From an uncultured Methanobrevibacter sp. (GTDB lineage: Archaea > Methanobacteriota > Methanobacteria > Methanobacteriales > Methanobacteriaceae): 45,947 bases of DNA. Shown here one piece after another: positions 1 to 45,947 of this stretch. The number at the start of each line of letters is the position of its first letter. Position 1 is the stretch's first letter. The stretch spans positions 1 through 45,947 of the forward strand of contig NZ_CAMJCX010000009.1 in the NCBI RefSeq assembly GCF_946404245.1, written 5' to 3'. The notes beneath the pieces are model-generated. The model worked only from the letters and a program-made list of their open reading frames with translations. It was not told where the DNA came from and did no database searches. The position numbers and the translations under genes are program-made.

Positions 1-139
1 TTAAAGATTCTGGAACAAGAATTGAAGAAATGCCTACGCCATCAATGGTTCTAGCTTTACGAGCTAAAAGTCTAGCTACATTTCTTTCTTGACCTGCAGA
101 GGTCTTAAGAGCATATATGGAACTATTAGATTCTTCCAT
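1..139 (-). CDS. spt5: Transcription elongation factor Spt5 (NusG-like), 5' part only
   Basis: The first 46 codons read MEESNSSIYALKTSAGQERN, then an Arg/Lys/Ala-rich helix and SILVPESL, which is the start of the archaeal NusG N-terminal (NGN) domain. Spt5 binds the RNA polymerase clamp with Spt4 and keeps the elongation complex processive. The ATG at 139 is preceded by AGGTGA at a spacing of six bases, so the start is well supported. The rest of the NGN domain and the KOW domain lie outside the window. In related methanogens spt5 sits downstream of secE and upstream of ribosomal protein L11/L1/L10 genes. Here it follows secE in the same direction but after an unusually long gap. It is too short to judge completeness. 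Confidence 0.88.
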   Translation of the reverse strand, partial: MEESNSSIYALKTSAGQERNVARLLARKARTIDGVGISSILVPESL

Positions 140-534
140 GAAAAATTCACCTATTTTAATATTTGACTAAATAATTGAAGTTCCACAAATGTAATGTGGA
201 TTCTTAGGTAATTCACTAATGTGAAAATTTACTAAGCGATCCCCTATCTTCAATAGGTTCAAAAATTATCATCTGATTGATTAATAAACTAAAATAAAAT
301 ATTAGTTTGAATAATCCAATAAGATAAATTCATACATTAAGTTAAAAGTTATTATAAAAGCCATAATTATTCAAGAAAAACAATGTCTTGAAAATCAAGA
401 TTTCTATAATATTAAGATATATCTATGTAATGATATATAAAACTTTTTAAAAAATTACATTTTTAAAAGTAAAAAAGTGGATTACAAAATTTTATTATAA
501 TGAAAATTGAGATTAAAATAAATGAAAAATTGGT
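140..534 (-). other. 395-base gap between secE and spt5, probable structured leader
   Basis: No open frame of note is visible on either strand. On the minus strand a TATA-like element (TTTATATAT, 433-441) with purines just upstream could start transcription near 410, giving a leader of about 270 bases before spt5. A second possible TATA lies at 348-357. The leader contains three hairpins at 182-257 and a further TCTTGA-AAA-TCAAGA hairpin at 386-400. Whether the leader is regulatory cannot be told from sequence alone. Confidence 0.5.
182..257 (-). promoter_or_regulatory. Three tandem hairpins in the spt5 leader
   Basis: Read on the minus strand, the order is CCTAT-loop-ATAGG (257-243), a longer stem pairing CTTAG/CTAAG and TTCAC/GTGAA around loop ATTA (236-203, with small bulges), and TCCACA-N7-TGTGGA (200-182). 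The last stem ends about 27 bases before the Shine-Dalgarno sequence of spt5. They could form a ribosomal-protein binding site, an attenuator or a small RNA. No known family is recognised. Confidence 0.4.
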
Positions 535-714
535 TTATAAACCAATTAAAGAACCTAATAAAACTATAATAAAACCAATAACCCCAACAATTACAACACC
601 AATGGAAACTACTTTAGCGAGTTCCATGTATTCTTTGCCATCAGGTTTTCTTGATACTTTTAATACTCTTTTACTGTCTTTGATAAATTTATTAAACTCT
701 TCTTGTACGTTCAT
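535..714 (-). CDS. secE: Protein translocase subunit SecE/Sec61-gamma
   Basis: A 59-residue protein starting MNVQEEFNKFIKDSKRVL, with an amphipathic helix, the conserved KPDGKEYMELAKV stretch, then one transmembrane helix (VVIVGVIGFIIVLLGSLIG) at the C-terminus. This is the standard layout of archaeal Sec61-gamma, which clamps the SecY halves in the membrane. A TTG four codons upstream (726) is in frame, but the ATG at 714 fits the family better. The gene follows ftsZ after 130 bases that hold a hairpin (798-815) and AT-rich promoter-like sequence. Together with the stop-overlapping hairpin of ftsZ, this suggests secE has its own promoter. Confidence 0.9.
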   Translation of the reverse strand: MNVQEEFNKFIKDSKRVLKVSRKPDGKEYMELAKVVSIGVVIVGVIGFIIVLLGSLIGL

Positions 715-838
715 TTGAATACCCAAAATAAAAAAACTATGAAAAAATCATAATTTTATGAATTATAATAAAATAGTAATAAAATAATTTATAATTTAAA
801 CATTAATAAATGTTTGCATTTTAAAAAAAATAATTGAA

Positions 839-858
839 ATGGAATTAGAAAATTCCAT
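839..858 (-). terminator. Hairpin terminator overlapping the ftsZ stop codon
   Basis: Perfect 8-base arms ATGGAATT and AATTCCAT enclose a 4-base loop, and the stop codon lies within the structure. On the minus strand it is followed by TTCAATTA and a run of eight T. This has the form of an intrinsic terminator. Confidence 0.6.
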
Positions 859-1981
859 CAATAAAGCTATCTAACTGATCACTTGCAGAATCTGGTTCTG
901 AAGCATCATCATCAGTATTGATTTCCGGTTCAACATTAACATCAAAGTTGCTTTTGATTCCAGAAACAACAACAGTAGTCCTGACAGTATTTTGGAGAGT
1001 TTCATCGATTTGAGTACCCCAAATGATATTTGCTTCAGGATCTAATTTGTCTGCAACAACTTGAACAATCTTTTCAGCTTCGTGTAATGTTAAATCTGAA
1101 CTACCTGAAATGTTCACTAAAGCTCCAGTAGCATTTGAAATGTCAATGTCTAATAAAGGACTGCTTAAAGCTTCATGTACAGATTCCAAAGCTCTGTCGC
1201 CAGAGTCAGATTCTCCCATACCGATCATAGCCATTCCAGAACCACTCATAATACTTCTGATATCAGCGAAGTCTAAACTTACAAGACCTTTCTTGGTAAT
1301 TAATTCAGTGATTCCTTTAACAGCTCTTCCTAAGATTTCATCAGAAACCATGAATGCTTTATTTAAAGGTAAGTTTGGTGCAACTTCTAATAATTTATCA
1401 TTAGGAATTACAATTACAGTGTCAGCAGCTTCTTGGAGTTTTTCCAAACCTTGTTCTGCATTTTCTCTTCTTTTGATACCTTCTGCAGAAAATGGCATGG
1501 TAGCAACAGCAACAGTTAAAGCTCCTAATTTTTTAGCTATTTTAGCAATGATTGGAGCTGAACCGGTACCTGTTCCTCCACCAAGACCACAGGTGACAAA
1601 TACCATGTCTGCGCCTTCTAAATCATCTCTGATTTCATCTTCACTTTCTTCAGCGCATTCTTCACCAACTGCTGGTTCTCCACCTGCACCTAATCCTTTG
1701 GAAGTTTGTCTTCCTAAAAGAATCTTTTGGCTGGATTGACAGTAAAATAAATCTTGAGCATCAGTATTGACAGCGATTGTTGTTGCTCCTTCGATACCCA
1801 TTTCATTTAATCTAGTAATGGTGTTGTTTCCAGCGCCTCCGGCACCAACAACAAATATATTAGTTTTAACACCTTGAATAATATTAATAAGATCTTCATC
1901 TATGTCTGAAGAGATTCTTTCTGGCGCTTTCTCTTCCATTCTTTGTTCGGATTCTTTGATTGCATCATCTATAAATTTCAC
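845..1981 (-). CDS. ftsZ: Cell division protein FtsZ
   Basis: A 378-residue tubulin-family GTPase that polymerises into the division ring. Visible motifs are [10 protein letters not shown] (about residues 44-53), the tubulin signature [12 protein letters not shown] (about 132-143), and the T7-loop region with [18 protein letters not shown]. The N-terminal extension of about 38 acidic residues and the C-terminal acidic tail ending [10 protein letters not shown] are typical of euryarchaeal FtsZ1; the tail may bind SepF. The start is GTG at 1981 with GGGG a few bases upstream. The 3' end carries a stop-overlapping hairpin. Gene order ftsZ-secE-spt5 is the common methanogen arrangement. No key residue appears missing. 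Confidence 0.96.
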
Positions 1982-2101
1982 AAATTAACCCCACTTACTC
2001 TGCTATTTAAAATTAATTGTTAAATATTTCTATCGTAACTAATATTTAAATGCACCTATATTTAAATATATTACGGAAATTTTCAAAAATGTAAAATATA
2101 T

Positions 2102-2677
2102 TTAATCTCTTGGCATTGCAATGATTTCATGGAACTTCATGTTGAAGAGATTTTTGGAATTTACTGGAGTCAAAATAACTGCAGTATCAACACCATGAGC
2201 CCTGCCTCCAATAGCGATAATTTCCTCCCCAACAGGAATTAATCCCGCATCTGCAGCCATCAGGGAAATTTCGGCAGCGACTTTAACACCATGGGAAAAC
2301 ATTCTCAAGGTATCGGCCACAACATCCAATGGAGAGAATCCGCCATATTTGTTTGTAACCCCTCTTGCAGCACCGCTGAATGCGTGCAATCCCTGATAGG
2401 TTTTAATTCCTTCAGCTTCCAGTTTCTTAACCATGTCTTCGGAAATGTCAGATTCATTGTCACCGCTGAATCCAACATTATGGGAAACATTAATAATGGT
2501 GATTTCATCATTATCAATGGCATTAGCAAGTTTCAATGCAGATTCACCGGTTGTTGAAGCAATTAAAATATATTTAATGTTTTCAGAGATATCTAATTTA
2601 TCCTTAACAGCCAAAATCAATTCATCAGTATAATCATTACCCTCTTTGTCAAAATATGTTATGAATTTTCTTGCCAT
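2102..2677 (-). CDS. Pyruvate kinase C-terminal (alpha/beta) domain protein
   Basis: A 191-residue protein made only of the fold found at the C-terminus of pyruvate kinase (PK_C). Visible pieces are KYILIASTTGESALKLANA, the HNVGFSG stretch, GLIPVGEEIIAIGGRAHGVDTAVIL and a terminal EIIAMPRD. It lacks the catalytic TIM barrel, so it should not act as a pyruvate kinase. Stand-alone versions occur in methanogens and other archaea, with no established role; nucleotide or effector binding is only an inference. It is divergent from the CofE-like gene, with 80 AT-rich bases between the starts, and lies upstream of ftsZ. The Shine-Dalgarno sequence is weak (AAGGTTG). Confidence 0.75.
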   Translation of the reverse strand: MARKFITYFDKEGNDYTDELILAVKDKLDISENIKYILIASTTGESALKLANAIDNDEITIINVSHNVGFSGDNESDISEDMVKKLEAEGIKTYQGLHAFSGAARGVTNKYGGFSPLDVVADTLRMFSHGVKVAAEISLMAADAGLIPVGEEIIAIGGRAHGVDTAVILTPVNSKNLFNMKFHEIIAMPRD

Positions 2678-2757
2678 AAATTACACAACCTTATAGATAA
2701 TTTTTATTAACTCTATAATGTTAATATATCTATGTAACTAAATTATTAAAGATTTTT

Positions 2758-3612
2758 ATGACAGGTTTAGAAAATACGAAACATGTGATTATTAAAGATT
2801 ATATTGTAATTCCAATTGAGACAGGATATATAAAGCCTAATGATGATTTGAGTGCAATAATTGAGCCTGCAAAAAGGCTGATGCAGGATGATGACTATCT
2901 GGTAATAGCCGAAACACCAATTTCCGTTTCACAGAACAGACTGGTTGACGAGGCAAAATACACACCGTCACTGACCGCAAAATTCCTGACAACCGTCTGG
3001 AGCAAGTACCTGTGGGGATATGTTCTGGGACCTCTTCTCGGAATCAAGGAAAGGACAATAAAAAACCTGAGAAAATTGCCTGAAGAGACAAAGGCCCACA
3101 AGGAAGTGGTGCTTCAATTGTACGGGTTAAAACATGCGCTTAAACCAGCTTCAGAAGCAGGTATCGATTTAAGCAATGCTCCTGGAACATTCGTATCACT
3201 GCTTCCTGAAAACCCCGAAAAGATTGCAAAGGAAATCAAACGGGAAATCGGAAAGGACGTGTGCGTGATGATTATCGACACCGATGCGACATACATGAAA
3301 AACGGAAAGTATTTTACAGGCCTTCCGATAGCCATTGACGGAATTGATGCCGACAACGGATTTTTCGGATATTTCAAAGGACAGCTGTCCGAAAATATGG
3401 GATCAACCCCTCTCGGATGCAGTGAAGAAATTGACGTTGAAACCGCACTGAAATTTGCAAACATTGCCGAAGACTATCAAAGATCACTATCCACAGAAAT
3501 GAAGACAATTCACAGCGTCAAGGCAGTTCTCGGAACTGAAATTGATGAAGTCACAGTTGAGGCCCTGGATTCAATTACTCACACCCCTGCAGTAATTATT
3601 AGAAAACAGTAA
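2758..3612 (+). CDS. CofE-like F420-0:L-glutamate ligase family protein
   Basis: A 284-residue protein resembling the coenzyme F420-0:gamma-glutamyl ligase family. Visible stretches are IPIETGYIKPNDDL near the N-terminus, DDYLVIAETPISVSQNR, then VCVMIIDTDATY, GLPIAIDGIDADNGFFGYF and LGCSEEIDVETALKFANIAED. True CofE adds glutamates to F420. This one is longer than usual and has an inserted region around residues 70-130 (KFLTTVWSKYLWGYVLG...LKHALKPASEAG), so it is more likely a paralogue acting on a related substrate. No clear Shine-Dalgarno precedes the ATG. A TATA-like element about 32 bases upstream suggests a leaderless or nearly leaderless message. Confidence 0.6.
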   Translation: MTGLENTKHVIIKDYIVIPIETGYIKPNDDLSAIIEPAKRLMQDDDYLVIAETPISVSQNRLVDEAKYTPSLTAKFLTTVWSKYLWGYVLGPLLGIKERTIKNLRKLPEETKAHKEVVLQLYGLKHALKPASEAGIDLSNAPGTFVSLLPENPEKIAKEIKREIGKDVCVMIIDTDATYMKNGKYFTGLPIAIDGIDADNGFFGYFKGQLSENMGSTPLGCSEEIDVETALKFANIAEDYQRSLSTEMKTIHSVKAVLGTEIDEVTVEALDSITHTPAVIIRKQ

Positions 3613-3744
3613 TATTATAGATATATTTTTATAATACTAAAAACAAAACTAAACTTAATATTATCATAATTTTATAGTTTTTTATTTTCACTTCCGGAAA
3701 AAATATGATAATAAAACCAGTAAAATGCAATTAGGGGAAATTAA

Positions 3745-4263
3745 ATGATAGATGATCCATTAGTAAAGACTTTATTAACCAATGTTGTTGAAGACGAAAG
3801 TAATTTGCCAATTGTTGAAGCATTAATCGATGGTGTTGAAACTGATGAAGAAATTGCTAAAAAAACAGAAATTAAATTGAATATCGTTAGAAAAATACTT
3901 TACAAACTTTACGATATGGGATTAGCTAGTTATAAAAGAAGTAAAGACCCTGAAACCCAATGGTTTACATATGCCTGGAAATTTGAAAAAGAAGAAGTCA
4001 TAAACCATATCAAAAAAGATTCCGAGCAATACATTAAAATGCTCACTGAGGAATTGGAACGTGAAGAAAACAACATGTTTTTCGTTTGCCCACAGGGTCA
4101 CGTCAGATTTGATTTTGATGATGCATCCGATTATGAATTCCTGTGCCCTGTTTGTATGGAAGAATTGGAATTCCAGGACAATGCTGCTAACATCAAACAA
4201 ATCAAAGAAGATTTGAAAATGGTTGAAAGTAATTTTAATTCCTTTAATAAAAAAAATAAATAG
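3745..4263 (+). CDS. tfe: Transcription factor E (TFE alpha)
   Basis: A 172-residue homologue of the TFIIE alpha subunit, which helps open promoters with TBP, TFB and RNA polymerase. Residues 1-90 form the extended winged helix (EALIDGVETDEEIAKKTEIK, then RKILYKLYDMGLASYKR), followed by a charged helix and a zinc ribbon. The ribbon reads VCPQGHVRF and FLCPVCME, so the second of the four usual cysteines appears to be a histidine. AGGGGA lies eight bases before the ATG. The HD-domain gene follows after five bases and the archaeosine gene after that, which suggests one transcript. Confidence 0.93.
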   Translation: MIDDPLVKTLLTNVVEDESNLPIVEALIDGVETDEEIAKKTEIKLNIVRKILYKLYDMGLASYKRSKDPETQWFTYAWKFEKEEVINHIKKDSEQYIKMLTEELEREENNMFFVCPQGHVRFDFDDASDYEFLCPVCMEELEFQDNAANIKQIKEDLKMVESNFNSFNKKNK

Positions 4264-4268
4264 ATAAA

Positions 4269-4760
4269 ATGGAAAAAGAATTACTTAAAAAAGAACATAC
4301 TCCTGAAAATGTCATTTCACATTGTGAAGCAGTATATAAAAAAGCTATGAAAATAGCTTCTAATTTTGAAAATGCAGATACCGATTTAATCCGTAAAGGC
4401 GCTCTTTTGCATGATATTGGAAGATCAAAGACTCATGACATCACACATGCAATCGTAGGAGTTGAAATCGCCAAAAAATACGGATATGACCAAGATGTTT
4501 TAAATATAATCGAAAGACACATAGGTGCCGGAATTACTGAAGAGGAATCAAAGAAATTAGGCCTTCCGGAAAAGTCATATGTTCCCCAAACACTTGAAGA
4601 AAAGATTGTTGCCCATGCGGATAATCTGGTGAGCGGCAGCGAGGAAGTCAGTGTTGAGTATGTTATAGAAAAATGGAAGCGCAGAATTGATGATCCCGAC
4701 GATAATATTGAACGACTTATTGAAATGGATAACGAATTAATTAAATCTTTTGAGGAATAG
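4269..4760 (+). CDS. HD-domain protein (TIGR00295-type)
   Basis: A 163-residue HD-superfamily protein. Metal-binding motifs are visible as SHCEAVYKKA (first His), LLHDIGRSKTHDITHA (HD plus following His residues), ERHIGAG and VAHADNLVSG. These are the ligands expected for a metal-dependent phosphohydrolase, probably acting on nucleotides or phosphorylated small molecules. The length matches the archaeal TIGR00295 family, whose substrate is not established to my knowledge. It lies between tfe and the archaeosine gene with spacings of five bases and one base, so it is probably co-transcribed and translationally linked. Confidence 0.82.
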   Translation: MEKELLKKEHTPENVISHCEAVYKKAMKIASNFENADTDLIRKGALLHDIGRSKTHDITHAIVGVEIAKKYGYDQDVLNIIERHIGAGITEEESKKLGLPEKSYVPQTLEEKIVAHADNLVSGSEEVSVEYVIEKWKRRIDDPDDNIERLIEMDNELIKSFEE

Positions 4761-4761
4761 T

Positions 4762-5670
4762 ATGAAAGTAATTTGTTCAAGTGAAGAATCCCTCTATCGT
4801 CCCGAAGCGGTCAGATGGAGACAAAGAATGGAAATGATGGAACCTCTTGGAGACACTGTAGTATTATTGCCATGCAGTATGAAAAAACCTTATTCCAACT
4901 CAAAATCCCATCAGAAATTTAGAAAGCTGACAAGATCCTATCAGGAGCTTATTGTTACTTCCCCTTTCGGAATCTGTCCAAGGGAACTTGAAAATACTTT
5001 CCCTATTCAATCATATGATGTAAGCACCACCGGCAAATGGTCCGAAGATGAAATTGAAGAAAGCGGAAAACTAATAGAAAAATACACCAGAGGAAAGCAG
5101 GTTGTTGCAAATCTTGCCGGAGGATACCTCCAATCTGCAGAGGCATATCTGGACGACTTTGTCAATGTCTGTGTTGATGAAAGACCAACATCCCCGGAAT
5201 CATTGTACAATTTGAGGATGGAACTTAAAAATCATCAGAAGGTCAACAGAAGGGAAAAGACCTTGCACGAGTTAAGGTCCATAGCAAAATATCAGTTCGG
5301 TGAAAATGGAGACAAGTTCATCCCGGATAATGTCAAAACCAAAGGAATGTACCACAAAAGAATTTTGTCTGATGGAAAACAGCTCGCATTATTCAATAAG
5401 GATCATGGATTATACAGGTTAAACCTGCCTGGCGGCGAAATATTGAAAGATTTGGGAATCAATATAGTGGAAATTGATTTCGACCTTACAACAAATACCG
5501 TTTTTGCACCTGGAATTGATAAGGCTGACCACAATATCATTCCAAACGATGAAGTTGTCGTGGTTAAGGATGATGTCGCAGTAGGTGTCGGGAAAGCCGT
5601 AATGACCGGTCGTGAGATGGAAGAATGTGACAATGGTATTGGTGTGAAACTGAAGCACAGATTAAAGTAA
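4762..5670 (+). CDS. arcS: Archaeosine synthase-type protein (DUF5591 + PUA), lacking the TGT-like domain
   Basis: A 302-residue protein. Near the N-terminus it has PCSMKKPYSNSKSH, which matches the PC-x3-KPY-x2-S-x2-H motif known for ArcS, the enzyme that converts preQ0 at tRNA position 15 towards archaeosine. The C-terminal part (from about residue 215: MYHKRILSDGKQLALFNKDHG to VVKDDVAVGVGKAVM) looks like a PUA RNA-binding domain. Full-length ArcS also carries an N-terminal TGT-like domain, which is absent here, so this is a short or split form. The start is ATG at 4762, one base after the HD-domain stop, with GAGGAA upstream. A TTG at 4750 is in frame but overlaps the previous gene. Confidence 0.78.
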   Translation: MKVICSSEESLYRPEAVRWRQRMEMMEPLGDTVVLLPCSMKKPYSNSKSHQKFRKLTRSYQELIVTSPFGICPRELENTFPIQSYDVSTTGKWSEDEIEESGKLIEKYTRGKQVVANLAGGYLQSAEAYLDDFVNVCVDERPTSPESLYNLRMELKNHQKVNRREKTLHELRSIAKYQFGENGDKFIPDNVKTKGMYHKRILSDGKQLALFNKDHGLYRLNLPGGEILKDLGINIVEIDFDLTTNTVFAPGIDKADHNIIPNDEVVVVKDDVAVGVGKAVMTGREMEECDNGIGVKLKHRLK

Positions 5671-5684
5671 CTTTTCATAACTAA

Positions 5685-5701
5685 AACAAATCATTTATAT
5701 A
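5685..5701 (+). promoter_or_regulatory. BRE/TATA promoter of the DUF59 gene
   Basis: AACAAATC followed by ATTTATATA (5693-5701) fits an archaeal BRE and TATA box. Transcription should start about 25 bases downstream, near 5722. That leaves a short leader containing the Shine-Dalgarno TTAGGAGA before the ATG at 5748. Confidence 0.6.
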
Positions 5702-5747
5702 CGATAAGTTTAAAAGTTATAAGTACAAAAAATTAGGAGACACTAAA

Positions 5748-6032
5748 ATGTCAGAAGAATTAGTAAATGAGATTAAAGATGCTGTTTCTGTAATTAACGA
5801 CCCACACATGGGAATCAGTATTGTAGAAATGGGCATTGTACAAAACATTACCGTAGACGGAGATCAAGCTGAAATTATCCTCAAACCAACCAATCCAGGT
5901 TGTATGAGTATCACACGTATTGCAGCTGATGCTAAAATTAGAGCTGAAAACGTTGAAGGTATTGAAAAAGCAAAAATTATCGTTGAAGGACATGCTATGG
6001 CAGACTCCATTAACGAAATGATTAATAGATAA
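5748..6032 (+). CDS. MIP18/DUF59 family Fe-S cluster assembly protein
   Basis: A 94-residue single-domain DUF59 protein. Its motifs are VINDPHMGISIVEMGIV (usual form DPE-GI-IVDLGLV) and LKPTNPGCMSITRIAADA, with the conserved cysteine at about position 51, followed by VEGIEKAKIIVEGH. Members of the family (SufT, PaaD and CIA2-like proteins) assist iron-sulfur cluster loading; the exact client in methanogens is not known. It has its own promoter and a strong Shine-Dalgarno, and is followed by tRNA-Ile. It appears monocistronic. Confidence 0.85.
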   Translation: MSEELVNEIKDAVSVINDPHMGISIVEMGIVQNITVDGDQAEIILKPTNPGCMSITRIAADAKIRAENVEGIEKAKIIVEGHAMADSINEMINR

Positions 6033-6055
6033 ATTTTTCAAAATCTTATTTAATT

Positions 6056-6084
6056 CTATATATAACCGAAACAGTTATATATAG
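6056..6084 (+). promoter_or_regulatory. tRNA-Ile promoter inside a perfect inverted repeat
   Basis: Arms CTATATATAAC (6056-6066) and GTTATATATAG (6074-6084) are perfect complements of 11 bases around the spacer CGAAACA. The right arm is the TATA box and the spacer holds the BRE (CCGAAA). The predicted start lies near 6104. Confidence 0.65.
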
Positions 6085-6106
6085 CAATTAATATAAGTAT
6101 AAGTGT

Positions 6107-6122
6107 TGACAGTTAACTGTCA
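6107..6122. promoter_or_regulatory. 16-base perfect palindrome at the tRNA-Ile transcription start
   Basis: TGACAGTTAACTGTCA is a perfect palindrome lying about 25 bases after the TATA box and 12 bases before the mature tRNA 5' end. It could be an operator for a dimeric repressor or a leader hairpin. No regulator is identified here. Confidence 0.5.
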
Positions 6123-6134
6123 TTCAAATTGTAT

Positions 6135-6209
6135 AGGCTAGTGGCACAGCTTGGTTAGCGCGCTCGGCTGATAACCGGGAGGTCATGGGTTCGAATCCCA
6201 TCTAGCCTA
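6135..6209 (+). tRNA. tRNA-Ile (anticodon GAT)
   Basis: The cloverleaf folds cleanly. The acceptor stem is AGGCTAG/CTAGCCT, with discriminator A at 6209 and no encoded CCA. The D arm contains TTGGTTA with a G18-G19 pair. The anticodon stem is CTCGG/CCGGG around loop CTGATAA (anticodon GAT at 6170-6172). The T stem is ATGGG/CCCAT around TTCGAAT. There is no intron. The D stem has one A-C mismatch. Confidence 0.96.
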
Positions 6210-6218
6210 CTTCTAACT

Positions 6219-6241
6219 ATTTTTAAAGACATTTTCATTTT
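6219..6241 (+). terminator. Oligo-T terminator after tRNA-Ile
   Basis: Three T-runs (five, four and four bases) begin ten bases after the tRNA end, as expected for archaeal termination on U-rich tracts. No hairpin is needed and none is seen. Confidence 0.5.
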
Positions 6242-6379
6242 ACTTGACAACTTTATCGTTATTTTTTGAGAGATTTACATACTATTAAAAATCCCATCAC
6301 GTTTTTTCATCAAAATTTTTAAATACTACCTTCAACATAAAAAAACATAAATGTACAAAAAGTTGGAATGATGATTAAA

Positions 6380-6883
6380 ATGTGGGAAAGAATAAATGAA
6401 AAATTTAAAAAATACCCTGCACGTATCAGAGTTGCAGAAAAAATGATCGAATTAGGATTATCAATAAATGATGACGGAAAAATTTACTGCGGCAATCTAA
6501 AAATCAGTGATAAGGCATTGGCTACCGCTGCTGAAGTAGATAGAAGAGCGATAAAATCAACAATAGAAGTAATACAAGAAGACGAGGAATTAAACAACTT
6601 ATTTTCAAACATCATTCCAGCAGGAACACTTCTTAAAAACATTGCTAAAAATCTAGAATTGGGCGTAATTGAAATTGAAGTCGGATCTGAAAGCGAAGGA
6701 ATTCTCGCTGCAACAACAAAATTAATTACAGAAAAAGGAATTGGTATCAGACAGGCTTATGCTGAAGACACAGAGCTTCAAAAGACACCATCCTTAACAA
6801 TAATCACTGAAGAACCAGTTCAAGGTGATTTAATAAATGAATTTTTAAAAATAAAAGGAGTAACAAGAGTATCAATTTATTGA
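6380..6883 (+). CDS. ACT-domain predicted amino-acid metabolism regulator (COG2150-type)
   Basis: A 167-residue protein beginning [20 protein letters not shown]. It has an N-terminal helix-turn-helix-like part ([20 protein letters not shown], then [12 protein letters not shown]) and a C-terminal ACT domain ([20 protein letters not shown] to GVTRVSIY). ACT domains bind amino acids, so a role as a sensor or regulator of amino-acid metabolism is likely; its target is unknown. In-frame ATGs at 6368 and 6371 would add three or four residues. The MWE start at 6380 matches the family, though no Shine-Dalgarno decides it. The 3' end overlaps the convergent hypC by seven bases. Confidence 0.8.
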
Positions 6884-7140
6884 TTTCTTGCCATTTCTAA
6901 TTCTTTATCTTCTTCTTCAAGAATTTCTAAAAGTTCTTCCCAAGCTTCTAAAGATTCTTTAGCAGCTTCTTCAGTTAATTTTTCAATTGCATATCCAGCG
7001 TGAATTAAAACGTAATCACCTACTTCTACCTCAGGTAAAAGGTCTAATTTAGCTTGTTGTCTTGCTCCACCAAAATCTGCATATAACCAGTTTTCTTCTC
7101 TGTTAATTTCAACAACGTGAGCAGGTGCTGCAATACACAT
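6877..7140 (-). CDS. hypC: Hydrogenase maturation chaperone HypC/HupF
   Basis: An 87-residue protein beginning [12 protein letters not shown]. The cysteine at position 2 is the one HypC uses to carry the Fe(CN)2CO precursor with HypD during [NiFe]-hydrogenase maturation. The [16 protein letters not shown] motif is also present, followed by an acidic C-terminal helix. The start at 7140 rather than an upstream in-frame codon (7155) is decided by this obligatory Met-Cys N-terminus and by GGAGATGAG four bases upstream. It is divergent from the FAD oxidoreductase gene (77 bases apart) and convergent with the ACT gene. No other hyp gene is in the window. Confidence 0.93.
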
Positions 7141-7217
7141 AAATCTCATCTCCAAAATTTTAATATATACTATTTACTAAACTGATATTATATAAAATTA
7201 TCTAAATAGGTGTTTTA

Positions 7218-8519
7218 ATGGAGAATATTGTTATCGGTTCAGGACCTGCAGGGAGATTAGGTTCCCTTGAACTTGGAAAATTAGGAAAAGACGTTACTTT
7301 AATTGAAAAAAATCATATTGCCGGAACATGTCTAAATGAAGGATGCATGGTTGTTTGTGCACTTACGGACATTACAAAATTTATAGATTCAGCAAACAGA
7401 TTCAACAATTACGGATTTATAAAAAGTCAGCTTGACATATCCTATGAAAAAATAGTTGAAAAAATAGTTGAAACCCAGGAAAAGCTCAGACATTTGAACC
7501 AAATGGAAAACGAAAGCTTTGGAAATAACATCATCTATGGGGAAGCTGCCATTGACGGAGATAACGTTAAAGTAAATGGAGAAAGCTTTGAATATGACAA
7601 CCTGCTCATAGCAACAGGAGCTCGCCCATTCATTCCAGACATAGAAGGCAGCGAATACGGATTGACCAACAAGGACATTTTAAAGATTGATAAAGTTCCT
7701 GAAAAGCTCAATATTATCGGTGGAGGAATTATTGCCTGTGAAATAGCTAACATATATTCCACATTAGGCAGTGAAGTCAATGTTCTTGCAAGATCATCAT
7801 TCCTAAAAGAAATCGGTGAAAATGCAAGGAAATACATTTTGGAACATATTATTCCTGACGTCAATGTCTACGAGAATACCAACATCAAGCAGGCTTTTAA
7901 AAATAAAGTCCTGACCGACGATGACAAAGAGCTCGAAGGAGTTCCATTTTTTGCAACAGGAAGGGTTCCCAACAGTGAAATCGCCGACGGAATCGTTGAG
8001 CTAAACAATGACAAAACCATCAAGGTTAATGAAATGATGAAGACTAATGTTGAAAATATATATGCTGCAGGAGATGTTACCGGAGGATATCAGCTAACCC
8101 CCGTTGCTAGAATGGAAGGTATCACAGCTGCAAGGAATATGGCTGGCTATGCAAATAAGGTAAGCTACAGTTGCATTCCTCAAACCTTAAGCTTGAACAC
8201 TGAAGTCAGCTTTGTCAGAAATGAAAAATCCCAGTGCAGTGAAGATGACAAGGCAACAATTGGAATACCTGGAATTGCAGGACCTCACGCATTTTGGAAA
8301 ATATTAACCGGAGATACAGGATATACTGAAGTGGAATTCGATAAGAAAAACAATAAAATAAATAGAATCAATTCCATATCCCCATCATCTACAAGCGATG
8401 TGGCATACCTGTCTTATTTAATGAGAATGGATTATGATTTGGATGATTATGGTGAATTTTTAGAAATACATCCGTCTACAGATTCCAATTATAAAATTAT
8501 AAAAAATATGTGGTTATAA
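7218..8519 (+). CDS. FAD-dependent pyridine nucleotide-disulfide oxidoreductase (dihydrolipoamide dehydrogenase-like)
   Basis: A 433-residue flavoprotein. Visible are an N-terminal FAD-binding GSGPAG, the redox-active disulfide GTCLNEGCMV (Cys38 and Cys43), ATGARPFIPDIEG, a second nucleotide-binding IIGGGIIACEIANIYSTLG, and the FAD-binding AAGDVTGGYQLTPVA. The C-terminal dimerisation domain is short. Where lipoamide dehydrogenases have the His-Glu acid-base pair (HPT-x-SE), this protein reads HPSTDS, keeping the His (about 418) but not the Glu. Methanogens of this order lack 2-oxoacid dehydrogenase complexes, so the substrate is probably another disulfide or metal; this is inference. AGGTG precedes the ATG by five bases. 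Confidence 0.78.
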   Translation: MENIVIGSGPAGRLGSLELGKLGKDVTLIEKNHIAGTCLNEGCMVVCALTDITKFIDSANRFNNYGFIKSQLDISYEKIVEKIVETQEKLRHLNQMENESFGNNIIYGEAAIDGDNVKVNGESFEYDNLLIATGARPFIPDIEGSEYGLTNKDILKIDKVPEKLNIIGGGIIACEIANIYSTLGSEVNVLARSSFLKEIGENARKYILEHIIPDVNVYENTNIKQAFKNKVLTDDDKELEGVPFFATGRVPNSEIADGIVELNNDKTIKVNEMMKTNVENIYAAGDVTGGYQLTPVARMEGITAARNMAGYANKVSYSCIPQTLSLNTEVSFVRNEKSQCSEDDKATIGIPGIAGPHAFWKILTGDTGYTEVEFDKKNNKINRINSISPSSTSDVAYLSYLMRMDYDLDDYGEFLEIHPSTDSNYKIIKNMWL

Positions 8520-8526
8520 TTACCAC
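8510..8526. terminator. Small hairpin spanning two convergent stop codons
   Basis: GTGGT and ACCAC pair around a 7-base loop that holds the stop of the flavoprotein gene. The right arm touches the stop of the MurG-like gene. A T-run follows on the plus strand about ten bases later. It is only a five-pair stem, so it is a weak call. Confidence 0.3.
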
Positions 8527-9575
8527 TATTTAACTTTTTTTAGCATTTTGTCAGCCAGAACATCACCGGCTTCCATACAAAGCTTACCGTACTTTGATGC
8601 ATTTACCTTCATGGATTCCATATTGTCGAATGCATACCGGATTCCTTTTACAACATCACTGACAGCGCACTCATAAATAGCTCCCTTAAACACTCCTGCC
8701 ATGTTCTGATATCTTCCCCATTTTACATGAGTCAATGTCACGATTGGAGTTTCACAGCACAATGCTTCCTGAAGGGATACACCGTCATCGGTCAATACTG
8801 CCAAATCAGCATATTTAAACAGGTGATTTATCCAGTCAACATAACCTGCATAGATAATGTTTCTCTTTTTGATTTCATCCAGATACTCATCATGCAACGG
8901 AAGACCAACCAAAACAAGATTATATTCGTCAGTGAAGTCCGCCACATTGCAAACCCCATCAATCATTCCTTTGAAAATAGATGAACCTGATGAAAATACT
9001 ATGGTTTTTTTGTTTTCATCGAAGTTGGAGTACTCTTTTAGCTTGGAAAGTCCGATATTTTTATCCCCATCACCTGCATCCTGAGGCAGAGGATAATAAG
9101 ATTTATCAGTGTTTTTTGGAAGGACGTCAAATCTGAACTTATCCAAATCAGGTAAAATGAAACACTCATTGAATTTAGGGCAAACTTTAGAATCTATTGG
9201 TGTTGAAACTAATGAAAATGCCTTTTTTCTTGCGAGTTTGGCTCCAACAGATGCGACAATTGCACCTCCGCCTAAAACGCCTATGACAAAATCATACTTT
9301 TCACGTTTGATTAAGCTTCTTGCCTTGAAAGTTGCAGTGATCAGCCTTAAAGCTCCTTTTGCTGCGGACAGTTTTGTAGCTGCATGCCCTCCCGCCTGAG
9401 GAATGGAAATCTTATGCCATGAGTAACCATGTTTTTTAAATAATATTCCCGGAGCGGATTCATCAAGAGCGATTTCACATTGAACTCCTCTTTTTTCAAG
9501 TGATTTTATTAAATTGAGAGCAATAGCTGCATCTCCACCTAATCCCCTTCCAGTAACAACAAGTAATGTCTTCAT
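8526..9575 (-). CDS. MurG-like glycosyltransferase, probable pseudomurein synthesis
   Basis: A 349-residue GT28/GT-B type protein. The N-terminal GRGLGGDAAIALNLIKSLEKRG is the donor-domain glycine loop region, VIGVLGGGAIVASVGAKLA follows, and the C-terminal half has TIVFSSGSSIFKGM and DLAVLTDDGVSLQEALCCETPIVT, the sugar-nucleotide site region of MurG-like enzymes. In bacteria MurG adds GlcNAc to lipid I. In pseudomurein-walled archaea a comparable step adds an N-acetylamino sugar to an undecaprenyl-linked intermediate. The gene starts one base after the stop of the MraY-like gene, with AGGTAGAT spanning that stop as Shine-Dalgarno. The tight coupling supports consecutive steps. Confidence 0.7.
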   Translation of the reverse strand: MKTLLVVTGRGLGGDAAIALNLIKSLEKRGVQCEIALDESAPGILFKKHGYSWHKISIPQAGGHAATKLSAAKGALRLITATFKARSLIKREKYDFVIGVLGGGAIVASVGAKLARKKAFSLVSTPIDSKVCPKFNECFILPDLDKFRFDVLPKNTDKSYYPLPQDAGDGDKNIGLSKLKEYSNFDENKKTIVFSSGSSIFKGMIDGVCNVADFTDEYNLVLVGLPLHDEYLDEIKKRNIIYAGYVDWINHLFKYADLAVLTDDGVSLQEALCCETPIVTLTHVKWGRYQNMAGVFKGAIYECAVSDVVKGIRYAFDNMESMKVNASKYGKLCMEAGDVLADKMLKKVK

Positions 9576-9576
9576 G

Positions 9577-10533
9577 TTATCTACCTAACTTTAATTTTGG
9601 AGGTTCATTTGGAACGTATGCTTTTGGATGCAACGCATGCGGATTGTATAATAACCGTCTGAACCCAAGGTTAATCAATAAAGGATTTGTAACAATAGGC
9701 TGTTGATCTTTTAAAATCCATTTTCTAAGCAGGTCTCCTAAACCCCCTCCTGTTAAAACATCCATGAAGTAATCGCCGAATGTAGGGTCAAGCAATCTTA
9801 ATCTTTGTCTGAAGAATACTTTCAGGTTGTTTCTTCTGACAAATGCAATCAGTGCTGTGGTTACAAGGAACAGTAATATTACACCAGCCAGCCCTCCTGC
9901 TATGTAGAATGAAACGCCCAATGCTACACCAAATACATGATTTCCTACTTCACCCAACATGATTTTTCCTGAAAAATCAAGTGGACAGTATCCTAAACAG
10001 ACTATAAGCAAGAGTAATGGAGTGTAGAATGCTGGAAGTTCAGCAGCGTCACCTGAACCGACAAGAATCATGATAATCATTGTTAAGACAGACATTATTA
10101 TTGTGACTATACATGTAGATCCAGGTTGCATGTCTGAAATATTAAGTGGCTGAACCATTAACGCTATGAAAATTGAGGAAACACCCAATCCCTGGATGAA
10201 ACCAGCAACCATCACCAAGATGATTCCAATACCTCGTGAAAGCTGTCCCCATTCTATTCCTAATGGAGATTTTTTTCTTCCCATCATGTCATCGATAAAT
10301 GCGAATATACCAATAATTAAAATCAGACTGTTATATCCCGGCAAAAAGTAAAGAGACAATATCAAAAATGGAACTAATCCAATACCTCTTGGAATTCCAC
10401 CACGAACATTAGGAAACAAATTCCCTAAATAGCCCCTTTTACCCAGGAATCTGAAAATAATGTCTAAAACAGCAGTTCCCAGTAAGGATAAAACAAAAAC
10501 AAAAATTAATGCAAATACTATCGATGCGTACAT
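9577..10533 (-). CDS. MraY-like polyprenyl-phosphate sugar-phosphate transferase, probable pseudomurein synthesis
   Basis: A 318-residue integral membrane protein with about ten hydrophobic segments, of the GT4/MraY-WecA superfamily. Recognisable motifs are IFAFIDDMMGRKKSPLG (the DD metal and substrate motif), NISDMQPGSTC (equivalent to NLTDGLDG) and GKIMLGEVGNHVFGVALG (equivalent to F-GDTGS-ALG, with Glu for Asp). The enzyme would link a sugar-peptide phosphate to undecaprenyl phosphate. The basic C-terminal tail of about 60 residues is cytoplasmic. The ATG at 10533 is chosen because GTGAT precedes it; a GTG at 10542 would add three residues. It sits directly upstream of the MurG-like gene. 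Confidence 0.75.
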   Translation of the reverse strand: MYASIVFALIFVFVLSLLGTAVLDIIFRFLGKRGYLGNLFPNVRGGIPRGIGLVPFLILSLYFLPGYNSLILIIGIFAFIDDMMGRKKSPLGIEWGQLSRGIGIILVMVAGFIQGLGVSSIFIALMVQPLNISDMQPGSTCIVTIIMSVLTMIIMILVGSGDAAELPAFYTPLLLLIVCLGYCPLDFSGKIMLGEVGNHVFGVALGVSFYIAGGLAGVILLFLVTTALIAFVRRNNLKVFFRQRLRLLDPTFGDYFMDVLTGGGLGDLLRKWILKDQQPIVTNPLLINLGFRRLLYNPHALHPKAYVPNEPPKLKLGR

Positions 10534-10597
10534 ATAAATCACGAGTCTTAAAATTCAATCTAACAATAATAAATTTAATAATTAATGTTATATAAAA

Positions 10598-11659
10598 TTA
10601 AGTTATTTGATATCTCAAAATAGCGGCCATTCCTCCAAGGCTTTCTAATTGCTTGCCGCCCTCATGTTCACTGCTGATTACCATGACGTTTCCTTTCATG
10701 TTTTCAACCATGTCCATCATCTCGCCCATGCCTTCACTGGCCACTTTAGTGTCTAAAATCAACAGTTCTCCGACAGCGCCAAGGTTAATTGCATTTTTTA
10801 CTTCCCTTATACCATAAGCTATTTTTGATGAGTTTCTGCCAATTTGTTCAAGCAATTTATTTATGGCTCCCATTTCAATAGCTACCCTATTTTCCGAGGT
10901 CAGCTTTTCCACAGTCCCTTTTTTGAGAACTTCACTGATTCCCACACGACCTCCGGAACCTGTTGCTTCCACAATTGATATCTTGGCCAAGTCATTATGT
11001 TTTTCTTTTAGATAATCATAAAAGTCATTTTTTACAAATCCGGGTCCTGCGATAACTATATTTTGAATTGAATCGAATTTGACAATGGATTCCACAACCT
11101 TTTCATAAAACTGAATGATGTTTTTTTGCCTGTTTTTATCCACTATCCTTTTGCCTGAAACATGGCCTTTAATCGGACCGTAATACTCAATTCCGAACTG
11201 TCTCATCAAACCGAGTGTTGCAGTGTCATCTTCAAGAACAACAATGATTGCTGATAATTTTTTAGAAGCTTCAATAGCCTGGTTGAGTCTGTTGATTGCC
11301 CATTTCGGCCATCTTTCCTTTCTGATTGTGATAGGTGTGTTGAGCTTGACTTCCAGCGTATGGTGTGAGCCGAGGGGAATCAGATCTTCAGGACCTTTCG
11401 TAATGACTCCGGTTAATCTCAATTTGCCTGTGAACAAATGGAAAGTAATGTTTTCTATATCCAAACCCAAATAAAAGGTCTTTTTTACTCCCCTGTCGCT
11501 TCTAAGCTTATCTCCAGTGTTGTCCTGAATACGACGGGTTGTTTTAGAGGATGCATTATCTCCAACCTCAACAATGTGAGACAAATGCCACAGGTCGTCC
11601 AATGTTTCGGGAACTACTTCAATTATCCCTTCTTTAGTATCTTGTTTTATAATCTTCAT
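10598..11659 (-). CDS. pelA: mRNA surveillance protein pelota
   Basis: A 353-residue Dom34/Pelota homologue, full length. The N-terminal Sm-like domain (TLDDLWHLSHIVEVGD, then SSKTTRRI, then KTFYLGLDIENITFH) contacts stalled ribosomes. The central domain has an eRF1-like fold (VEATGSGGRVGISEVLKK) and the C-terminal domain (AYGIREVKNAINLGAVGELLILD, then HEGGKQLESLGGMAAILRY) is the eRF1 domain 3 type. It rescues ribosomes stalled on broken messages together with aEF1A and ABCE1. No GGQ motif is present, as expected for pelota. It lies upstream of the MraY-like gene in the same direction, with 64 bases between. Confidence 0.95.
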   Translation of the reverse strand: MKIIKQDTKEGIIEVVPETLDDLWHLSHIVEVGDNASSKTTRRIQDNTGDKLRSDRGVKKTFYLGLDIENITFHLFTGKLRLTGVITKGPEDLIPLGSHHTLEVKLNTPITIRKERWPKWAINRLNQAIEASKKLSAIIVVLEDDTATLGLMRQFGIEYYGPIKGHVSGKRIVDKNRQKNIIQFYEKVVESIVKFDSIQNIVIAGPGFVKNDFYDYLKEKHNDLAKISIVEATGSGGRVGISEVLKKGTVEKLTSENRVAIEMGAINKLLEQIGRNSSKIAYGIREVKNAINLGAVGELLILDTKVASEGMGEMMDMVENMKGNVMVISSEHEGGKQLESLGGMAAILRYQIT

Positions 11660-11715
11660 GCTTTCAAAAATAGTTTATCGCTAATGATTAATGAAATTAA
11701 CCCAATGTTCATCCC

Positions 11716-11726
11716 AAATATATATC
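11716..11726 (+). promoter_or_regulatory. TATA box for a probable leaderless transcript
   Basis: AAATATATATC is centred about 28 bases before the ATG at 11749, which has no Shine-Dalgarno. This spacing places the transcription start at or next to the start codon. tyrA (ATG 12856) shows the same arrangement with ATATTAAATAG near 12822. Confidence 0.5.
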
Positions 11727-11748
11727 ATTAAAAACCCAATAGTATATC

Positions 11749-12786
11749 ATGAAGGATTTGTTTGACTTTTGCGAATTTGGAGAACTGAAGCTTAACAGCA
11801 GAATCGTTAGAACAGGGCTGTTTGAATCCGAAAGAGAAGCATCCGGAAATCTGACCCCTGAAATATATAACAGATATGAGAATATTGCCGCAAGCGGTGT
11901 CGGATTGATAATCACCGAACTGTTTTCATTATATCCAAGGGACGTTTTCTCAAAAACCTCCCACACTGTAAACTATACACGTTTTGTTCGTGAAGCAAAA
12001 GACCTGACAGATCTTGTTCACGTTTATGACGTTCCTATTTTTGCCCAGTTGGGCTTTGTGCATTTCAACAAAAGAACAGAACAGGATTTGAAGCCTGAAG
12101 AGTTGACAATTGAAGACATCAGAAAAATCCAAACCGACCATATCATAGCCGCACAGAAGATGGACTTTGCAGGCTTTGACGGGATTCAGTTGGCTCTTGG
12201 AAACAGTTATTTCCTAAGTCGCTTCATCAGCCCATCATCAAACTTCCGAGATGATAATTATGGTGGAAACACCCTGAACAGATTGAGAATGGTGCTGGAG
12301 CTAATCAAGGTCATAAAGCAGAATACCAAACTGCACATCAACTGCAGGCTGAACGCATTTGACGGAACTGAAGATGGAATGACTGTTGAAGAAACTGTAA
12401 AAATAGCAAAATTGCTTGAAAAGCATGGCGTTGATTCACTTCAGATTACCCAACCTATTCTACCGCAATTTCAGGAATATGAAAATGATGAGAAAAATCC
12501 GTTGATTGACGCAACTGAAAAAATAATTAACGAGGTCAACATTCCGGTCATTTTAGGAGGAAGATTACGAAAACAAAACCAGATAAACAATATCCTAAAC
12601 GGCACAAATATCGATTTCGTTTCCATGCAAAAGCCGTTTGTAGCGGATCCGAGCTTTTTGGTGGACTGGAAAATCGAAGGCAATGGTGAAAGCTTTTGTC
12701 AAAATTGCTATAACTGCATTTCAAAAAGAACAAGCACCTGCCATTTGAAACCGTGCAGCCCAGAATATTACCAGAAATCCGATTAA
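11749..12786 (+). CDS. Old yellow enzyme family NADH:flavin oxidoreductase
   Basis: A 345-residue FMN TIM-barrel protein. Motifs include RIVRTGLFES, ELFSLYPRDVF, PIFAQLGFVH, FAGFDGIQLALGNSYFLSRFISPSSNFRDDNYGGN (family form GFDGVEIHGAHGYLL-QFLSP-N-R-D-YGG), INCRLNAFDGTEDGMTVEE and GGRLRKQNQI. It ends with a cysteine cluster, CQNCYNCISKRTSTC plus a further Cys, in the place of the 4Fe-4S site of 2,4-dienoyl-CoA reductase-type enzymes, though spacing differs from the usual C-x2-C-x3-C-x11-C. The second FAD/NAD domain of those enzymes is absent. The physiological substrate is unknown. The message is probably leaderless. Confidence 0.82.
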   Translation: MKDLFDFCEFGELKLNSRIVRTGLFESEREASGNLTPEIYNRYENIAASGVGLIITELFSLYPRDVFSKTSHTVNYTRFVREAKDLTDLVHVYDVPIFAQLGFVHFNKRTEQDLKPEELTIEDIRKIQTDHIIAAQKMDFAGFDGIQLALGNSYFLSRFISPSSNFRDDNYGGNTLNRLRMVLELIKVIKQNTKLHINCRLNAFDGTEDGMTVEETVKIAKLLEKHGVDSLQITQPILPQFQEYENDEKNPLIDATEKIINEVNIPVILGGRLRKQNQINNILNGTNIDFVSMQKPFVADPSFLVDWKIEGNGESFCQNCYNCISKRTSTCHLKPCSPEYYQKSD

Positions 12787-12855
12787 TCATTAATCATTTA
12801 TGCATTAATTTTTTTACAAATCATATTAAATAGTTAAAAAAACAAAATAATTCTT

Positions 12856-14157
12856 ATGAATGTTGGAATAATCGGTGGAACTGACGGTTTAGGAAAAACT
12901 TTAATATATTATTTTAGAGATGATTTTGACGTATACATTACAGGAAGAGACCATCAAAAAGGCAGAGCAATCGCTAATGACTTAAATGTGAATTATATAG
13001 AGTCAAATGCAGGGCTTGCAAATATCAGTGATGTGCTTGTTGTGGCAGTCCCTATTGAATATACTTCAGACGTCATCAGAGAGGTGGCACCATTTATGAA
13101 AGAGGGTTCCCTCATGGTTGATGTGACCTCAGTTAAGGAAGAACCGTCAAAAACTATGGCAGAATCATTGCCGGAACCAGTTGAATATATTCCGACACAC
13201 CCTATTTTTGGTCCTAGAACCACAAGGCTTGACAACCAGGTCATCGTTTTAACCCCTGACAAAAAAGGCAAATGGTATGACAGGGTTTACAAGTATCTGG
13301 AAAGCAAGAACATGAGAGTTATCGAAACAACAGCACAAAAGCACGACTACATGATGAGCATCGTGCAGGTCCTGACCCATTTCTCATTCATTTCCACAGC
13401 TTCCGCAATTGAAAAGCTGAAAGTGGACCTATCAGAAACTGAAGACTACGAAAGTCCGATATACAATCTGATGATTGATTTGATTGCCCGTATTGTTGCT
13501 CAAAATCCGTACTTGACCTATAACATTCAATCAAGAAACAACAATGGTCCAAAAATAAGAAACACCTTTGCTGAATCAGTGATTGAACTTAGAGACGTCA
13601 TCAATGAAAAGGATGAAGACAAGTTTGTTGAAATAGCCATACAGGCGACCAAACATATGGGAGACATTACAAACGCTTTGGGTAGAAGTGACAAGGCAAT
13701 TAGCGCACTAAGCAATGAATACAGTTCCCTATTAAATTCAATAGGTAAGGAAGTTGGCCTGAAGCATATTTACTCAGGAAAAGTTCATGTCGGAATCCTT
13801 GAGAATGTCGACAATAAAACCGCAACACTGAAAAGAGGAAGCAAAATCAAAAAACTGAGAATTGCAAATATCCAGATTTTACAGGATAATGAGCTGTACC
13901 AATGGAAACTGGATAACATGAATAAGGTTACTCGCTCAATCAGTTGCGTATTTTCCAAAAATGTCCATGTCGAAACCATTCAAAAGACCGTTGAAAATTT
14001 CCACAACATCATTGACATCAAACTAATCGATGCATACAACGGACCTCAAATTCCGGACGATTCAATAAGCCTGACATTTGAAGTTACATCACTTACAAAA
14101 GAAGCCATTGACAATGTTGAAAAATTGTTTGTAGGATTTGGCGGAACCATAAGATAA
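12856..14157 (+). CDS. tyrA: Prephenate dehydrogenase (archaeal long form)
   Basis: A 433-residue protein. The Rossmann start MNVGIIGGTDGLGKTL binds NAD(P). DVLVVAVPIEYTSDVIREV, MVDVTSVKEEPSKTM and YIPTHPIFGPRTTRL are typical of prephenate dehydrogenases in tyrosine synthesis. The helical dimerisation domain runs to about residue 290. The remaining 140 residues (KVHVGILENVDNKTATLKRG onwards, ending EVTSLTKEAIDNVEKLFVGF) are an extra C-terminal region seen in methanogen TyrA; it may be regulatory, but this is inference. No Shine-Dalgarno is visible, and a TATA-like element lies about 28 bases before the ATG. Confidence 0.9.
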   Translation: MNVGIIGGTDGLGKTLIYYFRDDFDVYITGRDHQKGRAIANDLNVNYIESNAGLANISDVLVVAVPIEYTSDVIREVAPFMKEGSLMVDVTSVKEEPSKTMAESLPEPVEYIPTHPIFGPRTTRLDNQVIVLTPDKKGKWYDRVYKYLESKNMRVIETTAQKHDYMMSIVQVLTHFSFISTASAIEKLKVDLSETEDYESPIYNLMIDLIARIVAQNPYLTYNIQSRNNNGPKIRNTFAESVIELRDVINEKDEDKFVEIAIQATKHMGDITNALGRSDKAISALSNEYSSLLNSIGKEVGLKHIYSGKVHVGILENVDNKTATLKRGSKIKKLRIANIQILQDNELYQWKLDNMNKVTRSISCVFSKNVHVETIQKTVENFHNIIDIKLIDAYNGPQIPDDSISLTFEVTSLTKEAIDNVEKLFVGFGGTIR

Positions 14158-14350
14158 ATTGTTTTGATAAATACGAACAAATGTTAAACTTTCTAAAAGT
14201 AATTAAATTTTCAATTAGAATATAACCATCACATTTTTATTATTTTTAATTTTTATAAAAAATTAATCAAATTTCAAATAAAATTATAGATTCACAACTC
14301 ATTTTAAGAGAAATAAAAAAGTTTCTGAAGGAATTTGAAAAACCCAAAAA

Positions 14351-14367
14351 CCGAAACATTTATATAG
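14351..14367 (+). promoter_or_regulatory. cdc48 promoter (BRE/TATA)
   Basis: CCGAAA (14351-14356) followed by CATTTATATAG gives a near-consensus BRE and TATA. Transcription is expected near 14388, leaving a leader of about 85 bases that ends with AAGGAGATGAT before the ATG at 14473. Confidence 0.7.
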
Positions 14368-14369
14368 TA

Positions 14370-14413
14370 AAACATACACAGATATGTTTGTCAATAAAGT
14401 TACAAAAAGTAAC
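14370..14413. promoter_or_regulatory. Two inverted repeats at the cdc48 transcription start
   Basis: AAACATA-N6-TATGTTT (14370-14389) covers the predicted start site, and GTTAC-N5-GTAAC (14399-14413) lies ten bases downstream. Both are perfect. Their position suggests operators. The five-N5-five geometry resembles the HSR1 site of Archaeoglobus heat-shock genes, but the bases differ. Confidence 0.45.
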
Positions 14414-14472
14414 AAAAAGATTTTGACACATTACAATTATTTAGATTACAGCCATATAAAGGAGATGATATA

Positions 14473-16674
14473 ATGGCAGAAAATGAAATCACACTAAAAG
14501 TTGCAGAAGCAATCTCTCAAAAGGATGTCGGTCAAGGCGTCGCAAGACTTGATCCAAACGTCATGGACGATTTAGACATTAAAGAAAGAGACTTAATCGA
14601 AATCGTTGGAGAAAAAAGAACTGCAGCTATCGCACTTCCTTCACAAACCGACATTGGTCTCGGAGTCATCAGGATTGATGGGTTAGTTCGTAAAAACTCC
14701 GGAGCAACCATAGGAGGGGAAGTTAAAATCAAAAAAACTAAAGCAACAGAAGCGAAAAAAGTTGTTTTAGCTCCAATTGAAAATAATATCCGTGTACAAG
14801 GAGACGTACGTGGTTTATTTGCTGGAAAAGTAATGGTTCAAGGAGACATTATCGGATCACAAATCAGAGCTCCAAGGCCAAGTATGAGCAGAGGATTCAA
14901 CAGTTTATTTGACGAATTAATGAATGACTTTACTCCAGCAATGAAAGAAATCAAATTTGCAGTTGTATCCACAAATCCTAAAGACATCGTTATAGTAGGA
15001 CCAAATACTGAAGTGCAACTTCACGAAAGTCCTGTTGACGTAAGCAAAATCGAAGGTGTCGGAAACCTTGTTGATGTGAGCTATGAGGACATTGGTGGTC
15101 TTAAAGAAGAAGTTAAAAAAGTAAGGGAAATGATTGAAATTCCTCTTAAAAGACCAGAACTCTTCGAAAAATTAGGAATTGCACCACCAAAAGGAGTATT
15201 GATGCACGGTCCTCCAGGTACAGGTAAAACCTTACTGGCTAAAGCAGTAGCCAGTGAAAGTGACGCTCATTTCATTGCAATAAATGGACCTGAAATCATG
15301 AGCAAATATGTGGGCGGATCTGAAGAAAACTTAAGGGAATACTTTGAAGAAGCAGAAGAAAACTCACCTTCAATCATATTTATAGATGAATTGGATGCTA
15401 TTGCACCAAAAAGAGAAGAAACCAATGGAGAAGTTGAAAGAAGAACCGTTGCTCAACTTTTAACTTTGATGGACGGTCTTAAATCACGTGGCCAAGTAGT
15501 GGTAATCGGTGCAACAAACAGACCGGATTCACTTGACCCTGCACTCAGAAGACCAGGAAGATTCGATCGTGAAATTGAAATCGGAGTGCCTGACACTGAA
15601 GAGAGAAAAGAAGTTCTTGAAATCCACACAAGAAACATGCCTCTTTCAGAAGACGTTGATTTAGATAAAATCGCTTCCACCACTCACGGGTTCGTAGGAG
15701 CTGACCTTGAATCATTATGTAAAGAGGCTGCAATGAGAGTAGTCAGAAGAATCTTGCCTGAAATCCAAAACGATGAAGAGATTCCAAAAGAAGTGATGGA
15801 AAAAATCGTAGTAACCGGAGACGACTTCAAAAACGCACAGAAAGAAATCCAACCTTCAGCGCTCAGAGAAGTGCTGGTCCAAATCCCAGACATCAAATGG
15901 GACGACATCGGAGGTCTTGAAGATGTAAAACAAGAGCTAAAAGAAGCAGTTGAATGGCCTTTGAAACATCCTGAAACCTTTAAACGTTTAGGAATCAGGC
16001 CTCCAAAAGGAACATTGCTTTACGGAATCCCAGGTACCGGTAAAACCTTGCTTGCAAAAGCTGTAGCCAGCGAAAGTGAAGCAAACTTCATCTCAGTCAA
16101 AGGTCCAGAACTCCTATCCAAATGGGTCGGAGAATCTGAAAAAGGCGTAAGAGAAGTCTTCAGAAAAGCTAAACAGGCAGCACCAACAGTAATCTTTTTC
16201 GATGAAATTGATGCAATAGCCGGCGCCCGTAGCGGAAATGATACTGACAGCGGTGTTACAAAAAGAGTTGTAAACCAATTATTAACTGAAATGGATGGTC
16301 TAGAAGAACTCCAAGATGTTGCAATCATTGCGGCAACCAATAGGCCTGACATTTTGGATACAGGTTTAATGAGACCTGGAAGATTTGACAGACACATACA
16401 AGTTAGTGAGCCAGACGAAGAAGCAAGACTTGCAATCTTTAAAGTACATACCAAAAACATGCCTCTTTCAAAAGACGTAGATCTCAAAAAACTTGCCAAA
16501 CAAACTGACGGATATGTCGGAGCAGACATTGAATCAGTATGTCGTGAAGCAGCAATGCTAACATTAAGAAACAACCTTGAAGCAAAAGAAATTCCAAACA
16601 AATACTTTAAAGAAGCAATTGAAAAAGTGAAGCCTGGACACAACCAAGAAGAACAATTAGTTCAATACATGTAA
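14473..16674 (+). CDS. cdc48: Cdc48/VAT family AAA+ ATPase
   Basis: A 733-residue double-AAA ATPase that unfolds proteins for degradation or remodelling. The N-domain (residues 1-185, double-psi barrel plus second half) is followed by D1, with Walker A GPPGTGKT at 246-253 and Walker B IIFIDE at 301-306. D2 has GIPGTGKT at 518-525 and [15 protein letters not shown]. Both arginine-finger and sensor regions (ATNRPD, RPGRFDR) are present. The second residue of the D2 P-loop is Ile rather than the usual Pro. The C-terminus lacks a clear HbYX motif, ending QEEQLVQYM. The Shine-Dalgarno AAGGAGATGAT is strong. A hairpin terminator overlaps the stop codon. Confidence 0.96.
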
Positions 16675-16704
16675 GGAAGAAAACCCCCGATTTTCTTCCT
16701 TTTT
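16673..16704 (+). terminator. Hairpin terminator overlapping the cdc48 stop codon
   Basis: Perfect 11-base arms AAGGAAGAAAA and TTTTCTTCCTT surround the loop CCCCCGA and are followed by a T-run. The left arm begins within the stop codon at 16672-16674. Confidence 0.65.
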
Positions 16705-16743
16705 CCTCCCTATAACGTTTACACGAAATTCTAACCATATTTA

Positions 16744-16771
16744 ATGGGAAAGATACAGACATCTTTCCCAT
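16744..16771. terminator. Second hairpin between cdc48 and the exonuclease gene
   Basis: Perfect 11-base arms ATGGGAAAGAT and ATCTTTCCCAT surround ACAGAC. It lies 23 bases beyond the end of the convergent exonuclease gene and could act from that side. No long T-run follows on either strand, so its role is open. Confidence 0.4.
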
Positions 16772-16793
16772 AACCTCCAAAACATCGCCAAAT

Positions 16794-17480
16794 CTATTTT
16801 TTAGGTAAAATTTCTTCATGAGGCAATTTACCTCTATTGTGATAAAATTGTTTCTTATATTTAATGAATTTGAATTTTTTACCACTAACACCCCATTTAG
16901 GATTATAACCAAATATATTCTTATATTCGAATAAATCATCACGTTCTTTTTTCATAACCTTTGTTAGATAATACAATGCTTTTGTATCATCACCAGCTCG
17001 ATGAAAATTAATATTAACAATAGCTCGTCGAAAATCATCATCTTTTGATTTATAATATTTGACAGCATCAATTAATTTGTGAGGATAATTTTTTCGATCT
17101 TTTAAAACGGATAATGTATCTAACCAAGAAACATTTTTAACTATGTCATCAACTTCATTTGGGAAATATTTTTCCAATAACGCATAAACGAATGATAAAT
17201 CAAATTGCGCATTATGCGCAACCATCCAATCACATCCCAACATTTTTTCTTTTAAATCATTTGCAACACGCTCTTCAGACAAACCTTTCTCATCAAGCAG
17301 TTCATCAGTTATTCCAGTGAGTTTAACAATTTTTTTAGGCAAATTCTTATCATATCTGATAAATTTATCATATTGGTCAACAATTTCGCCATCAACAACA
17401 GTAATCATAGCTAGTTCAATTATTTGACATTTTTGGCAGTTTAAACCTGAAGTTTCAGTATCAAAAAATATTATCTTCAT
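16794..17480 (-). CDS. DEDDh 3'-5' exonuclease (DnaQ/PolC epsilon type)
   Basis: A 228-residue protein with all exonuclease motifs: IIFFDTETSGL (ExoI Asp and Glu), WMVAHNAQFDLSFVYALL (ExoII) and HRAGDDTKALYYL (ExoIII, His then Asp five residues on). This fits proofreading or RNase T-like single-strand 3'-5' exonucleases. The last 50 residues are Lys- and aromatic-rich and match no domain I recognise. The closest similarity in style is to bacterial PolC-type exonuclease domains, so horizontal origin is possible. It starts ten bases after the marker 8 stop, with AGGTGA upstream of the ATG, so the two are probably co-transcribed. Confidence 0.8.
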   Translation of the reverse strand: MKIIFFDTETSGLNCQKCQIIELAMITVVDGEIVDQYDKFIRYDKNLPKKIVKLTGITDELLDEKGLSEERVANDLKEKMLGCDWMVAHNAQFDLSFVYALLEKYFPNEVDDIVKNVSWLDTLSVLKDRKNYPHKLIDAVKYYKSKDDDFRRAIVNINFHRAGDDTKALYYLTKVMKKERDDLFEYKNIFGYNPKWGVSGKKFKFIKYKKQFYHNRGKLPHEEILPKK

Positions 17481-17490
17481 TACATTTCAC

Positions 17491-18342
17491 CTAAAGCAAT
17501 TTATAAGGCGCATCATCTTTATTTCTTGGATAATCGTTAGTTGTCAGAGGTTTGTTGATTTTTTCAAGCCTTACGTCGAGCAATCTGCGACCATCTTCAC
17601 TTGCACAGAAAATCGGAACTTTAACACCATAGTAGTAAGGTTTGTGCTCATCCGCATAATCGGAAATCGCCTTTGATGCGCATGCTGTTACAATATCAGC
17701 GTTTTCAAACAGCATTTTTACCTCATCGCATTTTGCGCCGGTGGTGTGTGCCACGAAAATGTATACATTAACATCATCATCGACAGGATAGTTTCTGATT
17801 TCCTCAACCATAGGGGATGGCAGAATGGTTATTGCAATATTTTTATATCCTTTCTCAAGAGCTAATTTCAAGCCCTCAAGCTGGTTCAGCTCAGCAGTTT
17901 CAGGGTCTAAAACGACACTTCCCTTATCTTCAAGATTTTCAATGACTTCAGGAATCGGGGTTGTGCTTACAAGGCCTGAAACCCTTCCTCCGACACCCTG
18001 CACGACACGGGGGTTTGTCATGAGCAGTGTTCCCGCACCGTCACATGCCCCAACGACACAGTCGATGTTTCCCTTTTCCATGTTTGTTTTTAGAATTTCT
18101 GAAATGCCCACTGTCACGGCATCATCCATTTCAATTACTCTCTGCGGTGTGCACATTCCAAAGTCCTCGATTCTGAAATTGATGTTTTTCCTGATGAATT
18201 CCTCGTTCAGCTCATCGACGCCGTGCATTGCATGAAACATAGGGCAGTATTTCATTTCTGAAGAGCCGACTTCAACAATTTCTCCGTTTTCAATTACCAC
18301 TTTAACTTTTCCAAGTGTTTCGATAACATGTCTGTCCTGCAT
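17491..18342 (-). CDS. Putative methanogenesis marker protein 8 (DUF2099)
   Basis: A 283-residue protein matching the DUF2099 family, found in essentially all methanogens and of unknown biochemical role. Typical stretches are MFHAMHGVDELNEEFIRKNI, FRIEDFGMCTPQRVIE, VVGACDGAGTLLMTNPRVVQG, VFVAHTTGAKCDEV and VTACASKAISDYADEH. Several cysteines (in DFGMCTP, GACDG, GAKCDE, TACAS, PIFCAS) could bind metal or a cofactor. An ATG at 18342 follows GAGGTGG-like sequence. The gene is divergent from thiC with 97 bases between, and upstream of the exonuclease gene. Confidence 0.8.
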   Translation of the reverse strand: MQDRHVIETLGKVKVVIENGEIVEVGSSEMKYCPMFHAMHGVDELNEEFIRKNINFRIEDFGMCTPQRVIEMDDAVTVGISEILKTNMEKGNIDCVVGACDGAGTLLMTNPRVVQGVGGRVSGLVSTTPIPEVIENLEDKGSVVLDPETAELNQLEGLKLALEKGYKNIAITILPSPMVEEIRNYPVDDDVNVYIFVAHTTGAKCDEVKMLFENADIVTACASKAISDYADEHKPYYYGVKVPIFCASEDGRRLLDVRLEKINKPLTTNDYPRNKDDAPYKLL

Positions 18343-18439
18343 ATAACCACCTCATAGTTATATAATATTATAAAAAATTAATTTATTATACTTTAAGGTA
18401 CAAAGTTACTTATGATTAGTCAACACGTGAGGGATAAAT

Positions 18440-19714
18440 TTGACTCAAAAAAGTGAAGCACAAAAAGGCAACATAACTCCGGAAATGGAATTTGTTGCAG
18501 AATATGAAAATATAGATGTAAATAAACTAGCTAGATTAATTGACATTGGAAAAGTTGTCATTCCTAAAAATATTAACGGCCATTCAAAACCGTGCGGTAT
18601 CGGAGAAGGCCTTAAAACCAAAATCAATGCAAATATCGGTTCATCATCAAAAATCGATGATATCGATTTGGAAATCAACAAGGCAAAACTGGCACAGGAA
18701 TACGGTGCCGATGCCCTGATGGACCTCTCGACCGGTTCCGATTTAACACTATTCAGAAAGAAAATCATGGATGCAGTGGACCTGTGCATCGGAACAGTTC
18801 CTATCTATGAAGCGGGAGTCATCACATTAAACAAGGGCAAGGAAATAATTGACATGGACCCTGACGACATTTTCAAGGCCATTGAAAATCAGGCAAAGGA
18901 AGGAGTGGACTTCATGACACTCCACTGCGGAATCACAAAGGATCTGGTCCAAAAACTTAAAGCTGCAAACAGGATGATGGGAATAGTTAGCCGTGGGGGA
19001 ACCTTTATGGCTTCATGGATTAACCACAACGATGAAGAAAACCCATTGTTTGAAAATTACGATTATTTACTGGAATTATCTTATGAATACGACATCACAC
19101 TGTCATTAGGTGACGGCCTAAGGCCAGGGTGTCTGGCAGATGCAAGCGATATCCCTCAAATTCAAGAGCTTGTAAACCTCGGAGGTCTTGTCAAAAGGGC
19201 GCAGGACGCCAACGTCCAGGTGATGGTGGAAGGTCCGGGACACATGCCTCTCAATCAGATAAAGGCAAACATGGAAATACAAAAGACAATCTGTCATGGA
19301 GCTCCGTTTTATGTGCTGGGACCTCTTGTTACCGACATAGCACCTGGCTACGACCACATTACAGGAGCTATCGGAGGAGCGATTGCAGCATCATCAGGCG
19401 CCAATTTCCTGTGTTACGTAACTCCTGCAGAGCACCTGTCACTTCCAAGCCTTGAAGACGTGAAGGAAGGAGTCATTGCATCAAAAATTGCTGCTGAAGC
19501 GGCTGATGTTGCAAAAGGTCTTGAGTCTGCATGGACCCGTGAAAAGGCAATGGCAAAGGCCCGTAAAGAATTTGACTGGGAAAAACAGTTCGAGCTGGCA
19601 CTTGACCATTCAAAACCAAGAACCTACCGTGACAAGTGTGAACTTGACGATGATGAAATGTGCGCAATGTGCGGAGAATATTGTGCAGTAAAAATAGCTA
19701 AAGGCGATTTCTAA
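18440..19714 (+). CDS. thiC: Phosphomethylpyrimidine synthase ThiC
   Basis: A 424-residue radical SAM enzyme that rearranges aminoimidazole ribotide to the HMP moiety of thiamine. Conserved blocks include IDIGKVVIPKN, KPCGIGEGLKTKINANIG, DLSTGSDL, VDFMTLHCG, GIVSRGGTFMASW, LSLGDGLRPGCLADASD, VMVEGPGHMPLNQI and LGPLVTDIAPGYDHITGAIGG. The C-terminal cluster motif is CAMCGEYC (Cys408, 411, 415). The start is TTG at 18440, supported by GTGAGGG seven bases upstream; no better ATG lies in frame before 18485. No TPP riboswitch is recognisable in the short upstream region. Its stop overlaps the ATG of the ligase gene. Confidence 0.95.
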   Translation: MTQKSEAQKGNITPEMEFVAEYENIDVNKLARLIDIGKVVIPKNINGHSKPCGIGEGLKTKINANIGSSSKIDDIDLEINKAKLAQEYGADALMDLSTGSDLTLFRKKIMDAVDLCIGTVPIYEAGVITLNKGKEIIDMDPDDIFKAIENQAKEGVDFMTLHCGITKDLVQKLKAANRMMGIVSRGGTFMASWINHNDEENPLFENYDYLLELSYEYDITLSLGDGLRPGCLADASDIPQIQELVNLGGLVKRAQDANVQVMVEGPGHMPLNQIKANMEIQKTICHGAPFYVLGPLVTDIAPGYDHITGAIGGAIAASSGANFLCYVTPAEHLSLPSLEDVKEGVIASKIAAEAADVAKGLESAWTREKAMAKARKEFDWEKQFELALDHSKPRTYRDKCELDDDEMCAMCGEYCAVKIAKGDF

Positions 19715-21372
19715 TGAAATATCAAGAACTGGTAGACGTATACTCTGCTTTAGAGGCAACTACAAAAAGACTGGAAAAAACTGAAATCATTGCAGAATAC
19801 CTTAAAAAACTGGATTCCGACACCATTGAAAAAGTCGGGCTTCTGATTTTGGGAGTCGTATTTCCTGCATGGAGCTCAGAGGAAATTGGAATTGGTGGAA
19901 AACTAGTTGAAAGAGCAGTTGCAGAAGCCGTGGGCACACCACAATCTGCAGTTGAAGATGCAGTTCGTGACGAAGGAGACATCGGTCTTGCATGCATCAA
20001 GCTATATGCCAAAAAATCACAGATGACATTCTTCTCACAGCCACTCACAATTGATTTTGTCTTCAACAGTCTTCGTAAGCTATCCCAAATAAGCGGATCC
20101 CGGTCAACCAATCGTAAAATTGCAGTTATCCTTGAATTATTGAGCCAGGCAAGCGCCACTGAAGCCAAGTACCTGACCCGTACCATAACCGAAGAGCTTA
20201 GAATCGGTGTTGGAGACGGAGTCGTCAGGGATGCAATAGCTCAGGCCTTTGACATAGACAAGAAAGTTGTTGAAAGGGCTCAGATGCTTACTAACGACTT
20301 TTCAGTTGTTGCAAGAACCGCCAAGGAGGAAGGAAGCGAAGGGCTTGAAAAGCTCAATTTAACCCCAGGAACACCAGTCAAACCAATGCTTGCACAGCTT
20401 GCACCTCCTTTGGATGAAATCCTTGTGGAGCTTGGAACCGCCGTGTGCGACACAAAGTATGACGGCATAAGGCTGCAGGTTCACAGAAACGGCGATGAAA
20501 TCAGGATATTCACAAGAAGGCTTGAAAACATAACTCATGCACTGCCTGAAATCGTTGAGCTGTTTGAAGAGCACCTCCCTCATGACAACTATATCGTGGA
20601 GGGTGAGGTAATCGCCACAAGAAACGGCAAGCCCCTCCCGTTCCAGAACATCCTTCACAGGGTCAGGAGAAAACACAATGTTGAAGAGGCAATGGAAAAC
20701 GTTCCTCTGAAGCTGTACCTGTTTGACGTGCTGTTTTATAAGGTTCCTATGATTGACGAACCTCTCCTTAAAAGGCGTGAAACATTAGAAGAGATTGTTG
20801 ACACCTCCGTTGATGCGATGAACCTGAGTACAATGAAAATCGGTACCCCTGACAACATCGATGAAATCCAGCAGCTGTTTGAAACCTCAATCAATGACGG
20901 CCATGAGGGAATAATGATTAAGGACTCAACAGCGCCGTATATTCCAGGACTCAGGGGCAAAAAGATGCTAAAATACAAAGCAGAGCCTGAAACACTGGAC
21001 ATGATTGTCATTGGAGGAACATACGGTATTGGAAAAAGAGGAGATTTCGTCGGATCTTATCTTGTTGCACTAAGGGATGAAAACAACGAGTTCAAAAGCG
21101 TTGCATATGCTGCAACAGGCCTTGACGATGCCACACTTGAATATCTTACCGGAAAGATGAAAGAGCTTGAGCTTTCAACAAAAGGCCGTGAAATAAAAGT
21201 GGAACCGAAAATCGTCTTGGAGATTGCATTTTCAGAAATTGTCGAATCTCCGGAATATGAAACAGGCTACTCATTAAGATTCCCTGTTGTCAAAAACATA
21301 AGAAAAGATAAGGGTCCGATGGACGTGGACACCGTTGAAAGGTTAATTTCCATGTACAACACCGGAAACTAG
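19714..21372 (+). CDS. lig: ATP-dependent DNA ligase (LigI type)
   Basis: A 552-residue archaeal replicative ligase. The N-terminal DNA-binding domain (1-210) precedes the adenylation domain with motif I CDTKYDGIRLQVH, in which Lys248 takes AMP. EGEVIATRNGKPLPFQN, YLFDVLFY, HEGIMIKDSTAPYIPG and MLKYKAEPETLDMIVIGG follow, with an OB-fold domain at the C-terminus ending RFPVVKNIRKDKGP. It seals nicks after Okazaki fragment processing and in repair. The ATG overlaps the thiC stop by one base (TAATG), so translation is probably coupled even though the pathways are unrelated. The 3' end overlaps the convergent transporter gene by four bases. Confidence 0.96.
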   Translation: MKYQELVDVYSALEATTKRLEKTEIIAEYLKKLDSDTIEKVGLLILGVVFPAWSSEEIGIGGKLVERAVAEAVGTPQSAVEDAVRDEGDIGLACIKLYAKKSQMTFFSQPLTIDFVFNSLRKLSQISGSRSTNRKIAVILELLSQASATEAKYLTRTITEELRIGVGDGVVRDAIAQAFDIDKKVVERAQMLTNDFSVVARTAKEEGSEGLEKLNLTPGTPVKPMLAQLAPPLDEILVELGTAVCDTKYDGIRLQVHRNGDEIRIFTRRLENITHALPEIVELFEEHLPHDNYIVEGEVIATRNGKPLPFQNILHRVRRKHNVEEAMENVPLKLYLFDVLFYKVPMIDEPLLKRRETLEEIVDTSVDAMNLSTMKIGTPDNIDEIQQLFETSINDGHEGIMIKDSTAPYIPGLRGKKMLKYKAEPETLDMIVIGGTYGIGKRGDFVGSYLVALRDENNEFKSVAYAATGLDDATLEYLTGKMKELELSTKGREIKVEPKIVLEIAFSEIVESPEYETGYSLRFPVVKNIRKDKGPMDVDTVERLISMYNTGN

Positions 21373-21998
21373 TTTGGTAGTGCCTTGACACTATCAATAA
21401 CATGTCTTGTGAGAGGATATACTATTATCTCATAGACTGTCTTGAACAATGCTTGGGCAACAATCATCAAAACCAATGCTTCCATAGGCATTGTTCCCAA
21501 AAATCCTATTGTGATAAAAATAATTGCATCCAGACCTTCACCGAACAATGTTGAGAGGATACATCTTAAAAACAGCTTATCCTCATCCCACTTTTTAAGG
21601 ACAACCATCATTTTGGCATTGACTAAAGACCCTACCAGATATGCCGCAAAACTGGCAACCAATAAGCGGAAAGTGGAACCGAGCACCACAGAAAACGCAT
21701 CTGAGTTTTCAAAAAATACCGGCGCCGGAAGAGCAATTGTAACATTATAACAGATTACTGCAACAAGATTCATTAAAAAACCAAGCAGAATAACGTTTCT
21801 TGCCTTTTTATAACCGTACACTTCAGCCAAAACATCATTTACAATGTAGATTACCGGAAATATTATCACACCGCACGGCAGGACAAATGAGAAAAAGTCA
21901 AAGGTTTTGCCTGCAATTATATTTGATACAATCAGTGATGCGGTGAAAACACCGGTTAAAATCGCATACAATTCTGTCTTTGTCATGTTTTCAAACAT
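21369..21998 (-). CDS. Queuosine-precursor transporter family protein (YhhQ/VUT, DUF165)
   Basis: A 209-residue membrane protein with about six hydrophobic helices. Its core is FPVIYIVNDVLAEVYGYKKARNVILLGFL, followed by SFAAYLVGSLVNAKMMVVLKKW, LRCILSTLFGEGLDAIIFITIGFLG and FKTVYEIIVYPLTRHVI, which are the signature stretches of the vitamin-uptake-like YhhQ family. Bacterial members import preQ0/preQ1. In an archaeon the logical cargo is preQ0 or a related 7-deazaguanine for archaeosine, which is inference. The gene converges on the ligase gene, and a palindromic AAACTAGTTT (21367-21376) supplies both stop codons. Confidence 0.82.
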   Translation of the reverse strand: MFENMTKTELYAILTGVFTASLIVSNIIAGKTFDFFSFVLPCGVIIFPVIYIVNDVLAEVYGYKKARNVILLGFLMNLVAVICYNVTIALPAPVFFENSDAFSVVLGSTFRLLVASFAAYLVGSLVNAKMMVVLKKWDEDKLFLRCILSTLFGEGLDAIIFITIGFLGTMPMEALVLMIVAQALFKTVYEIIVYPLTRHVIDSVKALPN

Positions 21999-22083
21999 AC
22001 TAATACTATATTTTCAAACCAATATAAATTTTACAAGTTGAAATCCTATCGGCTATTTTTAACAGAAAAACCAATGAAAACTT

Positions 22084-22482
22084 ATGGAGATTACAGATGA
22101 CAAATTACTGAAAATAGCATTGGTGACTTCACTGATCGGCATAATCGGCATGCTAATCTTTACGCCCACAATCGAAGTGAAAAAGGTGAAAATAGAAGAC
22201 ATCGACCGTGGAATGATAGACGAAGAGGTCTGCATCGACTGCGTTGTCATGGATGTCTCATCATCCGCATCGAAAAGCAGCTACTTTCTAACCATAAACG
22301 ACGGGACTGGACAGATGTCACTGATCATATTTGAAAAGCAGGCTGCAGAGATACAGACGAACAGCCTTGACATTACGGATTTCAAGGGCAAGAAGGTTGA
22401 GGTTACAGGCAAAATTACCGAATACAACTCCGAGCTGGAACTGATTTTATCAAGTGGAGACAGCCTGAAAATAACAAATTAA
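22084..22482 (+). CDS. Membrane-anchored OB-fold nucleic-acid-binding-like protein
   Basis: A 132-residue protein with one N-terminal transmembrane segment (IALVTSLIGIIGMLIFT, about residues 10-26). It is followed by a small OB-fold with VCIDCVVMDVSSSASKSSYF, LTINDGTGQMSLIIFE and FKGKKVEVTGKITEYNSE. The OB part resembles the tRNA_anti/ExoVII-large-subunit type. With the anchor it would face the outside or the inner membrane surface, so nucleic-acid binding is not certain. It lies divergent from the transporter gene and 65 bases before the phosphohexomutase gene. A specific function cannot be assigned. Confidence 0.7.
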   Translation: MEITDDKLLKIALVTSLIGIIGMLIFTPTIEVKKVKIEDIDRGMIDEEVCIDCVVMDVSSSASKSSYFLTINDGTGQMSLIIFEKQAAEIQTNSLDITDFKGKKVEVTGKITEYNSELELILSSGDSLKITN

Positions 22483-22547
22483 CAAATAGTTATTTATTAA
22501 CTAAAAACCAAAATTAACAATATTAAAAATGTATAGGAATTAATAAC

Positions 22548-23912
22548 ATGTCTGATAAAAAACGATTATTTGGAACTTTCGGAGTTAGAAGAACCGCAAA
22601 TGACGTCCTGACTCCAGAGTTCGCATCAAGACTTGCAGCTTGTTATGGTTCACTGATTAAAGGAACCGTTGCTGTTGGTGGAGACCCAAGAACCTCCACA
22701 GTTATGTTAAAGGAAGCTGTTAAAGCTGGACTCTTATCAAGTGGATGTGATGTTGTAGATTTAGGAATCTTGCCTACACCAGGCGTTCAGTACGCAGTGC
22801 GCAAATACTACGACGGAGGAGTCATGATTACCGCATCACACAATCCTCCGAAATATAACGGCCTTAAATTCCTGGATGAATTCGGTATTGGAATTCCGGA
22901 TGAAATGGACCTAGCAATCGAAAAGCTATACTTCGATGAGGAACCTGACAGGGTGCCGTTTTCCGAAATAGGTCAGCTTTACCACAACGACAAAATCATT
23001 GACGAGTATGTTGACGAGGCAATCTCAAAAGTGGATGTCGACGCAATACGTGAAGCAAACCTTAAAGTTGTTGTTGACTGCGGATCCGGTGCAGGATGCT
23101 TTACAGCACCATACCTCATTAGAAAATTAGGCTGTGAAGTCACCACACTAAACGGTCAGCCTGACGGATTTTTCCCAGGCCGTGACCCTGAACCAATTGA
23201 AGAAAATCTGCAGGAACTCATCAGCGTTGTAAAGGAATTGGGTGCAGACATCGGGCTTGCACACGACGGTGACGCTGACAGAACCATCTGCATTGACGAG
23301 AAAGGCAATTTTGTCCTTGGGGACAAGACATTCACCCTTGTTGAAAAACAGATGCTTAAGGAAAACAATGGCGGAACCATTGTAACCACAGTTGCAACAT
23401 CCCAAGCAATTTATGATATTGCAGAAGAATACAATGGTGAAGTAATAGCTACTGCCGTAGGAGATTTGCTTGTTGCACGTAAACTCAAAGAAGAAGACGG
23501 ACTGTTTGGTGGAGAAGAAAACGGAGGACTCATTTTCCCTGATTTCGTTTACGGAAGAGATGCGGTCATGACCGTTGCCAAAATCCTGGAAATCGTTGCA
23601 AAAGAGAAAAAGCCATTGTCCGAGCTTGTAGCTGAACTTCCGGTTTATTATGCTAAAAAAATGAAAATCGAATGTCCTGACGATCAAAAAGAATTCGTGA
23701 TGTCAAGTATTGCTGAAGAAATCAAAAGCACTACTGATTTCGAATTGGACTTAACAGACGGTGTTAAAATCCTTAAGGAAGATGGCTGGGTAATCATCAG
23801 ACCATCCGGAACTGAACCAATTTTCAGATGCTTTGCAGAGTCCGACTCACAGGAAAAAGCTGATGAAATGACCGATTGGGGAATCAGTTTAATCAAAAAA
23901 TACAAAAAATAA
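22548..23912 (+). CDS. Phosphohexomutase (phosphoglucosamine/phosphomannomutase family), copy 1
   Basis: A 454-residue alpha-D-phosphohexomutase. The N-terminus FGTFGVRRTANDVLTPE, the active phosphoserine loop MITASHNPPKYNGLKF, the metal loop LAHDGDADRTICID, the sugar loop GGEENGGLIFPDF and the phosphate-binding RPSGTEPIFRC are all intact. The sugar loop GEENGG differs from the GEPSGT of copy 2 at 29297-30634, so the two may prefer different sugars (glucosamine, glucose or mannose phosphates). The gene is isolated, with a perfect AT-rich hairpin after it. AGGA lies about 12 bases before the ATG. Confidence 0.87.
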   Translation: MSDKKRLFGTFGVRRTANDVLTPEFASRLAACYGSLIKGTVAVGGDPRTSTVMLKEAVKAGLLSSGCDVVDLGILPTPGVQYAVRKYYDGGVMITASHNPPKYNGLKFLDEFGIGIPDEMDLAIEKLYFDEEPDRVPFSEIGQLYHNDKIIDEYVDEAISKVDVDAIREANLKVVVDCGSGAGCFTAPYLIRKLGCEVTTLNGQPDGFFPGRDPEPIEENLQELISVVKELGADIGLAHDGDADRTICIDEKGNFVLGDKTFTLVEKQMLKENNGGTIVTTVATSQAIYDIAEEYNGEVIATAVGDLLVARKLKEEDGLFGGEENGGLIFPDFVYGRDAVMTVAKILEIVAKEKKPLSELVAELPVYYAKKMKIECPDDQKEFVMSSIAEEIKSTTDFELDLTDGVKILKEDGWVIIRPSGTEPIFRCFAESDSQEKADEMTDWGISLIKKYKK

Positions 23913-23937
23913 TAACACGAAAAACCATCACCGAATT

Positions 23938-23974
23938 TGTTTTAATTATATTGATTGAAGATATAATTAAAACA
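23938..23974. terminator. Perfect 14-pair AT hairpin between convergent genes
   Basis: Arms TGTTTTAATTATAT and ATATAATTAAAACA are perfect complements around a 9-base loop, in the 174-base gap between copy 1 of the phosphohexomutase and the ASCH-TPR gene. A similar AT motif recurs at about 23990-24003. It may act from either side, although no clear T-run follows. Confidence 0.45.
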
Positions 23975-24086
23975 TATAATTTATTGAAAAATATAATTAA
24001 AATAATAGCTAGTTTTAAAATAATTAATTTGGATTATTAAAATAGTCAAATAAAATCATGTAACGTACATGTAAAAAATAAAATGA

Positions 24087-25223
24087 TTAAAAGTTTTCCA
24101 AACACTCTTCTTTTAAGAAAAATGCATCCTCATTATCAGGATTTCTAAGCAACACTCTGTTGAAACTGTCAACAGCCTCTTCAAATTTACCCAATTCCAT
24201 TAAAACAACACCCTTATTCAATAAAAAGTCTATGTTGTTCTTTTCCAATGCAATTGCCTTGTTGAAACATTCCAATGCCTCATCGAATTTTCCCAAATCA
24301 ATATATGCATTGCCCATCCTGTTTATGGCACTTGCATCCATCTCAGAATCATCCAGACAAACTTCAACAGCCTTGTCAAAAGATTGTATGGCCTCTTCAA
24401 GCTGTCCCATATCTGTCAGGAGATTGCCCCGTGCGTTCCATACTTCAGGGTTTTCGCCGTCAATGACAATCAGCTTATCATAAATCCTTAAAGCCTGTTC
24501 ATACCTTCCAAGCATTTCAAGAATAAATCCTCTCCAATAAAGAACAATAGGACTGCTCGGACGGAAATTGTATGCGATAGTGCTTGCCTTATAAGCCTCT
24601 TCAAGTCTTCCTGCATTAAGAAGAGCGATTGCCTTGTTATTTAAAATATACTCGTTATCGGGTTCAAATTCCAAAGCCTTGTCATAGCAGCTTATTGCGT
24701 CATCAAATCTGCCCAGCCTTGAGAGGTTGTCACCCTGCTTGTTAAGGAGATAAACATCGTCCGGGTCAAGTCTTAAAGCGGCATCATAGCACATTGTTGA
24801 TTTATCGAATTTACCGCTGTCAAATAGAATGTCAGCCCTTTTGGTAATCATGGCCTTCTCATCTATCTTGTCGCCTTTCCAATCGTCAATGTTCAATTTT
24901 TCAAAATAGATTATCTGGAACTCGTCTGAGTCATCAATCTGGCCGCCATACATCTTTTTAAATTCCCTCAGCATATCATGAGAGTCCTTAAAACCTTCCT
25001 TTACGGCCAGCTCGTCATTGTCCTTAATCTCTTCAAACGGAATGTTTTCGACAGCAGTTACCAGCGCTTCAAAAATCTTCATCTTTTCTTTGGAAACCAG
25101 ATTCCAGTAGCAGTACAGCCTGTCTCCAACTTTAAGCGGAGTCTTCCAAGCTTTACGTATTGTTCTTGTTTTCTTACCAGTAATCACATCTATATCATTA
25201 CTTGAAAATGACAAAATAGGCAT
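24087..25223 (-). CDS. ASCH-like domain fused to TPR repeats
   Basis: A 378-residue protein. Residues 1-115 look like an ASCH domain (ILSFSSNDIDVITGKKTRTI, then PLKVGDRLYCYWNLVSKEK, KIFEALVTAVENI, LAVKEGFKDSHDMLREF and FQIIYFEKL); such domains bind RNA and resemble PUA. From about 125 to the end there are seven tetratricopeptide repeats, for example GRFDDAISCYDKALEFEPDN and GKFDEALECFNKAIALEKNN. TPRs make protein contacts. The combination suggests an adaptor joining an RNA or modified nucleotide to partner proteins; this is inference. AAGGAGGAG precedes the ATG, and the gene is the last of the five-gene minus cluster. Confidence 0.72.
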   Translation of the reverse strand: MPILSFSSNDIDVITGKKTRTIRKAWKTPLKVGDRLYCYWNLVSKEKMKIFEALVTAVENIPFEEIKDNDELAVKEGFKDSHDMLREFKKMYGGQIDDSDEFQIIYFEKLNIDDWKGDKIDEKAMITKRADILFDSGKFDKSTMCYDAALRLDPDDVYLLNKQGDNLSRLGRFDDAISCYDKALEFEPDNEYILNNKAIALLNAGRLEEAYKASTIAYNFRPSSPIVLYWRGFILEMLGRYEQALRIYDKLIVIDGENPEVWNARGNLLTDMGQLEEAIQSFDKAVEVCLDDSEMDASAINRMGNAYIDLGKFDEALECFNKAIALEKNNIDFLLNKGVVLMELGKFEEAVDSFNRVLLRNPDNEDAFFLKEECLENF

Positions 25224-25244
25224 ATTCAGACTCCTCCTTAAAAT

Positions 25245-25955
25245 TTATTCTATAACCTGTTCTCCAAATTCCCCTGACTTAACTTTGAGTATGCCTTTGA
25301 AATAAGGCCTGACTTCACGTGCTAAATCCGCCAAATCATGAGGATTTGGAACTTCAACCTTTTCCAGAGCTGGATCAAGGACATTTTTATTTCTGAACTG
25401 TTGAATTGTGTAAATATCTGCTTCAATTTCATCCGCCAAATTAATAATGTCCTTTTTGGTATGTAGTGTTGGCACATAAGTAGTTCTTGCTTCGAGATGA
25501 ACGTTTTCATCTGCATTAATAAGTTCCATGGATTTTTTTACCTGAAAACCCACATTTGAACCTGTAATTTTTCTGTATTTTGAGAATGTTGTTTTAACGT
25601 CAAGTGAAACGAAATCCAATAGCTTCAAATCAAGCAGCTGTTTGATTTTATCGGGATATATTCCACTGGTGTCCAGTTTAGTTTTAAGACCAATCTGGCG
25701 AACATATGTGAATATTTCTATCAATGCATCTGTTTGCATCAAAGGTTCGCCGCCGGAAATAACAACAGCATCTAGAAAATCTGCTGAAGAATCAATTTCT
25801 TCCTTTATATCTTCAAAGGACTTTTCAGTGACATCATCCAAAAGTTCAACATTGTGACAGTATCTGCATGTTAAAGGGCATCCAGACATGAAAAGAACCA
25901 GGGACATGTTTCCATGAAATTCCACAGTAGATATTACAGATCCACCAACATACAT
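25245..25955 (-). CDS. nrdG: Anaerobic ribonucleotide reductase activase-like radical SAM protein
   Basis: A 236-residue radical SAM protein. SGCPLTCRYCHNVE supplies the C-x3-C-x2-C cluster (Cys26, 30, 33). VVISGGEPLMQTDALIE, KTKLDTSGIYPDKI and DFVSLDVKTTFSKY are typical of the NrdG/pyruvate-formate-lyase-activase group, close to the archaeal NrdG2 type. It would generate a glycyl radical on anaerobic ribonucleotide reductase, whose gene is not in the window. The ATG overlaps the hisC stop by one base, so translation is probably coupled. Confidence 0.82.
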   Translation of the reverse strand: MYVGGSVISTVEFHGNMSLVLFMSGCPLTCRYCHNVELLDDVTEKSFEDIKEEIDSSADFLDAVVISGGEPLMQTDALIEIFTYVRQIGLKTKLDTSGIYPDKIKQLLDLKLLDFVSLDVKTTFSKYRKITGSNVGFQVKKSMELINADENVHLEARTTYVPTLHTKKDIINLADEIEADIYTIQQFRNKNVLDPALEKVEVPNPHDLADLAREVRPYFKGILKVKSGEFGEQVIE

Positions 25956-27055
25956 TAGCTTAAAACCTCTTTAATAATTTCTATGAATTTTTTATCTTCC
26001 TCTAAAGTACAAATACTGATTCTTATCCAATATTCATCCAAACCTTTAAATGAGGTACAATCTCTTACGATTATTCCTTTTTTCATAAGCTCCAATGCCA
26101 GTTCGGAAGCTGTAAAGCCAGTATCCTTGACACCGATGAGCATGAAGTTGGATTTTGATGGGAAAACATTCAATGAATCGATTTTTGAAAGCTCATCATA
26201 CAGGTATTGCCTTGATTCGATTCCCTTTTCAATGGAATCCCTGATGTATTCCTCATCCCTAAAGGTATTGAGTGCGGCAACGAATGACAATCTGGTAAGG
26301 GAGAATACAGGCTTGATTCTGTGCATATATTCAATAATCTCAGCACATGCAAGACCATAACCTATCCTCATACCTGCAAGGCCCAATACCTTGGACATTG
26401 TACGAATTATGAATATGTTATCGTATTCGTTAATCAAATCCTTGTTTGTAACTTCTGAGTATTCGAAGTAAGCTTCATCAATGACAATCAGTATTTCGGG
26501 ATTTTTCTCAGCGATATCTGCCAGAACTTCCTTTCTGATTAAAGTACCTGTAGGGTTGTTCGGACTGCACAAGAAAATCATTTTTGTCTTTTCTGTGATT
26601 GCATCAAATATGGAATCCACGTCGAGCTCGTTTTTGTCCAAATCCCATTTGGCATAAACCGGATGAGCCCCATATTGCTGCAGGAGATATTCATAGTACA
26701 TGTATGACGGCAAAGGCACGATGAACTCGTCGCCCTCATCAATGAATGTCTTTGCAAGCACATCAATAATCTCGTCAGCGCCGTCCCCTCCAATGATGAC
26801 CTGACTGCCATCTACACCGGAGTATTTGGCAATTTCCGCAACCAGTTCCTTAAGCTGTGATTCCGGATATCTGTTGATTGAAGCTATTTCATTTTTAATG
26901 GCTTCCATGGCTTTTGGAGACGGACCCCATGGGTTTTCATTAGACCCCAATTTGATAATATCCTCTTTTTTTAAGTTAAATTCCTGAGCAATCTCATCCT
27001 GAGACCTGCCCGGAACATATGAATCCATTTCATCTACAATTTTTCTTGCTTTCAT
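25955..27055 (-). CDS. hisC: Histidinol-phosphate aminotransferase
   Basis: A 366-residue fold type I PLP enzyme. [19 protein letters not shown], the PLP-phosphate region [39 protein letters not shown] and the lysine motif [17 protein letters not shown] (PLP-binding Lys222) all fit HisC, which transaminates imidazole acetol phosphate in histidine synthesis. Related families share the fold, but the length and N-terminal [15 protein letters not shown] are HisC-like. It lies two bases after the gamma-carbonic-anhydrase-like gene and overlaps nrdG by one base. No other his gene is present. Confidence 0.92.
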
Positions 27056-27057
27056 CC

Positions 27058-27540
27058 TTAATCTTCCTTATACTGTTTAGAAAGTTTTACATAATTGTCA
27101 GCATTATGTTGGATATGCTCGATTTGCTCTGGAGTGAGCTGTTTGACAGCTTTGCCCGGAACTCCTAAAATAAGGCTGCCTTCCGGGAATTCCTTTCCTT
27201 CACTTACAACCGCACCCGCACCTACAATGGAATTTTTAGAAATGTGTGCGCCGTTTAAGACGGTTGCATTCATTCCAATCAAAACATTATCGTCGAGCTT
27301 GCATCCATGAACTACAGCGCCGTGACCGACAGAAACATTATCGCCGATAACTACAGGAAATCCGTCGGTACAGTGAACAACACAGTTGTCCTGCACATTT
27401 GAGTTGTTACCTATAGTGATGGAGTCAGTATCTCCCCTTAAGACGGCACCATGCCAGATGGATACATTTTCTCCAAGTTCAACATTTCCGATTACCTGTG
27501 CGCCTGGGCATATTACAATAGAGTCTTTTTTATTTTCCAT
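27058..27540 (-). CDS. Gamma-carbonic-anhydrase-like hexapeptide-repeat protein
   Basis: A 160-residue left-handed beta-helix protein. The repeats start [19 protein letters not shown] and run through [42 protein letters not shown] and [17 protein letters not shown], with the typical [15 protein letters not shown]. The histidines in [15 protein letters not shown] match zinc ligands of the Cam/CamH group. Reversible CO2 hydration is therefore possible, but many family members have other or unknown roles. It is the second gene of the minus cluster, 12 bases after the GlmU-like gene. Confidence 0.83.
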
Positions 27541-27552
27541 AATATCGCCGTA

Positions 27553-28836
27553 TTATTCTTTCTTTTTATTTTTATCTTGGATTATATGATTTTGTTTTAC
27601 CAATACACGAGTATCGGAGGGTACATCATCATACAATAAAACCCCTGAACCGATAGTGGAGTTGTGGCCAACCTTCACACCAGGTGAGAAACTGGAGTTG
27701 ATACCGGTTTTTACGGAATCTCCAATAATGGATCCGAGCTTACGCCTTCCACTATCTATCATCATATTTTTGATTTTGGTTTTAACAGGCTTATTGTCAA
27801 AACGCAGGTTTGCGATGTTTGTTCCTGCTGCTATATTACAATTTGAACCTATTACTGAGTCACCGACATAACTCAGGTGACTGACATTGGTATTTTCCAT
27901 AATGATTGAATTTTTGATTTCAACAGCGTTTCCGACATGGACATGGTCTCCGAAGTAGGAATTGCCTCTGATATATGAGTTAGGTCCAATATCACAGTGT
28001 TTGCCGATGTATACGTTTCCTTCAATGTATACGCCTGCCCTGATGATACTGTCCTCATCAAGGAACACTTCACCATGGATATGAGCTCCGTCCTCAATTG
28101 TACCCTTGATTTCTGTTTTAAGATGACTTATAAGCTCTTCGTTAACTTCAATCAGTTCCCAAGGCCTACCTACATCAATCCAATCCTTGTTGGTCTTATG
28201 TCCGATAACCTTTTTGCCGTCGGCAATCTGAAGGGTTACTGAATCAGTGATTTCATATTCTCCACGTTCGGAAATTTCTGTTTTTGCAATCTTTTCAAAA
28301 ATATCAGCGTTAAATATGTAAATACCTGCATTGACAAGGTTACTTGGTGCTTCCTCTTTTTTAGGCTTTTCGACAATTTTCTTAATATTGCCGTTTTCTA
28401 TTTCAACAACACCGAATGCTGAAGGATCTTCCACTTCAGTCAGAACCATAAGTGTGTCAGGTTTCATATAATTGAATTTCTTGATAATCTCATTGATGAT
28501 TTCATTGTCCAGGATAATGTCCCCATTAAGAACAATCAGACTGTCTTCAATGAAGTCTTTTCCGTATGAAATAGCGTTTGCAGTTCCAAGGAAATCCTTT
28601 TGGGTTTCGTAAGTGATGTTTACTCCAAATTCACTACCGTCCCCAAAGTAGTCCCTTACCATTTCCTCTTTATAACGGACAATCAGTAAAATGTCCTTAA
28701 TACCATTATCCCTTAATGATTCAATGTTATATTGGATAATCGGTTTTCCAGCTACCGGCAACATGGTTTTAGGCTTTGTCAATGTTAACGGCCTCATTCT
28801 AGAACCTTCGCCAGCACTCAATATAATTGCTTTCAT
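27553..28836 (-). CDS. Bifunctional sugar-1-phosphate nucleotidyltransferase/acetyltransferase (GlmU-like)
   Basis: A 427-residue two-domain protein. The N-terminal nucleotidyltransferase (1-230) has LSAGEGSRMRPLTLTKPKTM and LPVAGKPIIQYNIE, LNGDIILD and NAGIYIFNADIF. The C-terminal left-handed beta-helix (from 245) has hexapeptide repeats ending GVLLYDDVPSDTRVLVKQNH and includes the acetyltransferase-like NIANLRFDNKPVK. Archaeal homologues make UDP-GlcNAc or dTDP-glucose-type nucleotides; here UDP-GlcNAc or UDP-GalNAc for the cell wall is likely. It is the first gene of the five-gene minus cluster, with GGGGAT before the ATG. Confidence 0.85.
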   Translation of the reverse strand: MKAIILSAGEGSRMRPLTLTKPKTMLPVAGKPIIQYNIESLRDNGIKDILLIVRYKEEMVRDYFGDGSEFGVNITYETQKDFLGTANAISYGKDFIEDSLIVLNGDIILDNEIINEIIKKFNYMKPDTLMVLTEVEDPSAFGVVEIENGNIKKIVEKPKKEEAPSNLVNAGIYIFNADIFEKIAKTEISERGEYEITDSVTLQIADGKKVIGHKTNKDWIDVGRPWELIEVNEELISHLKTEIKGTIEDGAHIHGEVFLDEDSIIRAGVYIEGNVYIGKHCDIGPNSYIRGNSYFGDHVHVGNAVEIKNSIIMENTNVSHLSYVGDSVIGSNCNIAAGTNIANLRFDNKPVKTKIKNMMIDSGRRKLGSIIGDSVKTGINSSFSPGVKVGHNSTIGSGVLLYDDVPSDTRVLVKQNHIIQDKNKKKE

Positions 28837-28992
28837 TTTCTATCCCCATAAAAATTATATAATAATATTATATGTTTAACTCTTATCCTATAAATTAATT
28901 TTTCTAAAACAGGAAGGGTTCTTTCAAAAACTTTGGCAATTTGAAATTACAAATGACTAATTTTAAATAATAGTTTTAATATACTAAAACCA

Positions 28993-29009
28993 TATTAGCT
29001 ATGCTAATA
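28993..29009. promoter_or_regulatory. Palindrome at the rubredoxin transcription start
   Basis: TATTAGC-N3-GCTAATA is a perfect 7-base inverted repeat. It is centred about 25 bases after a TATA-like TTTTAATATAC (28973-28983), so it covers the predicted start of the rubredoxin message. It may be an operator for a redox regulator. Confidence 0.45.
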
Positions 29010-29036
29010 GCAAAAACACAAAAGGAGATTAATAAA

Positions 29037-29204
29037 ATGACAATATATGTTTGTTTACACTGTGAATACAGATTTGATTCAGAAAAAGGTGACCCTGCTT
29101 ACGACATTCCTGCTGGAGCAACTCCTGCAGACATGCCAGAAGGTTGGGTTTGCCCAGAATGCGCTGCATTAGGTATTGACGCATTTATCGCAGAAGAAGA
29201 ATAA
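29037..29204 (+). CDS. Rubredoxin
   Basis: A 55-residue electron carrier with a single Fe(Cys)4 site: YVCLHC (Cys6 and Cys9) and GWVCPECAAL (Cys39 and Cys42). The middle follows the rubredoxin pattern DSEKGDPAYDIPAGATPADMP. In methanogens rubredoxins serve oxygen and peroxide defence (F420H2 oxidase, rubrerythrin). Such partners are not in the window. The start ATG at 29037 is fixed by AAAGGAGAT seven bases upstream; an in-frame extension from 29001 overlaps the promoter palindrome and is unlikely. A hairpin and T-run follow directly. Confidence 0.94.
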   Translation: MTIYVCLHCEYRFDSEKGDPAYDIPAGATPADMPEGWVCPECAALGIDAFIAEEE

Positions 29205-29233
29205 ATCTTCTTCTCTAAATTTTTTTATTTTTT
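29192..29233 (+). terminator. Hairpin and T-run overlapping the rubredoxin stop codon
   Basis: Perfect 9-base arms AGAAGAAGA (29192-29200) and TCTTCTTCT (29206-29214) place the stop codon in the loop. T-runs of seven and six follow at 29220-29233. This is close to a textbook intrinsic terminator. Confidence 0.7.
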
Positions 29234-29271
29234 ACAAAAAAAGCTATTTTTCACTAATAAATTTTAAAAAA

Positions 29272-29299
29272 AAGAAGTTTAAGATGAAATATCATCTTA
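29272..29299 (-). terminator. Hairpin and T-run overlapping the stop codon of phosphohexomutase copy 2
   Basis: Arms TAAGATGA and TCATCTTA (29280-29299) are perfect complements around a 4-base loop and include the stop codon. On the minus strand they are followed by AACTTC and a run of eight T. Confidence 0.65.
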
Positions 29300-30634
29300 T
29301 AAATTTTCATTGATTATTTTTACACAGACATCCTTGATTTCTTCAGCTCTCTGAGCGTCACGGGACTCTAAAGTTATTCTGATGTAGTCTTCAGTTCCGG
29401 ACGGTCTTACAAGTACCCAGCTGTCATCTTCGAATGTCAGTCTTACGCCGTCGATTGAGTTGACTTCGCTGATGTCATCGAATGCTGATTTTAAAAGTTC
29501 CTCCATATTTTCCATGACTTTGACTTTTGCCTCTTTAGAGCATGTGATCTTTTCACGGATATTCGGATATGACGGAATTTCAGCCAAGAGATCTGACAAT
29601 TTTCCCTTGTTGGATACAAGTTCTGCCATTCTTAAACCGGACAATATTCCATCAGGACACATGCAGAAGTCAGGGTGTAGCCATGTTCCTGAAGGCTCTC
29701 CTCCGAATGCTGCATCCTTTTCAATGATTACTTCAGCTACGTTAACGTCTCCGACAGGAGTTCTGAATACCTGTCCGTTTACTGACTCGTCCATGCACAG
29801 TCCGGCATCCACGGTTGTTACAACGTCGCCGTCGAACTCTTTTGATATCAATGCAAGAAGTGAGTCGAATGGTGAAATGTTACCTTTTTCATCAACGGTT
29901 ATCATCCTATCTGCATCACCATCGTGTGCAATTCCAAGGTCTGCTCCAACAGCTACAACGGTTTTCATCAGGTTTCCAAGGTTTTCAGCATTAGGTTCAG
30001 GATTTCTTCCAGGGAAAAATCCGTCAGGTTGGGAGTTGAGTGTTGTCACTTCGCATCCTGCTTTTCTAAATACTAAAGGTGATATTTCGCTTCCAGCACC
30101 GGATGCGCAGTCAATGACGACTTTCAAGCCTTCCTTGATATCAACAAGATTTACCAAATCGTCAATGTACTGTCCTTTGATTTGCTCGTTTACACTCAAT
30201 TTACCGATTTTGTCCCAGGATACTGAAATGTATGACTTTTCAGAGTAGATTTTTTCTATTTCTGCTTCCTGAGCTGAAGTGTATGCCATTCCATTCTTGT
30301 TCCATAGCTTTATTCCGTTGTATGGGGACGGATTGTGTGAAGCTGTAAGCATTATTCCAGCGTCAGCATCTAATTTTTCAGTAGCATAACCAACTAATGG
30401 AGTTGGAACCATACCGATTTTAACTACATTGACACCACTTTCCAAAAGTCCTGCACAAATAGCTTGATCAAGCATTTTATTTGTAGTACGAGTGTCATAA
30501 CCCAATACAACAGTACCTTCATTTCCAAGATAATAAGCTAATGATTTACCTACATTCAATGCCAGTTCGCATGTTACTTCAGAGCCTATCAGACCTCTGA
30601 TTCCGGATGTTCCAAAAAGTTTTTTAGCTGCCAT
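29297..30634 (-). CDS. glmM: Phosphoglucosamine mutase-type phosphohexomutase, copy 2
   Basis: A 445-residue enzyme starting MAAKKLFGTSGIRGLIG. It has the phosphoserine loop MLTASHNPSPYNGIKLW, the metal loop IAHDGDADRMITVDE, the sugar loop GGEPSGTWLHPDF and the phosphate-binding RPSGTEDYIRI. The GEPSGT loop is closer to phosphoglucosamine mutase than that of copy 1. The start at 30634 is set by GGTGAT three bases upstream; an open frame continues to 30667 but overlaps apgM. It follows apgM by ten bases and ends in a stop-overlapping terminator. Product GlcN-1-P would feed the GlmU-like enzyme at 27553-28836. Confidence 0.87.
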   Translation of the reverse strand: MAAKKLFGTSGIRGLIGSEVTCELALNVGKSLAYYLGNEGTVVLGYDTRTTNKMLDQAICAGLLESGVNVVKIGMVPTPLVGYATEKLDADAGIMLTASHNPSPYNGIKLWNKNGMAYTSAQEAEIEKIYSEKSYISVSWDKIGKLSVNEQIKGQYIDDLVNLVDIKEGLKVVIDCASGAGSEISPLVFRKAGCEVTTLNSQPDGFFPGRNPEPNAENLGNLMKTVVAVGADLGIAHDGDADRMITVDEKGNISPFDSLLALISKEFDGDVVTTVDAGLCMDESVNGQVFRTPVGDVNVAEVIIEKDAAFGGEPSGTWLHPDFCMCPDGILSGLRMAELVSNKGKLSDLLAEIPSYPNIREKITCSKEAKVKVMENMEELLKSAFDDISEVNSIDGVRLTFEDDSWVLVRPSGTEDYIRITLESRDAQRAEEIKDVCVKIINENL

Positions 30635-30644
30635 GCTATCACCA

Positions 30645-31883
30645 TTATGCCCCGAATTTGTGAGCATAGTTCATTAAATCCATCATGATGTTCATTACGT
30701 CAGCCCCTCTGATTCTGTTAAGTCCTCCTTTAGCGCATGCCCTTTCGGAGAATTCACATACATCATCGGTTCTTACTTCAGGACCTCTGATTAATACAGG
30801 GACAGGGTCTCCTGAATGGTTTTTAACAGAAATTGGAGTTGAATGGTCAGCTGTTAAGTAAATGTAAACGTCTTCAAGTTTTATGAGTTCACTCATTACT
30901 ACTTCATCGACTTTTTCAATGAATTCCTTTTTCTCCTTGGTCTGACCGTCGTGGCCTGCCTCATCTGCTCCGTCAATGTTTATTAAGAAAAAGTCATGGT
31001 CTGAGTTTTTAACCTGATCAACAATAGTGTCACGGATATTTTCAAGGTTGGTGTCGATTCCGCCGGTTACGTCTTCCATTTCGATGATATCCATTCCTGC
31101 GAATCTTCCGATACCCATAATCAATCCGGTTTCTGCAATACATGCTGAGTTGACTTCATATTTTTCATTTAATGATTCGACAACAGGCACTTCTCCCGCA
31201 CCACGTGGAATGACGATGTTTGCAGGATGTTCGCCTTCTTCAATTCTTTTTAAGTTGACAGGATGATCTTTGGTCATTTCATAGGTTTTGACTACCAGTT
31301 TGTTTAGGATATCTGCAGTTTTTGCCGCTTCAGGTGTGTCATCCAAAGGTTTAACTTCCTTAGGCTTGTTTCCTTCCACTTTAGGATCAGCGTCACTTAC
31401 CTTGCCGGAAAGTCCTTCTCCCCTCAACACTAAAACTGCCCTGTGACCGGTTGATTCTTTGAAAATGATTTTGATGTCAGGATAATCTTCCAAAACCATT
31501 GTGTTCAATACGTCCACAATTTCTTTGGTTCCCTCTTTGATTCTTCCTGCACGTCTGTCGGTAACGATTAAATCCTCATCGACAGTTGAGAAATTACATC
31601 TGAATGCAATATCGCCCGGTAAAACTTCCACACCGACACCGTTTGCTTCGAACGGTCCTCTTCCGGTGTAGACCTCATAAGGATCATAGCCTAAAATTGA
31701 CAAGTGTGCTGTGTCACTTCCAGGAATGATGCCTGGAGCGATTGAATCCATAATTCCAGTAATTCCTTCTTCTGCCATCTTGTCCATATTTGGAGTGTGT
31801 GCAGCTTCAAGAGGAGTTTTATTTCCTAGTTCTTTAATAGGACGGTCTCCCATACCATCCATAATTAAAATAAGACCTTTCAT
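30645..31883 (-). CDS. apgM: 2,3-bisphosphoglycerate-independent phosphoglycerate mutase (archaeal ApgM)
   Basis: A 412-residue alkaline-phosphatase-superfamily enzyme of glycolysis and gluconeogenesis. MKGLILIMDGMGDRPIKELG gives the first metal-binding Asp residues, PGSDTAHLSILGYDP holds the catalytic serine region, and later metal ligands appear in INIDGADEAGHDG and YLTADHSTP. The start at 31883 is chosen because AGGTGAT lies four bases upstream; the frame opens three codons earlier. It lies 71 bases after DUF92 and ten bases before phosphohexomutase copy 2, so all three probably share a transcript. Confidence 0.94.
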   Translation of the reverse strand: MKGLILIMDGMGDRPIKELGNKTPLEAAHTPNMDKMAEEGITGIMDSIAPGIIPGSDTAHLSILGYDPYEVYTGRGPFEANGVGVEVLPGDIAFRCNFSTVDEDLIVTDRRAGRIKEGTKEIVDVLNTMVLEDYPDIKIIFKESTGHRAVLVLRGEGLSGKVSDADPKVEGNKPKEVKPLDDTPEAAKTADILNKLVVKTYEMTKDHPVNLKRIEEGEHPANIVIPRGAGEVPVVESLNEKYEVNSACIAETGLIMGIGRFAGMDIIEMEDVTGGIDTNLENIRDTIVDQVKNSDHDFFLINIDGADEAGHDGQTKEKKEFIEKVDEVVMSELIKLEDVYIYLTADHSTPISVKNHSGDPVPVLIRGPEVRTDDVCEFSERACAKGGLNRIRGADVMNIMMDLMNYAHKFGA

Positions 31884-31954
31884 AAATATCACCTAAAATA
31901 TAATAATATGATTTTTATCTTTAATAGTTAAAATAATTATTTAAAAAAAATAGT

Positions 31955-32665
31955 TTAGAAAACAAATGTCATCATTAAAATTCCAACAATAGCTCCGACA
32001 ATAGTTGCGAAAAGGTTTACATGCTCGTTTGTTAGCCATCCTTGGTTTTCGAAAAGCGCTCCTAAAATACTGTCTGCAAAACATCCTACAGTTCCTGAAA
32101 TGACCGCAACGACAATTGCAGGTATGAAATCAGGAAGAACGCCGAGAATAAATGCTGCAATACCAATAATGGCGGCACCAACAATAGCTATTCCGGTTCC
32201 CAATGGAGAGATTGCACCGTTAGTGCCGGGATCTACTTTTTGGAAAGTGGTTATCAAGCGAGGTTTCGGATCCAAAACACCAATTTCAGAAGCTAATGTG
32301 TCTGCGGTTGCAGTTGCAATAGCTCCGATGAATCCTCCAACAAATGTCAGGTAATATCCACCGAATGCAGCCATAAAACAAGCGACAACACCATTGGATA
32401 TCACATTTTTAGAAGTTCTTCTTCCTTCAAATTCACCCAGGGACATTTTATATTTTTTAGAGAATTTTGTGGCCAATAATGACATTACAAGGAACAGGAC
32501 AATTAACAAAAGCCAGTTCGCTCCGGCCGAAAAAATTATTATGATTCCCATGATAATCATGACCGCTGAACCAAACATGTCAAGAGATTTCCTGTAATAG
32601 GTGATGAATCCCAAAATAAATAAAAGAATTACATAAACCCAATTAATCATTATTGCTTCAACCAT
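31955..32665 (-). CDS. DUF92 family integral membrane protein
   Basis: A 236-residue protein with about six or seven transmembrane helices. FGGYYLTFVGGFIGAIATATADTLASEIGVL and TNGAISPLGTGIAIVGAAIIG are the DUF92 signature (TIGR00297-type). Plant members act as phytyl-phosphate kinases (VTE6), so a CTP-dependent prenyl or lipid phosphate kinase role in archaeal lipid metabolism is possible but unproven. Two starts are possible (32665 and the ATG five codons later); neither has a strong Shine-Dalgarno. A TATA-like TTTTTATATTA on the minus strand at 32708-32718 would give a short leader and is the likely operon promoter. Confidence 0.82.
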   Translation of the reverse strand: MVEAIMINWVYVILLFILGFITYYRKSLDMFGSAVMIIMGIIIIFSAGANWLLLIVLFLVMSLLATKFSKKYKMSLGEFEGRRTSKNVISNGVVACFMAAFGGYYLTFVGGFIGAIATATADTLASEIGVLDPKPRLITTFQKVDPGTNGAISPLGTGIAIVGAAIIGIAAFILGVLPDFIPAIVVAVISGTVGCFADSILGALFENQGWLTNEHVNLFATIVGAIVGILMMTFVF

Positions 32666-32970
32666 ATTATTATCCCAAATTAGTTTTTAGTAAATATTTG
32701 TTTAAAATAATATAAAAACATTTACATGACAGTTAAAGGCAAAATTAAAGAAAATTGAAAAATTTATTTTGCCATTACCTCATCGAAAAATAGCTCTCTG
32801 AAAAGTATCAAAATAATTAAAATAACGGAGCATTATATTGAAAAGCTATGCTGAAAGTATTGAAATATCAATCATTACGTCCATTAAATTAAGGGCGCAT
32901 TCGAAAAAATAGAAACTTGTTTTTGTTGATATAGGTTAGCTAATAAAAAAAATGAAAAAAATAAGAAAAT
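32666..32970 (-). other. 305-base gap between the adhesin and DUF92 genes
   Basis: No gene is seen on either strand. The left end holds the probable DUF92 operon promoter (TATA at 32708-32718, minus). The right end (32944-32970) is the T-rich terminator of the adhesin. The middle shows no clear repeat or open frame. Confidence 0.6.
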
Positions 32971-32982
32971 TTATTTTTTTCT
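32944..32982 (-). terminator. Adhesin terminator overlapping its stop codon
   Basis: AGAAAA and TTTTCT pair (32964-32982) around a loop containing the stop codon. On the minus strand a TATTTTTTTC tract and a run of eight T follow. Confidence 0.5.
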
Positions 32983-35900
32983 AAGTCTTCTTAATTGTGT
33001 TGATCCGATGACCATCAATATCATCAGAAGCACCATTATCGGATTACCGGTTGAGTGCTGAGCCAAATCAATGCCGCCGTTCTGGCCGCCATGTTCAGGT
33101 TCAGGAACAGGATTTGGATTATCCGGATATACCACATCAATGTCAGTTATGGTATCGTTTGCATCGTATTTCTTATCACCTGAGTAAACTGCAGTAACGT
33201 CATGGTCACCTGGGGTCAATCCAGGGATAACGAATACAGCTTTTCCATCTTTTACTTCAGCGGTGTATTTCTTGCCGTCAACAGTAATTGTCACGGTACC
33301 GGTTGCATCGCTAGGCAGATTTACAACAACGGTTGCATCTTCACCTTGCTCTATTTTATCTCCGGTAGCTGAAATTGGAGCGCTTACTTTTGTTACTGTG
33401 AATTTTGTGGTTGTTGTGCTTGGCAAGTACTTGTCGTCACCTTCATAGGTCACTTTAGCAGTGTATTTTCCGCTTGGAAGTTCAGGGATTATGACTTTGG
33501 CCTTGCCGTTTACAATATCAGCATAGTATCCGACGCCGTTAATGTCAACAAGTACACGTCCGGTAGCATCCTTAGGAACAGTCACTGTGATTACTTCATC
33601 TTTACCGACTTTAATGTCTTTTGAAGTAGCGCTTGCAGTTGAAGGAACTTTGGATACTGTGAAGTTTCCGGTTGTGAAGTTTCCGACGTAGTTTTTATCA
33701 CCAGCGTATTTTACTGCAACAGTCTTATCGCCAGCAGTCAAGTCAGGTACTTCAAATACTGCTTTTCCATCTTTGATTTCAGCAGTGTATTCTTTACCGT
33801 TGATTTCAATAGTTACAGTACCAGTTGCATCTTCAGGAACGTTTACAGTGATTTTTGCTGTATCTCCAACATTAATGTCTTCCACTTCAACGCTTATTGG
33901 AGTGTCGATTTTCGGAATTGTTACAGTTGAGTTTTTATCCTGACTACCATATTTATCATCACCGGAGTAGATGACTTCAATGTCATGTTTTCCAGGAGTT
34001 TCATTGGTCAGATTGACAATAGCTGTACCGTTTACAACAGGAACTGTGTAAGTGTTGTTTCCAACTTTGATTGTGACATTTCCTGTAGCATCATCAGGCA
34101 AGTCAACTTTCACTGTTCCGTCACCGTTATCAGTGATTTCCATATCTGTGGAAGTTTTTGAAACTGTGAATTTTGTTGAGTTTGTTGAAGGCAAGTACTT
34201 GTCATCACCGTTGTATCTGACTTCAACAGTGTATTCACCTTTAGGCAGATCATTGATTGTCAATACTGCTTTGCCGTCACTTACAGCAACTGTGAACTTG
34301 TTGCCGTCTGCATCAATAGCACCTAATGTGTCAAGGTCAACTGTGAATTCTTCACCGTCAATAATTACGGTAAGTGTACCGGTAGCGTCTTCAGGAAGTT
34401 CAAATGTGATTTTTTCAGTGTCACCGACAGCAATGTCTCTTGCGGTTGGAATGACATATGATGGAAGTTTATCCACATTGAATGAAGTTGTGTTTGAACT
34501 TGGCAAGTATTTGTCATCACCGAGATATGTTACATTCACGTCATATTTTCCGCTAGGAACACGAGGAATTTCAACTGATCCAGTGCCGTTGGTTACGTTT
34601 ACATAGTATCCTACACCGTTAATGTCAACAAGTACTTGTCCGGTAGCATCTTCAGGAACAGTTACTTTTACAGTCACATTTTCACCGACTTTGGAGTCTT
34701 CGACTGTTGCACTTACAGTTGAAGGAACTTTGGATACAGTGAATTTAGCTGTTGTGTGGTTTCCTGTGTAGTTGTCATCACCGACATAGTCAACAGCCAC
34801 AGTCTTGTTACCTGCGGTTAGGCCAGGAACTTCAAATACTGCTTTTCCATCTTTGATTTCAGCGGTGTATTCTTTACCGTCGATTTCAATAGTCACATTG
34901 CCTGTTGCATCATCAGGAACGTTTACAGTTATTACTGAAGTGTCTCCTACTTTTGAATCTTTTACATCAACTGATATTGGAGTGTCGAGTTTTGGAATTG
35001 TTACTGTTGCATCAGTGGTTTGACCTTCGTGAGTATCGTCACCGGAATAGATTACTTCAATGTCATGTTTTCCAGGAGTTTCATTGGACAGGTCAACAAC
35101 TGCAGTGCCGTTTTCAACAGGAACTGTGTAGGTGTTGTTTCCAACTTTGATTGTGACATTTCCTGTAGCATTATCGCCAACGACTACAACTACAGTGCCG
35201 TTTCCTTGGTCGATCACTTTCATGTCATCAATATCTTTCTTGGAGACTTCGAATTCAGTGGAATTTGAACTTGATTCGTATTTGTCATCACCATTGTATT
35301 TAGCGTCAACAGTGTAGTTTCCAGCTTTGAGGCCAGGAATCACAAGTGTTCCTTTACCGTCAGCAACGGAAACATTGTAATCTTTGCCGTCAACTGTTAC
35401 AGTTACGTTACCAGTAGCATCTTTAGGCACTTTTACAGTGATTACTGCTTTGTCTCCTACAGTGATGTCGTCGACTTCAACGGAAACTGTTGAAGGAACT
35501 TTGTCCACTTTGAAGTTGCCAGTAGCATTGGCAGGAGTGTATTTGTCATCACCAAGGTATTTTGCAGTTACTGTGTAGTTTCCACTTGTTAAATCATCAA
35601 TCTCAAGTGTTCCTTTACCGTCAGTAATGTTTACATAGTAACCTTTACCGCCAACGTCTACAAGAACAGGCCTTGTTACATCGCTTGGAGCAGTTACTTC
35701 AATGACCACTTTATCTCCAACAGTGGAGTTAGTAGCTTTTACGGTTATTTCAGGAGCCACTTTGGATACTGTGAAGTTTCCGGTTGTGTGGTTTCCTGTG
35801 TAGTTGTTGTCACCGACATACTCAACAGCCACGGTCTTGTTACCCGCAGTCAGGTTTTCAATATTGAATGTAGCTTTTCCATCTTTGATTTCAGCGGTGT

Positions 35901-38900
35901 ATTTTTTGCCGTCGATTTCAATGGTTACATTACCAGTTGCATCTTCAGGAACTTCCACAGTTATTGTAGTGGTATCTCCAACATTAATGTTCTCGGTTGT
36001 AACTTTAATTGGAGTTGGATGTTTTGGAATTGTTACAGTTGAGTTGGTAGTTGCTGCAGTGTGGTTTTCATCACCTGAATAAATTACCTCAATGTCGTGA
36101 GTTCCAGGAGTTGTATTAGTCAAGGTAATTACAGCAGTACCGTTAACAACAGGACCAGTGTAGGTCTCATTTCCAACTTTAATAGTCACATTACCGGTAG
36201 CGTTATCAGGAACAGTAACAACAACAGTACGGTTACCTTGATCAATAACCTTAATTGAAGATTCAGTAGTGTTTACTTTGGATACTTCAAAGGTTGTTGA
36301 GTTGCTTGCAGGTTCGTATTTTTTACATCCGTCAAATGCCACATCGACTGTGTAGTTATCCGGTTTAAGGTCTGATACAACCAGTGTTCCTTTGCCGCCG
36401 GATACAGGAACTGTGTAATTTTTGCCGTCTACAGTCACGGTTACGTTTCCGCATAAGTCTTCAGGAGTTTCAATATTTATTACAGCATTTTCGCCAACGG
36501 TAATGTCATCAACAGTAACATTGATGCTTGCAGGCACTTTGGATACTTCCACTGTAGTGCCGTTGGTGGAGTTGAAGTATTGGTCATCACCTAAATATGT
36601 TGCATCGACTGTATGGTTTCCGCTAGCAAGTCCCTTGATTGCAGCGGTTCCTGTACCGTCAGTTACTTTAATTGCATAAGTCTGATTGTCAATTGTCACA
36701 TGTACCCATCCGGTTGCGTTTTCAGGCACATTGACTTTAACTGTTACATCTTCACCCACATTTGCAGGTTCAACGTCAACAGTTACGAATGATTCGCGTT
36801 TATCTACAGTGAAGTTGCCGGTAGTGAAGTTGCCTACGTAATTGTCGTCACCTGAGTATTTAACAGCAACTGTCTTATTGCCGTAAGTTAAGTTTTCAAC
36901 TTCAAATCTTGCAACGCCATCTGTAATCTTATCTGTAGTGTACTCTTTACCGTTGATTTCAATAGTCACATTACCTGTTGCGTTTTCAGGCAATTTAACT
37001 TCAACAACAGCTTTATCACCTACTTTAATGTCTGAAACAGATACTTCAATCGGAGTATCGTATTTCGGAATTGTCACATTAGCCAGTTTAGTGGCATTTG
37101 TATAGTTTCCGTCACCGGAGTAAACTACTTCAATTTCATGAGTTCCAGGAGTTGCATTTGTTAATGTAATTACAGCAGTGCCGTTCACGACAGGAGCAGT
37201 GTAGTTTTCATCCCCAATCTTAATTGTCACATTGCCTGTAGCGTCATCCGGAACAGTGACAACAACAGTGCCGTTGCCTTGATCAATGACTTTAATGTCT
37301 GTATCATTAGCTTTGGATACTTCAAATTCAGCAGAGCTTGTAACAGGTTTGTATTTTCCATCACCGTTATAAGTTGCATTAATTGTGTAATTGCCCGCAG
37401 GTAATTTTGGAATAGTTAATGTGCCGGTTCCACCAGATACCGGTACAGTATGAGTTTCATTATTAACGACGACTGTAATGTTTCCAATTGCATCCTCAGG
37501 AACAGTGAATGTGATTGTTTCACTTTCACCACATGTGATATTTTGAGGAGTGATTTCTAAGGTTGAGTTATTCTTAGTTACATTGAATTTGTCTGAAGTA
37601 GAGTTGCGTAAGTATGTGTCATCACCCAAGTAAGTAGCGACCACATCATATTCTCCTGCAGGTAATGTATCAATCTCTAAGATTGCTTTACCATCACTTA
37701 CATTAGCATAGTAAGGTTGACCATTAATGTCAATTAACACTTGACCGGTTGCATTTGCAGGAACTTCTACTGTAATAGTTTGTTTTCCTCCAACAGTGCT
37801 GTTTGAAATAGTCATATTTATTGGAGCATCAAGTTTTGTAACTTCAAATGTTGCAGATGTCCAGTTGCCGTTTAGGTTATTATCTCCTTCATATATAACA
37901 ACAATAGTATGATTTCCTGCTGTGGTTGCATCAATTGTAAAGTTAGCAGTACCATTTGTGACAGGCACAGTATTGTTTACACCATCGACAATGACAATTA
38001 CCTTTCCTGTAGCATTAGTATTGTTGACAGTGATATTGATTACTTGGCTTTCACCTATTTTCATTGACGGTGCAGCTTCAACACTTACAGTTGTATTTAC
38101 TTTATATACTTCGAAGTCCACGGTTGCAGTTGCCTTATTGTAGTTTTCATTACCATTGAAAATTGCTACAACAGGATAATGTCCTGCATCCAATCCTTCA
38201 ACATTAACTGTAGCATTTCCATTATAGTCAGGCACATTCCATCTGGATGCTTTTAAGGTAACTTTGCCATTTTCTAGTGAAATTTCCTCAACAGTTCTGT
38301 TATCTACTGTAACTGTTACATTACCTTCGGCATTCACATGAACAATTATATGTTCAACATCTCCATAGAATATGTCTTCAACCTCAAAGGTTATTATTGG
38401 ATCTGCCTTATAAACAGTGAAGTTTGATTTAGCATTGCTACGTGTGTAGTTAGCATTTCCATTGTATGTCACATTAACAGTGTAGTTATTTGCATTTAAG
38501 TAAGGAACATCAACACTTACTAGGCCGTTAACTAAAGGTTGTTCTATAAATTCATAGCCTCCGACTTCAATTGTAACATTACCCTCAGCATTTACATAAA
38601 CGGTAATAGTTTCAACCTCACCGTAAGTAATGTTTTGAACAACAACATTGATGTCTGGAGCAATTTGACTTACTTTGAATGATCCATTAGCGGTTGCAGA
38701 TTCATATTTATCGTTAGCAGGGAAGTATAATGTAATATTATAGTCTCCAGCTGCAAGGTCATTCAATGTTAAGTTACCTTTACCGTTTTTGATGAATGTT
38801 GTGTAATTTCTGCCGTTTACTTCAACTTCCACTAAGCTGGTAATATCATCTTTAGTCTCAATAGTAATCAATTCAGCATTACCAAAGTCAATATCGGTTC

Positions 38901-41900
38901 CGTTGATTGTGAATTCAGGTTGATATTTTGATATGGTAACGCTTGACTTGGTTGTATTGCCATAATATTTATCGTTTTCAACATACCTTGCAGTCACATT
39001 ATGTTTGCCTGCTTTAAGGCCGGTTATGTTGAATTGTGCAACACCGTTTGTGATGTTTGCATAGTAATGATTATCTTCAATGTCAAGTAATATTTCTCCT
39101 GTTGCATTATTTCCTACAGTTACATTGATTTGTACAACATCACCCATGTTTTCTACATCAATACTGAGAGGAACTGTGAGTTTATCTACTCTGAATGATG
39201 AAGTTGCATTGGATTCATTATAGTTTTTATTACCATGATAGAATGCATCTACGGTGTAGTTGTCTGCACGCAAGTTAGGAACTGTAATTGTAGGGTTGTC
39301 AGTTGTTGTCTTATATTCAACGCCATTTACAAATACGCTGATATTTCCAGTAGCAGCATTAGGACTTACTTCCAATTCAATTGTTACATTATCACCAACA
39401 GTGACGTTTCTGATTTCCTTGATTGTAATTGTGGAAGCTGCTTTGTATACTACAAAGCTGTTGGATCCTTCATAAGTGTATGTCTTAGCTCCATCAACTT
39501 CAACGTAAACTGCACTTACATTATATTTGCCTGCATCTAATTTCAAATTCCAATTAGCCAAACTGATGTTACGGTTACGTAGGTATCTATCAATTTTTAC
39601 ACTTTCATTTCTGATTACTTCACCGCTGGCATTAGTGATAATAATTGTTAAGGTGTTGCCCGTATGGTTTCCATCTATTAGCACAAGCACAGTTTCATCA
39701 GATCCGTAAGTAATATTCTGTGGTGAAACATCTAATTCTTTGATTGTGTCATAAACCTCAAATGAAGTGTAGTTTTCATTTCCGAGGTATTTTCTGTTTT
39801 CAAGATATATTGCTGTTACAGAATAGTTACCGATTTTAGGAGATGCAATGTGTAATTGACCTTTTCCGCCATTTACATAAACATTTTCATAAGTTGTGTT
39901 AATATCTCTATTCTTATCCCATACGATTACAGTTACATTGCCTGTTATATCCTCAGGAGCAGTGATATTTATGTATACATCACTACCATTAGCAATGATT
40001 CCGTTATCGTTTACAGTTACGTTGATGGATGAAGGAAGTTTGTCGACTTTAAAGCTTGTAGTATTGTTGCTTGGCAAGAATTGGTCATCACCAACATAAG
40101 TTACAGTCACATTGTAAAGACCAGCTTCAGAAACTTTAACAACAACCCTGTCATCACCATTAGTTAAATTAATTGTGTAGTTTGTGCCATTCACATTTAC
40201 AACAACATATCCGATAGCATTTTCAGGAACAGTCACATTAATGATTACTTCACCATCTACAACACCATCAGTAGCAGTCACATTAATGAATGAATCACGT
40301 TTGTTCACAGTGAAGTTTGCAGTAGTTGAGTTGAATCTGTATTTGTCATCACCAGGATATGTAGCAACAACAGTCTTATTACCATAAGTGATTTGAGGTA
40401 TGTAGAATGTAGCATTACCATTAACAGTTGCGTTAGTGAATTTCATACCGTTAATCTCAATAGTAACATTTTCAGTTACATCACTAGGAACAGTCACAAC
40501 CACTTTAACAGTATCGTTAACATAAATACTGGTATCATTAACCACAGTAATTTTCATTGGAGTGTCAACTTTAGATACAACAAATCTGGTTTCAACAGTC
40601 TTGTTTGCATATTTGTCATCACCGAAGTAAGCAGTAACATTGTAAACACCCTCTTCAAGTGTTGAAACATTATTCAATACAGCTTTGCCATCAGCAATAG
40701 TAACAGTGTAATTAGTTCCATTCAATTCAATGATGACTTTACCAATAGCATCACTAGGAACATTTACAGTAATATTAGTATTATCACCAACCTCAATGTC
40801 TGAAGCTGTGATGTTAATTAAGTAATCGTCAGTCTGATTAGTAGTGAATTTATAAATGTCATAATCTTTGGTGAAGTTCTTATCACCAGCATAACTAGCA
40901 TTAACAGTGTAATTACCATAATCTAAAACATCAGTAGTAACCACAGCAATACCGTTAACAGGTTTCACACTGTAATCCTTATCAACATGCACAGTTATGT
41001 TTTCAGTAGTTCTAGGATCAATTTCAACAATAATTGTTGCATTCTCACCAGCAGTTGAAATGACTCTAATAATCTTAATCTCAGGTGAAATTTGTCTGAC
41101 TTCAAATGTTTTATTAGTTTTATTTCCATTATACTTATCATCACCAGAGTAATTAGCATAAACAGTGTAGTTACCAGCAGCAAGATCTTCTACAATCCAA
41201 TTTACAGTACCGTTCACAACAGGCAAAGTAATCTCATGAGTATCATTAATCTTAATAGTAATATATCCTGTAGCATCATCTTTAACTGTTACAGTAATGT
41301 TGGCTTTTTGACCATAGTCAATGCTTTCAACAGCAATAGAGATTGTAGTATTGTCTTTTGGAATACCAAATGTAGTGCTGTTTTCACTTGGCAAGTACTG
41401 ATCATCACCAATATAAGTCACATTAACTGTGTGAGTAGTATTGCCTAATCCTTTAATAGAAACTGAACCATTACCATTAGTGGTATTGACAGTGTAATTA
41501 GTTCCATCAACACTAACAATGACATATCCTGTTGCATTAGCAGGAATGGTCACATTAATAACAACATCATCACCAACAAGACCTGCATCAACAGTAACAT
41601 TCACTTGTGATTGACGTTTGTTTACAGTGAAGTTAGCAGTAGTTGAGTTGAATCTGTACTTGTCATCACCAGGATATGTTGCAACAACAGTCTTATTGCC
41701 GAAAGTAATTTCAGGTATGTAGAATGTCGCATTACCATTGACTGTGCTGTTAGTGAACTGCATACCGTTAATCTCAATGGTCACATTCTTAGTCACATCA
41801 CTAGGAACTGTCACAATCACTTTAACAGTATCATTAACAAGAATACTGGTCTCATTAATTACAGTGATTGCGATTGGAGTGTCAACTTTACTTACAGCAA

Positions 41901-44900
41901 ATCTAGTTTCAACAGTCTTATTCACATATTTGTCACTACCAAAGTAAGCTGTCACATTGTAGACTCCCTCTTTAAGGGTTGAAACATTATCTAAAACAGC
42001 TTTGCCTCCACTAATAGTAGCAGTGTAGTTAGTACCATTTAATTCAATAATTACTTTACCAGTAGCGTCTGCTGGAACATTAACAGTGATGTTAGTGTTG
42101 TCTCTAACATTAATGTCGCTAGCAGTAATGTTAATCAAGTAATCGTCAGTCTGATTAGTAATGAAGTTATAAATATCATAGCCTTTGGTGAAGTTCTTAT
42201 CACCAGCATAGCTTGCATTTATTGTGTAATCGTTATAGTCTAAAACATCAGTAGTTACCACAGCAATGCCGTTGACCGGTTTTGCAGTGTAATTCTTATT
42301 ATTGACATTCACAGTTATGTTTTCAGATACTCTAGGATCGATTTCAACGATTATGGTTGCATTTTTATCAGCAGTTGAAATCACTTCGATAATCTTGATT
42401 TCAGGTGAAATCTGACTTACTTCAAAGCCTTTGCTGGTTTCATTCTTATTATATTTACCATCACCAGAGTAATTAGCATAAACTGTGTAATTATCAGCAG
42501 GTAAATTGTCTACAATCCAATTGACAGTACCGTTAATGACCGGCAAGGTGACATTTCTAATGTTGTCTATTCTGATTGTAATGTAGCCGGTAGCGTCATT
42601 CTCAACAGTGACTGTGATATTGGCGCTTTCGCCATAAGTAATATTTTGAACTGCAATAGCGATTGTAGTGTTTGCTTTTGGAATGCCGAATGTTGTGCTG
42701 TTTTCACTTGGCAAGTATTGGTCATCACCAATATAAGTCACATTTACAGTATGAGTAGTGTTGCCTAAACCTTTAATGGTAATTGAACCGTTACCATTTG
42801 TGGTATTAACAGTGTAGTTGGTTCCATCAACATTGACAATCACATATCCAACAGCATTGGATGGAATAGTCACATTAATTACAGTATCATCACCGACAAG
42901 GCCTGCATCAACAGTAACATTCACTTGTGATTTACGTTTGTTAACAGTGAAGTTAGCAGTAGTTGAGTTGAATCTGTACTTGTCATCACCAGGATATGTA
43001 GCAACAACAGTCTTATTGCCGTAAGTGATTTGAGGTATGTAAAATGTAGCATTACCGTTAACAGTGCTGTTGGTGAACTGCATACCGTTAATTTCAATGG
43101 TTACATTTTTAGTAACGTCCTTAGGTACGGTCACAATCACTTTAACAGTGTCGTTAACATAGATGCTGGTTTCATTGACTACAGTGATATTTATTGAAGG
43201 ATAGGTTTTATTCACAGTGAACAGTGTAGTGACGTTATAGTGATTAAAGTCTGTATCATTTACTTGAGCTGTAACTGTGTAGATTCCTTCTTTAAGTCCT
43301 GTGATGTTGAATGTAGCCTTATTATTAGTGAATGAATTGTTTCTGTATTCTTGTCCATCTACCCAAATGACCACATCATCAACATTATCTGGGACTTCAA
43401 CAGTGATTATCTCATCTTCACCAACAGTGATATTCATTGCAGTTACGTTGAATCCGTAATTAAAGACTTTTGAAGGAGTGAATGTCTGTTCCACTCTAGC
43501 ACTGGTGAAGTTTTCATTTCCACCATATTCGACAATAATTGTGTAAGGTTTGATTTCATTAAGAACTTGGGTTTTGAATTCATCATCAACGGAAACGTTA
43601 GCATATGGCACTCCATCGACAGTGACATTTACAACTTTTCCATGTATTTCATCGTTGATTTTGATTTGTACGGTAGCGCTTTCATGGACAGTTCCGCTGA
43701 CTATAAATTCTAAGCCAGGATCTGCCTTTTTAACTTTGAATTTGGCAGATTCTGTATCATTAATATTGTAATCGTCATTTCCATTATATGTTGCATTAAC
43801 AGTGTAGTTGCCTGCAGCCAGACCTTCAACGACCCAAGTGACTTTTCCGCCTTCAATCGGCAGGGTAATGTTTCTTCCGGTTGTATCATTGAGTTTGAGT
43901 GTAATGTTGCCTGTGACTCCTTCAGGAACTGTTACCACAATGGTTGTGGCATTTCCGTAAGTTACGTTGTCGGCCACAATTGATACGGTAGCGTTAATCT
44001 TAGCTACAGAGAATGTAGTGTCGTTTTCAGCTACAGTGTAGTTATCAAGATCATCTCCATAGTATTTGATGTGTACGCTGTAGTTTCCAACAGCCAAATC
44101 CTTAACAGTGACTTCAGCAACGCCGTCTGTAAAGTCATATACAGATATAGGATTATCAGTGAAGTTTCCGCTTAAGACAACATGTCCTGTTGCGTTCTTA
44201 GGAATGTTGATTGTGATTTTTCCATCTTGGTCAACAGTAATGTTTAAGGCAGTTACGTTTACTTTAGGAACTCTTTGAGTTACATCAAATTCAGCCTTTA
44301 ATCTGCTGCCGGTCAAGTTTCTATCTCCATCATAGAATACCCAAGCGACTTTGTGTCCGACAGTCAAGTTGGAAGTGTTGAATCTTGCAACGCCGTCTCT
44401 GATTTCTGCAGTGTATTCAACACCATTAATGTCAATAGTTACGTTACCAGTTGCATTAGTCATTACATTACCAGCAGCGTCTTTAATTGTAATATTTATA
44501 TATTCTGTATCCCATACCGGGACGTCATGCACATCAACATCTAAAACTGTACCGATTTGCAATACATTAACGCCAGAAGTTACTGTAGCGTTGGTGTAGT
44601 TCTCATTTCCACTGTAATTTGCAATAATTACGTAATTTCCAACAGCCAAACCGCCGACTGTCCAATTGACCTTACCGTCAACAATTGGCAAGGTAATATT
44701 CTTATCAGTTCCATTAATCTTAATTGTTATATTTCCTGTTACACCATCAGGAACTGTCACAGTAATATTTGCTTTTTCACCATAGTATATGTCTTCAACA
44801 GTAATATTAAGCACTGGTTTTGCTTTATATACTGTGAATTTGGTGCTGTTTGTAGTTACTGTGTAGTTTTCATTACCATTATATGTAACCTCAACTGTGT

Positions 44901-45947
44901 AGTTGCCTGCAGGCAATACGACACCCGGCAAGATTGCTTTGCCGTCAGTGAGGTTTTGTGTGTCAAATACATAATAAGTATCATTAATTTTGACAGTTAC
45001 ATTGCCGGTAGCATCTTCAGGAAGTGTTACGACAATTAATGTTTCATTTCCATAAGTTACATTGTCAACATCAATAATGATTTCAGGTGCAGCTTGGATT
45101 ACATAGAATACAGTGTAATTAGTTGCATTATGATATTTATTATCGCCCTCATAGAATAGGGTTACATTATACTTGCCGACAGGCAATTGTGGAAGTTCAA
45201 TTGATACAGTACCATTCTTAATTCTGCCGAAATATTCTTTTCCATCAACAATCGCTGAAACGACACCAGTAGTGTCATTTAAAAGGGTGATATTAATTAT
45301 TTCATTTTGAATGATAGTAATATTTGTAACATTTGCTGAAAGTGTAGTGTTATATTTATGTACTCTGAAATCAGCTTCACCCATAGCAGGTTCTAAAAGT
45401 TTACTACCTTCATAGAATGCGATTACTTTCTTAAGTCCTGCAGTCAAATTAGTTATGTTAAATGTAGCAGTTGCATTTTTAGCACCCATAGTTAATGTTA
45501 AATTATAAGCTTTATTATCAAGATATAGAGTTACATTACCGGGTACATTATATTTTTCATCCGGCGGAACGATTGTGACATTGATATAAATTGTATCATT
45601 CACCATAATGTCATACGCATTTACATCAACGAAAACTGCAGCAAAGTCTTTTTGAGGCAAACTATAATTGGTTGTATTGACTGAACTGTTATAGTTATGG
45701 TCATCATGATATGTTGTCTTTACAGTGTAATTTTTAGGAAGCAAATCATGAACCACTGTATAGCCAACACCGTCAACAATGATAACATCTACAGATCTAA
45801 AAATAACTGTTGGATCGCTTTCAATATAAAACTCAACGGTTGCTGTTCCGTTAGCATCACCATAGAATTTGTCATCCCACTCATCGAAAATTGTAACATT
45901 CATGGAAATATCATACCCAATATCATCGAAAGTGACTGTTGAATTGG
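32971..45947 (-). CDS. Giant adhesin-like surface protein with Ig-like repeats, 5' end outside the window
   Basis: The frame is open from the stop at 32971 to the right edge (at least 4,324 codons). The ATG at 45903 is not the start, because upstream codons continue the repeat pattern (NSTVTFDDIGYDIS). The protein is a string of about 50 Ig-like modules of 80-95 residues. Each has a pattern such as NITVTVP-DATGNVTIKI, DGKAVF, AGNYTV and YSGDDKY followed by a F-V-K linker. It is rich in Asn and Thr, with very many N-x-T/S glycosylation sites and almost no cysteine. The C-terminus has a Pro/Glu/Gly stalk (PNPVPEPEHGGQNGG), then STGNPI, a hydrophobic helix and RRLRKK, a membrane anchor. The signal peptide must lie outside. 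Such proteins in Methanobrevibacter are thought to mediate contact with other cells. Confidence 0.93.
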   Translation of the reverse strand, partial: NSTVTFDDIGYDISMNVTIFDEWDDKFYGDANGTATVEFYIESDPTVIFRSVDVIIVDGVGYTVVHDLLPKNYTVKTTYHDDHNYNSSVNTTNYSLPQKDFAAVFVDVNAYDIMVNDTIYINVTIVPPDEKYNVPGNVTLYLDNKAYNLTLTMGAKNATATFNITNLTAGLKKVIAFYEGSKLLEPAMGEADFRVHKYNTTLSANVTNITIIQNEIINITLLNDTTGVVSAIVDGKEYFGRIKNGTVSIELPQLPVGKYNVTLFYEGDNKYHNATNYTVFYVIQAAPEIIIDVDNVTYGNETLIVVTLPEDATGNVTVKINDTYYVFDTQNLTDGKAILPGVVLPAGNYTVEVTYNGNENYTVTTNSTKFTVYKAKPVLNITVEDIYYGEKANITVTVPDGVTGNITIKINGTDKNITLPIVDGKVNWTVGGLAVGNYVIIANYSGNENYTNATVTSGVNVLQIGTVLDVDVHDVPVWDTEYINITIKDAAGNVMTNATGNVTIDINGVEYTAEIRDGVARFNTSNLTVGHKVAWVFYDGDRNLTGSRLKAEFDVTQRVPKVNVTALNITVDQDGKITINIPKNATGHVVLSGNFTDNPISVYDFTDGVAEVTVKDLAVGNYSVHIKYYGDDLDNYTVAENDTTFSVAKINATVSIVADNVTYGNATTIVVTVPEGVTGNITLKLNDTTGRNITLPIEGGKVTWVVEGLAAGNYTVNATYNGNDDYNINDTESAKFKVKKADPGLEFIVSGTVHESATVQIKINDEIHGKVVNVTVDGVPYANVSVDDEFKTQVLNEIKPYTIIVEYGGNENFTSARVEQTFTPSKVFNYGFNVTAMNITVGEDEIITVEVPDNVDDVVIWVDGQEYRNNSFTNNKATFNITGLKEGIYTVTAQVNDTDFNHYNVTTLFTVNKTYPSINITVVNETSIYVNDTVKVIVTVPKDVTKNVTIEINGMQFTNSTVNGNATFYIPQITYGNKTVVATYPGDDKYRFNSTTANFTVNKRKSQVNVTVDAGLVGDDTVINVTIPSNAVGYVIVNVDGTNYTVNTTNGNGSITIKGLGNTTHTVNVTYIGDDQYLPSENSTTFGIPKANTTIAIAVQNITYGESANITVTVENDATGYITIRIDNIRNVTLPVINGTVNWIVDNLPADNYTVYANYSGDGKYNKNETSKGFEVSQISPEIKIIEVISTADKNATIIVEIDPRVSENITVNVNNKNYTAKPVNGIAVVTTDVLDYNDYTINASYAGDKNFTKGYDIYNFITNQTDDYLINITASDINVRDNTNITVNVPADATGKVIIELNGTNYTATISGGKAVLDNVSTLKEGVYNVTAYFGSDKYVNKTVETRFAVSKVDTPIAITVINETSILVNDTVKVIVTVPSDVTKNVTIEINGMQFTNSTVNGNATFYIPEITFGNKTVVATYPGDDKYRFNSTTANFTVNKRQSQVNVTVDAGLVGDDVVINVTIPANATGYVIVSVDGTNYTVNTTNGNGSVSIKGLGNTTHTVNVTYIGDDQYLPSENSTTFGIPKDNTTISIAVESIDYGQKANITVTVKDDATGYITIKINDTHEITLPVVNGTVNWIVEDLAAGNYTVYANYSGDDKYNGNKTNKTFEVRQISPEIKIIRVISTAGENATIIVEIDPRTTENITVHVDKDYSVKPVNGIAVVTTDVLDYGNYTVNASYAGDKNFTKDYDIYKFTTNQTDDYLINITASDIEVGDNTNITVNVPSDAIGKVIIELNGTNYTVTIADGKAVLNNVSTLEEGVYNVTAYFGDDKYANKTVETRFVVSKVDTPMKITVVNDTSIYVNDTVKVVVTVPSDVTENVTIEINGMKFTNATVNGNATFYIPQITYGNKTVVATYPGDDKYRFNSTTANFTVNKRDSFINVTATDGVVDGEVIINVTVPENAIGYVVVNVNGTNYTINLTNGDDRVVVKVSEAGLYNVTVTYVGDDQFLPSNNTTSFKVDKLPSSINVTVNDNGIIANGSDVYINITAPEDITGNVTVIVWDKNRDINTTYENVYVNGGKGQLHIASPKIGNYSVTAIYLENRKYLGNENYTSFEVYDTIKELDVSPQNITYGSDETVLVLIDGNHTGNTLTIIITNASGEVIRNESVKIDRYLRNRNISLANWNLKLDAGKYNVSAVYVEVDGAKTYTYEGSNSFVVYKAASTITIKEIRNVTVGDNVTIELEVSPNAATGNISVFVNGVEYKTTTDNPTITVPNLRADNYTVDAFYHGNKNYNESNATSSFRVDKLTVPLSIDVENMGDVVQINVTVGNNATGEILLDIEDNHYYANITNGVAQFNITGLKAGKHNVTARYVENDKYYGNTTKSSVTISKYQPEFTINGTDIDFGNAELITIETKDDITSLVEVEVNGRNYTTFIKNGKGNLTLNDLAAGDYNITLYFPANDKYESATANGSFKVSQIAPDINVVVQNITYGEVETITVYVNAEGNVTIEVGGYEFIEQPLVNGLVSVDVPYLNANNYTVNVTYNGNANYTRSNAKSNFTVYKADPIITFEVEDIFYGDVEHIIVHVNAEGNVTVTVDNRTVEEISLENGKVTLKASRWNVPDYNGNATVNVEGLDAGHYPVVAIFNGNENYNKATATVDFEVYKVNTTVSVEAAPSMKIGESQVINITVNNTNATGKVIVIVDGVNNTVPVTNGTANFTIDATTAGNHTIVVIYEGDNNLNGNWTSATFEVTKLDAPINMTISNSTVGGKQTITVEVPANATGQVLIDINGQPYYANVSDGKAILEIDTLPAGEYDVVATYLGDDTYLRNSTSDKFNVTKNNSTLEITPQNITCGESETITFTVPEDAIGNITVVVNNETHTVPVSGGTGTLTIPKLPAGNYTINATYNGDGKYKPVTSSAEFEVSKANDTDIKVIDQGNGTVVVTVPDDATGNVTIKIGDENYTAPVVNGTAVITLTNATPGTHEIEVVYSGDGNYTNATKLANVTIPKYDTPIEVSVSDIKVGDKAVVEVKLPENATGNVTIEINGKEYTTDKITDGVARFEVENLTYGNKTVAVKYSGDDNYVGNFTTGNFTVDKRESFVTVDVEPANVGEDVTVKVNVPENATGWVHVTIDNQTYAIKVTDGTGTAAIKGLASGNHTVDATYLGDDQYFNSTNGTTVEVSKVPASINVTVDDITVGENAVINIETPEDLCGNVTVTVDGKNYTVPVSGGKGTLVVSDLKPDNYTVDVAFDGCKKYEPASNSTTFEVSKVNTTESSIKVIDQGNRTVVVTVPDNATGNVTIKVGNETYTGPVVNGTAVITLTNTTPGTHDIEVIYSGDENHTAATTNSTVTIPKHPTPIKVTTENINVGDTTTITVEVPEDATGNVTIEIDGKKYTAEIKDGKATFNIENLTAGNKTVAVEYVGDNNYTGNHTTGNFTVSKVAPEITVKATNSTVGDKVVIEVTAPSDVTRPVLVDVGGKGYYVNITDGKGTLEIDDLTSGNYTVTAKYLGDDKYTPANATGNFKVDKVPSTVSVEVDDITVGDKAVITVKVPKDATGNVTVTVDGKDYNVSVADGKGTLVIPGLKAGNYTVDAKYNGDDKYESSSNSTEFEVSKKDIDDMKVIDQGNGTVVVVVGDNATGNVTIKVGNNTYTVPVENGTAVVDLSNETPGKHDIEVIYSGDDTHEGQTTDATVTIPKLDTPISVDVKDSKVGDTSVITVNVPDDATGNVTIEIDGKEYTAEIKDGKAVFEVPGLTAGNKTVAVDYVGDDNYTGNHTTAKFTVSKVPSTVSATVEDSKVGENVTVKVTVPEDATGQVLVDINGVGYYVNVTNGTGSVEIPRVPSGKYDVNVTYLGDDKYLPSSNTTSFNVDKLPSYVIPTARDIAVGDTEKITFELPEDATGTLTVIIDGEEFTVDLDTLGAIDADGNKFTVAVSDGKAVLTINDLPKGEYTVEVRYNGDDKYLPSTNSTKFTVSKTSTDMEITDNGDGTVKVDLPDDATGNVTIKVGNNTYTVPVVNGTAIVNLTNETPGKHDIEVIYSGDDKYGSQDKNSTVTIPKIDTPISVEVEDINVGDTAKITVNVPEDATGTVTIEINGKEYTAEIKDGKAVFEVPDLTAGDKTVAVKYAGDKNYVGNFTTGNFTVSKVPSTASATSKDIKVGKDEVITVTVPKDATGRVLVDINGVGYYADIVNGKAKVIIPELPSGKYTAKVTYEGDDKYLPSTTTTKFTVTKVSAPISATGDKIEQGEDATVVVNLPSDATGTVTITVDGKKYTAEVKDGKAVFVIPGLTPGDHDVTAVYSGDKKYDANDTITDIDVVYPDNPNPVPEPEHGGQNGGIDLAQHSTGNPIMVLLMILMVIGSTQLRRLRKK
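33130..37300 (-). repeat. Higher-order repeat B of the adhesin: four-module unit, about four copies
   Basis: Equivalent bases of the module beginning IDQGNGTVVV occur at 37277, 36236, 35204 and 34124, giving unit lengths of 1,041, 1,032 and 1,080 bases. Each unit holds four different Ig-like modules in fixed order: IDQGNGT type, TPISVDV type, VGY-YVN type and DDITVGD type. The longer third unit contains an insertion of about 16 residues around DTLGAIDADGNKF. The copies differ at many third positions, so they are older than repeat A. Confidence 0.75.
40300..43205 (-). repeat. Higher-order repeat A of the adhesin: five-module unit, two full copies and part of a third
   Basis: The module with VNETSIYVNDTVKV recurs exactly 1,320 and then 1,317 bases apart (equivalent bases 43141, 41821 and 40504). 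Five modules follow in fixed order before the unit restarts; the third copy covers about its first module closely. In the 120 bases at 42901-43020 and 41581-41700 I count four differences, so the copies are about 97 percent identical there. This points to recent duplication. Confidence 0.82.

Follow-up and report, generated by a model that had tools for sequence, protein, structure and literature searches.

Periscope Proteins are bacterial proteins, among them SasG, Rib and Sgo_0707, in which the repeated unit is a single domain (or the G5/E unit in SasG) and in which neighbouring SHIRT domains are 82-100% identical (Whelan et al. 2021, PMC8201768; review PMC9704523). In archaea, Gupta and Seedorf 2024 (PMC11532034) have described the adhesin-like proteins (ALPs) of Methanobrevibacter smithii and Methanosphaera stadtmanae. 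In their account, ALP subgroup IA is composed of a beta-helix, archaeal Big domains and a membrane anchor, and the largest M. smithii ALP described has 4,691 aa and 18 Ig modules.

In this study we focus on a giant adhesin-like gene of Methanobrevibacter. The window, that is the whole stretch of 45,947 nucleotides analysed, is the entire contig C9 of an assembly of 1.83 Mb, 105 contigs and 87% completeness. A contig scan of named genomes found a single locus, which belongs to a goat-jejunum Methanobrevibacter sp.; we judge the genus from this relative and from gene content. The surface proteins that methanogens of the rumen and gut display are thought to determine which hydrogen-producing partners are held, and have been considered as targets of anti-methane vaccines. 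We judge it likely that the window encodes the stalk part, made of Ig domains, of a giant adhesin-like protein of archaea, with a head at the far end, about 49 Ig modules and a C-terminal anchor, and that this stalk has been lengthened and shortened over evolution by block recombination.

The stalk gene and its missing 5' end

The Pfam family Big_3_5 (PF16640) matches the adhesin translation in 40 stretches with 1234.9 bits, and an iterated profile resolves 48 Ig-like modules of about 87 residues each (Table 1). The C-terminal hydrophobic segment and the RRLRKK that follows it are a probable membrane anchor. The 5' end of the ORF is absent because the contig stops inside the gene. In what follows G000 is the window's own genome, and the other G numbers are relatives, with one genome per species. 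The positional orthologue in G028, a complete genome in a single contig, has 8,264 aa: after a signal peptide come some 3,100 residues of repeats that by eye look like a beta-helix, then 55 Ig modules and a similar C terminus; apgM adjoins the adhesin gene likewise in G028, G057, G002 and G006. Since module 1 of the window adhesin matches position 2 in the relatives, little beyond the head is probably missing at the 5' end: a signal peptide, a beta-helix head and about one Ig module. A search of G000 for the missing head gave weak beta-helix matches only, on other contigs.

Contigs end inside this gene in the window (45945) as well as in G057, G036, G018, G016, G014, G017, G050, G005 and G001, so the length of the gene is systematically under-reported in drafts. 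In the single contig of G028 (G028:C1:285001-324178), two giant adhesin genes, of at least 4,624 aa and of 8,264 aa, lie in tandem and have module families in common. Along the window adhesin there are 298 Asn-X-Ser/Thr sites against 76 expected from shuffles (maximum 98), an excess of about four-fold, and the stalk may therefore be heavily glycosylated. Elsewhere in the window, one protein (24087-25223) unusually combines an ASCH domain with many TPR repeats behind it, and two phosphoglucomutase/phosphomannomutase paralogues (22548-23912 and 29297-30667) lie within about 8 kb.

Table 1. Features of the adhesin locus, in window coordinates.
Feature	Position	Strand	Basis or remark
Giant Ig-stalk adhesin-like ORF	32971..45945	-	4,324 aa as present; ORF scan, 5' end open
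Single-copy stalk modules 1-7 (relatives' positions 2-8)	43993..45939	-	77-94% identity to species that share 79% in core genes
Block copy 1, C-D-E-A-B, modules 8-12; C, D and E old and diverged	42670..43992	-	Module tree, family profiles
Block copy 2, modules 13-17	41350..42669	-	Module tree, family profiles
Block copy 3, modules 18-22; B diverged	40033..41349	-	Module tree, family profiles
Tract reported first, modules 11-21: A-B-C-D-E, A-B-C-D-E, A	40294..43200	-	Diagonals, per-module identities
56-nt exact repeat, first place, module A11	42944..42999	-	Gene offset 2946
56-nt exact repeat, second place, module A16	41624..41679	-	Gene offset 4266
Four-module block p-q-r-s, about four copies, modules 33-47	33382..37314	-	Diagonals of 1032, 1041 and 1080 nt; lag-4 test; families p, q, r, s
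Membrane-proximal module 48, family z	33127..33381	-	Silent-site divergence from G028 and G057 core-like
C-terminal hydrophobic segment, then RRLRKK	32974..33048	-	Read by eye from translation
apgM (phosphoglycerate mutase), synteny marker 3' of adhesin	30645..31892	-	Pfam

Ordered blocks of modules in the stalk

A sequence-only reading of this DNA had proposed a five-module super-repeat at 40300-43205, with units differing by one codon, two full copies followed by the start of a third, and patches of about 97 percent identity. The super-repeat is real: the strongest diagonals of the DNA self-comparison lie at 1317, 1320 and 2637 nt. The high-identity tract runs from 43200 down to 40294, from module 11 to module 21, with units of 1320 and 1317 nt that correspond to modules 11-15 and 16-20, followed by module 21. 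In 60-nt windows identity reaches 97-98% over about 90 nt, in module A only. The title of that reading, which spoke of nearly identical copies, was too strong, as the two full copies share on average 82.1% of their bases (73-87% for single modules), with a dS of 0.74 and a dN/dS of 0.13. Within the five-module blocks dN/dS is 0.09-0.16, and the longest exact repeat inside the adhesin gene of the window is 56 nt. To judge from these substitution figures, the full block copies of the window are old and have been kept by purifying selection.

The module tree and the family profiles give C-D-E-A-B as the true register, in three copies covering modules 8-22 (43992-40033), and show that older, diverged copies extend the repeat beyond the tract reported first. 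The tree, built from modules of five genomes and with variable clade support (about 0.66-1.0 at the levels used), contains the clades C (8, 13, 18), D (9, 14, 19), E (10, 15, 20), A (11, 16, 21) and B (12, 17, 22); clades C, D, E and A each hold the same ordered positions in several species. Compared with shuffles of module order, lag-5 periodicity in modules 1-25 has a z of 7.5. Moreover, a C-terminal super-repeat of four modules, p-q-r-s, was absent from the earlier reading; lag-4 periodicity in modules 26-48 has a z of 7.0 in the same comparison. By family profiles the whole stalk of the window reads 2345678-CDEAB-CDEAB-CDEAB-s....56(q)rs-pqrs-pqrs-pqrs-pqr-z. In relatives the p-q-r-s block is reduced to a two-module p-q array, with up to about ten copies in G036.

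This ordered module grammar recurs in other Methanobrevibacter species. In 30 arrays from genomes outside profile training, 296 of 322 labelled neighbour pairs obey the module order, compared with a mean of 48.6 and a maximum of 75 in 1,000 shuffles; the training modules came from G000, G028, G006, G038 and G057, so the labels on these five are in part circular. Among the 427 modules of 39 further arrays from the genus, the same profiles called none as C, D, E or A with confidence. Copies of C-D-E-A(-B) number one in G038 and G001, three in G000, G028 and G006, and four in G050, these counts being minimum values for contigs that end inside the gene, and many of the genomes being drafts in which collapsed or chimaeric joins may occur.

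At the structural level, AlphaFold2 predicts the A-B pair as an all-beta, two-domain Ig-like model (mean pLDDT 93.4), from an alignment of 22 in-register module pairs of the window. Foldseek matches to this model include the SiiE BIg domains and titin Z1Z2, at 14-16% identity; a sequence search of solved structures gave weak matches only.

Differences of block number and probable exchange between species

The giant adhesins of G050 (G050:C4:83546-102914) and G044 (G044:C45:113930-95884) are 91-92% identical, head included. Their head and stalk align at 91.9% identity up to a point beyond which the alignment resumes, at 91.2%, shifted by exactly 1,323 nt. Modules 7-11 of G044 have two counterparts in G050, modules 13-17 and modules 18-22, and the flanking blocks correspond one to one. 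The two G050 blocks are 94% identical; stretches of 446 and 233 nt match exactly, and next to them lie others at about 71-87%. This pattern is as expected from duplication followed by patchy homogenisation; the one-block difference would be either a gain in G050 or a loss in G044. The C-terminal blocks of G028 contain an exact repeat of 308 nt, and modules 44 and 48 are identical; the G050 blocks and these C-terminal blocks look recent, through either homogenisation or duplication.

We propose that homologous recombination between multi-module blocks would build the stalk and alter its length over evolution. The blocks exchanged would be chiefly the five-module C-D-E-A-B, together with the four- or two-module p-q(-r-s), and unequal exchange of matching modules (A with A, for example) would lead to whole blocks being gained or lost in frame. 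Recombination between matching modules one block apart would account for the A-BCDE-A-BCDE-A pattern, for steps that are exact and in frame, and for identity that varies in patches, from which we infer that homologous recombination is the agent of block change. Furthermore, segments or whole genes would be swapped between species.

Alternatively, the repeat could be static and ancient, duplicated long ago and diverged under purifying selection, the block numbers then being a relic and the length no longer varying. The dS and dN/dS between the full copies, the short length of the longest exact repeat and a non-significant silent-run test all fit this explanation. It is, however, at odds with two 92%-identical adhesins that differ by exactly one block, with the exact tracts of 308-446 nt held by relatives, and with the age of the copies within the genome, whose same-amino-acid codon identity (0.68) makes them younger than the core divergence from G028 or G038 (0.55). 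We consider a static repeat unlikely as a general account, though with a real claim to attention.

Length change by block recombination is well supported over evolution by the comparison between species. The sequence-only reading had suggested that the protein could change in steps of 440 residues, with possible effects on reach and on antigenic variation; the stepwise change is supported at the evolutionary scale, as G050 and G044 differ by one 1,323-nt block and counts vary from 1 to 4 across the genus, but is not supported for this strain at present, in which the copies have a dS of 0.74 and at most 56 identical nt in a row. Tests for gene conversion between the window's copies were weak (silent-run p = 0.10, nucleotide-run p = 0.01). 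Because the copies are old, no exact repeat exceeds 56 nt and there is no strong conversion signal, current instability in this genome is not indicated. If one Ig domain is taken to be about 4 nm long, each five-module block would change the reach of the stalk by roughly 20 nm.

In the core genes that flank the adhesin, G000 is 79-80% identical to G028, G038, G006 or G057 (longest aligned stretch), and over 11 core genes the same-amino-acid codon identity between G000 and those relatives is 0.55-0.57, no species exceeding 0.61. By the same measure, modules 1-6 reach 0.81-0.98 against G038 or G006 and modules 12-20 reach 0.66-0.87 against the best G028 module, while the C-terminal module 48 is core-like (0.43-0.56); codon bias is controlled only through this comparison of modules within the adhesin gene. 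Silent sites thus agree between species much more closely in the stalk than in core genes, which indicates that stalk segments have been exchanged between species. Between G050 and G044, core genes are 84% identical and the adhesins 92%, an apparent transfer or replacement of the whole gene.

Such resemblances, like the block numbers, could also arise from collapsed or chimaeric assembly of co-occurring strains in this draft of 105 contigs. The contig ends inside the gene, as do contigs of several relatives, and modules 1-6, near the contig end, are those that most resemble other species, so that a chimaeric origin of the first modules is possible. The complete, single-contig G028, however, shares the module families, the three C-D-E-A-B blocks and the cross-species excess at silent sites. 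G000, G038 and G044 carry core genes on the same contig as the stalk, which disfavours wrong binning, and collapse of the window's copies is unlikely because no exact repeat is longer than 56 nt. As an explanation of the whole, an assembly artefact is thus highly improbable. Finally, that the copies are alike through selection on the protein (convergence or constraint) rather than through recent shared ancestry fits the low dN/dS within blocks (0.09-0.16), but it has scarcely any likelihood, given that silent sites are alike too (same-amino-acid codon identity is 0.68, as compared with 0.55 between species in core genes) and that the offsets equal whole block lengths along 1.3 kb.

Neighbouring modules of this adhesin family were compared in a sample picked for its similarity. 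Of 936 adjacent pairs, one is at least 75% identical in DNA, while at each of lags 2 to 6 the same sample has 20-40 such pairs. In arrays from complete genomes, mostly other adhesins, the proportion is 32/573, with identities up to 99% (Fisher p about 4e-13 between the two samples). A genus-wide rule that neighbours are never alike, suggested by the first sample, was rejected on the second; unlike neighbours are a trait of this adhesin family or of its sampling. As in classic Periscope arrays, neighbours in other adhesins of G028 (G028:C1:895-932 kb and 2080-2110 kb) are up to 99% identical. A possible reason for unlike neighbours is that similar ones could misfold together, the avoidance of which PMC8201768 mentions for multidomain proteins. 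A broader proposal, which we put forward as speculative and rather unlikely, is that block-wise recombination tunes stalk length with a fixed series of dissimilar Ig modules as its unit, so that length can change while neighbours stay unlike and avoid co-misfolding, and that the blocks circulate between species.

Comparison with known systems

Among the papers searched, none joins super-repeat, Ig-like domains and adhesin. In the literature examined we did not find described an ordered multi-module unit spread across a genus, with a copy number that varies between species and with exchange between them. If stalks are altered block by block and the genes pass from one species to another, counts of genes from short-read drafts would be unreliable, as would targets taken to be conserved. 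The locus could moreover serve as a test bed for whether neighbouring repeat domains must differ.

We class the protein with the ALPs of gut methanogens (PMC11532034). Like ALP subgroup IA, it has tandem Big domains, together with a probable beta-helix head (by eye in the orthologue) and a probable membrane anchor (by eye here), within a large gut-methanogen repertoire; unlike the ALPs of that paper, it has its probable anchor at the C terminus and at least 48 Ig modules. Ordered multi-module blocks, differences in block number and exchange between species were not found for ALPs in the passages of PMC11532034 examined.

Like the giant adhesin SiiE of Salmonella (2yn3, 2yn5), which is one of the top structural hits for the A-B model, the protein is a long chain of Ig-like domains, but sequence identity is about 15%, and secretion and anchoring differ. 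As in the super-repeats of titin (e.g. PMC10665226), Ig-type domains form an ordered repeat of higher order, and the module pair distantly resembles titin Z1Z2; titin, a eukaryotic intracellular muscle protein, is an analogy for which no common descent is claimed.

The likeness to Periscope Proteins is in the number of repeated stalk domains, which differs among relatives, in homologous recombination as the proposed cause, and in an anchored surface rod, here predicted from sequence. The differences in number seen here are between species, with one genome for each. High DNA identity between repeats is a Periscope trait; the blocks of the window share 82%, those of G050 up to 94%, and single modules of G028 reach 100%, with neighbours unlike. 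Whereas Periscope units are single domains, the unit here is five, four or two different modules, and neighbours are almost never alike. The idea of a surface rod of variable length would thereby extend to archaea and to units of several domains.
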